DNA from: Rhizobiaceae bacterium CPCC 101076
GTDB lineage: Bacteria; Pseudomonadota; Alphaproteobacteria; Rhizobiales; Methylopilaceae
DNA: 64,000 bases
Reading direction: 5' to 3'
Assembly (NCBI GenBank): GCA_003347645.1
Contig: QDFX01000004.1
Span: forward strand, 186,001 to 250,000
The notes under the pieces were generated by a model, which was given only the letters and a program-made list of their open reading frames with translations, did not search any database and was not told where the DNA came from. Made by a program: the position numbers and the translations under genes. Of this stretch, positions 1-64,000 are shown one piece after another. Position 1 is the stretch's first letter, and each line of letters opens with the position of its first letter.

Positions 1-123
1 GTCGCGCGGTCCAAGCGCACTGGCTGACGCGAGCTCGCCCTCGATCTCGCAAAGTATCGTGACCTGGTCGGCCGTGACAACACCGCGTTCGATGGCCGTC
101 GTCAGAGCGGTCTCGGAAATCAT
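1..123 (-). CDS. Unidentified protein, N-terminal fragment cut by the window edge
   Basis: Only the first 41 codons are present ([16 protein letters not shown]...); the frame stays open to the window edge. The start ATG shares an ATGA with the hslV stop, so it should be translationally coupled to hslV. In rhizobia the genes after hslV usually lead to hslU, so this is probably a small gene between them. The fragment is too short to assign a family. The overlap, the absence of stops and the codon use support a real gene. Confidence 0.6.
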
Positions 124-668
124 GCTGCATCCAGCGTTTCGAGGACCAGCTGGTCGTTGGTGTAGACGCAAATCTCGGCCGCGATCTTCATGCTGCGGCG
201 GACGATCTCCTCCGCGGAGAAGTCCGTATCGGCCAGCGCGCGAGCGGCAGCGAGGGCGTAATTGCCGCCCGAACCGATGGCCGCGATGCCATGTTCAGGC
301 TCCAGCACATCGCCGGTGCCGGTCAGGACGAGGCTCGTATCGGCATCGGCGACCAGCATCATCGCTTCCAGCCGGCGTAGATAACGATCCGTCCGCCAGT
401 CCTTGGCGAGTTCGACGGAGGCGCGGAGAAGCTGCCCGGGATATTGTTCCAGCTTGGCTTCCAGCCGCTCGAACAGCGTGAAGGCGTCGGCCGTGGCGCC
501 AGCGAAGCCGCCGATCACCTTTCCGCCCGCTAGGCGGCGGACCTTTTTTGCGGTGTGCTTCATGACTGTCTGGCCCATCGTCACCTGGCCGTCGCCGCCG
601 ATCGCGACCTTGCCACGCTTGCGGACATGCAGGATCGTCGTGCCGTGCCAGAGCGTATTGTCGCTCAA
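120..668 (-). CDS. hslV: ATP-dependent protease peptidase subunit HslV
   Basis: Peptidase subunit of the cytoplasmic HslUV (ClpQY) protease. HslV forms a double hexamer that is capped by the ATPase HslU and degrades misfolded proteins. The protein is about 182 aa, normal for the family. The N-terminal threonine nucleophile lies in [13 protein letters not shown], where the first residues are removed on maturation. AGDGQVT-like, [17 protein letters not shown] and [17 protein letters not shown] blocks match rhizobial HslV. I chose the TTG at 668 because GGAG lies 7 nt upstream and it gives the usual MSDN... start. A GTG at 680 is also in frame. hslU is not in the window. Confidence 0.93.
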
Positions 669-693
669 GGGAATCTCCACTGGTTTGGGGCCA

Positions 694-721
694 TACTTAA
701 GCGGTCAGGGATCGCGGTCAA
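694..721 (-). promoter_or_regulatory. Candidate promoter for hslV
   Basis: On the minus strand TTGACC is followed after 16 bp by TAAGTA, which resembles a sigma70-type promoter. It lies about 25 bp upstream of the hslV start, in the 175 bp region shared with the divergent hisB. A heat-shock sigma factor could also use this region; I see no clean sigma32 consensus. Confidence 0.35.
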
Positions 722-843
722 AGAGCACCGCTGGCATACCACGGAAACGCCTGCTAAAGAGCCGCCAGCATGACGGGCCGGTGACGGGACCTTCACGCTT
801 TTATGGTGGTATCTCACCGCCATTCCAGACGCAGAGATTAAAG

Positions 844-1440
844 ATGACCCGCCGCGCGACCATCGCCCGCAAGACGAGCGAAACCGACGTGACCGTGACC
901 GTGAACCTCGACGGCGAGGGCAAGGGGACGATTTCGACCGGGGTGGGCTTCCTCGACCATATGCTGGACCTTCTCGCCCGCCATTCCCTGATCGACCTCG
1001 ACGTGAAGGCCAAGGGCGACACCCATATCGATTTTCACCACACGACCGAGGACATCGGCATCGCGCTTGGCCAGGCCGTGCGGCAGGCACTGGGCGACAT
1101 GAGAGGCATCGCCCGCTACGCCGATGTCGCAATGCCGATGGACGAAACGCTGACGCGCGTCGCGATCGATGTTTCGGGCCGGTCGTTCCTCGTCTGGCGT
1201 ACGGAGTTTCCGGCGGCGAAGGTCGGCGAGTTCGATACCGAGCTGGTGCGCGAATTCTTCCAGGGCTTCGCCACGCATGCGGCTGTGACTCTGCATGTCG
1301 AGACGTTCTATGGTGCCAATGCGCACCACGTCGCGGAGTCCTGCTTCAAGGGCCTGGCGCGCGTATTGCGGACAGCGCTCACCGTGGACCCGCGCACGGT
1401 GAACATCATTCCCTCGACCAAGGGCAGCCTCGGCGGCTGA
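844..1440 (+). CDS. hisB: Imidazoleglycerol-phosphate dehydratase HisB
   Basis: Catalyses the sixth histidine step, converting imidazoleglycerol phosphate to imidazole acetol phosphate. The 198 aa protein is monofunctional; there is no fused phosphatase domain as in E. coli. The family signature blocks are present: GFLDHM at about 35-40 and the metal-binding [13 protein letters not shown] at about 61-73, with a second histidine-rich block ([11 protein letters not shown]) near 160. The ATG at 844 follows AGAGATTAAAG. It is the first gene of a compact his cluster (hisB, DUF2628, hisH, hisA, hisF, hisE, coaA), divergent from hslV, an arrangement seen in many rhizobia. Confidence 0.96.
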
Positions 1441-1448
1441 GAGACATC

Positions 1449-1931
1449 ATGCGTTTGTGGACCGTTCACGAACCGGGAACCTCGGCCAGCGCGGACGAGC
1501 GGGCGGATGGCATCCTGTTCGTGAAGGATGGCTCCTCCTGGTGGGGCCTGTTCTTTCCGCTGCCCTGGCTGCTCATCCAGCGGCTCTGGGTCGGCACGCT
1601 GATCTATGTCTTGCTCTCAGTTGCCGCTGCGGCGATCGGTATGCTTCTGCCGCTGAGCGACAGCTCGGGCGTTCTGCTCGGGCTGATCGGGAATCTCTAC
1701 GTCGCATTCGAAGGCAACGACATGCGGCGACGCAAGCTCGCGCGGCTCGGCTATGTCCAGGTCGGCAGCGTCGTCGCCGACAGCCGCGTCGAGGCGGAGA
1801 TCGATTATTTCTCCTCGCTACCGGCAGAAGCGAGGTCGCGCTCGACGAGCGTCGCCTATGCTGGGCCGAAGCGCCGGGCCGAAGCGAACGACGTTCTTGG
1901 GCTCTTCCCCGAACCAGGGGGCGGGCGGTGA
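1449..1931 (+). CDS. DUF2628-family membrane protein
   Basis: Protein of 160 aa recognisable as the DUF2628 type found between hisB and hisH in rhizobia. It has a soluble N-terminus (about 1-30), two hydrophobic segments (about 33-53 and 55-72), and a basic stretch ([13 protein letters not shown]). The hydrophilic C-terminal tail is of unknown role. It starts 8 nt after hisB, and its stop overlaps the GTG start of hisH by 4 nt, so it is part of the his operon transcript. Its link to histidine synthesis is unknown; inner membrane location is inferred from the hydrophobic segments. Confidence 0.82.
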
Positions 1932-2563
1932 CCATCGCTCTCGTCGACTATGGCGCCGGCAATCTCCGCTCGGCCGCGAAGGCGTTCGAGGCCGCGGGCG
2001 CCAGGAATGTCGAGGTGACATCGGATCCGGACCGTGTCGCCAAGGCCGACCGCATTGTCTTACCAGGCGACGGCGCGTTTCCCGATTGCCGCCGCGGCCT
2101 TGCGGCCGTGAATGGTCTCGACCAGGCGCTGACCGAGGCGGTGAAGAGGCGCGGCCGGCCGTTCTTCGGTATCTGCATCGGCATGCAGCTTCTGGCGACG
2201 AGAGGGCTGGAGCATGAAGGCGCCGACGGCCTCGACTGGATTCCCGGTACCGTCGAACGCATTGAGCCCAAGAACGCCTTGCTAAAGGTTCCCCATATGG
2301 GCTGGAACACGTTGACGACGGCGCGGAGCCATCCCCTGCTTGAGGGCATCAAGACCGGCTCGGATGGATTGCATGCCTTCTTCCTGCATGCCTTCCATTT
2401 CCTGCCAGAGAACCGCGACGACGTGCTGGCGACGGCAGATTACGGCGGTCCTGTCACGGCCATTGTCGCGCGCGACAATGTGGCAGGAACGCAGTTTCAT
2501 CCGGAGAAGAGCCAGACGCTCGGTCTGACCCTGATCCGCAATTTCATCAAGTGGACGCCGTGA
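1928..2563 (+). CDS. hisH: Imidazole glycerol phosphate synthase, glutaminase subunit HisH
   Basis: Class I glutamine amidotransferase subunit that releases ammonia from glutamine and channels it to HisF. The protein is 211 aa. The nucleophile is Cys83 in [11 protein letters not shown]; the catalytic His and Glu are in QFHPEKSQ near the C-terminus. The GTG start at 1928 is set by the N-terminus [13 protein letters not shown] and by a GTGA overlap with the preceding gene. It overlaps hisA by another GTGA, so the two starts are likely coupled to upstream termination. Confidence 0.96.
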
Positions 2564-3294
2564 TCCTTTATCCCGCCATCGATCTCAAACAGGGGCAGGT
2601 CGTCCGGCTGAAGCAGGGCGACATGGACCAGGCGACCGTCTACGGGGCCGACCCAGCGGCGGTGGCGCGCGGCTTCCAGGATTCCGGCTTCGAATGGGTG
2701 CACGTCGTCGATCTCGATGGCGCGTTCGCGGGCGCTACGGTGAACCTGCAGGCGGTCGAGGGCGTGCTCGACAGCGTGTCGATTCCGGTCCAGCTCGGCG
2801 GCGGCATACGCGAAATGGCGGCGGTCGAAGGCTGGCTCGGGCGCGGCGTTTCCCGGATCATTCTCGGGACGGCGGCGGTGCGTGACCCGGATTTCGTCAA
2901 GGCGGCAGCGAAGGCCTTTCCGGGCAAGATCGCCGTCGGCATCGACGCGAAGGGCGGCTACGTCGCGGTGCAGGGCTGGGCCGAAGTGTCCGAATTGACC
3001 TCGCTCGAACTCGCGAAACGCTTCGAGGACGCTGGCATTGCCGCCATCATCTATACCGATATCGGCCGCGACGGCCTGCTGAAGGGGCTGGATTTCGACG
3101 GCACGCGCGCTCTGGCTGAGGCGGTCTCGATCCCGGTTATCGCTAGCGGTGGCCTGGCCTCGATCGAAGACGTGAAGACGCTGTTGAAACCGGAAAACCG
3201 CGCCATTGCGGGCGCCATCACCGGCAGGGCGCTCTACGACGGTCGCCTCGATCAGGTCGAGGCGGTCGCCCTCACCCGGGGAGCAAAGGTTTGA
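2560..3294 (+). CDS. hisA: ProFAR isomerase HisA
   Basis: 1-(5-phosphoribosyl)-5-[(5-phosphoribosylamino)methylideneamino]imidazole-4-carboxamide isomerase, a TIM barrel acting in the cytoplasm. With the GTG start at 2560 the protein is 244 aa and begins [12 protein letters not shown]. This places the two catalytic aspartates at Asp8 and about Asp129 (VGIDAKGG), as expected for HisA. The phosphate-binding TDIGRDG and ASGGLAS motifs are present. An in-frame GTG at 2551 would add three residues and is less likely. It overlaps hisH by GTGA and hisF by one base in TGATG. Confidence 0.96.
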
Positions 3295-4094
3295 TGTCGC
3301 TCAAGGTCCGCGTTATCCCCTGCCTCGATGTGAAGGATGGTCGCGTCGTGAAGGGCGTCCGCTTCGTCGACCTGCGCGATGCCGGCGACCCGGTGGAGGC
3401 TGCGAAGGCCTATGACGCGGCGGGTGCCGACGAGCTCTGCTTTCTCGACATCACCGCGAGCCATGAAGAGCGGGCGATCATTCTCGATGTCGTCTCGCGG
3501 ACGGCTGAGAACTGCTTCATGCCGGTCACTGTCGGGGGCGGTGTCCGCACCGTCGACGACATCCGCAATCTGATGCTCGCCGGCGCCGACAAGGTGTCGA
3601 TCAATTCGGCCGCGGTCGCGGATCGCTCGATCGTCGGTCGCGCGGCGGACAAGTTCGGCGCGCAGGCGATCGTCGTCGCGGTGGATGCAAAGAAGCTCTC
3701 CACCGAGGGAGAGGAGCCGCGCTGGGAAATCTTCACCCATGGCGGTCGTCGGCCGACCGGTCTGGACGCTATCGAGTACGCTCGTGAAGTTGCCGCACTA
3801 GGTGCCGGTGAGATTCTGCTCACCTCGATGGACCGCGACGGCACGCAGGACGGCTACGACCTTGGTCTTACGAAGGCGATTTCCGAGGCCGTTCCGGTCC
3901 CTGTCGTGGCATCGGGAGGCGTTGGCGCTCTTGAGCATTTCGTCGCAGGTGTGCGCGAAGGCGGCGCCAGCGCGGTGCTTGCCGCAAGTGTCTTCCACTT
4001 CGGCGCGTTTTCCATTCAGGATGTCAAGAACCATATGGCGAAGGCGGGTGTTCCGGTTCGCCTCGATCCATCCTGGCGTGGGGCGCAGGCATGA
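3294..4094 (+). CDS. hisF: Imidazole glycerol phosphate synthase, cyclase subunit HisF
   Basis: Cyclase partner of HisH that forms imidazoleglycerol phosphate and AICAR. The TIM barrel is 266 aa and begins [21 protein letters not shown], with catalytic Asp12. The second catalytic Asp is in VVAVDAKK near 130. [11 protein letters not shown] and the phosphate-binding SMDRDGT are present. The start ATG overlaps the hisA stop in TGATG; a TTG one codon earlier is possible but unnecessary. The stop shares ATGA with hisE. Confidence 0.97.
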
Positions 4095-4411
4095 CCGGCT
4101 TTACCCTGACCGATCTTGACGCGCTGGTCGCCAAGCGCGCGGAGGCCGATCCGTCGCAATCCTACACCCGGCAGCTGCTTGACTCCGGTGTGGAGAAATG
4201 TGCGAAAAAGCTGGGAGAAGAGGGTGTTGAGGCTGCCCTCGCGGCCGTCACGAACAATCGTGAGGGCCTGACGAAAGAGGCCGCCGACGTGCTCTTTCAT
4301 CTGCTCGTTCTGCTTCGCTCGTGTCAGGTCCCGCTCGAGGACGTGATGGCCGAGCTGAAATCGCGAACCGCCCAATCCGGACTTCAGGAAAAAGCGGCAC
4401 GACGTGAGTAA
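4091..4411 (+). CDS. hisE: Phosphoribosyl-ATP pyrophosphatase HisE
   Basis: Second histidine enzyme, hydrolysing phosphoribosyl-ATP to phosphoribosyl-AMP and pyrophosphate. The 106 aa protein is a stand-alone HisE; there is no fused HisI domain. The MazG-like motifs [13 protein letters not shown] and [13 protein letters not shown] carry the acidic metal ligands. It overlaps hisF by ATGA and is the last his gene of the cluster. hisI, hisG, hisD and hisC are not in this window. Confidence 0.95.
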
Positions 4412-4424
4412 GGGGTCGTCGTCG

Positions 4425-5375
4425 ATGGATGCACTCGCGGGTAAGCCGCAATCGCCCTACCGCGTCTTTTCGCGCGAGGAATGGGCCGAACTCCGCGCCG
4501 ACACGCCTATGACGCTCAATGCGGACGAGATCGAGCGGCTCCGCTCGCTCGACGATCCGCTCGATCTCATGGAAGTCGAGCAGATATATCTGCCGATCTC
4601 GCGCCTTCTGACCCTCTACGTTGAGGCCACGCAGGGCCTGTTCAGGGCGACGCGGGCCTTTCTGAACACCAATGGTGCGAAGAAGGTGCCGTACATCATC
4701 GGCATCGGCGGTTCGGTCGCCGTGGGCAAGTCGACCACCGCCCGCCTCCTTCAGGCGCTGTTGCGGCGCTGGCCGAACACGCCGAAGGTCGATCTGGTGA
4801 CGACCGACGGCTTTCTGTTCCCGAACGAGGTTCTGGCGGCCGAAGGCCTGATGCAGCGCAAGGGCTTTCCCGAGAGCTACGACCTGCCGGCGCTGCTGAA
4901 ATTCATGTCGGACATCAAGGCTGGCAAGGAGCGCGTGGCCGCCCCCGTCTACTCGCATCTCGTTTACGACGTTGTCCCCGGCGCCGAAATCGCGGTCGAG
5001 AACCCGGACATTCTCATCCTTGAAGGCCTGAACGTGCTACAGGCCGGGACCAAGGATGTTCGCGCGGTTCCGTTCGTCTCGGACTTCTTCGACTTCTCGA
5101 TCTTCATCGACGCCGAGGAGAACACGATCCACGATTGGTACGTGGATAGGTTCATGCACCTCCGTGAGACCGCGTTCCGCGACCCGAACTCGTATTTCCA
5201 GCGCTATGCCTCGGTGCCGCCTTCGGAGGCAATGGCCCTGGCTGAGGATCTTTGGGGTCGGATCAACCTGCCGAACCTGCGCGAGAACATCCTTCCGACC
5301 CGCGCGCGTGCCAGCCTGATTATGCGCAAGGGCGAGGATCACCGCGTCGAGGAAGTGGCGCTCAGGAAGCTCTGA
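4425..5375 (+). CDS. coaA: Type I pantothenate kinase CoaA
   Basis: Phosphorylates pantothenate in the first committed step of coenzyme A synthesis. With the ATG at 4425 the protein is 316 aa. The P-loop [10 protein letters not shown] sits at about 95-104, and the type I hallmarks [17 protein letters not shown] and EGLNVLQ follow. I chose ATG 4425 because AAGGGG ends 9 nt upstream and the distance to SPYRVFSR fits relatives. A GTG at 4404, overlapping hisE, would add seven residues. Cotranscription with the his genes is likely from the spacing. coaBC lies far away at 53.7 kb. Confidence 0.94.
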
Positions 5376-5466
5376 GTGGCCGTCCGACGCAACTTGCGCG
5401 GACTCGCATGCAGCGCCAGATTGCGGCGGCGGGGAATGTTCCCGTCTTTGCCTGGGGAGCCAAGCC

Positions 5467-5856
5467 ATGAGTGAGAAGACCATGGTGTGGGGCGGCCGCG
5501 TGTTCACCGCTCTTTTCGCGCTGTTCATTCTGGGTGCGTCGGTCACACCGAAGCTGTTCGGCATGTCGATTGCCGAGGAGACGATGGCGCAACTCGGCTG
5601 GCCGCCGGGCTACGCCTTCATGATCGGGATGCTCGAACTCGCCTTCGTAGGCCTCTACCTGATTCCGAGAACCAGCGTCCTGGGCGCGGTCCTGATGATG
5701 GGACTGCTGGGCGGCGCGATGGCGACCCAGATCCGCGCCGGAAGCCCGCTCTTCAGCCATGTGCTTTTCAGCATCTATCTCGGGCTGTTCATGTGGGGCG
5801 GTCTGTGGCTGCGTGACCCGGCCGTGCGGGCGTTGTTCCCCGTCCGCCGGGCCTAG
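5467..5856 (+). CDS. DoxX-like membrane protein
   Basis: Small integral membrane protein of 129 aa with four predicted hydrophobic segments (about 10-27, 46-64, 70-90 and 95-112). It has the DoxX-like layout: VTPKLFG after the first helix, IGMLELAFVGLYLIP in the second, and a glycine-rich third helix. The function is unknown. It follows coaA after 91 bp. Its TAG stop lies in a CTAG palindrome that is also the stop of the convergent adenosine kinase gene, so the two genes overlap by 4 bp. Confidence 0.75.
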   Translation: MSEKTMVWGGRVFTALFALFILGASVTPKLFGMSIAEETMAQLGWPPGYAFMIGMLELAFVGLYLIPRTSVLGAVLMMGLLGGAMATQIRAGSPLFSHVLFSIYLGLFMWGGLWLRDPAVRALFPVRRA

Positions 5857-6860
5857 GCCGGCTGCAGGAAGCCGTTCTCCGCCGCGAGATTGGCGAGTTT
5901 CACCTGCGGGCGCGCGCCGATGTGCGACAGCACTTCTGCCGCCGCCAGCGCGCCAAGGCGGAGCGATTCCGCCGCTTCGAGGCCGCGGGCGAAACCGGCC
6001 AGGACGCCGGCGGCGTAGAGATCGCCCGCGCCGGTGGCGTCGACCAGCTTGTCGATCGGCTGCGCCGGAACCGCGACGGTCTCCTCGCGCGTGACGAACA
6101 GGCCGCCCTTTTCGCTGCGGGTGACGACCGCCGAGCGAGCGTCATTGCGAAGCGCGGAGATGGCGCTGTCGAAGTCGGCTGTCTCATAGAGCGCCTTGGC
6201 TTCATGCTCGTTGGCGAAGACGAGGTCGACCTTCCCGGAGCGGATGAGGTCGAGGAATTCCTCGCGGTAGCGCCCGACGCAGAACGAGTCGGAGAGCGTC
6301 AGCGCGACCAGGCGGCCGGCCTCATGCGCGATGTCGGAGGTGCGGCGGAAGGCTTCCTTCGCCTCCGGCGGATCCCAGAGATAGCCTTCGAGATAGATCG
6401 TGCCCGAGGAGCGGACGAGATCGGCGTCGACATCGGACGGCTTCAGGTGTTGGCTCGCGCCGAGGAAGGTGTTCATCGTCCGCTCGCCGTCCGGCGTGAT
6501 GAGGATCGTGCTGCTCGCCGTGATCGGCCCATCGGTCGCGGCGGCAGTCTCGAAATGGACGCCCGCGGCGCGGATGTCGTGGGCGAAGCTCTTGCCGAGA
6601 TCGTCGTTCCGGACCTTGCCGATGAAAGCTGCCTTGCCGCCGAGCGAGGCGACGCCCGCCAGGGTGTTGGCGGCGCTGCCGCCCGAGATCAGGATCGTCT
6701 GGCCGATCTTGCCGTAAAGCTCGCTGGCGCGGGCTTCGTCGATCAGGGCCATCGATCCCTTTGCCAGTCCTTCCTTGACCAGGAAATCGTCTTCGACACG
6801 GGCGAGAACGTCGACGATGGCGTTGCCGAGGCCGAGCACGTCAAAGCGAAGAGAGGTCAT
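5853..6860 (-). CDS. Adenosine kinase, PfkB family
   Basis: Ribokinase/PfkB-fold sugar kinase of 335 aa, most like rhizobial adenosine kinases, which convert adenosine to AMP in purine salvage. The first PfkB signature lies at GGSAANTLAG (60-69) and the second at DATGAGD (274-280), with Asp280 as catalytic base and the preceding glycines as anion hole. The N-terminus FDVLGLGNAIVDV is typical. It is transcribed towards the DoxX-like gene and overlaps its end; trpS starts divergently 118 bp away. Exact substrate is inferred from similarity. Confidence 0.88.
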   Translation of the reverse strand: MTSLRFDVLGLGNAIVDVLARVEDDFLVKEGLAKGSMALIDEARASELYGKIGQTILISGGSAANTLAGVASLGGKAAFIGKVRNDDLGKSFAHDIRAAGVHFETAAATDGPITASSTILITPDGERTMNTFLGASQHLKPSDVDADLVRSSGTIYLEGYLWDPPEAKEAFRRTSDIAHEAGRLVALTLSDSFCVGRYREEFLDLIRSGKVDLVFANEHEAKALYETADFDSAISALRNDARSAVVTRSEKGGLFVTREETVAVPAQPIDKLVDATGAGDLYAAGVLAGFARGLEAAESLRLGALAAAEVLSHIGARPQVKLANLAAENGFLQPA

Positions 6861-6978
6861 TTAGTCGGTATCTCCGGGAAGGTGGCTACGCTCTAGCGAT
6901 GGCGAGGCGTGCTGCCAAGCCTTGCGTCAACCCGGTCGGATTGTCATAACCCGCCCCTCTCCTTCGGAAGCACCTGTC

Positions 6979-8016
6979 ATGAGCGCTTTTCAGCCGCGCG
7001 TCTTTTCCGGCGTCCAGCCGACCGGCAATCTCCATCTCGGCAATTATCTCGGCGCGATCATCAAGTTCGTCGCGCTGCAGCACGAGCACGAATGCCTCTA
7101 TTGCGTCGTCGACATGCACGCGATCACCGTGCCGCAGGATCCGCAGGAGCTGACGCGAACGATCCGCGAGGTGGCGGCGGCGTTCATCGCCTCGGGCGTC
7201 GACCCGAAGAAGAACATCATCTTCAACCAAAGCCAGGTTTCGGCGCATGCCGAACTCGCCTGGATCCTGAACTGCACCGCCCGCATCGGCTGGCTGAACC
7301 GAATGACGCAGTTCAAGGAGAAGGCCGGCAAGGACCGCGAGAACGCGTCGGTCGGCCTCTACGTCTATCCAGTGCTGATGGCGGCCGACATCCTCGCCTA
7401 TAAGGCGACACATGTGCCGGTCGGCGAGGACCAGAAGCAGCATCTCGAACTCGCCCGTGACATCGCGCAGAAATTCAACAATGATTTCAGTGCCTCGATC
7501 GCCCGCCATGGATACGGCGAGGCCTTCTTTCCGCAGCCCGAGCCTCTGATCCAGGGCGCGGCGACGCGTGTGATGAGCTTGCGTGACGGCTCGAAGAAAA
7601 TGTCGAAGTCAGACCCGTCGGACGCGTCGCGCATCAATCTGACCGACGATGCCGATGCCATCGCTGCAAAGGTCCGCAAGGCCAAGACCGATCCAGAGCC
7701 GCTGCCGTCGGAGACCGCAGGGCTCGAGGCGCGCCCGGAGGCGGAGAACCTGGTCGGTATCTATGCGGCGCTCGGCGGAATCTCGAAGCAGGATGTGCTG
7801 AACGATTTCGGCGGCGGCCAGTTCTCGGCGTTCAAGAACGCCTTGGTTGAACTTGCGGTGACGAAGCTCGGTCCGATCGGCGCGGAGATGAAACGGCTCG
7901 TCGCCGATCCGGGCTCGATCGACAAGATCCTGGGCGACGGCGCCGAGCGGGCCGACGCGATCGCGCGGCCCAATCTCGCGGCGGTCAAGGATATCGTCGG
8001 CTTCGTTAGACGCTGA
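6979..8016 (+). CDS. trpS: Tryptophanyl-tRNA synthetase TrpS
   Basis: Class I aminoacyl-tRNA synthetase charging tRNA(Trp), 345 aa, cytoplasmic. The HIGH-type motif is HLGN at 19-22, within [19 protein letters not shown], and KMSKS is at 207-211. The ATG at 6979 gives the expected N-terminus [11 protein letters not shown]; an ATG at 6922 would add 19 residues without homology. In rhizobia trpS commonly precedes the nfu-type gene, as here. Confidence 0.97.
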
Positions 8017-8098
8017 CTTTGCATTCCTGAGGCGATCCACCATATCCTTTTCGTGCGCCAGCCCCGCGCCTTGAACCCGGAGGCCAGCCGAGAGAGCC

Positions 8099-8665
8099 AT
8101 GTTCATCCAGACCGAAGCCACGCCGAATCCGGCGACCCTGAAATTCCTTCCCGGCCGTGACGTCCTGCCATCGGGCACGCTCGACATGCCGACCGCCGAA
8201 TCCGCCAAGCGTTCTCCGCTGGCCGCCCGCCTGTTCGACGTTCCAGGCGTCGGCGGCGTCTTCTACGGTACCGATTTCATCACCGTGACGAAGACGGGTT
8301 CCGAGGACTGGCAGCACCTGAAGCCGGCGATCCTCGGCGCGATCATGGAGCATTACCTCCGTGGCGAGCCGCTTCTGGCGGATGGCGTCGGCGACGACAC
8401 GCACGACAACGGCGAATTCTACGACGAGGCAGACCAGAGCGTGGTCGACACGATCAAGGAACTCCTCGAGACGCGCGTCCGCCCGGCCGTGGCGCAGGAC
8501 GGCGGCGACATCACCTTCAAGGGTTTCAAGACCGGCGTCGTCTACTTGAACATGAAGGGCTCCTGTCAGGGATGCCCGAGTTCGACCGCGACGCTGAAGC
8601 AGGGCATCGAGAACCTGCTGCGCCACTTCGTGCCCGAGGTCCAGGAGGTCCGTCCGGTCTCGTAA
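8099..8665 (+). CDS. NifU-like iron-sulfur scaffold protein (Nfu)
   Basis: Nfu-type Fe-S carrier of 188 aa. The N-terminal Nfu_N domain (MFIQTEATPNPATLKFLPG, about 1-90) is joined to a C-terminal NifU-like domain (about 112-188). The cluster-binding Cys156-x2-Cys159 lies in KGSCQGCPSS. It is expected to hand 4Fe-4S clusters to client proteins; the nearby radical-SAM MiaB would be a plausible client, but this is inference. It stands between trpS and tsaB, in the common rhizobial order. Confidence 0.93.
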   Translation: MFIQTEATPNPATLKFLPGRDVLPSGTLDMPTAESAKRSPLAARLFDVPGVGGVFYGTDFITVTKTGSEDWQHLKPAILGAIMEHYLRGEPLLADGVGDDTHDNGEFYDEADQSVVDTIKELLETRVRPAVAQDGGDITFKGFKTGVVYLNMKGSCQGCPSSTATLKQGIENLLRHFVPEVQEVRPVS

Positions 8666-8753
8666 GGGGACAGGCGGATCGCTCCACTTCCACGCGAGCA
8701 CGATCTCAGTCAGAGTGCTTTTGAGTTTCCGGGGCTGGGAAGAAGAACAACGC

Positions 8754-9425
8754 GTGCGCGTGCTGGCCATCGATACCGCGCTCGCGGCCTGCTCGGTCGC
8801 GGTGCTCGACACCAAGATTGACGAGATTCTGGGCGCCGAGACTGTGCTGATGGAGCGCGGTCACGCGGAGGCTCTAATGCCGCTGGTCGAGGCGGTGCTC
8901 GGTGGACATTCCGGGCTTGCCTCGATCGACCGCATCGTCGTCTCGACGGGGCCGGGCAGCTTCACGGGCATTCGAGTGGGCCTTGCCGCTGTACGCGGTC
9001 TGACGCTTGTAACGAAAATTCCCGTCATCGGAATCACGACGCTCGTCGCCCTGGCGGCTCCGGTGCTTGCCCATGGCGACGGCCGGGCGGTGGGTGCGGC
9101 GATCGATGCACGGCACGGCCGGGTGTTCTTCCAGATCTTCGCGCCGAACGGGCAAGGGCTGGTTCCGGCCCGGGTGCTCTTGGCAAAGGATGCCTCGCGG
9201 ATGGCCGGTGAAGGCGCGATTCGTCTTGTCGGTTCCGGCGCGCAACTGGTCGCCGCCGCTTCCCACGCTAAACATGAAATCGTCTCCGGAGAGCAGGTGC
9301 CGGACCCGGTCTGGCTCGCCCGACTCGGCGCAGCCGCTCCATTGCCGGATCGCCTGCCGCGCCCGGTCTATCTCCGCCCGGCAGACGCCAAGCCGCAGAC
9401 GGCAGGGCGGGTGGAGCGCATCTGA
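8754..9425 (+). CDS. tsaB: tRNA threonylcarbamoyladenosine modification protein TsaB
   Basis: Non-catalytic ASKHA-fold partner of TsaD, needed for t6A37 formation on ANN-decoding tRNAs. The protein is about 223 aa. The N-terminus VRVLAIDTALAACSVAV and the block STGPGSFTGIRVGLAAVRGL are diagnostic. I placed the start at GTG 8754, after GGAAGAAGAAC. An in-frame GTG at 8715 would add 13 residues not expected in the family. The stop overlaps the rimI start in TGATG. Confidence 0.92.
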   Translation: MRVLAIDTALAACSVAVLDTKIDEILGAETVLMERGHAEALMPLVEAVLGGHSGLASIDRIVVSTGPGSFTGIRVGLAAVRGLTLVTKIPVIGITTLVALAAPVLAHGDGRAVGAAIDARHGRVFFQIFAPNGQGLVPARVLLAKDASRMAGEGAIRLVGSGAQLVAAASHAKHEIVSGEQVPDPVWLARLGAAAPLPDRLPRPVYLRPADAKPQTAGRVERI

Positions 9426-9925
9426 TGGGCGTGCTCGATATTCTTAGCGAGTACCTGCGAAAGCCGGTCTGGCGTGTCGACACGGCGTCGAGCAGGCATG
9501 CCGGTCAGATTTCCACATTGCATTCGGCCAGTTTCGCACGCGGCTGGAGCACGCAGGAGATCGAGGTTCTGATGCAGAATCGGAACGTGATCGTCGACAT
9601 TCTTCGCAGCGAGGCGGGAAGCCAGGTGATCGACGGCTTCTCTCTGTCGAGGGTCGCGGTGGACGAAGCGGAACTCCTCTCGATCGCGGTGGACCCTAAA
9701 TGGCGGGGAAAGAAGGGCAGCGCGCCGCTGCTGGCCCGTCAGCTCGCGCGGCTGCGGGGCGCGGGCGCCCGGCGGGTGGTTCTGGAAGTGGATGAGGCGA
9801 ATATACCCGCTATCCGACTCTATCGTAGCTTCGGCTTCGAGGAGGTCGGCAAGCGGCCCGCCTACTACACCCTGAAGGACGGCCGGAAGGCCAATGCTCT
9901 TATCATGGCACGTGATCTTGGCTGA
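9425..9925 (+). CDS. rimI: Ribosomal-protein alanine N-acetyltransferase-like GNAT protein RimI
   Basis: GNAT acetyltransferase of 166 aa. RimI of E. coli acetylates the N-terminal alanine of ribosomal protein S18. The acetyl-CoA-binding region is about 75-115 (LLSIAVDPKWRGKKGSAPLL), although the canonical R/Q-x-x-G-x-G/A loop is modified here to RGKKGSA. The NIPAIRLYRSFGFEEVGKR block is typical. It is coupled to tsaB by a one-base overlap, a very common pairing, which supports the RimI name more than a generic GNAT label. Confidence 0.87.
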   Translation: MGVLDILSEYLRKPVWRVDTASSRHAGQISTLHSASFARGWSTQEIEVLMQNRNVIVDILRSEAGSQVIDGFSLSRVAVDEAELLSIAVDPKWRGKKGSAPLLARQLARLRGAGARRVVLEVDEANIPAIRLYRSFGFEEVGKRPAYYTLKDGRKANALIMARDLG

Positions 9926-9953
9926 GACCTCCAGGGGCAATAGACTGTCGTCA

Positions 9954-10394
9954 ATGACCGCAATCGAGACAAAGCACAGCGACTCTATCGAGGGGCAATG
10001 CTCCGCGAAGGGCATGCGCATGACTGAGCAGCGCCGCGTCATCGCGCAGGTGATCGAAAGTGCGACCGACCACCCCGACGTCGAGGAGCTGCACCGCCGG
10101 GCGGTGAAGATCGATCCCGGCGTGTCGATTGCGACCGTCTACCGGACGGTGAAGCTGTTCGAGGATGCCGGCATCGTCGCTCGCCACGATTTCCGAGATG
10201 GCCGTTCCCGTTATGAACCGGTGCCGGACGAGCATCACGACCATCTGATCGACCTGCGGACCGGCCGCGTCGTCGAGTTCCGTGACGAGGAGATCGAGCG
10301 GCTGCAGGCCGAGATTGCCCGTAGGCTCGGCTTCAAGCTGGTCGATCACCGCATGGAGCTCTATGCGGTGCCGCTAAAGGACGACGAGCGTTAG
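9954..10394 (+). CDS. Fur-family metalloregulator, Mur/Fur type
   Basis: Fur-family repressor of 146 aa with an N-terminal winged helix (about 15-85, SIATVYRTVKLFEDAGIV) and a metal-binding dimerisation domain. The HHDHL motif is at 94-98, but the following CxxC of typical zinc-structured Fur proteins is replaced by IDLRTG. The only cysteine is Cys16. This cysteine-poor form matches rhizobial Fur/Mur, which in Rhizobium and Sinorhizobium responds mainly to manganese. Position between rimI and miaB is the conserved rhizobial location. Whether it senses Mn or Fe here is not shown by sequence. Confidence 0.88.
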   Translation: MTAIETKHSDSIEGQCSAKGMRMTEQRRVIAQVIESATDHPDVEELHRRAVKIDPGVSIATVYRTVKLFEDAGIVARHDFRDGRSRYEPVPDEHHDHLIDLRTGRVVEFRDEEIERLQAEIARRLGFKLVDHRMELYAVPLKDDER

Positions 10395-10411
10395 AGGCAA
10401 ATAGCTGTGCT

Positions 10412-10437
10412 CGGCATCTCGGATGCCGGTCGCTTTT
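10412..10437 (+). terminator. Weak candidate terminator after the Fur/Mur gene
   Basis: CGGCATC and GATGCCG form a 7-bp stem around a TCG loop, followed 5 nt later by only four T residues. It lies 18 bp after the Fur/Mur stop and 95 bp before miaB. The short T-tract makes termination uncertain. Confidence 0.4.
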
Positions 10438-10531
10438 GTGTTAGAGATGATGCGTCGTCCGGTTTGAATCGTGGGTTCGGGCGACTTTCGGACAGATCAC
10501 AGGGAACGAGCGCCGCGGCGCTGGAGCAGCA

Positions 10532-11911
10532 TTGCACGAGAACGATCGACAGCCTCGCAAGGTCTTTATCCGGTCCTATGGCTGCCAGATGAACGTGTAT
10601 GACGCCCAGCGGATGGCGGACGTTCTGGCTCCAGAAGGTTTCGTCGAGGCCGAGCGCGCCGAAGACGCCGATCTGGTCGTCCTCAACACCTGCCACATCC
10701 GCGAAAAGGCGGCCGAAAAGGTCTATTCCGAGCTTGGCCGGATGCGTGTGATGCGAGCCGAACGCGCGGCGCTCGGCCAGAACACCATGATCGCGGTGGC
10801 CGGATGCGTGGCGCAGGCGGAGGGCGCCGAGATCATGAAGCGTGCCCACGGCGTCGATCTAGTCGTCGGGCCTCAGAGCTATCATCGGCTGCCGGAACTC
10901 CTCTCCCGCGCATCGCGCGAGAAGGTCGTCGACACCGACTTCCCGGCCGACGACAAGTTCGATCATCTGCCCGCCGCGAGCCGGGCGAAAACGCTCGCCC
11001 GCGGCCCGGCGGCGTTCCTCACTGTTCAGGAAGGCTGCGACAAGTTTTGCACCTTCTGTGTGGTTCCCTATACGCGCGGGGCGGAGACGTCGCGGGCCGT
11101 GGCGAAGATCGTCGCCGAGGCGGAGCGGCTGGCGGACGCTGGCGTGCGCGAACTCACTTTGCTCGGCCAGAACGTCAATGCATTCCACGGCGAAGGCCCA
11201 GACGGTCGGATCTGGGGGCTGGGTCGCCTGCTGCATCGCCTCGCGATGATCCCCGGCATCGCCCGTCTTCGCTATACGACGAGCCATCCGCGCGATATGG
11301 ACGATGAGCTGATCGCCGCCCATCGCGATCTGGCGGAGTTGATGCCCTATCTGCACCTCCCGGTTCAGTCGGGCTCCAATCGCATTCTCGCGGCGATGAA
11401 CCGCCAGCACACGGCCGACGATTATCGCCGCCTCGTCGAACGCATCCGCGTTGCGCAGCCGGAGCTTGCGCTTTCGAGCGATTTCATTACCGGCTTCCCC
11501 GGCGAGACGGATGCCGACTTCGAGGACACGATGCGGCTTGTCCGCGACATCGGCTACGCCTCGACCTTCTCGTTCAAATATTCCGCCCGCCCCGGCACGC
11601 CGGCCGCGGAGATGGACGAACAGGTGCCCGAAAATGTGAAGTCCGGGCGCCTTCATGCTTTGCAGGCCCTCCTCGAAGATCAGAGGCAGACGTTCAACCG
11701 CTCCTGTGTGGGGCGTGTCATGAATGTGCTGTTCGATCGCGCTGGCCGGCATCCCGGCCAGGTCGCAGGTCGTTCGCCGTTCCTGCAGCCGGTCCAGACC
11801 GAGGCGCGGGGCATCCAGATCGGCGACGTCGTCGCGATGAGAATCACCGGTAATGGTACGAACAGCCTGTTCGGTGAGCCGGTCGATGAAGTGATGGAGG
11901 CGGTTGCTTGA
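10532..11911 (+). CDS. miaB: tRNA-2-methylthio-N6-dimethylallyladenosine synthase MiaB
   Basis: Radical-SAM methylthiotransferase that adds the 2-methylthio group to i6A37 of tRNAs. The protein is 459 aa. The N-terminal UPF0004 domain has cysteines 18, 54 and 92 for the auxiliary cluster. The radical-SAM CxxxCxxC is Cys169, Cys173 and Cys176 (GCDKFCTFC), and a C-terminal TRAM domain starts near 385. The start is a TTG at 10532, supported by GGAG 8 nt upstream and the absence of a nearer ATG before [10 protein letters not shown]. It is followed after 8 nt by phoH. Confidence 0.96.
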
Positions 11912-11919
11912 GAGGTCCG

Positions 11920-12930
11920 ATGCCAGAGCCTGTTGCGCCGGTCGAAGCCGTCGGCGAAGTCGTCCTCACCTTCGATGACAATCGTCTCGCGAGTGACATC
12001 TTCGGCAGCCACGACCAGAATCTGGCTTTCCTCGAGCGTCGGCTCAACATCGAGGCAACGCCGCGCGGCAACCATGTCGCCATTCGCGGCAGCGTCGAGG
12101 CGATCGAGCAGGCGCGCCATGTGCTCGAGGCGCTTTATGCCCGCGCCCGGCGGGGAGATACCATCGGTCTCGGCGACGTCGACGGCGCGGTGCGCATGAC
12201 GTCCGCCCAGGGCAGCCTGTTCACGCCGGGAGAGGCCGGCCCGAAGGCGGCTCTGGCCCACATCTCTTCGCGCAAGAAGACCGTCACCGCCCGCACGCAG
12301 GCGCAAGACGCCTATATGCGCGCCCTGGTCCGTAACGAACTGGTTTTCGGCATCGGCCCGGCCGGTACCGGCAAGACCTATCTCGCCGTCGCTCATGCCG
12401 TGGTCCTGCTCGAGCGCGGCGAGGTCGATCGCATCGTGCTGTCGCGTCCGGCAGTCGAGGCCGGCGAGCGTCTGGGCTTCCTACCGGGCGACATGCGCGA
12501 GAAGGTCGATCCCTATCTGCGTCCGCTCTACGATGCGCTCTACGACATGATGCCGCCGGAGCGGGTCGAGCGCGGCCTGCAGTCCGGCATCATCGAGGTC
12601 GCCCCCCTCGCCTTCATGCGAGGCCGCACGTTGGCGAACTCCGTCGTCATCCTCGACGAGGCGCAGAACGCGACCTCGATGCAGATGAAGATGTTCCTGA
12701 CCCGCCTCGGCGATAATTCCCGCATGGTGGTCTGTGGAGACATTACCCAGATTGACCTTCCGACCGGCCAGATCTCAGGCCTTATCGAAGCCACACGGTT
12801 GCTGAACGATGTCGAAGGCGTCGCGGTTTGCCGCTTCGGCGAGGCCGACGTCGTGCGCCATGAACTTGTCGGCCGTATCGTCCGTGCCTACGAGGCGTCC
12901 GACCGGCTGAAGCAGGGTGGCCGATCATGA
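11920..12930 (+). CDS. phoH: PhoH-like ATPase
   Basis: PhoH/YbeZ-type P-loop ATPase of 336 aa. An N-terminal KH-like segment (about 15-75) precedes the ATPase core with Walker A GPAGTGKT at 146-153 and a Walker B region VVILDEAQNA. The family is linked to RNA metabolism together with YbeY, whose gene overlaps this one by ATGA. ATG 11920 has GAGAGG 5 nt upstream. A TTG at 11908 overlapping miaB is a less likely start. Confidence 0.93.
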   Translation: MPEPVAPVEAVGEVVLTFDDNRLASDIFGSHDQNLAFLERRLNIEATPRGNHVAIRGSVEAIEQARHVLEALYARARRGDTIGLGDVDGAVRMTSAQGSLFTPGEAGPKAALAHISSRKKTVTARTQAQDAYMRALVRNELVFGIGPAGTGKTYLAVAHAVVLLERGEVDRIVLSRPAVEAGERLGFLPGDMREKVDPYLRPLYDALYDMMPPERVERGLQSGIIEVAPLAFMRGRTLANSVVILDEAQNATSMQMKMFLTRLGDNSRMVVCGDITQIDLPTGQISGLIEATRLLNDVEGVAVCRFGEADVVRHELVGRIVRAYEASDRLKQGGRS

Positions 12931-13433
12931 AAGGCTCGGACCGAAGTAGCGGCCCACAGGTCGACGTCGTAGTCGAAAGCGACCGCTGGGCCGATTTTTC
13001 CGGCGCTGAGGAACTCGCGGCGAAGGCCGTAGCCGCGACGGTGCGAACCGCCGAACTCGTCTGCATTCCCGAGGCTGAGCTCGCGATCATTCTTGCCGAC
13101 GATGCCCGCGTCCAGGAGCTGAACCGCGACTGGCGCGGCAAGGACAGGCCGACCAATGTGCTGTCCTTTCCCGCAGCCGAAGGCGAGGAGATCAAGACGG
13201 CGCCCCTTCTTGGCGATGTCATCATTGCCTTCGAGACTGTCGCCCGCGAGGCCGAAGCGGAAGGCAAGACGATCGCCGATCATTTCACCCATCTTGTCGT
13301 GCATGGCACGCTTCACCTATTCGGCTTCGAACATGAGGCCTCGGATGACGCCGAGGAGATGGAAGATACCGAGCGGGCAGTTCTCGCGAGCCTCGGCGTT
13401 GCCGACCCCTACAAGGAGACGTCGCCCGTCTGA
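12927..13433 (+). CDS. ybeY: Endoribonuclease / rRNA maturation factor YbeY
   Basis: Zinc-dependent single-strand endoribonuclease acting in 16S rRNA 3'-end maturation and ribosome quality control. The protein is 168 aa. The metal ligands are His126, His130 and His136 in HGTLHLFGFEHE, and RPTNVLSFP is typical. It overlaps phoH by ATGA and precedes the CorC-type gene by 20 bp; phoH-ybeY-corC-lnt is one of the most conserved proteobacterial gene orders. Confidence 0.96.
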   Translation: MKGSDRSSGPQVDVVVESDRWADFSGAEELAAKAVAATVRTAELVCIPEAELAIILADDARVQELNRDWRGKDRPTNVLSFPAAEGEEIKTAPLLGDVIIAFETVAREAEAEGKTIADHFTHLVVHGTLHLFGFEHEASDDAEEMEDTERAVLASLGVADPYKETSPV

Positions 13434-13453
13434 CTGGCGGGGGCAGAAACACT

Positions 13454-14488
13454 ATGTCGACTTCCAATGAAGACCCGTCGCAGCGAACCAGTCACGTAGC
13501 GCCGCATGGCGCGGATGGGCCGGGGCTCGTCGATTGGCTCAAGGGCCTGCTCAGGGGCCGGCCGGCGTCGCTGCGCGATGAGATCGAAGACGCCCTGTCG
13601 TCGGACGACGGGTCCGAAGCCTTCGACTTCTCGCCCGAAGAGCGGGCGATGCTGAAGAACATTCTCGGCCTGCGCGATCTCGGCGTCGGCGATGTGATGG
13701 TTCATCGCTCGGACATCATCGCGGTACCCTGCGACATGACTCTGTCCGACACGCTTCTGCGCTTCGAGGAGGCGGAGCATTCCCGGCTGCCGGTCTACGG
13801 CGATACGATCGACGACCTGCGCGGCATGATCCACATCAAGGACGTGCTGCGTTACCTGACGACCCGTGGCAAGACGGATAGCGGGCTCGATCTTGGGGCG
13901 GCGGACCTCTCCCAGACCATCGAGGCCGCCGATCTCGTGCGCGAGGTGCTCTATGTGCCGCCGAGCATGCCCGCCAACGCGCTGCTCGCGAAAATGCAGG
14001 CAACTCATATCCATATGGCTCTCGTCATCGACGAATATGGCGGGACCGATGGGCTGGCGACCATCGAGGACCTGATCGAGATCGTGGTCGGTGATATCGA
14101 GGACGAGCATGACGAGACCGAAGCGGCAATGATCCAGCGCGCGCGCGACGGCTCCTTGATCGCCGATGGCCGCGCGACGATCGACGACCTTGTCGCGCAG
14201 ATCGGCCCGGACTTCGATCTCGGCGATCTTGGGGACGACGTGGATACCGTGGGCGGCCTGATTGTCACCCTCGCAGACCGGGTGCCCGAGCGCAGCGAGA
14301 TCATTGCTGGACCGTCCGGCTTCGATTTCGAAGTGCTCGATGCCGATCCACGCCGCGTTAAGCGCGTTCGGATCCGCCCCACGCCGTCATCGGTTTTGGA
14401 GGGGCGCTCGCAAGCCGCCACCCTTGAGGAAGACGCCTCCGGCAGGCCGGTGCTTCCGACTCCCGACGCCGGCACTGACGCCGCTTGA
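13454..14488 (+). CDS. CBS-domain CorC/HlyC-family protein
   Basis: Soluble 344 aa protein with two CBS domains (about 75-205; LRDLGVGDVMVHRSDII, then MATHIHMALVIDEYGGTDG-like sequence) and a C-terminal CorC_HlyC domain (about 220-310). Often named CorC, TlyC or magnesium/cobalt efflux protein; there is no DUF21 membrane domain. Its functional partner is unclear, and its location before lnt is conserved. The stop overlaps the TTG start of lnt. The last 35 residues are a low-complexity tail. Confidence 0.87.
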   Translation: MSTSNEDPSQRTSHVAPHGADGPGLVDWLKGLLRGRPASLRDEIEDALSSDDGSEAFDFSPEERAMLKNILGLRDLGVGDVMVHRSDIIAVPCDMTLSDTLLRFEEAEHSRLPVYGDTIDDLRGMIHIKDVLRYLTTRGKTDSGLDLGAADLSQTIEAADLVREVLYVPPSMPANALLAKMQATHIHMALVIDEYGGTDGLATIEDLIEIVVGDIEDEHDETEAAMIQRARDGSLIADGRATIDDLVAQIGPDFDLGDLGDDVDTVGGLIVTLADRVPERSEIIAGPSGFDFEVLDADPRRVKRVRIRPTPSSVLEGRSQAATLEEDASGRPVLPTPDAGTDAA

Positions 14489-16062
14489 GCCTCGCGCTGC
14501 CCGCCCATCGTGTTGTTTTGCTGGACGGCTGGCGCCGTCTGGCCGTGAGCTTCATCGCAGGCGGCGCATCGGCGCTCGCCATGGAGCCGGTCAGTGCATT
14601 TCCTGTTCTGGCGCTGACCTTCCCGATATTGGTCTGGCTTATCGACGGGACCGAACGTGGCCGTGCGGGGCTGAAGGCAGCCGCATGGATCGGCTTTGCT
14701 TTCGGCTTCGGATATTTCCTTGCCGGACTTTGGTGGATCGGCGCGGCGTTCCTCGTCGATGCCGAGGAATATGCCTGGGCGCTGCCGATCGCGGTCGTCG
14801 GGCTGCCGCTGTTTCTCGCATGCTTCCCGGCTCTGGGTCTCGTGATCGCGCGGTTGCTTTGGTCCGATTCGGGCTGGCGGATCTTCGCGCTGGCCGCCGG
14901 GTTGGGGCTCTCGGAAATCCTGCGGACGCGCGTGTTCACCGGCTTTCCTTGGAATCAGTACGGCTATGCGCTGGCCGACAATGAATGGTTTGGGCAGGCC
15001 GCGTCGATCGTGGGAGTCGAGGGTCTGACGCCCATTGCCATCGCCATCTTCGCGACGCCCGCTCTGCTTGCCGATCCAGGTCGCCCGCTCCGGCCTCTCC
15101 TTGGCGCCGTGGCGGCTCTGGTGGTTCTGGCGGGGTTCGGCGCGGCCCGGTTGGCGATCGCAGAGCCGGAGGAAGTGCCGGGCATCCACGTCCGCATCGT
15201 CCAGCCGAATGTGCCTCAGGACCGCAAATTCCGACCCGAGGCCAAGCCCGAGATCATGGCGCGCTATCTGGCGCTTTCGAGCCGGCCGAGCGCAGCGGCG
15301 CCGAACGGCATCGAGGAAGGCGATATCCTGATCTGGCCGGAATCGGCCTTCCCGTTCTTCCTCGGGCGCACTCCCGATGCGCTCGCGCAGATTGGCGGGC
15401 TTTTACCGGACAAGGCGATCCTGCTGACCGGCGCGGCGCGAATCGAGGACGCGCTCGATGCGACTGGCCGCCGGAAGGTGTTCAATTCAATCCAGGCGGT
15501 GGCAAGCGACGGCTCGATCATCGCGACCTATGACAAGGTCCACCTCGTTCCATTCGGGGAATTCCTGCCGTTCCAGGCGCTCCTGGAAAGTCTCGGCATC
15601 CGTCAGCTGACCCGGCTTCCGGGCGGTTTCAGCTCGGGCGAAGCTCCGGGAAACATCACCCTGCCGAACGGCCTGAAATTGGGTGGCCTGATCTGCTACG
15701 AGGCGATCTTTCCAACGGGGACGATCGACGGCGACGACCGCCCGGCGGTTCTTCTGAACCTGACCAATGACGCCTGGTTCGGCGACACGCCGGGGCCGTA
15801 TCAGCATCTGGCACAGGCGCGCGTCAGGGCGGTCGAACAGGGTCTTCCGATCCTGCGAGCGGCCAATACCGGCATCTCTTCTCTTGTTGATCCATGGGGG
15901 CGGATTGTCGCAGCCCTACCGCTCGGGGAAGATGGAGTTCTCGATCTGACCCTGCCTCAACCCTTGCCTCCGACGCTCTTTTCACGTTTCGGGCTAGTGT
16001 TTTGCGCCGGTCTGTATGGTGCGACTATTGTAGGGGCCTTGAGGGGTCGTCGCCGGGTTTGA
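14485..16062 (+). CDS. lnt: Apolipoprotein N-acyltransferase Lnt
   Basis: Inner-membrane enzyme that adds the third acyl chain to the N-terminal cysteine of lipoproteins. The protein is 525 aa. About six to seven hydrophobic segments fill 1-225, followed by a periplasmic nitrilase domain (about 235-480) and a C-terminal membrane segment. The catalytic triad is Glu286 (WPESAFPF), Lys351 (YDKVHLVPFGE) and Cys404 (GLICYEAIFP). The start is TTG 14485 in a TTGA overlap with the preceding gene; no better start lies nearby. Confidence 0.95.
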   Translation: MSLALPAHRVVLLDGWRRLAVSFIAGGASALAMEPVSAFPVLALTFPILVWLIDGTERGRAGLKAAAWIGFAFGFGYFLAGLWWIGAAFLVDAEEYAWALPIAVVGLPLFLACFPALGLVIARLLWSDSGWRIFALAAGLGLSEILRTRVFTGFPWNQYGYALADNEWFGQAASIVGVEGLTPIAIAIFATPALLADPGRPLRPLLGAVAALVVLAGFGAARLAIAEPEEVPGIHVRIVQPNVPQDRKFRPEAKPEIMARYLALSSRPSAAAPNGIEEGDILIWPESAFPFFLGRTPDALAQIGGLLPDKAILLTGAARIEDALDATGRRKVFNSIQAVASDGSIIATYDKVHLVPFGEFLPFQALLESLGIRQLTRLPGGFSSGEAPGNITLPNGLKLGGLICYEAIFPTGTIDGDDRPAVLLNLTNDAWFGDTPGPYQHLAQARVRAVEQGLPILRAANTGISSLVDPWGRIVAALPLGEDGVLDLTLPQPLPPTLFSRFGLVFCAGLYGATIVGALRGRRRV

Positions 16063-16199
16063 CTTTACCGGTCGAGGAAACCATTGTGCGCCGCTTGCAG
16101 GCGGGACGTCGTTACATTCGAGCGTTGTGACTGCGATGTGATTTAGCGGGCGTTCAGCCACGAGCCTCCGCGATCTCATCGCAAGGAGGAGTGCGGACT

Positions 16200-16604
16200 A
16201 TGGCCAATAAGGCCCCGAACCCGATCGACAAGCATGTTGGCAGCCGGGTTCGCATGAGGCGTTTGCTGATCGGAATGAGCCAGGAAAAGCTTGGCACCTC
16301 GCTCGGCATTACCTTTCAGCAGATTCAGAAGTACGAAAAAGGCACCAACCGCATCGGCGCCAGCCGTCTGCAGCAGATGTCCGGCGTGCTTGGCGTACCG
16401 GTTTCCTATTTCTTCGAGGATGCGCAGGGCGAAAAGCTCGAACAGGGTTTCGGCGAAAAGGGCGGCCACGACTATGTGGCGGACTTCCTGGCTACCTCGG
16501 AAGGCCTGCAGCTGACGAAGTCCTTCATGAAAGTGAAGGATCCGAAAGTACGCCGAAGGATTGTAGATCTTGTGTCGTCATTGGCGCAGGACGATACGGA
16601 TTAA
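16200..16604 (+). CDS. XRE-family transcriptional regulator, PraR-like
   Basis: DNA-binding protein of 134 aa with a Cro/C1-type helix-turn-helix at about 10-75 ([21 protein letters not shown]). A short helical C-terminus ends in [14 protein letters not shown]. Rhizobial proteins of this size between lnt and metK include PraR, a repressor of surface and symbiosis genes in Azorhizobium and Rhizobium; that identity is inferred from position and family. The ATG at 16200 follows AAGGAGGA at 16183-16190. An in-frame GTG at 16191 is too close to this ribosome binding site. Confidence 0.85.
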
Positions 16605-16692
16605 TCTTCCTTTGTACGCGAGCTTGACGGGCAATTACGGGGCTGCGACAACCCCGCACCCGCAATTTTGCTGATCTGTCGGAGCGCCTCTC

Positions 16693-17871
16693 GTGGCCCG
16701 CAAAAGCTATCTCTTCACCAGCGAATCCGTTTCTGAGGGCCATCCGGACAAGATCTGCGATCGCATCTCCGATACGGTTCTCGACGCATATCTGGCGGCC
16801 TATCCTGAATCGCGAGTCGGCTGCGAAACCTTCGCCACGACGAACCGTGTCGTGATCGGTGGTGAGGTGCGCGGTCCGGACAGCGTTACCAAGGAGCATC
16901 TGGAAGACCTCGCTCGCGCGGCGATCAAGGACATCGGCTACGAGCAGGAAGGCTTCCACTGGCAGAAGGCCCAGATCGACGTTCTGCTGCATGCCCAGTC
17001 GGTTGACATCGCCCAGGGCGTGGATTCGGCCGGCAACAAGGATGAGGGCGCAGGCGACCAGGGCATCATGTTCGGCTATGCCGTGCGCGAGACGCCGGAG
17101 CTGATGCCCGCGCCGATCCACTATTCGCACCTTATCCTGCGCAAGCTTTCCGAAGCGCGCCACGCCAAGGATGGCGATGCAGCGAAGCTTGGTCCGGACC
17201 AGAAGAGCCAGGTCACGGTGCGCTATGAAAACGGCAAGCCGGTCGAGGTCACCTCAATCGTCCTGTCGGCGCAACATCTCGACGAGAGCCTGACTTCCGA
17301 CGATGTGCGCGCCATCGTTGAGCCTTACATCCTGAAGGCGCTGCCGGACGGCTGGATCAACGGCAACACCGAATGGCACGTCAATCCGACGGGCAAGTTC
17401 GTGATCGGCGGCCCGGATGGCGACGCTGGCCTCACCGGCCGCAAGATCATCGTCGACACTTATGGCGGCGCGGCTCCGCATGGCGGCGGCGCGTTCTCCG
17501 GCAAGGATCCGACCAAGGTGGACCGTTCGGCGGCCTATGCGGCGCGTTATCTCGCCAAGAATGTCGTCGCGGCAGGTCTTGCCGACCGCGCCTGCATTCA
17601 GCTCGCTTATGCGATCGGCGTGTCGAAGCCGCTGTCGATCTACATCGACACCTACGGCACTGGGAAGGTCGACGAGGAGAAGCTGGAAAAGGCGCTCGGC
17701 GAGGTCATGGATCTCACGCCGCGTGGCATCCGCAAGCATCTCGATCTCAACAAGCCGATCTATACGCGCACCGCGGCCTACGGCCATTTCGGCCGCGCGC
17801 CGGAGGCGGACGGCGGCTTCTCTTGGGAGAAGACCGATCTCGTCGATGCGCTGAAGTCGGCGGTTCAGTAA
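16693..17871 (+). CDS. metK: S-adenosylmethionine synthetase MetK
   Basis: Makes S-adenosylmethionine from methionine and ATP; 392 aa, cytoplasmic tetramer. Signature sequences [14 protein letters not shown] near the N-terminus, [12 protein letters not shown] and [16 protein letters not shown] are present. The start is GTG 16693 with GGAG about 9 nt upstream. The 88 bp leader holds a small hairpin at 16638-16656, but no SAM riboswitch was recognised. metK supplies the methyl donor used by TrmB, encoded 6 nt downstream. Confidence 0.97.
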
Positions 17872-17877
17872 GACGTC

Positions 17878-18573
17878 ATGATCGAGTCAGGGCGTCCTGA
17901 TCGCGGGGCGCTCTACGGGCGGCGCAAGGGTAAGCCCTTGCGCGCGGGACAAAGCGCGCGCCTTGAGACCCTGTTTCCGAAACTGAAGCTTGACCTCGCT
18001 CAGCCCGCTCCGGCTGATGCCACCGGGCTGTTTCCGGTTTCAGTCGATGCGGTCCGCATCGAGATCGGATTCGGCGGCGGCGAGCACCTCGTCGCCGAAG
18101 CACGGCGTTACCCGAACCTCGGCTTCATCGGCGTCGAACCCTTCCTGAACGGGATGGCGAAGGCGCTTGTCGCGATCGACGAGCTCGGTCTGAACAACAT
18201 CCGTCTCTATGACAACGATGCCGCGCACGTGCTCGATTGGCTGCCGCCGGCAAGCCTGGTCCGGGCCGACCTGCTTTACCCCGACCCCTGGCCGAAGAAG
18301 CGACAATGGAAGCGCCGCTTCGTCTCGGACGCCAATCTGGCGCGGCTCGTACGGGTGATCCGACCGGGCGGCGAGTTCCGGTTCGCGAGCGACATCGACA
18401 CCTATGTCGACTGGACGCTTCAGCATACCCGGCGCTCCCCGGATCTCAACTGGACCGCCGAGCGCGCCGATGACTGGCGGCTGCCCTGGCCGAACTGGCA
18501 GAGCACCCGCTACGAAAAGAAGGCGATCCGCGAGGGACGGATTCCGGCCTACCTGATCTTCGCCCGCGCCTAG
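17878..18573 (+). CDS. trmB: tRNA (guanine-N7-)-methyltransferase TrmB
   Basis: SAM-dependent enzyme making m7G46 in the variable loop of tRNAs; 231 aa. The SAM-binding [10 protein letters not shown] is at about 62-71, and the catalytic/substrate block [18 protein letters not shown] is near 135-155. It starts 6 nt after metK, so probably shares its transcript. Its TAG stop is embedded in CTAG, which also supplies the stop of the convergent superoxide dismutase gene. Confidence 0.95.
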
Positions 18574-19262
18574 GCCTGCATACGCTCGGCGACGACCGTC
18601 CAGTTCACAATCTTGTCGAGCACCGCCTTGACGTGGTCGGGACGGCGGTTCTGATAGTCGAGGTAATAGGCGTGCTCCCAGACATCGATGCCGAGAAGCG
18701 GCTTGCCGCCGCGAGCGAACGGGCTGTCGCCGCCGGGCGTGCCGACCAGAGAGAGCTTGCTGCCGTCGTGGACAAGCCAGGCCCAGCCTGAGCCGAAGAC
18801 GTCGCCTCCGGTCTTCACCATCGCGGTCTTGAGGGCGTCGAGGCCGCCGAAATCCTTGTCGATCGCGGCCTTGAGTTCGCCCGCCGGCTCGGTCGCGCCG
18901 CCGGATTTGAACTGGTCCCAGTAAAAGATGTGGTTCCAGGCCTGTCCGGCATTGTTGAAGATCTTGCGGTCCGCTTCGCTCTTCACGCTCGCTTTCACGA
19001 TCTCTTCAAGGCTCATATCCGCGTAGGATGTATTCGGGACTAGATCGTTCAGTGCCTTGAAATATGCGGCGTGGTGCTTGCCGTAGTGCAGGTCGACGGT
19101 CTGGGCCGAAATCGTCGGCGCGAGAGCGTCGGACGCATAGGGTAGCTTTGGCTGCGTAAAGGGTGCCGCGGCGCGGGCGATGCTTGGCGCGGCGAGGCCG
19201 CCAGCGTAAGTGGCGGCTGCGGCGGCGCCGAGACCGGCAACGATAGCTCTGCGTGACAGCAT
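18570..19262 (-). CDS. Exported Fe/Mn superoxide dismutase
   Basis: Iron/manganese-type superoxide dismutase of 230 aa with an N-terminal export signal. Metal ligands are His59 (LHYGKHH), His111 (QAWNHIFYW), Asp193 and His197 (DVWEHAYY). Gln108 next to His111 is the pattern of iron enzymes. Residues 1-32 ([12 protein letters not shown]...SIARA) contain twin arginines, a hydrophobic stretch and a possible Ala-x-Ala cleavage site, suggesting a Tat signal and a periplasmic location, unlike cytoplasmic SodB. ATG 19262 follows GAAGGAGA. It overlaps trmB tail-to-tail by 4 bp. Confidence 0.9.
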
Positions 19263-19326
19263 GATCGTCTCCTTCAGTGGTTGTGGCCGATTCCGGTCGG
19301 CCATCGTCGGGTTCCAGAGAGATATC

Positions 19327-19354
19327 TTGCGCAGGAGGGTGGTTTTCCTATATG
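19327..19354 (+). promoter_or_regulatory. Candidate promoter of the rimP-nusA-infB operon
   Basis: TTGCGC and TATATG are separated by 16 bp, in the 170 bp gap between the divergent superoxide dismutase gene and rimP. Transcription from here would leave a leader of about 70 nt that contains the terminator-like hairpin at 19393-19420. Confidence 0.42.
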
Positions 19355-19392
19355 ACACCCCTCAATTCCTTTTCATGAGCACTATCATGGAA

Positions 19393-19420
19393 GTGGGCCC
19401 CACCGGGACCCGCTCTTTTT
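19393..19420 (+). terminator. Terminator-like hairpin in the rimP leader
   Basis: GTGGG pairs with CCCGC and, after a C/A mismatch, CCC pairs with GGG around an ACC loop; the stem is followed directly by TCTTTTT. It ends 12 nt before the rimP ATG, where no upstream gene on this strand needs terminating. It is therefore better read as an attenuator or processing signal in the 5' leader. Rfam holds a rimP leader family; a covariance search would show whether this belongs to it. Confidence 0.6.
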
Positions 19421-19432
19421 GCTTTGGGACCG

Positions 19433-20086
19433 ATGTCCGATACGACGCCCGCCTCGAACGACCAACCACGCCTCATCCGTGAGACGGGCGTGGCCGCGCG
19501 CGTCGCCGCGATCATCGAACCCGCCATGGTCGATCTTGGCTACCGCCTGGTGCGGGTGAAGGTGACGGCGCAGAACGGCTGCACGGTTCAGATCATGGCC
19601 GAGCGTCCGGACGGTACGATGACCGTCGAGGATTGCGAGGAGTGCTCGAAGGCAATCTCGCCGCTTCTGGACGTCGACGATCCGATCCAGCGCGCCTACC
19701 ACCTCGAAATGTCGTCGCCCGGCATCGACCGGCCGCTGGTCCGGCTTGAGGATTTCGAACGGTGGTCCGGCCATGTCGCCAAGATCGAGATGGAAGAGGC
19801 GGTCGACGGACGCAAGCGTTTCCGCGGCGTGCTCCTTGGCCTCGACGGCGAGAACGCCAGATTGATCCGCGACGACGTTAAGGCGGGCGAGGATGCGACG
19901 GTGCATCTGCCGGTCGCGGACATGGCGGAAGCCCGTCTTGTGCTGACCGACGCACTGATCGACGAAGCGCTCCGGCGCGGCAAGGCGGCCGAGAAGGCCG
20001 ATGCGCTGCAGCGAGAGCAGGAAGAACTGACTATCGAAAGCGAGCCGGCCGAACAGAAACCGGCGCGCAAAAAAGGACGGAGATGA
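19433..20086 (+). CDS. rimP: Ribosome maturation factor RimP
   Basis: 30S assembly factor of 217 aa. The N-terminal alpha/beta domain (about 18-90, [27 protein letters not shown]) is followed by an SH3-like C-terminal domain (about 95-170) and a charged tail rich in Glu, Gln and Lys. ATG 19433 gives MSDTTPAS; a TTG at 19424 would add three residues. It heads the operon and is followed by nusA after 3 nt, the usual order in proteobacteria. Confidence 0.95.
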
Positions 20087-20089
20087 CCC

Positions 20090-21685
20090 ATGGCCGTTAG
20101 CGCCAATCGTCTGGAGCTCTTGCAGATCGCCGATGCGGTCGCCCGCGAGAAGGTGATCGACCGGCAGATCGTGCTGGCCGCGATGGAAGACGCGATCGCG
20201 AAAGCCGGTCGCGCCCGCTACGGCGCCGAAACCGAGGTCCGCGCGGAGATCCACCCGAAGACCGGCGAGATCCGCCTGTCGCGGCTGCTCCACGTCACCG
20301 ACGACGTCCAGAACACCTCGACCGACATCGCGCTCGAAGAGGCCCGCCGTAAGAATCCGGCGGCTCAGGTCGGCGACTACATCTCCGAGCCGCTGCCACC
20401 ATTCGATTTCGGCCGCATCGCCGCCCAATCGGCCAAGCAGGTCATCGTGCAGAAGGTCCGCGAGGCCGAGCGCGAGCGCCAGTATCTCGAATACAAGGAT
20501 CGCATCGGCGAGGTCGTGAACGGCGTGGTGAAGCGTGTCGAATACGGCAATGTCATCGTCGACCTCGGTCGTGGCGAAGCCATTGTCCGCCGCGACGAAC
20601 TCCTTCCGCGCGAGATGTTCCGCCCCGGCGATCGCATCCGCGCCTATGTCTACGACGTCCGCTCGGAGCCGCGCGGCCCGCAGATCTTCCTCTCGCGCAC
20701 GCATCCGCAATTCATGGCGAAGCTGTTCGCGCAGGAAGTGCCGGAAATCTACGACGGCATCATCGAGGTGAAGGCGGTTGCCCGTGATCCGGGCTCGCGC
20801 GCCAAGATCGGCGTGATCTCCCGCGACTCGTCCATCGATCCCGTCGGCGCCTGCGTCGGCATGCGCGGTTCGCGCGTCCAGGCGGTTGTTAACGAGCTGC
20901 AGGGCGAGAAGATCGACATCATCCCGTGGTCGCCGGACGAGGCGACGTTCATCGTCAATGCGCTGCAGCCGGCGGAAGTCGTCAAGGTCGTGCTCGACGA
21001 GGACTCCGGCAAGATCGAGGTCGTGGTTCCGGACGACCAGCTGTCGCTCGCGATCGGCCGTCGCGGCCAGAACGTGCGTCTTGCCTCGCAGCTGACCGGC
21101 TGGGACATCGACATCATGACGGAGGCCGAGGAATCGGAGCGCCGTCAGAAGGAATTCAACGAGCGCACGCAGAGCTTCATGGATGCGCTCGACGTCGACG
21201 AGGTCGTCGGCCAGCTTCTCGCGGCCGAGGGTTTTGGCACGGTCGAGGAACTTGCCTTCGTCGACCAGAACGAGATCGCCTCGATCCAGGGATTCGATGA
21301 GGACACGGCGGTCGAGATCCAGAGCCGTGCCCGCGACTATCTTGCCCGCATCGAGAGCGAGCAGGACGAGCGCCGCAAGGAGCTCGGCGTTGCCGACGAA
21401 TTGCGCGAAATTCCTGGTGTCACGACCGCGATGCTGGTGGCATTCGGCGAAAACGACATTAAGTCCGTCGAAGACCTCGCCGGCAGCGCGACCGACGACC
21501 TGACCGGCTGGACCGAGCGGGAGGGCGGCGAGACCAAGCGCTTCCCGGGCGCCCTTGAAGGCTTCGAGATCTCCCGCGAGGAGGCCGAGGCTCTGATCAT
21601 GCAGGCGCGCCTCAAGGCCGGCTGGATCGACGAACTGCCAGAGATCGTTTCCGAAGAACAGGATGCCGAAGAGGTTCAGGCCTGA
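20090..21685 (+). CDS. nusA: Transcription termination/antitermination factor NusA
   Basis: RNA-polymerase-associated factor of 531 aa. In order: N-terminal RNAP-binding domain (about 1-130), S1 domain (about 138-200, [20 protein letters not shown]), KH1 and KH2 (about 230-345, with [12 protein letters not shown] and [12 protein letters not shown]). The C-terminus has two helix-hairpin-helix acidic repeats (about 365-425 and 440-515). It begins 3 nt after rimP. The expected role is in pausing, termination and antitermination, including rRNA operons. Confidence 0.97.
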
Positions 21686-21705
21686 TCGCGGACGAGAAAG
21701 ACGAT

Positions 21706-22326
21706 TTGCGCGCGGTGTCGCGGACTTGTGCCGTGACACGCGAGGTCCTGCCGGTGGAGGATCTGATCCGGTTCGTCCGAGCGCCGGACGGCAATGTGGT
21801 GCCTGACATCAAGCGGCGGCTTCCGGGACGCGGCGTCTGGGTCGGAGCTCGGGCCGAGCGAGTGGCCGAAGCGGTGAAGAAGCGGGTTTTTTCCCGCGGC
21901 TTCAAGGATCAGGTCACGGTGCGGCCCGACCTCGCCGAGGAAGTGGATTTGCTGCTCGAACGGGCGGCGCTCGACATGCTCTCCATGGCCAATAAGGCCG
22001 GGAAAGTCGTGTCGGGCTACGGTAAGGTGGAAACCGCGCTTAATCGGGGTGAAGCGCTCATCGTGCTTCATGCCCGCGACGGGGCGGAGGACGGCCGGCG
22101 CAAGATCGCCCAGGTGGCGAGGCGGGCCGGGAAAGACGGGGGTTCGGTTGCTGTAATCGAGCCCTTCGTGTCGGGCCAAATGGATTTGGCCCTCGGACGC
22201 GAGAATGTGATACATGCAGCGCTGCTCGCGGCCCCCGTGAGTGACGCCTTTCTCGCGCGGACGAACGAGCTCGCGCGCTATCGGAACGACGAACCGGGGC
22301 GACCCGCAGAAACGGATGTGGAATGA
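21706..22326 (+). CDS. YlxR-family (DUF448) RNA-binding protein with C-terminal L7Ae-like domain
   Basis: Protein of about 206 aa with a DUF448/YlxR domain (about 5-80, [27 protein letters not shown]) and a C-terminal ribosomal-protein L7Ae-like domain (about 85-165, [19 protein letters not shown]). It lies between nusA and infB, where ylxR is conserved. Rhizobial forms carry this fusion. The start is uncertain: TTG 21706 is used here, with only a weak GAGAAAG upstream, and GTG 21715 is also possible. The stop overlaps infB by ATGA. Confidence 0.88.
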
Positions 22327-24950
22327 CGGATACGAAAAACCCGGGCGATAAGACATTGGGTGTCTCTTCCGGGAAGACTCTGACACTGAAGCGGCCGGTC
22401 GAACAGGGCATGGTTCGGCAGAGCTTCAGCCACGGCCGCTCGAAGGCGGTCGTCGTCGAGAAGGTGAAGCGGCGTGTGATCGGTCCGGGCGGCGACAAGC
22501 CCGAGGCCCCTGCTACGGCTGCTCCCGCTCCGGCGCCGCGTCCGGCTGCGCCCCAGACTCCGGCTGCTCCGGTCGCGGCCGCGCCGGCTGCACCGCAGCG
22601 TCCGGCGCCCGCGCCGCGCAATCCCGGTGTCGTGCTCCGCACGTTGACGAACGAAGAGCTCGGCGCTCGTGGTCGCGCGCTGGCTGAAGCCCGCTCGCGC
22701 GAGGCCGAAGACCGCCAGCGTGCCGAGGAAGAGGCGCGCCGCCGCGCCGCCGAGGATGCTCGTCGCGCCGCCGAGCGCGAGGCCGCCGAAGCCCGCAAGC
22801 GCGAGGAAGACGCTCGCCGCGTGGTCGAGGAAGAGGCTCGCCGCAAGGCCGAGACCGAAGCGAAGAAGCGTCTCGGCGACGAGGCCCCGGTCCAGCAGCA
22901 GGATCGTCCGCAGACGACGTCCGCTCCTTCCGCACGTCCGGCGGGTGCGCCGGCCGCTGCCCAGCCGGCGGGCGCCATTCGCCGCCCGGTCGGCATGCCG
23001 GTCCGTCCCGTCGTTCCGCCTAAGCCCGAGCGCACCAAGGCCGGCCAGGAGAAGCAGCGCGGCCGCCTGACGCTGACGACCGCGTTCGAGTCGGAAGAAG
23101 AGCGCGCCCGTTCGGTCGCCTCGTTCCGCCGCCGCGTTCAGCGCATGACCGGCAAGATTTCGGCCGAGCCGAAGGAGAAGATCCAGCGCGAGGTCGTGAT
23201 TCCGGAAACGATCACGATCCAGGAGCTCGCCAACCGCATGGCCGAGCGCGCGGTCGACGTCATCCGCCTGCTGATGAAGCAGGGCGAGATGAAGAAGATC
23301 AACGACGTCATCGACGCCGATACCGCCCAGCTGATCGCCGAGGAGATGGGCCATACCGTCCGCCGCGTCGCGGAATCCGACGTCGAGGAAGGTCTGTTCG
23401 ACTCGGCCGACGATGCCGGTACGCAGATCACGCGTCCGCCGGTGGTGACCATCATGGGCCATGTCGACCACGGCAAGACCTCGCTGCTCGACGCCATCCG
23501 CCAGACGAATGTCGTCTCCGGCGAAGCGGGCGGCATCACGCAGCATATCGGCGCCTATCAGGTGACCTCGCCGCTCGGCGGCTTGATCACCTTTATCGAT
23601 ACGCCTGGCCACGAAGCGTTCACCGCCATGCGCCAGCGCGGCGCGAAGGCGACGGACATCGTCGTTCTGGTCGTGGCAGCCGACGACGGCGTCATGCCGC
23701 AGACCGCGGAAGCGATCAGCCATGCCAAGGCGGCGGGCGTCCCGATGATCGTCGCGATCAACAAGATCGACAAGCCGGCGGCCAAGCCCGAGCGCGTCCG
23801 CACCGAGCTTCTGCAGTACGAAGTGCAGGTCGAGAGCCTGGGCGGCGATATCCTCGAAGTCGAGGTTTCGGCAACCAAGCGGACCAATCTCGACAAGCTG
23901 CTCGAGCTGATCCAGCTCCAGTCCGAACTGCTCGATCTCAAGGCCAATCCGGATCGTCCCGCCGAAGGCATCGTCATCGAGGCGAAGCTCGACAAGGGGC
24001 GCGGCCCGGTTGCGACCGTGCTCGTCCAGCGCGGTACGCTGAAGGGTGGCGATATCGTCGTTGCCGGTTCCGAATGGGGCCGCGTACGCGCCCTGCTCAA
24101 CGATCAGGGCAAGGCGGTTTCCGAAGCCGGTCCGTCGCTTCCGGTCGAGATCCTCGGTTTCCAGGGCGCTCCGGAGGCTGGCGACCGTCTCGCGGTCGTC
24201 GAGAACGAAGCACGCGCTCGCGAAGTCACCGAATATCGTCAGCGCCAGCGTCGCGACATGGCGGCGGCCCGTTCTGGCCGTGGCGGTGGCGGCTCGATCG
24301 AGCAGATGATGTCGAACCTAAAGGCGTCGGCCGGCAGGCAGGAGTTCCCGCTTGTCATCAAGGGCGACGTGCAGGGTTCGGTCGAGGCGATCGTCCAGGC
24401 GCTGGCCAAGGTCGGCAACGACGAGGTGTCCGCGCGGGTCCTCCATGCGGGCGTCGGCGGCATCACCGAATCCGACATCACGCTTGCCGGCGCTTCCGGC
24501 GCGGCGGTCCTCGGCTTCAACGTCCGTGCGCTGAAGGAAGCGCGCGAGGCGGCGGAGCGGCAGGGCGTCGAGGTTCGCTACTACAACATCATCTACGATC
24601 TCGTGGATGACATGCGCAAAGCCATGTCGGGCCTACTCGCTCCCGAGCGGCGCGAGGAATTCCTCGGCAATGCCGAGATCCTGGAGGTGTTCAACATCTC
24701 CAAGGTCGGCAAGGTCGCGGGTTGCCGCGTCACCGAGGGCCATGTCGAGCGCGGCGCGGGCGTCCGCCTCATCCGCGACAACGTCGTCGTGCACGAAGGC
24801 AAGCTTTCGACGCTCAAGCGCTTCAAGGACGAGGTCAAGGAAGTCCAGACCGGTCAGGAATGCGGCATGGCCTTCGAGAACTATCAGGACATGCGCGCCG
24901 GCGATGTCATCGAGTGCTATCTCGTCACCGAGGTCAGCCGCTCGCTGTAA
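22323..24950 (+). CDS. infB: Translation initiation factor IF-2
   Basis: Initiation GTPase of 875 aa that positions fMet-tRNA on the 30S subunit. A long low-complexity N-terminus (about 50-260) is first Ala/Pro-rich, then a charged Arg/Glu/Ala helix-like stretch, then Pro-rich again. The IF2_N domain is near 295-345. The G domain starts with GHVDHGKTS at about 379; NKID and later motifs follow, then domains II-IV to the C-terminus. It overlaps the YlxR-type gene by ATGA. Confidence 0.98.
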
Positions 24951-24970
24951 AAGGCGCATCAACGTTCAGC

Positions 24971-24999
24971 GGTCGTCACGGTCCAAACCCGTGACGACC
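24971..24999 (+). other. Long perfect hairpin between infB and rbfA
   Basis: GGTCGTCACGG and CCGTGACGACC form a perfect 11-bp stem around a 7-nt loop (tccaaac). There is no T-tract, so it is not a standard terminator. It sits 20 nt after the infB stop and 22 nt before the rbfA start, flanked on both sides by AACGTTC. It could be a ribonuclease processing or stability element. Confidence 0.55.
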
Positions 25000-25021
25000 A
25001 TAACGTTCGAGGTTCAAGGAA

Positions 25022-25426
25022 ATGGCTAAGGCGAAAGCGGGGGGCGGCTCAGGCCCGTCCCAGCGCCAATTGCGCGTAGGCGAACTCGTACGCCATGCGC
25101 TCGCTGAGATTCTGCAGCGTGGCGATGTTCCCGATCCCGCACTGGAAAAAAGTGTCATCACGGTGCCGGAGGTTCGCATGTCGCCCGACCTCAAGGTCGC
25201 CACGGCCTATGTGATGCCGCTCGGCGGCAAGAATGCCGAAGGCGTCGTGAGGGTGCTGGCAAAGAACGCACGCTTCCTGCGCACGGAAGTCGCCCATCGC
25301 GTCGAGCTTCGCTCGGTGCCGGAGCTCCGGTTCCGCGTCGATACGAGCTTCGACGAGGGTCAGCGCATGGATGCGCTGCTCGACCGGCCGGAAGTCCAGC
25401 GCGACGTGAAGGGTGGCCAGGAATGA
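25022..25426 (+). CDS. rbfA: 30S ribosome-binding factor RbfA
   Basis: Cold-shock 16S rRNA processing factor of 134 aa with a KH-type fold. Typical elements are [19 protein letters not shown] near the N-terminus, [19 protein letters not shown] in the core, and the C-terminal [18 protein letters not shown]. The ATG at 25022 follows AAGG. It overlaps truB by ATGA and continues the operon. Confidence 0.96.
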
Positions 25427-26364
25427 ACGGCCCGCCGAACCAGAACCGGCCGAAAAAGGTCGACGTCCACGGCTGGCTCATTCTCGACAAGCCGCAGGGC
25501 ATGACCTCGACCCATGCATTGTCGCGCGTGAAGCGCGCGTTTGGAGCGAAGAAGGCCGGCCATGCCGGCACGCTCGATCCGCTGGCAACAGGCTGCCTGC
25601 CGATCGCGTTCGGCGAGGCCACCAAGACGGTGCCGTTCGCGATGGACGGCGAGAAGGTCTACCGCTTCACCGTCGCCTGGGGCAGCGAGACTACGACCGA
25701 CGACAGCGAGGGTACGGAGACCGTGACCTCCGAGAAGCGTCCGAGCGAACAGGACATCCGCGCGATCCTTCCGGACTTCACCGGCAGTCTGACCCAGACG
25801 CCGCCGAAGTTCTCGGCCGTGAAGGTGCAGGGCGAGCGTGCCTACGATCTCGCCCGCGAGGGCGAGGAGGTCGATCTCCAGCCCCGCCAGATCGAAATCA
25901 TGAGCCTCGAACTGACGAGCTTCGCCGAAGGCGAAGCCGTCTTCGAAGCCCGTACCGGCAAGGGCGCCTATGTCCGGGCGCTTGCCCGCGACATGGGCCG
26001 CGTGCTTGGTTGCTATGGCCACATCACCGCGCTCCGCCGCGTCAGCGTCGGTCCGTTCCGCGAGGAGGACCTGATTTCGCTGGACGAAGTGGACCGCTTG
26101 CGGTTATGTGCGCCCGGCGAGGAAAGCCTCGCCAATCGTCTCCTTCCCGTTGAGACCGCGCTGGACGACATCCCGGCGTTGGCCGTGAGCGGGACGGATG
26201 CGGCCCGCCTCAGACGAGGTCAGGCCGTTTTGTTGCGCGGACGCGATGCTCCGCTGCTCTCAGGCACCTGTTACGTCACCGCCGAAGGAACTTTGGTGGC
26301 CCTAGCGGAAGCCGAGCGCGGCGAGATTCATCCCAAGCGCGTGTTTCATTTGCAGGGTGCGTAA
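25423..26364 (+). CDS. truB: tRNA pseudouridine-55 synthase TruB
   Basis: Forms pseudouridine 55 in the T-loop of tRNAs; 313 aa. The catalytic Asp52 is in [12 protein letters not shown]. Other TruB blocks present are [29 protein letters not shown] and [13 protein letters not shown]-like sequence ([15 protein letters not shown]). The C-terminal part forms a PUA-like region (about 240-313). The gene overlaps rbfA by ATGA and is followed by rpsO after 20 bp. Confidence 0.96.
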
Positions 26365-26384
26365 AGCCCCGAAAGGAGTGCCCG

Positions 26385-26654
26385 ATGTCGATTACCGCTG
26401 ACCGCAAGAACGAACTCGTCAAGGAATACGCCACCAAGTCGGGCGACACCGGTTCTCCGGAAGTCCAGGTTGCCATCCTCACCGAGCGCATCAGCAATCT
26501 CACCGAACACTTCAAGAGCCATGCGAAGGACAACCATTCCCGCCGTGGCCTGCTGAAGCTGGTGAGCCAGCGCCGCAGCCTCCTGGACTATGTTAAGTCC
26601 AAGGACGTCGAGCGCTATCAGACCCTCATCCAGCGGCTCGGCATCCGCCGCTGA
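26385..26654 (+). CDS. rpsO: 30S ribosomal protein S15
   Basis: Primary 16S rRNA-binding protein of the small-subunit platform, 89 aa. [20 protein letters not shown], the conserved HxxDHHSRRGLL-like stretch ([19 protein letters not shown]) and the IQRLGIRR C-terminus are diagnostic. The ATG at 26385 follows GAAAGGAG. A strong terminator follows immediately, so part of the transcription stops before pnp. Confidence 0.98.
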
Positions 26655-26662
26655 TTTAATGC

Positions 26663-26689
26663 CGGCGCGCCCCTGCGGCGCGCCGTTTT
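26663..26689 (+). terminator. Rho-independent terminator after rpsO
   Basis: A perfect 9-bp GC-only stem (CGGCGCGCC and GGCGCGCCG) with a CCTGC loop is followed by TTTT. It lies 8 bp after the rpsO stop. Confidence 0.82.
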
Positions 26690-26763
26690 GCATGGGCGCG
26701 GCGTCATGGGGACGCCACGCTCCACCCAGGCGGCACGGACCAGCTAGCCGGGGCAGGATTGCC

Positions 26764-26787
26764 AGATGCTTCCAGAGAGGAGCATCT
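26764..26787 (+). other. Hairpin in the pnp leader
   Basis: AGATGCTTC and GGAGCATCT form a 9-bp stem with one G-T pair around a CAGAGA loop, 54 nt upstream of the pnp start. In E. coli a leader duplex cut by RNase III mediates autogenous control of pnp. This hairpin is a candidate for a similar element, by position only. Confidence 0.45.
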
Positions 26788-26841
26788 CGCCGTTCTGCTC
26801 GTGGCTCCGGTCCCTGCCGCCGCAAACTCACGAGACAAAGA

Positions 26842-28989
26842 ATGTTCGATATTCAACGCGAAGAACTTGAGTGGGGCGGTCATACGCTCGTCCTCGAAAC
26901 CGGCCGTGTGGCCCGCCAGGCGCACGGCGCCGTCCTCGCCACCTATGGCGACACTACCGTTCTTGCGACCGTCGTCGCCGCCAAGGCTCCGAAGCCGGGC
27001 GTCGACTTCATGCCGCTGACCGTCAACTACCAGGAGCGCTTCTACGCCGCCGGCCGTATCCCGGGTGGCTTCTTCAAGCGCGAAGGCCGTCCGACCGAGA
27101 AGGAGACGCTGACGTCTCGCCTGATCGACCGTCCGATCCGTCCGCTGTTCATCGATGGCTGGCGTTGCGACACCCAGGTCGTCGTCACGGTTCTCAGCCA
27201 TGACCTCGAAAACGATCCGGACATCGTCGGGCTGGTCGCGGCGTCCGCCGCCCTGACGCTCTCCGGCGTGCCGTTCATGGGCCCGGTCGGTGGCGCCCGC
27301 GTCGGCTACATCAACGGCCAGTACGTGCTCAACCCGACGGTCGATCAGGTCAAGGAGAGCGATCTCGACCTCGTCGTCGCCGGCACGCAGGATGCGGTGC
27401 TGATGGTGGAATCGGAAGCCAAGGAGCTTTCCGAGGACGTCATGCTCGGCGCCGTGATGTTCGGCCACAAGGGCTTTCAGCCGGTGATCGACGCGATCAT
27501 CAGCCTGGCCGAGAAGGCCGCCAAGGAGCCGCGCGATATCGAAGCCGTCGACAATTCGGCGCTCGAGACCGCGATCCGCGAGATCGCCGAGAAGGATCTC
27601 CGCGACGCTTACAAGATCCAAAAGAAGACGGACCGCTATACGGCGGTTGGCAAGATCCGCGACGCGGTGATCGCCAAGCTCTGCCCCGAAGGCGACGAGA
27701 ATGCCCCGCCGGCCAACAAGGTCAGCTCGGTGTTCCATGACCTCGAAGCGAAGATCGTCCGCTGGAACATCCTCGACGATGGCATCCGCATCGACGGCCG
27801 CGACGTGAAGACGGTTCGTCCGATCCTCTCCGAGGTTGGCGTTCTGCCGCGCACGCACGGTTCGGCGCTGTTCACCCGTGGCGAGACCCAAGCCCTCGTG
27901 GTCGCGACGCTCGGCACCGGCGAGGACGAGCAGTTTATCGATGCGATCGAGGGTACGTACAAAGAAAGCTTCATGCTGCACTACAATTTCCCGCCCTACT
28001 CGGTCGGTGAAACGGGTCGCATGGGCTCTCCCGGCCGCCGCGAAATCGGCCACGGCAAGCTCGCATGGCGTGCCATCCACCCGATGCTGCCGCCTAACCA
28101 CGAGTTCCCGTACACGCTGCGCGTCGTCTCCGAGATCACCGAGTCGAACGGCTCGTCCTCGATGGCAACTGTCTGCGGCACCTCGCTCTCGGCGATGGAC
28201 GCGGGCGTTCCGCTGAAGCGTCCGGTCGCGGGCATTGCGATGGGCCTCATCCTCGAAGGCGAGCGCTTCGCTGTCCTCTCCGACATCCTCGGTGATGAGG
28301 ATCATCTCGGCGACATGGACTTCAAGGTGGCCGGCACCACCGAGGGCATCACCGCCCTTCAGATGGACATCAAGATCGCCGGCATCACCGAGGAGATCAT
28401 GAAGGTCGCTCTCGGTCAGGCACGGGATGGCCGCAATCACATCCTCGGCGAGATGGGCAAGGCGCTGTCGGCGTCGCGTCCGGAGCTCGGCGAGTTCGCT
28501 CCGCGCATCGAAGTTATCAAGATCCCGGTCGACAAGATCCGTGACGTGATCGGCTCGGGCGGCAAGGTGATCCGCGAGATCGTCGAGAAGACCGGCGCCA
28601 AGATCAACGTCGAGGACGACGGCACGGTGAAGGTAGCTTCCGCCGACGGCAAGGCCATCAAGGCCGCGCTGAACTGGATCCACTCCATCGTGGACGAGCC
28701 GGAAGTCGGCACGATCTATGAGGGCACTGTCGTGAAGGTCGTCGATTTCGGCGCGTTCGTGAACTTCTTCGGCGCGCGTGACGGTCTCGTCCACGTGTCG
28801 CAGATCGCCCAGAAGCGTATCGAGAAGGTCTCGGACGTCCTCAAGGAGGGCGACAAGGTCAAGGTGAAGCTGCTTGGCTTCGACGACCGCGGCAAGACCC
28901 GCCTGTCGATGAAGGTCGTCGACCAGGAGACTGGCGAAGACCTCGAGAAGAAGGAAAAGGCCGAGGAGCCGGCCGGCGCCGCCGAGTAA
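26842..28989 (+). CDS. pnp: Polyribonucleotide nucleotidyltransferase (PNPase)
   Basis: Phosphorolytic 3'-5' exoribonuclease of 715 aa, part of RNA decay complexes. It has two RNase PH domains (about 10-225 and 310-545) separated by a helical linker, then a KH domain ([11 protein letters not shown] at about 569-579) and a C-terminal S1 domain (about 622-692, [20 protein letters not shown]). A Lys/Glu-rich tail follows. ATG 26842 gives [13 protein letters not shown]. It lies 187 bp after rpsO, with a terminator and a leader hairpin in between, so it may also have its own promoter. Confidence 0.98.
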
Positions 28990-29020
28990 TCGGCGGCCTG
29001 GGCTCCAGGCTGGAAATGAA

Positions 29021-29047
29021 AAGGGCGGCCGTGAGGCCGCCCTTTTT
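29021..29047. terminator. Bidirectional terminator between pnp and the outer-membrane protein gene
   Basis: A perfect 10-bp stem (AAGGGCGGCC and GGCCGCCCTT) with a GTGA loop runs into TTTTT on the plus strand. On the minus strand it is followed by TT and a T-rich stretch. It sits between the convergent stops of pnp (28989) and the outer-membrane protein gene (29068) and can serve both. Confidence 0.85.
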
Positions 29048-29067
29048 GCTGTCTGGCGTAAACCCGA

Positions 29068-30321
29068 TCAGTTGAAGTGATAGGCAGCGCCGAAGCGGAC
29101 TTCGTGCGCGTCGAGTTCTTGATCGGTGGCAATGCCGCCGAATTCCGGCGACTTCGCATCGAAGGATTGTACATACATATATTCGCCGCGTAGTGAGATC
29201 GTCTCGGTCAGGCGGTAGTCGACACCCGCACCGACATTCCAGAGCTTGGCCGGAACACGACCGCGGTGCGTATCGGAGACGTTGGTCGCTTCCTGCTCGC
29301 TGCGGGTCCAGGAAACGCCGCCCGCGATGAAGGGCAGGAAATCGCCAACGGCGTAGCCGAGCCGGAGGCGGGCATCGCCCTGGATATTGTTGCGGAAATC
29401 GGTGTCGAAGCCGCCCGGCTGGGAGCCGGAACCCTTGAAGTCCGTCAGCAGAAGTGAACCGTCTAAGCCCGCGACGACATTCCCCCACTGCCAGTTGCGA
29501 CCCGAATAGATGCCGCCCGCCGGGCCGTCCGCATCGAAGCCGTCGTCGATGCCACCACCCGAGGTCGACACGTTCATTGAGCCATAGGCGACCATCAGAC
29601 CGGCATAGGCGCCGGACCAGTCGGTCGAGGTTTCGGTCGAGTGCGACGGCGAGCGTCCGCCGATCTTGGAGATGATCGCGCCACGGATGAAATGGGAGGA
29701 TTGCGACACGTCCATGCCGCCGCCTACCGCGAACAGTTCCGACGACAGATCCTCGTAGAGATATTCGACCCGCAGCGTGACCGGGCCGACAAAGGTCTCG
29801 CCGATATCGACATCGACGCCCGCGCCGACCGTCCAGCCGAAGAGATGCTGATTGTCGCCGTCGAAGCCGGTCGCCTGGTCGCGGACATAGCTCTCGTTGG
29901 CGGCGAAACCGCCCGCGATATAAGGCAGCGCCCAGCCGAGATCGTAGCCGACGCGGCCACGGACGTGCGCGGAATAAAGCGTGTCCGCCTCCGTCGGGAT
30001 CACGCTCTCGTTGATGTTGCCGCGAATCTCGTGAAGCGTCAGATCGCCTTCGAGGCCGTAGACGAAGCTGCCGGACTGCCAGTTGTAGCCGATCAGCGGT
30101 CCGCCGGTCGTTCCATCGACAACGGCATTGCCGCCCCCGACGTCGAAGTCGGCCCAGCCATAGCCGACGAGGCTGCCGGCGTAGAAACCTTCCCAGTTGG
30201 ACGCCGGAAAGGCGGAATAGACAGGGCTCGTGGCCGCCGGAATGTCGGCGGCGCTGGCGAGACCTGCGGAGAGAATGAGCGCGGCACCGCTTATGGGCAG
30301 ATGCGGAAACAGGCGAGACAT
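29068..30321 (-). CDS. Outer-membrane protein with two tandem Omp25/Omp31-like barrel domains
   Basis: Exported protein of 417 aa. The signal peptide covers residues 1-24 (ending GLASA). Two similar beta-barrel-like domains follow, at about 41-222 and 233-417. Each opens with an aromatic block (NWEGFYAGSLVGYG, then DWSGAYAGLMVAYG) and continues with GYNWQSG...GLEGDL against RNWQWG...GLDGSL. Each half also has R-x-R-x-GY, LPYIAGG/LPFIAGG and VGAGVD in the same order. Single-domain relatives in Brucella and rhizobia (Omp25/Omp31/RopB) are about 200-240 aa, so this looks like an internal duplication. It is monocistronic and convergent to pnp. Confidence 0.85.
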   Translation of the reverse strand: MSRLFPHLPISGAALILSAGLASAADIPAATSPVYSAFPASNWEGFYAGSLVGYGWADFDVGGGNAVVDGTTGGPLIGYNWQSGSFVYGLEGDLTLHEIRGNINESVIPTEADTLYSAHVRGRVGYDLGWALPYIAGGFAANESYVRDQATGFDGDNQHLFGWTVGAGVDVDIGETFVGPVTLRVEYLYEDLSSELFAVGGGMDVSQSSHFIRGAIISKIGGRSPSHSTETSTDWSGAYAGLMVAYGSMNVSTSGGGIDDGFDADGPAGGIYSGRNWQWGNVVAGLDGSLLLTDFKGSGSQPGGFDTDFRNNIQGDARLRLGYAVGDFLPFIAGGVSWTRSEQEATNVSDTHRGRVPAKLWNVGAGVDYRLTETISLRGEYMYVQSFDAKSPEFGGIATDQELDAHEVRFGAAYHFN

Positions 30322-30405
30322 GATCGGAACCCCAGTCAGGGCACCGACCGCACCCTTCCCAACGAAGTATTCAGCCGATCTTGTCTAACAGTGCGATGAC
30401 ACAAT

Positions 30406-31263
30406 CTACTCGGCCGCGGGGCGCGCGACCGGAATGTCGTTCTCTGCGGCTTCTTCGACAGCATCGACCAGCTTCAGCGCGTCCGGCTGGGGCATGGAAA
30501 TGATGTTGTAGCCCGAATCGACATAATGGATCTCGCCGGTAACGCCCGAACCTAGATCCGAAAGAAGATACAGCGCGGCGCCGCCGACCTCGTCGATCGT
30601 GACGGTTCGGCGAAGCGGAGCGTGACGCTTCTGATAGTTGAACATCAGCCGGGCGTCGGCGATGCCTGCGCCCGCGAGCGTGCGCACCGGTCCGGCAGAA
30701 ATAGCGTTCACGCGAATGCCGCGCGGGCCGTAATCGCTGGCGAGGTACCGGACGCTCGCCTCAAGCGCCGCCTTGGCGACGCCCATGACATTGTAGTTCG
30801 GCATCACCCGCACCGAGCCGCCATAGGTCAGGGTGACCATGGATCCGCCCTCGTTCATCAGCGCGGAGGCGTAGCGGGCGATCTCGGTGAACGAGTAACA
30901 GGAGATCAGCATCGTCCGCGAGAAGTTCGCGCGGCTGGTGCGTGAATAACTGCCCTTCAGCTCGGACTTGTCGGAATAGGCGATCGCGTGGACAACGATG
31001 TCCAGACTGCCCCAATGCTCCTTCAGCCGGGCGAAGACAGCGGCGACGGACGCCTCGTTCTCGACGTCGCAGGGCAGGAGGAAGTCCGAACCGAGGCTCT
31101 CGGCCAGCGGGCGGACGCGCTTGGCGAGCGCGTCGCCCTGATAGGTAAAGGCGAGTTCGGCTCCGGCTTCCGCCAGCTTCTTCGCGATGCCCCAGGCGAT
31201 GGAGTGGTCGTTCGCCACTCCCATGACGAGGGCGCGCTTACCGGCAAGCAGTCCTGTGACCAT
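30406..31263 (-). CDS. fabI: Enoyl-[acyl-carrier-protein] reductase (NADH) FabI
   Basis: Last reduction of each fatty-acid elongation cycle. Short-chain dehydrogenase fold, 285 aa; the cofactor motif is GVANDHSIAWGIAK near the N-terminus. Catalytic Tyr157 and Lys164 (YNVMGVAK) with Tyr147 match FabI. The C-terminal 20 residues extend past the usual end and are Glu/Ala-rich. It starts 2 nt after the fabB stop, completing a fabA-fabB-fabI operon that is typical of rhizobia. Confidence 0.96.
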   Translation of the reverse strand: MVTGLLAGKRALVMGVANDHSIAWGIAKKLAEAGAELAFTYQGDALAKRVRPLAESLGSDFLLPCDVENEASVAAVFARLKEHWGSLDIVVHAIAYSDKSELKGSYSRTSRANFSRTMLISCYSFTEIARYASALMNEGGSMVTLTYGGSVRVMPNYNVMGVAKAALEASVRYLASDYGPRGIRVNAISAGPVRTLAGAGIADARLMFNYQKRHAPLRRTVTIDEVGGAALYLLSDLGSGVTGEIHYVDSGYNIISMPQPDALKLVDAVEEAAENDIPVARPAAE

Positions 31264-31265
31264 TG

Positions 31266-32489
31266 TCAGGCATCCAGCCGTTTGAAGACGAGGCTCGCGT
31301 TGGTGCCGCCGAAGCCGAATGAATTCGACAAGATCGCGCCCAGCTCGACGTTGTCGCGACGCTCCCGCAGAATCGGCATGTCGGCCACGGCAGGGTCGAG
31401 CTCGTCGATGTTCGCGCTCTCGCAGATGAAGCCGTTATTCAACATCAATAACGAATAGATGACTTCATGAACGCCGGTCGCGCCCTGCGAATGGCCGGTC
31501 AGCGATTTGGTCGCCGAAATCGGCGGGCAGGCGTCGCCATTGCCGAACACCTCCCGAATCGCCTCGATCTCCTTGAGATCGCCAATCGGCGTCGAAGTGG
31601 CGTGCGGGTTGATGTAGTCGATCTTCGGACGGACGGTGGAAAGCGCCTGGCGCATGCAGCGCGCCGCTCCTTCTCCCGATGGCGCGACCATGTCGGCGCC
31701 GTCCGAGGACAGGCCGTATCCCGCGAGTTCGCCGTAGATGCGCGCGCCGCGTGCCTTGGCGTGTTCGAGTTCCTCGAGCACCACGACGCCGGCGCCGCCG
31801 GAGATCACGAAACCGTCGCGGTCCTTGTCATATGCGCGAGAGGCACGCTCCGGCGTGTCGTTGAAGCCCGACGACAGGGCGCCCATCGCGTCGAACAGGA
31901 CGGTGAGTGTCCAATCGAGATCTTCGCAACCGCCGGCGAACATGACGTCCTGACGACCGGCGAGGATGTGCTCCGCCGCGTTGCCGACGCAGTGGCTCGA
32001 CGTCGCGCAGGCCGATGAGATGGAATAGTTGACGCCCTTGATCTTGAACCAGGTCGCGAGCGTGGCGGAAGCGGTCGACGACATTGCCTTGGGCACCGCA
32101 AATGGGCCGATGCGCTTCGGACCTTTCTCGACGGCGATCTGCGCCGCCTCGACGATGGTGCGGGTGGAGGAGCCGCCCGAGCCCATGATGATGCCGGTGC
32201 GCTCGTTCGAGACTTCACCGACTTCAAGGCCGGAATCGCGGATCGCCTGATCCATCGCGACATGGTTCCAGGCGGTGCCGCCGCCGTGGAATCGCATGGC
32301 GCGACGGTCGACCAAATCCTCGACATTGATGTCCGGAGCCCCGTGCACATGGCAGCGGAAGCCATGCGTCACATAATCGTCGGCGCGGATAATGCCGGAC
32401 CGGGCCTCACGCAGGCTGGCCGTGACCTCCTGGGTCGAATTTCCGATCGACGAGACGATGCCCATGCCGGTTACGACGACGCGTCTCAT
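31266..32489 (-). CDS. fabB: 3-oxoacyl-[acyl-carrier-protein] synthase I FabB
   Basis: Condensing enzyme needed with FabA for unsaturated fatty acid synthesis; 407 aa. The thiolase-fold triad is Cys161 ([10 protein letters not shown]), His296 ([11 protein letters not shown]) and His333 ([11 protein letters not shown]). ATG 32489 is preceded by GGGAGA at 6 nt; a GTG at 32510 upstream of that site would be poorly placed. Pairing with fabA supports FabB rather than FabF. Confidence 0.95.
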
Positions 32490-32552
32490 ATAAAATCTCC
32501 CGTCACGCACCGCCGCTAAGCGTGCCGTGTTGGTTTTTGATCATTGGGCGGC

Positions 32553-33074
32553 TCAGACGGCCACCGCTGCATCCTGGAACAGGCCGACCTTCAGGTCCTC
32601 GGCCCGATAAATAACCTCCCCGTCGGCTTTAAGCCACCCGTCGGCGACGCCGAGGACGAGCCGCGAGCGCATGACGCGCTTGAAGTCCACGCCATATTCC
32701 ACTCGTTTGACCGAGGGCAGAACCTGCCCGGTGAACTTGATCTCGCCTGTACCGAGTGCGCGACCACGCCCAGGGGAGCCGAGCCAGCCAAGGAAGAAGC
32801 CGCACATCTGCCACAGCGCATCGAGGCCGAGGCAGCCCGGCATGACCGGGTCGTCCTTGAAGTGGCAGGCGAAGAACCAGAGATCCGGCTTCACATCGAG
32901 CTCGGCGCGGACAAAGCCCTTTCCGTGCTCCCCCCCTTCCTCCGAGATTTCGGAGATGCGATCGAACATGAGCATGGGCGGCAGCGGCAGCTGCGCATTT
33001 CCAGGTCCGAACAGCTCGCCGCGTCCACAGGACAGAAGCTCTTCGTACTCGAAACTCGACTTGCGGGCGTCCAT
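32553..33074 (-). CDS. fabA: 3-hydroxydecanoyl-[acyl-carrier-protein] dehydratase/isomerase FabA
   Basis: Dehydrates and isomerises C10 intermediates, the branch point to unsaturated fatty acids. With ATG 33074 the protein is 173 aa and the active-site residues fall at His71 ([12 protein letters not shown]) and Asp85 ([10 protein letters not shown]), the E. coli numbering. This decides the start, although an ATG at 33152 is in frame and would add 26 residues without family similarity. It is the first gene of the operon; irr, often its neighbour in rhizobia, is absent here. Confidence 0.95.
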
Positions 33075-33476
33075 TCCGGGAAGCGGCCTTTCGTTGGAAA
33101 TTGGATGCGGCCTGAAGGGGCCGGTCGAAGGAAACGGCGCTTCCTCTAACATGAAGGTTCGAGCGTCGAAAGCGCCGCAATCGAGTTTACGAATAATACA
33201 GCCTATTCAAGCGCTTGCAGCTGTCGTGCGCGGCGCTTCAAGCGTCCTGCCCAAGTCATTCAAAGAGAATTGATGCGAGTTCGCCGGGCCGTTCGTCTCA
33301 AATGCGCTGCGGGTCGGCGTAATCCTGTCCCGGCGATGCCATCTCAATAAAAGTAATCGTTCCGTAACCATGGCCGATGAGAAGTAGATAGCGACAACAC
33401 ATCGAATAAGACCAAAGTATGTATGTAGACGAAAGTTGATCGACCAAAGTTGGTGCGACGCTTTAGGCGCGCGGTC
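33075..33476. other. Gene-free divergent region upstream of fabA and the MFS gene
   Basis: No convincing coding frame is present. The left part must hold the fabA promoter. The right part is AT-richer than the surroundings and carries three related 9-mers, GACCAAAGT (33410), GACGAAAGT (33428) and GACCAAAGT (33442), that could be regulator sites for the MFS gene. Spacing is irregular (18 and 14 bp). Confidence 0.4.
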
Positions 33477-33514
33477 TTGCAATACTCTGGCCTGCGGATA
33501 GATCATAGCTGATC
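33477..33514 (+). promoter_or_regulatory. Candidate promoter and palindrome upstream of the MFS gene
   Basis: TTGCAA and TAGATC are spaced by 16 bp (33477-33504). The last bases overlap an inverted repeat GATCA-TAGC-TGATC at 33501-33514. The layout would let a bound dimer block the promoter. Start of the MFS gene is 80 bp downstream. Evidence is sequence pattern only. Confidence 0.3.
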
Positions 33515-33593
33515 AACAAACACGGATGACGACGTCTGCCGCTTCGATCGACAGTCGGCGCGAACCCGCACGCAAGTTTAGGGAAGACAAGTC

Positions 33594-34898
33594 ATGGTTC
33601 AGGAAGTGAAGCCGCTGGGCAAGTGGCAGCCATGGGCGCAGCTGTTCTGCGGTCTCATCTGCATGGCGATGATTGCCAATCTTCAGTACGGATGGACGCT
33701 TTTCGTCGATCCGATCGATGCAAAGTATCATTGGGGCCGCGCGTCCATCCAGATCGCGTTCACCCTGTTCGTCCTCACAGAGACCTGGCTCGTGCCGGTC
33801 GAGGCCTGGTTCGTGGACCGCTACGGCCCGCGCGCCGTCATCACCTTCGGTTCTATTCTCATCGCCGCCGCATGGGCGGTGAACTCGGTCGCGAACTCAC
33901 TGCCGCTGCTCTATACCGGCGCGATCCTCGCGGGCATCGGCTCGGGCGCCGTCTACGGCACCTGCGTCGGTAACGCGCTGAAGTGGTTCCCCTACCGCCG
34001 CGGCCTTGCCGCCGGCATCACCGCAGCGGGCTTCGGCGCCGGCGCGGCCCTCACCGTGCAGCCGATCGCCAACATGATCGCCACCTCGGGCTACGAGCAG
34101 GCCTTCCTGTATTTCGGCATCGGGCAGGGCGTGGTCGTCTTCATCCTGTCGTTCTTCATCCGCGCTCCGAAGGTGAAGCTGCCGGCTCCGAAGAAGGTCT
34201 CGACGCTGCTGCAGACCAAGGTCGACTACACCCCGGCCCAGATGGTCAAGAAGCCGGTGTTCTGGCTGATGTACGCCATGTTCGTCATGGTCGCCTCGGG
34301 CGGTCTGATGGCCGCCGCGCAGATCGCTCCGATCGCCAGGGACTTCGGCGTCGCCAACGTCCCCGTCACGCTGCTCGGTGTCACCATGGCCGCGCTGCCG
34401 TTCGCGATCTCCCTCGACCGTATCGGCGACGGCTTTGGCCGCCCGTTCTTCGGCTTCGTGTCGGACACGATCGGCCGAGAGAACACGATGTTCATCGCAT
34501 TCGGCACCGCCGCCGTCGCGCTGTCGCTCCTCGTCTTCCACGGCAGCTCGCCGGTGATCTTCGTCCTCTTCACCGCCCTGTTCTTCTCGGTGTTCGGCGA
34601 GATCTACAGCCTGTTCCCGGCAACCTCGGGCGACACGTTCGGCTCGCAGTTCGCAACCACGAACAATGGCCTGCTCTACACGGCGAAGGGCACTGCGGCC
34701 CTCCTCGTCCCGCTGGCGAGCGTGGTCTCGGGTGCCTATGGCTGGTCGGCCGTGTTCGGCATCGCGGTCGTCCTCAACGCGATCGCGGCGCTCCTGGCGA
34801 TCTTCGTCCTGAAGCCGATGCGGCGGAAGTTCGTCGAGGGCGGCGTGGCCGCGGTGTCCGAGCCCGTGATGGCCGGCGGGGAGCAGCCAGCCCGGTAA
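33594..34898 (+). CDS. MFS transporter, oxalate/formate antiporter (OxlT) type
   Basis: Inner-membrane carrier of 434 aa with about 12 transmembrane segments. It resembles the OxlT branch of the major facilitator family: NLQYGWTLFVDPI in helix 1, WFVDRYGPR in the first loop, and charged residues in the membrane at Arg275 (helix 8 region) and Lys365 (YTAKGTAALLVPLA, helix 11 region). These correspond to the substrate-binding pair of OxlT. Oxalate/formate or another monocarboxylate is therefore plausible but unproven. No oxalate-decarboxylase or formyl-CoA genes are adjacent. It is a single-gene unit with its own terminator. Confidence 0.82.
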   Translation: MVQEVKPLGKWQPWAQLFCGLICMAMIANLQYGWTLFVDPIDAKYHWGRASIQIAFTLFVLTETWLVPVEAWFVDRYGPRAVITFGSILIAAAWAVNSVANSLPLLYTGAILAGIGSGAVYGTCVGNALKWFPYRRGLAAGITAAGFGAGAALTVQPIANMIATSGYEQAFLYFGIGQGVVVFILSFFIRAPKVKLPAPKKVSTLLQTKVDYTPAQMVKKPVFWLMYAMFVMVASGGLMAAAQIAPIARDFGVANVPVTLLGVTMAALPFAISLDRIGDGFGRPFFGFVSDTIGRENTMFIAFGTAAVALSLLVFHGSSPVIFVLFTALFFSVFGEIYSLFPATSGDTFGSQFATTNNGLLYTAKGTAALLVPLASVVSGAYGWSAVFGIAVVLNAIAALLAIFVLKPMRRKFVEGGVAAVSEPVMAGGEQPAR

Positions 34899-34923
34899 GC
34901 AGGCGCGTTCCTCCCAGGACTTG

Positions 34924-34954
34924 AAAGGCCGGAGCTCGCTCCGGCCTTTTCTTT
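34924..34954 (+). terminator. Rho-independent terminator after the MFS gene
   Basis: A perfect 11-bp stem (AAAGGCCGGAG and CTCCGGCCTTT) with a CTCG loop is followed by TCTTT. On the minus strand the flanking AAA also gives a short T-run, but its stem lies just past the stop of the convergent small gene, so it may act in both directions. Confidence 0.85.
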
Positions 34955-35285
34955 ATGCGGAGATGTCGACCAGAAGGCCGGTCTTTCCGGGGGCCGACTT
35001 TTCCGCGGCCTGCTTGATCTGATCCTTGATCTTGTCCTCGACCTCTTTGCGGGTCTTGCTGTCCATGCGGTTCAGGTCCTCTTCCTTGAGGCCCATCTCG
35101 CCCAGGATCTGCGCGCGCAACAAATCGGCCGGAGACATCTGCGCGAACTTGAGGAAATCCTCCTTGGCAGACCCTCCGAGCTCCTTCGCCTTGTCGGCCG
35201 GGAGGGCTGCCGACGTGGCGTCGGCCACACGCGGAGTTGGCGCTAGAAACGACGAGACGCCGGATCCGATGCCTGAAATGGACAT
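34953..35285 (-). CDS. Small conserved-looking alphaproteobacterial protein of unknown function
   Basis: Protein of 110 aa with a Ser/Ala-rich N-terminus (1-35) and a charged helical C-terminal part. The region MSPADLLRAQILGEMGL...DLNRMDSKTRKEVEDKIKD (about 50-92) resembles a short motif I recall from several uncharacterised alphaproteobacterial proteins. No transmembrane segment or catalytic motif is visible. The ATG at 35285 follows GGAGGCTC on its own strand. It is convergent with the MFS gene and has a promoter region containing two palindromes. Confidence 0.68.
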   Translation of the reverse strand: MSISGIGSGVSSFLAPTPRVADATSAALPADKAKELGGSAKEDFLKFAQMSPADLLRAQILGEMGLKEEDLNRMDSKTRKEVEDKIKDQIKQAAEKSAPGKTGLLVDISA

Positions 35286-35379
35286 GATGAGCCTCCTGAA
35301 ATCGCTATCGATCAGGAAGCCAGTTCTGTGCCGCGAAATTTCGCTTAAAAATCAATGCTCAAGCTGGCAAGATATTGCC

Positions 35380-35405
35380 CTGCCGGCAGAATTTGCCCTG
35401 CAGGG
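35380..35405. promoter_or_regulatory. Two adjacent palindromes upstream of the 110-aa gene
   Basis: CTGCCGGCAG (35380-35389) and CCCTGCAGGG (35396-35405) are perfect 10-bp palindromes with centres 16 bp apart, and TTGCC flanks both. They lie between the end of the antiporter gene and the start of the small gene, both on the minus strand. They could be operator half-sites or remnants of a terminator stem. Confidence 0.35.
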
Positions 35406-35413
35406 ATTGCCGG

Positions 35414-37231
35414 TCAGGACGCCTCGACCGGCGGCATCTCCGCCCCGACGACGCGTCCCTGCTGGCGCGGCCGGGTGAGCGGACCGGGACGCGGCGCGTT
35501 GCCGAGCATCAGGTCCTGACCGGCATAGATGCCACCAGCGATCTGGATATCGAGCCGCTCAAGATCCCGGCGACGCACATCGGAGATGATCTCGGCCGCC
35601 TCGTCCTCGGGTACGCCCAGATTTTCCAGCGCGGCCTGACCGAAGACCAGAGCGGATTCGAAGGTGTCGCGGATCTGGAAGTCGACATTCTTGTTGATCA
35701 GGTCGATGGCATGACCGCGATCCCAGGCGCGGACGAGAAGCTTCGCGAGCGGGAACTCCGACTGGATCAGTTCGACGATGCGGTCGGAGGTCTCGCGCTT
35801 GTCGACGCAGACGAGGATCATGTCGGCCCGCCCCGCGCCGGATGCATGCAGGATATCGAGGCGCGTCCCGTCGCCATAATGGACGAGAAAGCCGAAGTCC
35901 GAGGCGGCGCGGATCATCTCGACATCGATTTCGATGATCGAAATGGTGCAACCGCGCGCCAGAAGGCCTTGGCTCACCACCTGCCCGAAACGCCCAAAGC
36001 CTATGATCAGCGCGGTGCCGGAAAGTCCGTGGGCCAGTTCCACGCCCTCCATCGAAGGCTTCTCCGGAGGCATGACCCGGCGAAGAGCAAGCGCGCTGAA
36101 CGGCGCCAGCGCCATCGAAAGAATGACGGCTGCCGTGAGAATGGCATTTGTCTCGCGGTCGAAGATGCCGGAGGCCAGCGCCGCCCCGTAGAGGACGAAG
36201 GCGAACTCGCCGCCCTGCGCGAACATGACGATGCGGTTGATCGCCTCGCGCTGGGAGGCTCCGAACGCAGCGGCGACGCCGTAGATCCCGATTGCAGAGG
36301 TAAGGATATAGACGGCCGTGACGGCGAGGATCATCGGCCAGGCGCGAGCGATGACGTCGACATCGAGCGACATGCCCACAGCCAGGAAGAACAGGCCGAG
36401 CAGAAGGCCGCGAAAGGGTTCGACATCGGCTTCGAGCTGGTTGCGGAACGAGCTCTCCGATAGAAGCACGCCGGCGAGGAAGGCGCCCATCGCCATGGAC
36501 AGGCCGCCGATCTGCATGAGGAGCGCAGCGCCGAGGACGACGAGAAGAGCCGCGGCCGTCATCACTTCGCGGGCACGGGCGGCGGCAAGCAGGCGGAACA
36601 TCGGATTGAGGAGGAAGCGTCCGGCGACGACGATGCCGACCACCGCGCCGATCGCATAGCCCATTTGAATCAACCGCGATGCGACATCAGCATCCTCGGT
36701 GCGCGGCGCCATGAAGGCGACGAGGGCCAGAAGCGGGACGATTGCGAGGTCTTCGAGCAGAAGGATCGAAATCGTCTTCTGTCCCTCTGGCGTCGACATC
36801 TCGCCGCGCTCGTCGAGCATCTGCGTAACGGCGGCCGTGGAGGACAGGACGAAGCCGGCGCCGGCAACGAAGGCAGCCGGACCGGAAAAGCCGAAGACGG
36901 CCATTCCCGCGACGGTCAGAAGCGCCGCGCAGACCGCAACATGGGCAATGCCCAACCCGAAGATCTGGCCGCGCAGTGCCCAGAGACGAGCTGGCTGCAT
37001 CTCCAGGCCGATGATAAAGAGCAGCATGATGACGCCGAGTTCGGCGACATGCAGGATCGATTCGGGGTCGGAAAACAGGCCCAGCCCGAACGGACCGATG
37101 GCGAGACCGGCGGCGAAATAGCCGAGCACCGAGCCAAGGCCCAGCCGCCGGAAAATCGGGACCGCGACGACGCCCGCGCCGAGCAGCGCGACGACCTGAA
37201 CCAATTGATCGCCCTGCGCTTCTACAGCCAT
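35414..37231 (-). CDS. Kef-type monovalent cation:proton antiporter (CPA2)
   Basis: Membrane protein of 605 aa. About 12-13 transmembrane segments in the first 390 residues form the Na_H_exchanger domain (LGYFAAGLAIGPFGLG, FIIGLEMQP, LSSTAAVTQML). A C-terminal TrkA-N/RCK nucleotide-binding domain starts near 415 (LIIGFGRFGQVVSQGLL). This is the layout of KefB/KefC and YbaL, potassium or other cation efflux systems. No KefF/KefG accessory gene is adjacent, so the glutathione-gated Kef label is uncertain. It is divergent from the AidB-like gene. Confidence 0.88.
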   Translation of the reverse strand: MAVEAQGDQLVQVVALLGAGVVAVPIFRRLGLGSVLGYFAAGLAIGPFGLGLFSDPESILHVAELGVIMLLFIIGLEMQPARLWALRGQIFGLGIAHVAVCAALLTVAGMAVFGFSGPAAFVAGAGFVLSSTAAVTQMLDERGEMSTPEGQKTISILLLEDLAIVPLLALVAFMAPRTEDADVASRLIQMGYAIGAVVGIVVAGRFLLNPMFRLLAAARAREVMTAAALLVVLGAALLMQIGGLSMAMGAFLAGVLLSESSFRNQLEADVEPFRGLLLGLFFLAVGMSLDVDVIARAWPMILAVTAVYILTSAIGIYGVAAAFGASQREAINRIVMFAQGGEFAFVLYGAALASGIFDRETNAILTAAVILSMALAPFSALALRRVMPPEKPSMEGVELAHGLSGTALIIGFGRFGQVVSQGLLARGCTISIIEIDVEMIRAASDFGFLVHYGDGTRLDILHASGAGRADMILVCVDKRETSDRIVELIQSEFPLAKLLVRAWDRGHAIDLINKNVDFQIRDTFESALVFGQAALENLGVPEDEAAEIISDVRRRDLERLDIQIAGGIYAGQDLMLGNAPRPGPLTRPRQQGRVVGAEMPPVEAS

Positions 37232-37309
37232 TTCCGCTCATCCCGACGTGATTATACCCGCCACCATACCGCGAAGTAGATGGCGGATAAGCCTTTCCTC
37301 CGCGATCAT

Positions 37310-37350
37310 TTGGCCACGGAGCCGGGCGAAGTTATAGTTACCCCTGTAAC
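37310..37350 (+). promoter_or_regulatory. Promoter with overlapping palindromic operator for the AidB-like gene
   Basis: TTGGCC (37310-37315) and TATAGT (37333-37338) are spaced by 17 bp. A perfect inverted repeat GTTAC-CCCT-GTAAC (37337-37350) begins on the last bases of the -10 and would cover the start of transcription. It ends 25 bp before the ATG. The position is that of a repressor operator, and TetR-type regulators often use such short arms; the regulator is not identified. Confidence 0.5.
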
Positions 37351-37375
37351 AGCACGCATCTGGCACGGCAGGATG

Positions 37376-39031
37376 ATGACCGCCAGTAAGCCGATCGCCG
37401 CGCTCGACACGCACGAGGTCACCAATCAGCCGCCGCCCTTCGAGGGTGTGAACCTTTTCACCTCGGATCGAGCGCTGATCGATGCCGTTGCCCGTGCCGG
37501 GAGCGCCAAGCATGCCGCTCGGTTGTCAGCCTTCGGACAGCGCGCGGGCTCGGCCGAGGTGGTCGGATGGGGCGTCGCGGCCAACACGCATCCGCCGACG
37601 CTCGAATGCTTCGATCGCTACGGGCATCGCGCCGACGAGGTCGAATTCCATCCTGCTTACCATGAGTTGATGGCGCTGGGGCTGGACAATGGCGTGGCGG
37701 CGGTCGCCTGGGACGGCACGCCGGCCGGGCATGTGCTGCATGCGGCGATCAGCTTCATCCTCGGTCAAGTCGATGCGGGCGTGACCTGCCCGATGACCAT
37801 GACCTATGCGGCGGTGCCGACGCTCCGGATCGAGCCGGCGCTTGGCGAGGTATGGGTGCCGCGCATCACCGCTGGTCGTTACGATGGCGTGTCACGGCCG
37901 GCTTGGCAGAAGATGGGCGTTACCATCGGCATGGCGATGACCGAAAAGCAGGGCGGCTCCGACGTGCGGGCCAATGCGACGCGCGCCGAGGCGGTGGACG
38001 AACGCCGCGATACCTTCCTGCTCACCGGTCACAAATGGTTCTGTTCGGCGCCGATGTCCGACGCCTTCCTGACGCTCGCATATACGGAGCGCGGGCTGAG
38101 TTGTTTTCTCGTCCCCCGCTGGCTGTCCAACGGTGAACGCAATGCTGGGTTTCGGGTGATGCGGTTGAAGGACAAGCTCGGAGACCGCTCCAACGCTTCG
38201 TCCGAAATCGAGTATCACCGCGCGTTCGCGTGGAGGGTGGGCGAGGAAGGACGCGGGGTCGCCTCCATCATCCGGATGGTCCAGCACACGCGGCTCGACT
38301 GCGTCATCGGCTCGGCTTCGACCATGCGCGCGGCTCTGGCCCAGGCATTGTGGCATGCGTCGCACCGCCTGGCCTTCCAGCGCCGGCTGGTCAATCACCC
38401 GGCCATGGCGGCGGTTCTCGCCGATCTGGCCGTCGAAAGCGAAGCAGCGACCGCGCTCGGCTTCCGGCTGGCCCAGGCTTTTGACGACGATGAGCCGCTC
38501 GCGCGGCTGCTTACGCCGATCGCCAAATACTGGGTTTGCAAGCGTGCGCCCGGCTTTGTCTACGAGGCGATGGAGTGCCTGGGCGGCGCCGGATACGTGG
38601 AGACCGGGCCGATGCCCTGGCTGTTCCGCCAATCGCCGCTGAACGCAATCTGGGAAGGCTCGGGCAATGTCATCGCATTGGACGTGCTGCGGGCGATAGA
38701 TCGCGAGGCCGAGGCTCTCGAGGCGCTGCGCACGCTGCTTGCCTCGGCCGGCGGACGACATCCGGCCTACGATGCCTGGATAGACAGACTTGAGTTCGGC
38801 CACGTCGACGAGAGTCACGCTCGCAACAGTGTCGAACGGCTGGCATTGGCGACGCAGGCAGCGATCCTGCTCGCCGCAGATAGCCCACTCGCCGAGACGT
38901 TCTGCCGCCTGCGGCTCGAACGGCCATCGTTCGCCTATGGCGCGTCGGGTGCCGTGCTCGATGCGCGTGCCATCATCGATCGTGCGATGCCGCAGGTGGC
39001 CAGCGACCAACCGACTGACGGGAAGTCTTAG
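37376..39031 (+). CDS. AidB-like acyl-CoA dehydrogenase
   Basis: FAD-dependent acyl-CoA dehydrogenase-fold protein of about 551 aa, close in length to E. coli AidB. The N-terminus THEVTNQPPPFEGVNLF and the AidB-type block EFHPAYHELM are present. GMAMTEKQGGSDVRAN, CLGGAGYVE and LNAIWEGSGNVIALD follow in the usual acyl-CoA dehydrogenase order. AidB in E. coli is induced by alkylation and binds DNA; here no such role is shown. I chose ATG 37376 (GGCAGG upstream) over an ATG at 37280, because the promoter and operator lie between them. It overlaps the convergent lysR gene by TTAG. Confidence 0.86.
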   Translation: MTASKPIAALDTHEVTNQPPPFEGVNLFTSDRALIDAVARAGSAKHAARLSAFGQRAGSAEVVGWGVAANTHPPTLECFDRYGHRADEVEFHPAYHELMALGLDNGVAAVAWDGTPAGHVLHAAISFILGQVDAGVTCPMTMTYAAVPTLRIEPALGEVWVPRITAGRYDGVSRPAWQKMGVTIGMAMTEKQGGSDVRANATRAEAVDERRDTFLLTGHKWFCSAPMSDAFLTLAYTERGLSCFLVPRWLSNGERNAGFRVMRLKDKLGDRSNASSEIEYHRAFAWRVGEEGRGVASIIRMVQHTRLDCVIGSASTMRAALAQALWHASHRLAFQRRLVNHPAMAAVLADLAVESEAATALGFRLAQAFDDDEPLARLLTPIAKYWVCKRAPGFVYEAMECLGGAGYVETGPMPWLFRQSPLNAIWEGSGNVIALDVLRAIDREAEALEALRTLLASAGGRHPAYDAWIDRLEFGHVDESHARNSVERLALATQAAILLAADSPLAETFCRLRLERPSFAYGASGAVLDARAIIDRAMPQVASDQPTDGKS

Positions 39032-39924
39032 GGCTCGGCGTCGGGAAGCATGTCGGTGATCCACGTGCGGAAGGCGCGGATCTTCGGGACGTTGCGGCGG
39101 CTGTCGGGATAGACGAGCCAATAGTCCCTCCCGTCATTGCACATCAGCGAGAACGGCTGGTACAGCCGGCCCGCCGCTATGTCCTCCCCGAAGTGCCCTG
39201 GATTAAGGATCGCCACGCCCTGACCGGCCAGCGCAATGCTCGCATCCATGGTCTGGGTGCCGAATTCGTTGCGCGGGAACTTTTCGAGCCCGGGATCGGC
39301 AATGCCGGCCGCGGTGAACCACTGCCCCCACCATTCGTCGCCGGCGCTGATGATCGGCAAATTCAGAAGATCGGCGGGCTCGCGGATGCCACCCGCTTCT
39401 TCCGCCAGCTTCGGGCTCAACATTGGTGTGAAATCCATGCGCATGATGCGGTGGGCAGTGAGGCCCGGCCAATTGCCCGTGCCCCAGCGGATCGCGAGAT
39501 CGGCCGCCTCCCGAGTGAAATCGATAAGGGTCGCCGAGGTCGCCAGCCGGACGGCGATCGTCGGATGCTTAAGCTGAAAATTGCCGATATGGCGCGACAG
39601 CCATTGCTGCGCGAATGTTGCGGTCGAATGGATGGACAAGGTTTCGCTCAAGGCTGCGCCGACTGAGGCGAGCGCATCATTCATCAGGGCGAAGGCTTCC
39701 GTCAGCTTTGGCGCCAGCCGCTCGCCTGCATCGGTCAGGCTCACCTGGCGCGGCCGGCGCAGGAACAGCGGCTCGCCGATCGTCTCTTCCAGCAGCTTGA
39801 TCTGGTAGCTCACGGCCGTCTGCGTGAGGCCAAGCTCCTCACCGGCCTTGGTGAAGCTCATCCGACGTGCGGCGCATTCGAAAACCCGCAGTGCGTTGAG
39901 AGGGAGCTGTCTCGACAGCTTCAA
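39028..39924 (-). CDS. LysR-family transcriptional regulator, GcvA-like
   Basis: Regulator of about 298 aa. The N-terminal winged helix (about 5-65, LPLNALRVFECAARRMSFTKAGEELGLTQTAVS) has the GcvA/AmpR-type signature, followed by a periplasmic-binding-like effector domain (about 90-290). The start is placed at TTG 39924 (LKLSRQLPLN...), with AGAGAG about 8 nt upstream; in-frame ATGs further up add unrelated sequence. It is convergent to the AidB-like gene, so it is not its obvious regulator, and divergent from a small gene at 40036. Confidence 0.86.
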   Translation of the reverse strand: MKLSRQLPLNALRVFECAARRMSFTKAGEELGLTQTAVSYQIKLLEETIGEPLFLRRPRQVSLTDAGERLAPKLTEAFALMNDALASVGAALSETLSIHSTATFAQQWLSRHIGNFQLKHPTIAVRLATSATLIDFTREAADLAIRWGTGNWPGLTAHRIMRMDFTPMLSPKLAEEAGGIREPADLLNLPIISAGDEWWGQWFTAAGIADPGLEKFPRNEFGTQTMDASIALAGQGVAILNPGHFGEDIAAGRLYQPFSLMCNDGRDYWLVYPDSRRNVPKIRAFRTWITDMLPDAEP

Positions 39925-40035
39925 GATAAGCTCTCTTGATCCATGCAGTGAGCAATTCGATTGGAATTCGTTCGATACCGAACGCATCGTACGGCCGTAT
40001 CCATCAAAGAATACGGGTATTCCCTCGGAGCGGTG

Positions 40036-40233
40036 ATGTTCTCGATAGCTCTTCAGCCGCTGGAGCGGCTCCTCCCGAAGCCTGCATTTGGTGAACTTCG
40101 TCATTGGCTGACGGCGCGCAGTAGCGGAATCGACATCGACGAGATGCCCGACTCCTGGAAGCGCGATGTCGGCATCCTCGACGGGCGCGACCGGTACCGG
40201 CCCGTGCAAAGGGGCAGGATAGGGGATCGCTAG
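40036..40233 (+). CDS. Small DUF1127-like protein
   Basis: Predicted 65 aa basic protein. The stretch IDEMPDSWKRDVGILDGRD (about 35-53) resembles the end of the DUF1127 motif (typically DxxLRDIGLTRxD). ATG 40036 has GGAG at 40027-40030, a good spacing. It is divergent from the lysR gene, with 111 bp between starts. DUF1127-type small proteins in Agrobacterium affect phosphate, carbon and RNA metabolism; nothing here shows a specific role. The TAG stop lies inside a hairpin stem. Confidence 0.55.
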   Translation: MFSIALQPLERLLPKPAFGELRHWLTARSSGIDIDEMPDSWKRDVGILDGRDRYRPVQRGRIGDR

Positions 40234-40249
40234 AATCTCGATCTAGCGA
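40227..40249 (+). other. Hairpin at the 3' end of the small DUF1127-like gene
   Basis: TCGCTAGA and TCTAGCGA form a perfect 8-bp stem with a 7-nt loop (atctcga). The stop codon is in the left arm. There is no T-tract, so it is more likely an mRNA 3'-end stabiliser or processing site than a standard terminator. Confidence 0.4.
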
Positions 40250-40311
40250 GATGGGATATTGAGTTGGCGACCAACGGACGCCAGACTGCGACACCACTAC
40301 GAGGGCCAGCG

Positions 40312-40566
40312 ATGTGTGACGAGTGCGACGAAGTCGATGTGTCAGTGCCCTTCGATCTAGCCACGCGACGTCGGCTTATTGACGCCACCCGCGATATGGA
40401 GGCCGATTTGCCGGGTGACCGCGTTCCCGAAGAAGTCTGGCGGATATTTCTTGGCGAGGAAACCGGAGCACTCGCCTGGCCCCACCACGAACGCATGGCG
40501 CGGAGCTGGGAAGCTGCCGCCGTGCTGTTGTCAGTGACATCCGGCGGCGAGAGACGGCCAGGATAA
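40312..40566 (+). CDS. Small hypothetical protein with N-terminal CxxC
   Basis: Predicted 84 aa protein starting MCDECDEVDVSVPFD, with an N-terminal CxxC that could bind metal. An acidic, Trp-containing middle (VPEEVWRIFLGEE) follows. ATG 40312 has GAGGG about 6 nt upstream. I do not recognise the family. Support is the ribosome binding site and the uninterrupted frame in a gap between the DUF1127-like gene and gyrB. It could be non-coding. Confidence 0.45.
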   Translation: MCDECDEVDVSVPFDLATRRRLIDATRDMEADLPGDRVPEEVWRIFLGEETGALAWPHHERMARSWEAAAVLLSVTSGGERRPG

Positions 40567-40658
40567 TCCACAGCCTGATGTCCGTCCGGAAATGGACCAT
40601 CGAGCGCCAGGTCAGGAGGGCGGTCGATGCCCCGGCATACGGTCCAGAGAGATCGCGC

Positions 40659-45006
<4,348 letters not shown>

Positions 45007-45010
<4 letters not shown>

Positions 45011-46164
45011 TTCTGCATCGGCTCCGCGTGACCCGACGAGATGGCGAAGCGGGCGGTCTCGCCGGGCAGGGAATCGAACAGGGCTGGGTCGGCGCCGGTC
45101 ATCCAGACCTGCGAGCCGAGCTGCTGCAGGCGCTCATAGAGCGCGCGACGGCGCTGCGGATCGAGATGGGCGGATACTTCATCGAGCAGAGCAACGGGCG
45201 CCGAACCGGACAGCCTTGCGACGAGGCGGGCATGCGCCAGGACGAGGCCGAGCAGCAGCGCCTTCTGCTCGCCGGTCGAGCAGCGCGCCGCGGGCGCCTG
45301 TTTCCGACCGTGGCCCACCGACAGATCCGAGGCGTGCGGACCCTCGATGGTCCGTCCCGCCGCGCGGTCGCGGTTGCGAAGGTCACGGAGGCGACCGCGG
45401 TAGGCGTCCTCGACATCGGCGGCGTTGCCGCCCTCGATCTCTCCTTCCATCCAGCCGCCGAGGGAAATCTCGGCGTGTGGGAAGGCGTCGTCATCGTCGC
45501 GGGTCTCGGCGATCAACGCGGAGAGACGGCCGACCGTGTCGATTCGGGCCGCGGCGGTGGCGACGGCCAGTTCCGCGACCTCGCGCTCGACGGCGTCGAG
45601 CCAGCGAGGGTCCGAGCCGGGTTCTTCCAGAAGCCTGTTGCGTGAGCGAAGCGCACGTTCGAAGGCGCTGACCCGCGTGCCATGGTCGGGGTCTACCGCG
45701 AGCACCAGGCGGTCGAGGAAGCGGCGGCGGTCGCCGGCCGAACCGCTGAACAGACCGTCCATGCTGGGCGTCAGCCAGACGATGCGGAGGTGGTCGGACA
45801 GCGCACCCGCACTCGGCGCGTTGGCCCCATTGATGCGGACCTTGCGGCCGCCTTCGCCTTCGCCTTGCTCCGTCCCGGTGCCGATCTTCGCTTCGCCGAA
45901 TGCGCCTTCAAGATCGGCTGAGACCGTCCAGCCGCCGGGCCCTTCCGCACGCGAAAGTTCGGGCAAGGTCGCGCGGCGAAGGCCTCGGCCGGGCGCCAGC
46001 ATGGAGACGGCTTCGAGGATATTGGTCTTGCCGGCACCATTCGGCCCAATAAGCGCAACATCCCGGCCGCCCGTCACGATGTCGAGCGTGGGATGATTGC
46101 GGAATTGGGTAAGGCGGAGCCGGTGAATGGCGACCCGCAGTGGAGCGGAATCCGTCGCCGTCAC
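45007..46164 (-). CDS. recF: DNA replication and repair protein RecF
   Basis: SMC/ABC-like ATPase of 385 aa that loads RecA at single-strand gaps. The Walker A motif is GPNGAGKTN at 40-48, and the ABC signature-like and Walker B segments (STGEQKALLLGL, PVALLDEVSAHLD) are near 285-325. The start is GTG 46164, overlapping the dnaN stop by GTGA. Its stop overlaps recQ by ATGA, so dnaN, recF and recQ appear to be one transcription unit. Confidence 0.95.
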
Positions 46165-47279
46165 ACCCGCATCGGCATCAGGACATAAAGGGCCGACGAG
46201 CCCTCCTTGTCCTGGATCAGGGTCGGCGAGCCTGGATCGGCCAGCTTCAGCAGCGCCGTGTCGTTGTCGATCTGGGCGGCGATGTCGAGCAGGTAGCGCG
46301 AATTGAAGCCGATATCGAGCGCGCTCGCGCCGTAATCGACCTCGATCTCCTCGGTGGCGCTGCCGGAATCCGGGTTTGTCACGGAGAGTGTCAGCTTACC
46401 GTCATTCAAGGCCAGTTTCACGGCTCGGCCGCGCTCGGACGAGATGGTCGAGACGCGGTCGACCGCACTGACGAATTCCGCCTTGTCGACGATCAGTTGC
46501 TTGTCGTTGCCGGCGGGGATGACACGGGCGTAATCCGGGAATGTGCCGTCGATCAGCTTCGAGGTCAGAACGACATCGCCGAGCGTGAAGCGGACCTTAG
46601 TCGCCGAAAGCTCGATCAGCACCGAGCCGTTCGGATCCTCGACGAGGCGCTGCACCTCGGAGACCGTCTTGCGCGGTATGATGACGCCCGGCATGCCAGC
46701 CGTGCCCTTCGGCGCCGGCATCTCTACCCGGGCGAGGCGATGGCCGTCGGTCGCGACCGCACGAAGGACGGAGTTTCCTTCCACTTCCATCGCGTGGAGG
46801 AAGATGCCGTTCAGATAATAGCGCGTCTCCTCGGTCGAGATCGCGAACTGGGTCTTGTCGATCAGTCGCTTCAGATCCGAGGCGGACAGCTCGAAACGGA
46901 TCGGCAGATCGCCCGCCGCGAGATCCGGAAAATCTGATTCCGCGAGCGTCTGCAGCGTGAAGCGCGAGCGGCCGGCGCGGATGGTCAGCGTACCGGTATC
47001 GCCGGTCTGCTCGAGCACGACCTGCGAGCCGTCCGGCAGTTTGCGGACGATGTCATAGAAGGTATGCGCCGGAACGGTGGTCGCGCCGGCATCGGCGACG
47101 TCGGCCGTGGCGGTCTCGACGACCTGTAGATCGAGATCGGTCGCCTGGAGGCGAAGTCCGTCGGAACCTGCGCGGAGCAGAACGTTGGACAGGACCGGAA
47201 TCGTCGTCCGGCGTTCAACGACACGGTGGACGTGCCCGAGCGATCTCAGGAGCGCCGCCCGCTCAAGGGTGACCTTCAT
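46161..47279 (-). CDS. dnaN: DNA polymerase III beta subunit (sliding clamp) DnaN
   Basis: Ring clamp of the replicative polymerase, 372 aa, with three repeated clamp folds (about 1-120, 130-245, 250-372). MKVTLERAALLRSLGHVHRVVERRTTIPVLSNVLL and the C-terminal LYVLMPMRV are typical. It lies 128 bp after dnaA, and a strong hairpin is in that gap. Confidence 0.98.
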   Translation of the reverse strand: MKVTLERAALLRSLGHVHRVVERRTTIPVLSNVLLRAGSDGLRLQATDLDLQVVETATADVADAGATTVPAHTFYDIVRKLPDGSQVVLEQTGDTGTLTIRAGRSRFTLQTLAESDFPDLAAGDLPIRFELSASDLKRLIDKTQFAISTEETRYYLNGIFLHAMEVEGNSVLRAVATDGHRLARVEMPAPKGTAGMPGVIIPRKTVSEVQRLVEDPNGSVLIELSATKVRFTLGDVVLTSKLIDGTFPDYARVIPAGNDKQLIVDKAEFVSAVDRVSTISSERGRAVKLALNDGKLTLSVTNPDSGSATEEIEVDYGASALDIGFNSRYLLDIAAQIDNDTALLKLADPGSPTLIQDKEGSSALYVLMPMRV

Positions 47280-47308
47280 CTAACTCAGCTCCGTGCTCTC
47301 ACCGGCGG

Positions 47309-47329
47309 CGCGGACGTGGGACGTCCGCG
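47309..47329. other. Hairpin between dnaA and dnaN
   Basis: CGCGGACGT and ACGTCCGCG form a perfect 9-bp stem with a GGG loop. There is no T-tract on either strand. It lies 30 bp before the dnaN start on the minus strand, so it would be in the dnaA-dnaN intercistronic mRNA, where it may protect or expose an end after processing. Confidence 0.45.
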
Positions 47330-47406
47330 ACCCCACACGCCGGGGGCAGCGACATTGGCCGCTCGTATCGAAATCTGCAAGCCGGGGGCGGCCAAATGGC
47401 CGTTAA

Positions 47407-48924
47407 TCACTCAGAAAGCATGCGTTTCAGGAGATCGACGTCCTCGGCCAGCGAATTGTCCGACTTCAGGAGCCCGTCGATTTTGCGCACGGCGTGCAGC
47501 ACCGTGGTGTGGTCGCGGCCGCCGAAACGCCGCCCGATCTCCGGAAGCGAGCGCAATGTCAGCACCTTGGCGAGATACATCGCGATCTGGCGCGGACGGA
47601 CGACGGTCGCGGTGCGGCGGGCCGACAGGATGTCGGCGCGCGATACATTGTAATGACGGGCGACGATGCGCTGGATGTCCTCGATCTTGACCCGCTTCGG
47701 TTCGCGATTGCGGACGAGATCGCGCAGCGCCTCCTCGGCCATTTCCAGCGTGATCTGGGTGCCGGTCAGCGTGTTGTGCGCCATCAGGCGAGTGATGGCA
47801 CCTTCGAGGTCGCGGCCGTTCGCGGTCACCGTGCGGGCGACATAGCTGAGGACGGAGGGAGGAACGTCGAAGTTCGGATGCGCCTCCTGAGCCGCGGCGA
47901 GGCGGTTCTTCAGGATCTGGAGGCGAAGCTCCTCATCGAGCGAACCCATCTCGACGGCGAGGCCGCCGGCCAGGCGTGAGCGAAGGCGCTCGTCGAGGCT
48001 TTCAAGCTCCGCCGGAGGGCGGTCGGCCGCGACGACGACCTGGCGGCCGGCATCGATCAGGGCGTTCAGCGTGTGGCCGAACTCCGCCTGGACGGTCTTG
48101 CCCTGCAGGAACTGCACGTCGTCGATGACGAGCATGTCGATCCCGCGAAGCGTCTCCTTGAAGGCGAGCGAGGTCTGGGCACGAAGAGCCGAGACGAAGC
48201 CGAACATGAAGCGCTCTGCCGTCAGATAGACGACCCGGCGTCCGCCCGCTTCAGCAGCGCCGGCTATCGCATGCAGAAGATGCGTCTTGCCGAGGCCGAC
48301 GGCCGAATGGATGTAGAGCGGATTGTAGCGGATCGCCTCCGACGGGCGTGCCGAGGCGACTTCCCGGGCGGCGGCATGGGCCAGCGCGTTCGAGCGGCCG
48401 ACAAGGAAGCTGTCGAAAGCCAGACGATGGTCGATCGGCGAGCCGACGAGCGCCGCGGTGGTCGGATCGGCGGTCGGACGCTGGACGTCGATGTGCTCCG
48501 GCTTTGCTGCGGCAGGCTGAGCAGCCGCGCCGCGAGCAGGCTGCGGACGCACGCCGACGGTACGCAGTTCGAGCTCGATCTGGCGGATATCGCCGTGCTC
48601 GGCCGAAAAAGCGCGCACGATGCGCTCGGCGTAATGCGACTGAATCCAGCTCTTCAGGAAACGAGTCGGCACGGAGAGGTGCGCCATGCCGGAGTCCGAC
48701 ACGCGCTCCAGTTCGATGCGGGCGAACCAAGACAGATAGATGTCCTCGCCCAGTTCCGCGCGCAGGCGTTTCTGAGTCCGCTGCCAAGCGGACTCGAAGT
48801 CACCGCCGGCGGGGAGGTGAGCTGGCGCGGACATGGAAGCCTCCTGAAAATGTTCACTAGAGTCGAAGCGGGCGGCGTCAAGATGAGCCCGGCCCGCAGG
48901 GTCGAACGAAAGGTCTTCTGACAT
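47407..48924 (-). CDS. dnaA: Chromosomal replication initiator DnaA
   Basis: AAA+ initiator binding DnaA boxes at oriC; about 505 aa. Domain I is near 45-120 ([24 protein letters not shown]), a variable Ala/Pro-rich domain II follows to about 160, and domain III carries Walker A GLGKTH at 210-215 and DDVQFLQGK. Domain IV ends with the DnaA signature [19 protein letters not shown] 48924 has GAGGAT at about 7 nt. A TTG at 48939 overlapping the rhodanese gene is an alternative. The rhodanese gene stop is only 11 nt upstream, so the two are probably cotranscribed. Confidence 0.98.
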
Positions 48925-48935
48925 GGCGGCGATCC

Positions 48936-49382
48936 TCAACTCTGTATCCAGGGGAGTTCGCTGGCCTTCCAGCCAACGACTGCACCCCGATGCCGGTCAT
49001 CATTCAGCGGGCCTTCGAAGCCGCCGCTGATGTTGAAGCTGTTCGGAAATCCAGCCCCAACGGCGGCTACTGCCGCAGCACTGCTGCGGACGCCCGACCG
49101 GCATAGAAAGTAGAGCGGCGTTTTCTCATCCAGGCCGCGGCTAGCGAGTTCCGCCGCGAGTCGGTCGAGGAAATCTCCCACGACCTGCATCGTCGGCCAG
49201 ACCTGCCATTCAAGGAGGATGGGTTCCTTGCCCATCCCACCCAGGTCCGGAATTCCGACGAAACTCCATTCGGCCCTCGTCCGCACATCAACCAATTGCG
49301 CCTCGCGTGTGCGGGCCAAGTCTTGATAGGCGGACGGCGCATCAACATTTCCGGCATGACCCGGATTGTGATCTTGATCCAT
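48936..49382 (-). CDS. Rhodanese-like domain protein
   Basis: Single rhodanese domain protein of 148 aa. The active-site Cys is in [14 protein letters not shown] (about 95-108); the N-terminal [17 protein letters not shown] is the conserved CH2A-type region. The enzyme would transfer sulfane sulfur, but the partner is unknown. ATG 49382 has AGGAGCT 6 nt upstream. It lies directly before dnaA and after the 0.66 kb regulatory region, so it would be the first gene of the dnaA transcript. Confidence 0.88.
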
Positions 49383-49993
49383 TCTAGCTCCTAAGCGCGT
49401 AATAGAACGCGCCTCACCCAAGATTTATGAATTGTTTTTTGTACGCAGCACTAGGGTAAGGGGAGCAACAGCACGCAGATACAACTATCCCCACGCAAGA
49501 ATCCGGAAGCACCCCTGCTAGCGGAATCCAGACACATCTTCTCCATCCCCAGAATCTGTAAGGGCGTTATACGCTTGCACATGACGTGAAGTCTTCGAGG
49601 TCCCGGCCCCGTCGACAGGGCTCAAGATAGGCATGCCGGGTCGGACGGCGCAACACGATTCAGCGCCCGAATCGAGCCACGGTCTTGCCGCAATCTGACT
49701 CGCGGCGTTTCGGCAAACTGCAAATGCCTGAGTTTTCGAGAGATTCACAAAAACGTCGCGTAAGCATCGCTCTCGCAAAAATTTCTAAACGATGACCCTT
49801 GTCGGGAAGTTCTTCTTAGGAGACTCGCGGTCCATCTGACGTCTTGCCGCTAAGTCAATGAAATATATGAGTAATTTTTACTCGGTCAGCCGCGCGATTC
49901 AGCGTCTCGCTCAGGATTCAGCGGAATCGCGAGTCAAGCGGTTTGCGCCGCTTCGTGACTATGTGTGACGCTTCCACAACTGACATATGACGC
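49383..49993. promoter_or_regulatory. Gene-free, GANTC-rich region upstream of rhodanese-dnaA; candidate dnaA control region or origin
   Basis: No credible coding frame is present in this stretch. Twelve GANTC sites, the CcrM methylation target, occur at 49499, 49524, 49552, 49657, 49669, 49697, 49742, 49822, 49896, 49915, 49924 and 49931. Chance would give about one or two at this GC content. The 9-mer GATTCAGCG occurs three times (49657, 49896, 49915). An AT-rich patch at about 49855-49883 contains the inverted repeat GAGTAA-TTT-TTACTC. I see no consensus DnaA box (TTATCCACA); only poor matches such as CTATCCCCA near 49486. It must contain the promoter for rhodanese-dnaA. Confidence 0.55.
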
Positions 49994-50026
49994 AAAACAA
50001 AAAGCCCGGCACAAGGCCGGGCTTTT
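49994..50026 (-). terminator. Rho-independent terminator of rpsT
   Basis: Read on the minus strand, GCCCGGC and GCCGGGC pair around a 5-nt loop, extended by four A-T pairs, followed by TTTTTGTTTT. It begins about 23 bp after the rpsT stop. Confidence 0.88.
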
Positions 50027-50048
50027 GCGTAGCAGTACGTACGAAAGA

Positions 50049-50315
50049 TCAGGCGTTGAGAGCTTTCACGCGAGCCGAGAGGCGCGAGACCTTGCGGGAC
50101 GCGGTGTTCTTGTGAAGAACGCCCTTCTGCGCGGCGCGCATGATTTCGGGTTGGGCGGCCTGGAGCGCAGCGGAGGCGGCCTTCTGGTCGCCGGAGGCCA
50201 GGGCTTCCTCGACCTTCTTGAGGAAGGTGCGCATCCGGCTCTTGCGAGCGCCGTTGATCTCGGTGCGGCGCTCGATCTTGCGAGCCGCCTTCTTGGCCGA
50301 GGCAGTATTGGCCAT
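50049..50315 (-). CDS. rpsT: 30S ribosomal protein S20
   Basis: Small basic 16S rRNA-binding protein, 88 aa, all helical. [21 protein letters not shown] and [21 protein letters not shown] are typical. It has its own promoter (50397-50425), a leader with a hairpin, and a terminator, so it is a monocistronic unit. The rpsT-dnaA neighbourhood is conserved in Hyphomicrobiales. Confidence 0.97.
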
Positions 50316-50353
50316 GTTCTGATTCCCACGATCGGGCGCCTATGGAGGCGCAC

Positions 50354-50386
50354 AAAAAAGATTGGCGGCGGAGAGGACCCCGCCGC
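50354..50386 (-). other. Terminator-like hairpin in the rpsT leader
   Basis: On the minus strand GCGGCGGGG and CTCCGCCGC form a 9-bp stem (one G-T pair) with a TCCT loop. Five nucleotides further come six T residues. It lies in the 5' leader, about 39 nt before the rpsT start. The displaced T-tract weakens the terminator reading; autogenous control of rpsT at the leader is known in E. coli. Confidence 0.45.
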
Positions 50387-50396
50387 ATTGGCGGTT

Positions 50397-50425
50397 CTCA
50401 TAGTCCGAGCATGGCCGAAGGTCAA
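50397..50425 (-). promoter_or_regulatory. Candidate sigma70-type promoter of rpsT
   Basis: On the minus strand TTGACC is followed by exactly 17 bp and TATGAG, a good housekeeping promoter. It lies 12 bp after the mutM stop and gives a leader of about 75 nt. Confidence 0.62.
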
Positions 50426-50437
50426 CGGCCGAAGCCT

Positions 50438-51316
50438 CTATCGCTGGCAGACCGGGCAATAAAATGTCGAGCGGCCCGATTGAACGATGCGCTTGACCGT
50501 TCCGGAACATCCCGAGCGCAGGCAGGGTTCGCCCTCCCGCTCGTAGACGCGGAAGCTATGCTGGAAATAGCCGAGCTCGCCGGAGGTCTGGACATGATCG
50601 CTGATGCTGGACCCGCCGGCCACGACGGCTTCTTCCAGCACATCGCGGATCGATGATGCGAGGAGGGAAGCCTTCGGCGCGCCTCCTCGCGCGGCAAGGG
50701 CCCTGGCTTCGCGCTTTGGCGAGATACCGGCGCGATGGAGCGCCTCGCACACATATATATTGCCGAGCCCCGCGATCGCGCTCTGATCGAGCAACGCCGC
50801 CTTCATGCTCGTCGAGCGTCCAGCGAAAGCCTTGGCCAGCATGGGTCCATCGAGCTCGTTGCCCAAAGGTTCGATGCCGAGATTGCGGATAGAGGGATGG
50901 TCCGGCAGTCCGGCGCGCGTCGTCAGCAGCATGAAACCGAAACGGCGCGGGTCGTTATATATAATGGAGTCGCCGCGATCGGTGCGGAACACGATATGGT
51001 CGTGGAGTTCAGCCTTCGAGCGCGGATGAAGGAAGACGCCGGGCGTCTTCCCGGCTTCGGCCGCCGATACGATCCGGAACGAGCCGGACATCCCGAGATG
51101 CGAAATCAGCACCGTGCCGTCATCGAAATCGGCGAGGAGGTATTTCGCGCGCCGCGAAAGTGACTCGATCCGCCGGCCGGTAAGCCGCGCGACGAAATTC
51201 TCCGGTAGGGGAAAGCGCAAATCGGGGCGGCGCGTCTCGACGGAGACGAGCCGCGCTCCGACAAGTGCGGGCTCCAATCCGCGGCGAACTGTTTCGACTT
51301 CAGGAAGTTCTGGCAT
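50438..51316 (-). CDS. mutM: Formamidopyrimidine-DNA glycosylase MutM (Fpg)
   Basis: Base-excision repair enzyme of 292 aa removing 8-oxoguanine. The N-terminal [13 protein letters not shown] holds catalytic Pro2 and Glu3. [26 protein letters not shown] is the helix-two-turn-helix region, and a C-terminal zinc finger (CLRSGCSGT...FYCPVCQ) has four cysteines. It is divergent from ubiE, with 68 bp between starts, the normal rhizobial arrangement. Confidence 0.97.
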
Positions 51317-51384
51317 CTGAGGCGGCGCAAACTAGCGTGCCGCAAACGGTTAGGATAGGGTCCGCGCCCATGGAAAGGGTCGGT

Positions 51385-52155
51385 ATGTCCAACAGCGCGA
51401 ACGCCTCGGATACCACGCATTTTGGCTTCGAGTCCGTCTCGCTCGGCGAGAAGCAGGGCCTGGTCAATAGCGTCTTCGAACGCGTCGCGAGCCGCTACGA
51501 CGTCATGAACGACGTCATGTCAGGCGGGCTGCACCGACTCTGGAAGAATGCGCTGATCAACGAACTCGGCCTTCCGAGAGGCGCGCGGCGCTTCCGGCTG
51601 CTCGATGTCGCGGGCGGCACCGGCGATATCGGCCTGCGTGCGCTGAAGCGCGGCGGACCAGGAACCCATGTCACTCTGTTCGACATCAATCCGGCGATGC
51701 TCGAGGTCGGACGCGGACGTTCCGAGAAAGAAGGCTATGCCGATCGCGTCGAGGTCGTCGAGGGAACGGCCGAGAGCCTGCCCTTCGCCAGCGGCAGCTT
51801 CGAGGCGGTGACGATTTCGTTCGGCCTGCGCAACGTTCCCCGTATGGATCTCGCTCTTGCCGAGATGTGCCGGGTTCTGGTTCCGGGCGGCCGGTTCTTC
51901 TGCCTCGAATTCTCGACCGTCGACGTGCCGGGGCTCGACAGGATCTATGATGCGTATTCGTTCAAGGCGATTCCGCGGCTCGGCCAGCTGATCGCCGGCG
52001 ATGGTGAGCCCTATCGTTATCTAGTTGAATCGATCCGCCGTTTTCCGCCACCGGACGACCTCGCCGACATGATGCGGAAGGCGGGTTTCAGTCGCGTCTC
52101 GTATACGCCGTTCACGGCGGGCGTCGCCGCGCTGCACTCCGGCTGGCGTCTCTAG
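51385..52155 (+). CDS. ubiE: Demethylmenaquinone/2-methoxy-6-polyprenyl-1,4-benzoquinol methyltransferase UbiE
   Basis: SAM-dependent C-methyltransferase of ubiquinone synthesis, 256 aa. [35 protein letters not shown] and the SAM loop [16 protein letters not shown] are typical. ATG 51385 has GGAAAGGG 5-6 nt upstream; ATG 51370 is in frame but lies before this site. It is followed after 7 nt by ubiB, forming a ubiquinone pair. Confidence 0.96.
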
Positions 52156-52162
52156 CCGTCCG

Positions 52163-53725
52163 ATGCTGTCCGCCCTCGCGCATCTCGGCCGGATGACCCG
52201 GGCGGCATATGTCTTCGCTCGCGAGGGCGTGCTGAGTTCGCTCGACACCAGCATCATGCCGCCGGCGGCGGCTTTCGGCGTGCGTATCTTCCGGCTGATC
52301 GAGCGCCGGACGCCGGATGCCCGTGCTGTCCGGATTTCGGCTGCCCTCGACCGGCTGGGGCCGTCCTATGTGAAACTCGGACAGTTCCTGGCGACGCGGC
52401 CCGACGTGGTCGGAGCCGAGGTCGCTCGCGATCTCGAATCGCTGCAGGATCGTATGCCGCCCTTCAAGGGGGCCGAGGAAAGCGTCGAGCGCGCTCTCGG
52501 CCGCACCATCGAAAACGCCTTCACCGAATTTGGCCCGCCCGTCGCTGCGGCGTCGATCGCCCAGGTCCACAAAGCGGAGATCCGCAGCGGCGGCAAACTC
52601 CGTCCCGTGGCGGTGAAAGTTCTTCGGCCAGGCGTCGCCCGCCGGTTCAATCGCGATCTGCAGACCTTCTATACCTTTGCCTATCAGATGGAGCGCTGGA
52701 GTCCGCTGGCCCGGCGGCTTCGTCCGGTCGCGGTGGTCGATACGCTGGCCCGCTCGGTCGCGTTCGAGATGGACCTCCGCCTTGAGGCGGCGGCCCTGTC
52801 CGAGCTCGCGGAGAACACGCGGGACGATCCGGGATTCCGGGTGCCGGCCGTGGACTGGGAGCGCACCGCCAAGGACGTGCTGACGCTCGAATGGGTAGAC
52901 GGTATCCCGCTCGCCGACCACGCCGGCCTGGCCGCGGCCGGGCACGATCTTCCGGCGCTTGGCCGGACGCTGATCCAGTCCTTCCTGCGCCATGCGATGC
53001 GCGACGGCTTCTTCCATGCCGACATGCATCCCGGAAACCTGTTCGTGGATGCCGCCGGGAACATCGTCGCGATTGATCTCGGCATCACTGGCCGGCTCGG
53101 GCCCAAGGAGAGACGCTTCCTCGCGGAAATCCTCTACGGCTTCATCGAGCGCGACTACTTGCGCGTCGCCCAGGTCCATTTCCAGGCCGGCTATGTGCCG
53201 CTCGACCAGTCGGTCGAGGATTTCGCGCGCGCGCTGCGCTCGATCGGCGAGCCGATCCATGACCGCACGGCAGAAGAAATCTCGATGGCGCGGCTCCTCA
53301 CGCAGCTGTTCGAGGTCACCGAACTCTTCGACATGAAGACGCGGGTCGAACTCATCATGCTGCAGAAGACCATGGTTGTGGTCGAAGGCGTGGCGCGTTC
53401 GCTCGATCCGAAGCTCGATCTGTGGAAGACGGCCGATCCCGTCGTCCGCGAATGGATCACCCGAAATCTCGGTCCGCAGGGCAAGCTGGACGATGCCGTC
53501 AACGGCTTCGGCCGGCTGGTGCAAGGCATAGCTGCGCTACCGGACCTACTCGTGAGGGCGGAGCGGATCGCGGCGCAGGTCGAACTGATGACGGTCGACG
53601 GCTTCCCGATCTCGAAGGAAAGCCTGCGTTCGGTCGAGACGGCACGCTCGCGCGGCTCGCTCTGGATGACGCTCGCGCTGTGGGTGATCGCCGCGCTTCT
53701 CGCGGTCCTGATCTATTTGCGTTAG
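52163..53725 (+). CDS. ubiB: Ubiquinone biosynthesis kinase-like protein UbiB
   Basis: Atypical kinase/ATPase of the ABC1/ADCK family needed for ubiquinone synthesis, 520 aa. The KxGQ motif is KLGQ at 71-74 (SYVKLGQFLATRPD). AAASIAQVHKAE, the HADMHPGN motif and the metal-binding IDLGITGRLG follow. The last 20 residues (LWMTLALWVIAALLAVLIYLR) form a membrane anchor. It lies 7 nt after ubiE. Confidence 0.95.
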   Translation: MLSALAHLGRMTRAAYVFAREGVLSSLDTSIMPPAAAFGVRIFRLIERRTPDARAVRISAALDRLGPSYVKLGQFLATRPDVVGAEVARDLESLQDRMPPFKGAEESVERALGRTIENAFTEFGPPVAAASIAQVHKAEIRSGGKLRPVAVKVLRPGVARRFNRDLQTFYTFAYQMERWSPLARRLRPVAVVDTLARSVAFEMDLRLEAAALSELAENTRDDPGFRVPAVDWERTAKDVLTLEWVDGIPLADHAGLAAAGHDLPALGRTLIQSFLRHAMRDGFFHADMHPGNLFVDAAGNIVAIDLGITGRLGPKERRFLAEILYGFIERDYLRVAQVHFQAGYVPLDQSVEDFARALRSIGEPIHDRTAEEISMARLLTQLFEVTELFDMKTRVELIMLQKTMVVVEGVARSLDPKLDLWKTADPVVREWITRNLGPQGKLDDAVNGFGRLVQGIAALPDLLVRAERIAAQVELMTVDGFPISKESLRSVETARSRGSLWMTLALWVIAALLAVLIYLR

Positions 53726-53749
53726 GCAATCGCGGTCTAAGGTTTCCCC

Positions 53750-54973
53750 ATGACGGAACACCAACTTTCCGGCCGCCGCGTCCTGCTGATCATCGGCGGG
53801 GGCATCGCCGCGTATAAGAGCCTCGACCTGATCCGCCGCCTGAAGGAGCGCGGTGCCGTTGTGCGCGCGATCCTGACCGATGCCGGCGCAAAATTCGTGA
53901 CGCCGCTTGCCGTGGGCGCGATCACCGGAGACCGGGTCTTCACCGACCTATTCGACCTCGCCGAGGAGAGCGATATCGGCCATATCCGGCTGGCGCGCGA
54001 CACCGACGCCGTCGTCGTCGCTCCGGCAACGGCCGATCTCCTGGCCAAGATGGCGAGCGGGCTCGCCAATGATCTGGCGTCGACGGCTCTGCTGGCCACC
54101 GACAAACCGATCCTTGTTGCTCCCGCGATGAACCCGCGGATGTGGCAGAACGCGGCGACGCGCCGGAACGCCGATCAGCTTCGGCAGGATGGAATCCGCT
54201 TCGTCGGACCGAACAGCGGGACGATGGCGGAGCGTGGCGAAGCGGGTGTCGGTCGGATGGCGGAGCCGCTGGAAATAGTCGCCGCTGTCGAGCACCTCCT
54301 GGCACCGAAGGAGCAGAGCCTGGCGGGACGCCGGGTCTTGGTGACGTCGGGGCCGACTCACGAACCGATCGACCCCGTTCGGGTATTGGCCAACCGTTCG
54401 TCCGGGCGTCAGGGCCATGCGATCGCGCAGGCGGCCGCGGATGCCGGGGCCGAGGTCGTGTTGGTCTCCGGTCCCGTGAGCATTCCCGATCCGTGCGGCG
54501 TAAGGGTCGTCCATGTCGAGACCGCGCGCGAGATGCTGGCGGCCGTAGAAAGCGCTCCTCCCTCGGACGTTGCCGTCTTCGCCGCGGCCGTCGCCGACTG
54601 GCGGGTCGCCGAGGAAAGCGCGTCGAAGGTCAAGAAGGGGCCGGCCGGGCCTCCGGCGCTCACCCTCGTCGAGAATCCGGACATCCTGGCGACCATCGCG
54701 CAGCGCAGGATCGGGCGTCCCACGCTCGTCGTCGGCTTCGCGGCCGAGACGAACGACGTCATCGCAAACGCGCAGGCGAAGCTCGCGCGCAAAGGCTGCG
54801 ATCTCATCGTCGCCAACGATGTTTCTCCCGCGACAGGAATCATGGGCGGCGCATCGAACAGCGTTCATCTCGTCAGCGTGTCAGGCGTCGAGACATGGCC
54901 GTCGATGGCCAAGGACGAAGTCGCCGGACGGCTTATCGACCGGATCGCTTCTCTCCTGGGAAAGAACCAATGA
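53750..54973 (+). CDS. coaBC: Bifunctional phosphopantothenoylcysteine decarboxylase/synthetase CoaBC
   Basis: Two coenzyme A steps in one 407 aa protein. The N-terminal flavin decarboxylase CoaC (about 1-185) shows [18 protein letters not shown] and [10 protein letters not shown]. The C-terminal CoaB synthetase (about 190-400) shows [22 protein letters not shown] and a Lys-rich KVKKG near the active site. It shares ATGA with dut. With coaA at 4.4 kb the window carries two parts of the CoA pathway. Confidence 0.96.
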
Positions 54974-55443
54974 CGACGACTATCTCCGTCAAGCGGCTGC
55001 CGCATGCAGAGGGCCTGCCTCTGCCACGCTACGAGACCGCAGGTGCCGCCGGGATGGATCTGGTTGCAGCGGTTGCGGAACATTCCCCTATAGAGTTAAG
55101 TCCTGGAGGGAGGGCGCTTGTTCCGACCGGACTTGTGCTCCAGTTGCCTCACGGCTTCGAGGGCCAGGTTCGTCCAAGGTCCGGTTTGGCGCTCCGGAAC
55201 GGCATCACGGTGCTGAACTCGCCGGGTACGGTCGATGCGGACTATCGCGGCGAAGTGCAGGTCATACTTGCGAATTTAGGCGCCGAACCCTTCACCGTCA
55301 TGCGTGGGTCGCGAATTGCGCAATTGGTAATCGCACGCGTGGAAACAGTAGTTTTGCATGAGACAGATGTGATAAGCGACACAACACGGGGAGCCGGTGG
55401 CTTTGGCTCAACCGGTGTCGACTCAAAGGCTTCTCACGGATGA
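54970..55443 (+). CDS. dut: Deoxyuridine 5'-triphosphate nucleotidohydrolase (dUTPase)
   Basis: Homotrimeric enzyme hydrolysing dUTP to dUMP, 157 aa. The motifs are in order: [10 protein letters not shown] (1), [11 protein letters not shown] (2), [11 protein letters not shown] (3), RIAQLVI (4) and [10 protein letters not shown] (5). ATG 54970 overlaps the coaBC stop. Its own stop overlaps the Rrf2 gene start by ATGA, so coaBC, dut and the regulator are probably one transcript. Confidence 0.96.
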
Positions 55444-55892
55444 ATCTCCTACCTCGCCGCAGCTTGCTCGCTATCGCTGCGGTTGCCGATATCGCCTATC
55501 ACGCCCGCCCCGCGCCGATCGCGGCCAAGGCGCTGGCCGCGCGCCACAGCCTGCCACCTCGCCATCTGGAGACCCTGCTTCAGGTTCTCGTGCGCTCTGG
55601 CATCCTGAAGGGGGTGCGCGGCCCACGCGGCGGCTACGAGCTTGCCCGCGAGCGCCGGCGTATCACCGTCGCCGATATCGTCCGCGCTGCCTCCGGCGCA
55701 ACGCTGGAGAACGGCGAGGATGAAGGCGAGCCGTCCAGGCTTGTCCGCGATGTGGTGATGCCGGCGATCGATCAGGCCTCGGAAACCTTCCTCGAAAAGC
55801 TAGCCGAGATCACGGTCGACGATCTTTGCCGCGATGCCCAGGCGCGCCGCGTCTTCGGCGAGGCGACTCCTAACTACGATTTTACGATCTGA
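55440..55892 (+). CDS. Rrf2-family transcriptional regulator without a cysteine cluster
   Basis: Winged-helix regulator of 150 aa (helix-turn-helix about 25-60, [27 protein letters not shown]; wing [21 protein letters not shown]). The three-cysteine iron-sulfur site of IscR/NsrR/RirA is absent; the only Cys is near 133. In this it is like CymR, the cysteine regulator, and it sits 85 bp upstream of cysK. A role in cysteine or sulfur control is therefore plausible but inferred from position. Confidence 0.85.
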
Positions 55893-55977
55893 GGAGCGCA
55901 TACGCCGCCCTTGATTTGGCTGAAACGCGCTCCTTTCTCTAACGACACGGGCCGCAAGGCCGATACGGGAGGACCAG

Positions 55978-56961
55978 ATGCCCCAGTTTGCCGCACGCAC
56001 GCCCCAGATTTCGCAGTTCGCCGGGCGCGGCCGGATCTATGACTCAATCACCGACACGATCGGCAACACGCCGCTGGTTCGCCTGAACCGCATCGCCAGT
56101 GAGCATGGCGTGAAGGCCAACCTGCTGGCCAAGCTCGAATTCTTCAACCCGATCGCGAGCGTGAAGGACCGTATCGGCGTGGCGATGGTCGACGCGATGG
56201 AAGCCGTCGGCGCGCTGAAGCCGGGCGGTACCCTGGTCGAGCCGACCTCCGGCAATACCGGCATCGCTCTGGCCTTCGTCGCGGCCGCACGTGGCTATCG
56301 CCTCATCCTCGTGATGCCGGAAACGATGTCGATCGAGCGCCGCAAGATGCTCGCTCTGCTCGGCGCGGAACTCGTCCTGACCGAGGGCGCCAAGGGCATG
56401 CGCGGCGCTGTCGCCAAGGCCGAGGAGCTTCTGAAGGAGATTCCCGGCTCCGCCATGCCGCAGCAATTCAAGAACCTGGCGAATCCGGCGATCCACAAGA
56501 AGACGACCGCCGAAGAGATCTGGAACGACACCGAGGGCACGGTCGACGTGGTGATCTCCGGCGTCGGCACCGGCGGCACTATCACGGGTGTCGGCGAAGT
56601 GCTGAAGCAGAAGAACCCGGCCGTCCGCATGGTTGCTGTCGAGCCGGAGGATTCTCCGGTTCTCTCGGGCGGTCAGCCCGGCCCGCACAAGATTCAGGGC
56701 ATCGGCGCCGGCTTCATTCCGGATGTGTTGAACCGCTCGGTGATCGACGAGGTCGTGACGGTCGGCAACCAGACCTCATTCGACATGGCCCGCAAGGTCG
56801 CGCGGCTCGAAGGCATTCCAGTCGGCATTTCGTCGGGTGCTGCGGTCGCCGCAGCAATCGAGGTCGGTTCGCGGCCCGAAATGGTCGGCAAGAACATCGT
56901 GATCATCATCCCGAGCTTTGCCGAGCGCTATCTGTCGACGGCTCTGTTCGAAGGGCTCTGA
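55978..56961 (+). CDS. cysK: Cysteine synthase A (O-acetylserine sulfhydrylase)
   Basis: PLP enzyme making cysteine from O-acetylserine and sulfide, 327 aa. The PLP lysine is Lys63 in [11 protein letters not shown]; the substrate loop TSGNTGIA and the phosphate-binding GTGGTITG are present. ATG 55978 follows GGGAGG. The 85 bp gap to the Rrf2 gene holds its promoter. Confidence 0.96.
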
Positions 56962-56963
56962 TC

Positions 56964-57010
56964 AAAAAGGGCCGAGCCGTTTGTTTGGGGGCGGGGAAAC
57001 GGCTCGGCCC
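56964..57010 (-). terminator. Terminator of acvB with a long stem and a wide loop
   Basis: GGGCCGAGCCGTTT and AAACGGCTCGGCCC form a perfect 14-bp stem, with a 14-nt G-rich loop on the plus strand. The minus strand continues with TTTTT, so it serves acvB, whose stop is 84 bp upstream. On the plus strand there is no T-tract, but it lies directly after cysK and could still block readthrough. Confidence 0.7.
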
Positions 57011-57093
57011 AGATGTCTGCGCCGGGAGGGGACAGCGGCGCATATCCTTTGGTCGCAGCCGTTCCCGAAATGGTTCAATCGCGCCGAAGAATC

Positions 57094-58434
57094 TCAGCGT
57101 GTTTTCAGGCCGGCTAGGATCTTGTCGGCCAGGGCATCGTAATCGCCGTCGAAATGATGGCCGCCATCGATCGCGATCAGCTCGACCTTCGTCTTGTCGA
57201 GTTTCGGGCAGGCGCTGTCGTCCTCTTCCTTGCCGTAGAAGCACTGGATGAGCTTGGGGTCGATGCGCTCGATCTGTTTCAGCGCCGGCCGTGAATCGCC
57301 GGAATCGCCGCCGAGCCAGCCGGCGACCGAGATTTCGAACGAGCCTTGGGCCGCGAAGCCGAGCAGCGAAATCTGGCGGATCTTCGCGCGCGTTGCGGCC
57401 GGCAGGAGATTATATGTCTCAGGCAGGATGTCGGCGCCGAACGAATAGCCGACCAGCATCACCTTCTGGGCTTTCCATCGGCTCGTATAGGTGTCGATGA
57501 TGAGCTGAAGATCCTTGGCGACTGTCGCCGGCGCCTTCTCCGACCAGAAATAGCGGAGCGAGTCGATGCCGACCGTCGGCATCCCGTGTTTCTGGAAGTT
57601 CTCGGCGATTGTCTTGTCCAGGTCGCGCCAGCCGCCATCGCCGGAATAGACGATCGCGATCGTGTCCGACGGCTTGTCAGTCGGGAGTTCCTCCAGAGGC
57701 AGATTGTCGAGACGGTCCTTCGACGGTGGCTCGACCTCCAGTTCCTCGGACAGCATGGAAACGACGATCTTGCCCGGATCGTCGGTCGAGTCCTCGAGGT
57801 CGATGTCCATGTCGCGCTTGATCAGCGAAGCGACGTAATCGCGGCCGGCCTTAGTGGCCGCCTCGGTGAAGCGGGCCTCGACGGTCTCCACCCCGACTTC
57901 AGGAAGATCGCGGTCGAGGCCGCACATCGGCTTTGCGAAAGTCGGCGGTGTCGTCGGGTCGATTGCGAGCGCCCGGCTGACGGTTGCCGCCGGTGTCTGC
58001 TGCGACATGGCGAGGACGAGCGCGCCGCCGGTGCCGAAGCCTGCGATGATCGGCGAGCGATAGTTCTGCGAACCCGCCTCGCGCTGAAGCTGGTAACTGA
58101 TGCCCTCGACGTCGCTGATCAGATAGAGGCAATCGCCGTCCGTCTTGTTCAGCTCGTCCGAATAGACCTTCAGGTCGACCTCGACGACGAAGGCGCCGGC
58201 CGTGGCGAGGACCTGCGCGGTCGTCTCCTCTGTCTGCCCCCAGCCTTGATCTCCCGAGAACAGGAAAATCACGCCGCGCGCGTCACCTTGCGGTCGGAGG
58301 ATTTTGGAATCGCCAAACAGTCCGGTGTCGAGCTTCGGGGGAGTGGGAGATTGGGTCGCGACCGGCGACGTCGTCTGCGCGAGCACAGGTGAAATGAGGA
58401 GCGAGAAAAAGAGACCGACGACGATACGCTTCAT
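57094..58434 (-). CDS. acvB: AcvB/VirJ-family periplasmic protein (lysyl-phosphatidylglycerol hydrolase candidate)
   Basis: Exported alpha/beta-hydrolase-like protein of 446 aa, with a signal peptide at 1-19. Two similar halves are visible: about 50-200 (GVIFLFSGDQGWGQTEE) and 255-446 (IAIVYSGDGGWRDLDK). The second half has the nucleophile motif GYSFGAD (Ser331) and GGHHF (His426-427). The first half has GFGTGG where the serine should be. AcvB of Agrobacterium hydrolyses lysyl-PG and its R. tropici relative AtvA is linked to acid tolerance. It overlaps lpiA by ATGA, the same operon as in rhizobia. Confidence 0.9.
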   Translation of the reverse strand: MKRIVVGLFFSLLISPVLAQTTSPVATQSPTPPKLDTGLFGDSKILRPQGDARGVIFLFSGDQGWGQTEETTAQVLATAGAFVVEVDLKVYSDELNKTDGDCLYLISDVEGISYQLQREAGSQNYRSPIIAGFGTGGALVLAMSQQTPAATVSRALAIDPTTPPTFAKPMCGLDRDLPEVGVETVEARFTEAATKAGRDYVASLIKRDMDIDLEDSTDDPGKIVVSMLSEELEVEPPSKDRLDNLPLEELPTDKPSDTIAIVYSGDGGWRDLDKTIAENFQKHGMPTVGIDSLRYFWSEKAPATVAKDLQLIIDTYTSRWKAQKVMLVGYSFGADILPETYNLLPAATRAKIRQISLLGFAAQGSFEISVAGWLGGDSGDSRPALKQIERIDPKLIQCFYGKEEDDSACPKLDKTKVELIAIDGGHHFDGDYDALADKILAGLKTR

Positions 58435-61046
58435 TTGCCGAGGACACCTTTCAAGCCACCGCCGATGAGCGCGGTGGCGTCTGCCAGAGCGAGCGCCGGC
58501 TCGATGCCGCCAGGGACCGCAAGATAACGCGGCCTCCACTCGGGATGGAATTTGTTCTTGAACGCCCGCAATCCGCGAAAATTGTAGAAGCGCTCGCCGT
58601 GGGAAAATACCGTCCGACCGATCCGATGCCAGAGCGGGGCTGCCGGACTTTCTGATAAGCCCGAGAGCGGTGCCATGCCGAGGATGAACCATCGATAGCC
58701 CTGCTGCCGCAGCTGCAGGCAGAGCGACGTGAACAGGAATTCCATCGCCACATTCGGCGCGCCGGGGGCGAACCGCATCAGGTCGACGGTCGCCTCCTCG
58801 TGCGTCTCGGTGGTCATTATGTTGGCGAAGGCGATGATCTTTCCCTCGTGGCGCAGGACCGCCACCGGCTGGGACAGGACATAGTCCTTGATGAAGGCCC
58901 CGAGCGAGAATCGCTTCTCCCGCGCATTGTGATGATCGAGCCATGCGGCCGAAATGCGGGCGAGGTCGTCGTAGATCGCGGGCACGGCCTCGACCGGGAT
59001 GAACTCGAAGCTCAGTCCGTCGCGCTGGCCGCGATTATAGCTCTGGCGCAGACCGGAGCGTTTCGAGCCGGTGAGATCGAAGGTCGTCAGGTCGAGCCGC
59101 GCCTCTTCGCCCAATTTGAAAGCCTGCAGGCCGGCATCGGCGTAGAGCGCTAGGTTCTCGGCCGCCACCTGATAGAACACCGCGCGGGCGCCGGCGGCGC
59201 GGGAGGTCTCGACGAAGTCCCAGATCAGGCCGGGCCAGGATTCCTGCGGCCCGATCGGATCGAACAGCGCGATCCATGACCGGGCGCGGACGCCGTACAT
59301 GATGAAGGCCCGACCGTCGTCGGAGAACATCAGGCTCTTGTCGCCCATCACGACAAGATTGGCATCGGCGTGATCGCTCGCCTGCGCGATCGCCCGTGCC
59401 TTTTCGATCTCTCCGGGAGTTGCGACCGACACCGGCGTCTGGACGTGGCGGAGAAGGCTCCACGCCGCGACGAAGCCAGCGACAAGTGCGACGCCCAGCA
59501 GAGCGCGAAGACTGCGCGGAGCTTCGCTCTCGAACTCGAATTCCCACCAGAGACCGTGGGTGTATTCGACCTCACTGTAGGCGAACATCAGGACGGCGAA
59601 AGCGGTGATGATGATGGTCAGGATGGCGACCATCCAGACCGGCGATAGCACCTGATGGGTCAGCCGCGAGGGACGCGTGAACATGTCCCGCGTCGCCCAG
59701 AGGAGAATGCCGAGCGCGACCAGAAGGACGGCCTCAACCAGGGCGATCGCCTTGATCAGCGACAGCACGACAGCGACGGCGATCGAGATCATCGCCGCCC
59801 ACCAGGCGCCGTCGAGGCGGAAGGCCAGGCCGCGGGCGACGATCAGGAGGCCGATGCCGAGGATGCTGGCGAGGAAGTGCGCGCTTTCGAGAATTGGCAG
59901 CGGCACGTAGTTCGAGAGGATATCGAGCGCGTCCGACGTTGCCGGGGTCACGCCGGACAGAACGAGGATCGTGCCGATGACGAAGGTCAGCGCGGAGAGA
60001 ACCGGCGGCGCGACGCGGGTGCCGGCGCGAACGATTAGCGCGAGCGGACCCTCGGCAAGGCGGCGGGTCTCGAGCGCACTGGCGACCAGAGCGGCTGTGA
60101 CGAGCGGCAGGACGTAGTAGACCGCGCGGAAGAGGACGAGGCCTCCGAGCACATGGTCGACATCGGCCGTCTGCGAAACCACGCCGACGATGACCGCCTC
60201 GAACACGCCGATGCCGGCGGGGACATGGCTCAGCACGCCAAGCCCGACCGCGACCGAGAAGATCGCGACGAAAGCCGGCAGCGAAATCCCGCTCTCGGGA
60301 AGCAGAAACCAGAGCGCCGCGGCGGCGAAGGCCAGATCGACGCCGGATATGACGATCTGACCGATCAGGATCGCCGGCGTCGGAAGTTCGAGCTCGAACC
60401 GGCCCAGCTTGAACGGTTTCCGGCGTGCCGATGCGACCAGCATGAGGGTGATGATGGCGAGGCCCGCCAAGCCGACGATGCGAAGCAGGTTCGGTGGAAT
60501 GCCCAGCGGCGCGGCGACATCCTCGGCGACGATCGCGAGCCCGAAGCTCGTGACTGCCATCACGCCCATGCCGAACGTCGCCGTCACGAAGGCGACGATC
60601 TTGCCGACGTCGACGGCGTCGAGGCCCAGCGTGGAGTAGAAGCGGTAGCGGATCGCGCCGCCGGTCAGCGGTCCGAAACCGGCGATGTTGCCGACCGCGA
60701 AGGCGAAGAACGAGGTCAGCGCGACGGCGGGCCACGGGCGCTGTTTGCCGATGAACGAGAGCGCCGCCATGTCGTAGAACGACAGGGTCAGGAAGCTTCC
60801 GACCGTCATCAGGATCGCCGCAAAGACCGCCGACCATGGCGTCGCCACCAATTGGGCGACGACGTCGTCATAAGTGATCTCGGAGGCTAGGTGGTAAAGC
60901 GCGACGCCGACGATGGCGAGCAGCGCGGCGGAGGCGATGCCGAAGAGGAGGTAACGCCAGCGCCCCATCCTCTCGAAAGACAGGAAAGATGGCGCCTCTT
61001 CGTTAGGGGCGTCGTCTCTAAGCTCCGGTCCAGAAGATGCCGTCAT
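58431..61046 (-). CDS. lpiA: Bifunctional lysylphosphatidylglycerol synthase/flippase LpiA (MprF family)
   Basis: Makes lysyl-phosphatidylglycerol from lysyl-tRNA and PG and flips it across the inner membrane; 871 aa from ATG 61046 (GTG 61061 possible). The flippase part has about 12-14 transmembrane segments (about 35-535). The cytosolic DUF2156-type synthase domain spans about 545-870 (AVGD-type SLMFSDDGRAFIMYGV, LDLTTFDLTGSKRSGLRQS, FYNFRGLRAFKNKFHPEW). Function is expected in resistance to cationic peptides and acid. It is the first gene of the lpiA-acvB operon. Confidence 0.94.
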   Translation of the reverse strand: MTASSGPELRDDAPNEEAPSFLSFERMGRWRYLLFGIASAALLAIVGVALYHLASEITYDDVVAQLVATPWSAVFAAILMTVGSFLTLSFYDMAALSFIGKQRPWPAVALTSFFAFAVGNIAGFGPLTGGAIRYRFYSTLGLDAVDVGKIVAFVTATFGMGVMAVTSFGLAIVAEDVAAPLGIPPNLLRIVGLAGLAIITLMLVASARRKPFKLGRFELELPTPAILIGQIVISGVDLAFAAAALWFLLPESGISLPAFVAIFSVAVGLGVLSHVPAGIGVFEAVIVGVVSQTADVDHVLGGLVLFRAVYYVLPLVTAALVASALETRRLAEGPLALIVRAGTRVAPPVLSALTFVIGTILVLSGVTPATSDALDILSNYVPLPILESAHFLASILGIGLLIVARGLAFRLDGAWWAAMISIAVAVVLSLIKAIALVEAVLLVALGILLWATRDMFTRPSRLTHQVLSPVWMVAILTIIITAFAVLMFAYSEVEYTHGLWWEFEFESEAPRSLRALLGVALVAGFVAAWSLLRHVQTPVSVATPGEIEKARAIAQASDHADANLVVMGDKSLMFSDDGRAFIMYGVRARSWIALFDPIGPQESWPGLIWDFVETSRAAGARAVFYQVAAENLALYADAGLQAFKLGEEARLDLTTFDLTGSKRSGLRQSYNRGQRDGLSFEFIPVEAVPAIYDDLARISAAWLDHHNAREKRFSLGAFIKDYVLSQPVAVLRHEGKIIAFANIMTTETHEEATVDLMRFAPGAPNVAMEFLFTSLCLQLRQQGYRWFILGMAPLSGLSESPAAPLWHRIGRTVFSHGERFYNFRGLRAFKNKFHPEWRPRYLAVPGGIEPALALADATALIGGGLKGVLGK

Positions 61047-61119
61047 GCGCGACAGAGCCACTGCAATCGGAAAGGGAGGGCCGCGGCTAACCTAGCGCGC
61101 CGCGGCGCCTCTTAGAAGG

Positions 61120-62943
61120 TCAGGCCGTTTCCTTCATCTTCTCCGAACGCTTGCGTTCGTTCGGATCGAGATGAACCTTGCGCAGGCGGATCGACTTCGG
61201 CGTCACCTCGACGCGCTCGTCGTCCTGGATGTAGGTCAGCGCGCGCTCGAGCGTCATGCGGATCGGCGGCGTCAGGCGCACCGCCTCGTCCTTCGACGTC
61301 GTGCGGATGTTCGTCAGCTGCTTGCCCTTGAGCACGTTCACTTCGAGATCGTTGTCGCGGGTATGCTCGCCGACGATCATGCCCTGATAGACCTTCCAGC
61401 CGGGCTCGATCATCATCGGGCCGCGGTCTTCGAGGTTCCAGAGGGCGTACGCGACGGCCTCGCCCGGCGAGTTCGCGATCAAGACGCCGTTGCGGCGACC
61501 GGCGATGTCGCCCTTGTAGGGTTCATAGGCGTGGAACAGGCGGTTCATGATCGCCGTGCCGCGTGTGTCGGTCATCAGGTCAGCCTGGTAGCCGATCAGG
61601 CCGCGCGTCGGAGCGCGGAAGACGAGGCGAAGACGGTTGCCGCCGGAGGGGCGCATTTCCAGCATTTCGCCACGCCGTTCGGACATTTTCTGCACGACGA
61701 CGCCGGAATGCTCCTCGTCGACGTCGATCACCACTTCCTCGACGGGCTCAAGCGTATTGCCGGCTTCGTCCTTCTGGAGAACGACGCGCGGGCGCGAGAT
61801 CGAGAGTTCGAAGCCTTCGCGGCGCATGGTCTCGATCAGCACGGACAGCTGGAGTTCGCCGCGGCCGGACACAAAGAACGAATCCTTATCGGACGCCTCT
61901 TCGATCTTCAGTGCGACATTGCCTTCCGCTTCCTTCAGCAGACGGTCGCGGATGACGCGGCTGGTGACCTTGTCGCCCTCGGTGCCAGCAAGCGGGCTGT
62001 CGTTGACGATGAAGGACATGGTGACGGTCGGCGGGTCGATCGGCTGGGCCTTGAGCGGCTCGGTGACGCCGAGATCGCAGAACGTGTCGGCAACAGTGCC
62101 CTTGGACAGGCCGGCGATGGCGATGATGTCGCCTGCGACGCCTTCCTCGATCGCCTGCCGCTCGATGCCGCGGAAAGCCATGATCTTGGAAATGCGGCCC
62201 TGCTCGACCACGGTGCCGTCCTGCGCGAGCACCTTGATGCTCTGGTTCGGCTTGATCGAACCGGACGTGATGCGGCCGGTGATCATGCGGCCGAGGAACG
62301 GATTGGCTTCGAGCAAGGTGCCGATCATGCGGAACTGGCTGTCGGCTGCGACCTTCGGCTCCGGCACGTGATCAAGCACGAGATCGAGCAGCGGCGCCAT
62401 GCCTTGGTCCTGCGGGCCCTCCGGCGCCTTGGCCATCCAGCCCGAACGTCCGGAACCGTAGAGGATGTGGAAGTCCAGCTGTTCGTCGGTCGCGTCGAGC
62501 GCGGCAAAGAGGTCGAACACCTCGTTGACGACTTCGGACGGACGGGCGTCCGAGCGGTCGACCTTGTTGATCGCGACGATCGGGCGGAGGCCGACCTTCA
62601 GCGCCTTGCCGACCACGAACTTGGTCTGCGGCATCGGGCCTTCGGCGGCGTCGACGAGGACGATCGCGCCGTCGACCATGTTCAGGATGCGCTCGACCTC
62701 TCCGCCGAAATCGGCGTGGCCAGGGGTGTCGACGATGTTGATGCGGGTATCCTTCCAGACGATCGAGGTCGCCTTGGCTAGGATGGTGATGCCGCGTTCC
62801 TTTTCGAGATCGTTCGAGTCCATCACGCGTTCGGCGACGCGCTGGTTTTCGCGATAGGTGCCGGACTGCTTCAGGAGTTCGTCGACGAGAGTGGTCTTGC
62901 CATGGTCGACGTGGGCGATGATCGCGATATTACGCAGTTTCAT
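61120..62943 (-). CDS. typA: Translational GTPase TypA/BipA
   Basis: Ribosome-binding GTPase of 607 aa involved in stress and 50S assembly at low temperature. The G1 motif is AHVDHGKTT at about 10-18, [15 protein letters not shown] is G3 and NKVDR is G4. Elongation-factor-type domains II-V and the TypA C-terminal domain follow. ATG 62943 gives [18 protein letters not shown]; in-frame ATGs upstream lie inside or before a terminator-like hairpin and are not used. Confidence 0.97.
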
Positions 62944-62955
62944 AAGTCGGAATCC

Positions 62956-63000
62956 AAAAAAGGCCGCCCCGCCGCTTGGTGCGGACGTCTGGGAGCGGCC
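62956..63000 (-). terminator. Terminator-like hairpin in the typA leader
   Basis: On the minus strand GGCCGCTCC and GGGGCGGCC form a 9-bp stem (one G-T pair). The 21-nt loop contains a second small hairpin (CCGC-accaa-GCGG). TTTTTT follows directly, and the typA ATG is only 12 nt further. The nearest upstream gene on this strand ends at 63116. It could be that gene's terminator or an attenuator of typA. Confidence 0.7.
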
Positions 63001-63115
63001 GTGCATGATTTGGCGCGCACCATAGGCATGGCGTGCGAAAAAGCAATGACTGTGGGTCAAGCGGCACGCGGCTCGGACCAGATTCGGGCCGCGCCTTGTC
63101 CTTGGATAGGTTGGA

Positions 63116-64000
63116 TCAGGCGGAAACTGCTCCGCTTTCCCAGCCAAGCATGGCTTGCTTGCGTGTCAGGCCCCAATGATAGCCTGTCAGCGCGCCCGAT
63201 TTGCCGAGAACTCGGTGGCAGGGAACGCAGAAGGAGATCGGATTTCGTCCGACCGCCGCCCCAACCGCGCGCGCGGCGGTGGGCTGACCGAGTTTGCGGG
63301 CGATATTCGCATAGGTATCCGCACGGCCTATCGGAATCTCCAGCAGGCTCTCCCACACACGGATCTGGAAATCCGTGCCGATCAGAACCACGCGGAGCGG
63401 TTGATCCGGGGACCATTTTTCACGCTCAAAGGCGCGCCGCGCGTAAGGTTCGGTGGAGGCGACATCCTCGATGAACGCGGCGTTCGGCCAGCGCCCGGCC
63501 ATGTCCGCGAAAGCGGCACGATCGTCGCCGTCCGAGAAACCGACGCCGCAAAGGCCGCGCGGGGTGGTCATCACCAGAGCTCGGCCGAAAGGCGATTCAT
63601 GGAAGCCCCAGCGGATCTGGAGGCCCGCTCCGCCGATCTTCCATTCGCCGGGCGACATCGCCTCGTGCTGGACGAAAAGATCGTGGAGACGGCCGGGCCC
63701 GGATAGGCCGAGTTCCAGGCTGGCGTCGAGGACATTGCTTGAATTACGGACGAGATCGCGGGCGCGGTCGATCGTCAGCGCCTGCAGGAACATGTTCGGC
63801 GAAAGCCCCGCCCAGCGGCGGAACAGGTGGTGGAAATGGGAGGGCGAGAGGCCGACATGGGCGGCGACTTCCTCCACCTCCGGATGGCGCCGCCAATTGG
63901 CGGTCATGAATTCCACCGCGCGACGGACATAGTCGTAGTCCGTACCGGCGGCGACGGGTGCGGCCTGCTCGGCCGCGAGGGCGATGGTTTCCTGTAGCAT
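63116..64000 (-). CDS. AraC-type HTH / O6-methylguanine-DNA methyltransferase fusion (Ada-like)
   Basis: Protein of 294 aa from the ATG at the window edge (63998-64000); a start further upstream is possible but not visible. An AraC-type helix-turn-helix region (about 25-115, EVAAHVGLSPSHFHHLFRRWAGLSPNMFLQALT) precedes an O6-alkylguanine-DNA alkyltransferase domain (about 125-290). The acceptor Cys261 is in FCVPCHRVLG. The N-terminal Cys4 zinc domain of E. coli Ada, which repairs methylphosphotriesters, is missing. It is likely both a repair protein and a regulator, by analogy to Ada. Confidence 0.92.
   Translation of the reverse strand: MLQETIALAAEQAAPVAAGTDYDYVRRAVEFMTANWRRHPEVEEVAAHVGLSPSHFHHLFRRWAGLSPNMFLQALTIDRARDLVRNSSNVLDASLELGLSGPGRLHDLFVQHEAMSPGEWKIGGAGLQIRWGFHESPFGRALVMTTPRGLCGVGFSDGDDRAAFADMAGRWPNAAFIEDVASTEPYARRAFEREKWSPDQPLRVVLIGTDFQIRVWESLLEIPIGRADTYANIARKLGQPTAARAVGAAVGRNPISFCVPCHRVLGKSGALTGYHWGLTRKQAMLGWESGAVSA

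Follow-up and report, generated by a model that had tools for sequence, protein, structure and literature searches.

Caulobacter carries few GANTC sites at dnaA. The methylation state of such sites was reported to affect directly the transcription of dnaA, ctrA, ftsZ and mipZ in this bacterium, and across the Alphaproteobacteria GANTC was described as under-represented overall and over-represented in intergenic DNA (PMC3973325). By immunoblot, the level of the Caulobacter DnaA protein was found to be unchanged without CcrM (PMC3667746). A second described setting is the repABC loci of secondary replicons, which usually carry an excess of GANTC, and in Agrobacterium CcrM was found to promote the expression of repABC-Ch2 and GcrA that of repC (PMC11514494). 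In the GATC-based system, hemimethylated DNA is the target of SeqA, which prefers areas dense in GATC (PMC2865523), and sequestration of E. coli oriC and the dnaA promoter is named in the title of a reference within PMC8725594.

Less is understood about the coupling of dnaA expression to replication in Alphaproteobacteria outside Caulobacter, and a compact array of GANTC sites whose positions are kept among relatives, as described here, offers a directly testable region. Among the matches listed in a search of the titles and abstract openings of the open-licence literature, we found no earlier report of a GANTC cluster at dnaA. Brilli et al. scanned, for each gene of representative genomes (37 are named for the CtrA analysis), the 400 bp upstream and the initial 100 bp, and stated that methylation control was not derivable (PMC2877005). 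A scan of this kind would miss the array, because a rhodanese gene intervenes and the array is located ~660-1100 bp ahead of the likelier start of dnaA.

The stretch of DNA analysed here (64 kb; hereafter, the window) contains 12 GANTC sites within 437 bp (49499..49935, no strand assigned), starting at positions 49499, 49524, 49552, 49657, 49669, 49697, 49742, 49822, 49896, 49915, 49924 and 49931. These sites had been listed in a first-pass annotation of the window, and reading the sequence confirmed every start exactly as given. The surrounding genes are ordered on the minus strand as rpsT, terminator, array, rhodanese-like gene, dnaA, dnaN and recF. The rpsT gene, encoding ribosomal protein S20 (50049..50315, minus strand; NCBIfam TIGR00029, E = 1.6e-28), is upstream of the array and separated from it by its intrinsic terminator, found by a scan as an 11-pair stem followed by a T tail (49999..50026, minus strand); a similar hairpin is present in the aligned relatives. 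Downstream of the array lie the gene for the rhodanese-like protein (48936..49421, minus strand; Pfam PF00581, E = 1.4e-8), whose frame opens at 49421 and whose likelier start is the ATG at 49382, following AGGAG, and then dnaA (47407..48834, minus strand; NCBIfam TIGR00362, E = 3e-143), whose ORF opens at 48939 and whose likelier start is the ATG at 48834, following AGGAGG, both starts being read from the sequence. These are followed by dnaN (46161..47279, minus strand; TIGR00663, E = 2.2e-91) and recF (45007..46164, minus strand; TIGR00611, E = 2.2e-69).

The expectation of one to two sites per 437 bp given in the first-pass annotation was about right, and at the window's own density it comes to about one. 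GANTC is strongly depleted across the window (143 sites, whereas 100 dinucleotide shuffles averaged 411), and the array stands out all the more for it. When the window was scanned with a sliding frame of 437 bp, 12 sites occurred only at the array, the next separate peak holding 6 and the others 4 at most. The suggestion that this density is unusual also held when 437-bp windows were ranked over 450 kb of the same genome, made up of 250 kb of contig C33, which includes the window, and 200 kb of contig C1 (~12% of the 3.73-Mb genome): the array came first with 12 sites, followed by 6 and then 5 or fewer. No rival gap with a similar number of sites was found, since the gap of the array, with 12 sites, led the 77 crude, ORF-free gaps (200 bp or longer) drawn from the same 450 kb, the next holding 4. 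A second, weaker group of six GANTC sites (48642..48864, no strand assigned) lies over the dnaA start and the 5' part of the coding sequence, and forms the second-densest 437-bp window in the 450 kb sampled.

We searched 41 genomes for rpsT and found it in 40, including 17 relatives from the same family. In all of these (17/17) the gap between rpsT and the rhodanese gene was syntenic, spanning 607-685 bp and holding 3-12 GANTC sites. The 13 genomes of a sister genus carry 7-12 sites per gap at similar offsets. Conservation in close relatives, on which the first-pass annotation had staked its reading, is therefore seen in the family, though the three relatives from the array's own genus hold only 4, 3 and 6 sites in the gap, as compared with 12 here; so high a density is not the rule even within this genus, and the densest gap of the four own-genus genomes examined is that of the array species. 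The proximal block of the array, CTTGACTCGCGATTCCGCTGAATC (49915..49938, minus strand), holds three GANTC sites in steps of 7 and 9 bp, which are kept in two of the three own-genus relatives, and the TTGACTC within this block is present in 13/13 sister-genus gaps.

We aligned 11 of the 13 sister-genus sequences (mean identity 49.5%), two similar ones having been dropped. GANTC fell in the same column in 546/950 comparisons (57%), as compared with a baseline of 12.5% calculated from the outer letters of any pentamer, and this sharing is somewhat generous in that GANTC itself may help to steer the alignment. Five GANTC columns were each kept by 9-11 of the 11 sequences. The second-best shared pentamer, CCNGG (0.44), is largely the rpsT terminator, by reading of the alignment. 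Across the 18 gaps of the family, GANTC occurred 3.40-fold more often than expected (146/42.9), ranking first among the 16 palindromic pentamers. The array is a real, conserved feature.

These numbers bear on a neutral reading, by which GANTC is disfavoured in genes and tolerated in AT-rich gaps, so that a long gap gathers many sites. It draws on the intergenic over-representation already described in Alphaproteobacteria (PMC3973325), and the varying counts within the genus (12, 4, 3 and 6) would fit it. However, the family count exceeds the composition-based expectation 3.4-fold, no other sampled gap of 200 bp or longer in this genome has more than 4 sites, the sharing of site positions greatly exceeds the any-pentamer baseline, and CTNAG, another depleted pentamer, remains unenriched in the family gaps (ratio 0.65). 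We thus consider a neutral origin of the array very unlikely.

Beyond the family, we calculated the ratio of observed to composition-expected GANTC counts in two further sets of gaps. The ratio was 1.64 (217/132.4) in 47 gaps from other families of the order, third among the 16 palindromic pentamers, and 1.89 (126/66.8) in 39 gaps from other orders, first among the 16; 5/39 of the latter had no GANTC at all. The order set combines 12 loci with the usable part of 40 fetched stretches (5 showed no dnaA and no rhodanese gene in the part fetched), one of the resulting 47 gaps (G026) being cut off by the end of its contig ahead of the next gene; the other-order set comprises 40 genomes, one of them unusable. 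Both sets of 40 were hand-chosen, from 144 genomes with a match in the order and 109 in other orders. An excess of GANTC ahead of dnaA is therefore found widely across the class, and it is strong in this family. Where dnaA comes straight after rpsT, the ratio was 1.37 in the order (20 gaps) and 1.88 in other orders (23 gaps); where a rhodanese gene lies between them, it was 1.94 (26 gaps) and 1.89 (16 gaps), respectively. Since the excess persists in the absence of the rhodanese gene, it goes with dnaA.

The GANTC ratio of the genome background was 0.41-0.55 in three genomes. The comparison with other gaps covered three genomes, with a mean GANTC density of 1.64, 2.25 and 2.77 per kb, the last of these counting the array gap. 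In two relatives, G012 of the sister genus (400 kb sampled) and G008 (240 kb), no 437-bp window is denser than that of the dnaA gap, which holds 9 and 10 sites, respectively, the next holding 5. In G001, two other gaps exceed the dnaA gap, with 6 and 5 sites as compared with 4, and a 437-bp window away from it reaches 7.

The spacing of the sites carries a further signal. In the order and class gaps, GANTC pairs 9-12 bp apart numbered 33, as compared with 14.7 expected when positions were jittered, and 29 vs 13.6 when one gap per family was taken (82 gaps); with a correction for searching every 4-bp bin, the probability of such an excess by chance was at most 0.0015 in three versions of the null. 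In the order alone, some gaps of which (12 loci) were known before the test was framed, 21 such pairs were found vs 7.3 expected (43 gaps, one per family; 0/2000 simulations), while in other orders there was no excess (8 vs 6.3; 39 gaps, P = 0.30). Because it is confined to the order, the excess may reflect homologous pairs inherited within it. As a fraction of pairs in the same gaps, the 9-12 bp bin held 33/163 for GANTC, 6/27 for GTNAC and 4/21 for CANTG, these two controls having few pairs, and 0-13% for nine other control pentamers; in the background of three genomes, it held 18/138 of the close GANTC pairs. Longer steps (20-23 and 31-34 bp) were not significant in the order and class gaps. 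A phasing of 11 bp over the whole array was rejected: it is seen in the sister genus, but the offsets of the array modulo 11 are scattered, its own steps including 7, 9 and 12 bp without general phasing. That the dnaA control arrays of the order are made of helical-turn pairs read cooperatively by a putative hemimethylation-sensing protein, as an independent, CcrM-based counterpart of the Dam/SeqA lock on the dnaA promoter of E. coli, seems to us quite unlikely.

Short words extending beyond GANTC are also enriched. A-run words aside, the most enriched 7-mers of the gaps are TTGACTC (29/88 gaps vs 5.8 expected) and TTGAGTC (25/88 vs 5.3), and CTTGACTC occurs in 20/88 gaps vs 1.6 expected. Such words would be expected if methylation were incidental, the conserved elements being the sites of another regulator, or a leader RNA, with a motif that happens to contain GANTC. 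This alternative also finds support in TTTGCTGGCTA, a conserved block without GANTC that is present in 13/13 sister-genus gaps (L006-L013, L016, L018-L020 and L025), and in sra10, a 383-nt transcript described from the rpsT-dnaA gap of S. meliloti (PMC2245857). However, a TT flank accompanies only 7% of GANTC strand readings in the family and 18% in the order (as compared with 10% in other orders and a background of 2-4% in three genomes), the feature common to the kept columns is GANTC, and GANTC is otherwise depleted genome-wide, and we regard an incidental role of methylation as unlikely.

The motif of Caulobacter GcrA, YGAKTCK, was reported as one that can vary among species (PMC8725594). 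It accounts for 12.7% of GANTC readings in the family and 12.4% in the order, which is no enrichment over three genome backgrounds (10.8-14.1%), and for 20.2% in other orders. A -35 role for CTTGACTC, paired with a -10 at 17 bp, was discarded, as no -10 was found by eye. In several families of the order (loci L143, L161, L168, L172 and similar ones), an A-rich tract was seen by eye ~10-15 bp before TTGACTC on the minus strand.

The likeliest promoter of the rhodanese and dnaA genes is predicted at TTGCGC-N18-TATCTT (49624..49653, minus strand), as read from the alignments, where the sister genus has a comparable TTGCG-N17-TATC pair. It is a weak match to the consensus that was missed by a simple scanner, and because the scanner picked another weak site (49889-49862), we infer this promoter from conservation. 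The predicted -10 is positioned ~240 bp before the likelier rhodanese start, and a GANTC site (49657-49661) sits 3 bp upstream of the predicted -35. The TTTGCTGGCTA block of the sister genus precedes the predicted -35 by ~85-90 bp. Of the 12 sites, nine lie between the rpsT terminator and the predicted promoter, and the remaining three (49499..49556, no strand assigned) are downstream of it, in the putative 5' leader. These leader sites have no counterpart among the alignment columns that hold GANTC in at least 4 sister-genus sequences. In S. meliloti, the dnaA leader was reported as the target of a small RNA (PMC4414408); an Rfam search of the gap gave seven matches, every one below its gathering score. 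An additional promoter of dnaA itself may lie in the ~100 bp that follow the rhodanese gene.

According to the first-pass annotation, the array marked either a methylation-controlled dnaA control region or the origin itself. Its position, the synteny, the kept sites and the presence of CcrM and GcrA genes favour the first of these, and the GC skew speaks against the second. If the region were the chromosomal origin, GANTC sites would regulate its firing as at the Caulobacter origin, and several features are compatible with this: the region is AT-richer than its surroundings (52-54% vs 64% GC), dnaA is close by, methylation sites are dense, and the putative origin of Methylobacterium oryzae was placed upstream of dnaA (PMC4161386). 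However, the cumulative G-C curve of contig C33 reaches its minimum at ~175 kb, beside hemE (176,424-177,425), with the array ~60 kb away at 235.5 kb, on the rising arm of the curve; the curve is almost flat at 174-185 kb, which places the minimum to ~10 kb on the one contig of this genome examined. Over most of the window, the GC skew has a positive sign. In G008, a skew minimum also occurs at hemE and there is none at the dnaA gap itself, with a smaller dip ~12 kb past the gap and another skew low at the end of the examined stretch, while in G012 the lowest point in 160 kb around hemE is ~16 kb from that gene, on a shallow curve.

DnaA boxes with at most one mismatch were absent from the array region and from all 18 family gaps (18/18), a weak point against an origin here, since none were found in the vicinity of hemE (165-190 kb) either and the preferred origin at hemE lacks them as well. 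The boxes therefore do not decide the matter and the skew does: it supports an origin elsewhere, the array region is probably not the chromosomal origin, and we consider the opposite reading highly improbable.

Several observations accompanied the origin analysis. In the order and class gaps, 24 DnaA boxes with at most one mismatch occurred in 17/86 gaps, as compared with 9.65 in shuffles, and their presence there but not in the gaps of the family hints at differing dnaA autoregulation. A bin at 28-29 kb of C33 contains seven weak, two-mismatch DnaA-like boxes. In G008, dnaA is ~92 kb from hemE. In G012 (4.45 Mb), dnaA is found near 4.05 Mb and hemE at 2.15 Mb, 1.9 Mb apart, and dnaA is perhaps near the terminus, as judged from sparse sampling of the skew; its 9-site array is still kept.

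The genome encodes a CcrM-type enzyme, a 377-aa ORF with N6_N4_Mtase (PF01555) and RAMA (PF18755) domains that we assume to be specific for GANTC, as well as GcrA (PF07750, 189 bits). Taking these results together, we favour, with somewhat better than even confidence, the reading that the array is a cis-control region of the rhodanese-dnaA genes, methylation-responsive and made of CcrM substrate sites. Under such a model, CcrM would methylate the array sites late in the cell cycle. Because dnaA is ~60 kb from the inferred origin, the replication fork would pass it early, and the array would then be wholly hemimethylated until CcrM returns. A reader of the methylation state, most likely GcrA together with sigma-70 RNA polymerase, would alter dnaA transcription, and the output of dnaA would thereby be set once per replication round. 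Such a response would be made steep by the large number of sites and by the pairing of some of them at a distance of about one helical turn. Site density, kept positions and the ccrM and gcrA genes are shown, whereas the methylation, the promoter, the reader and the sign of its effect are inferred. The case of G012, in which dnaA is possibly far from the origin and yet nine sites are present, misfits a simple early-fork timer.

By analogy, the array is most likely related to the switch at the Caulobacter dnaA promoter, of which it would be a denser form. As in Caulobacter, GANTC sites are found upstream of dnaA and both CcrM and GcrA are encoded; unlike in Caulobacter, there are 12 sites in 437 bp, they are placed ahead of a rhodanese gene that precedes dnaA, and the related families show GANTC pairs separated by about one helical turn. 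The array also resembles the control regions of alphaproteobacterial repABC loci, in which a replication initiator gene likewise has excess GANTC in its control region, but those loci belong to secondary replicons and usually have the origin inside repC, whereas here the gene is the chromosomal dnaA and the origin is apparently elsewhere. With the dnaA promoter and oriC of E. coli, where GATC sites are bound by SeqA, the array shares densely placed methylation sites at an initiator gene, although both the methylase and the motif differ. If the proposed role is correct, it would suggest that methylation marking of the initiator gene arose with different enzymes in the Gamma- and the Alphaproteobacteria.
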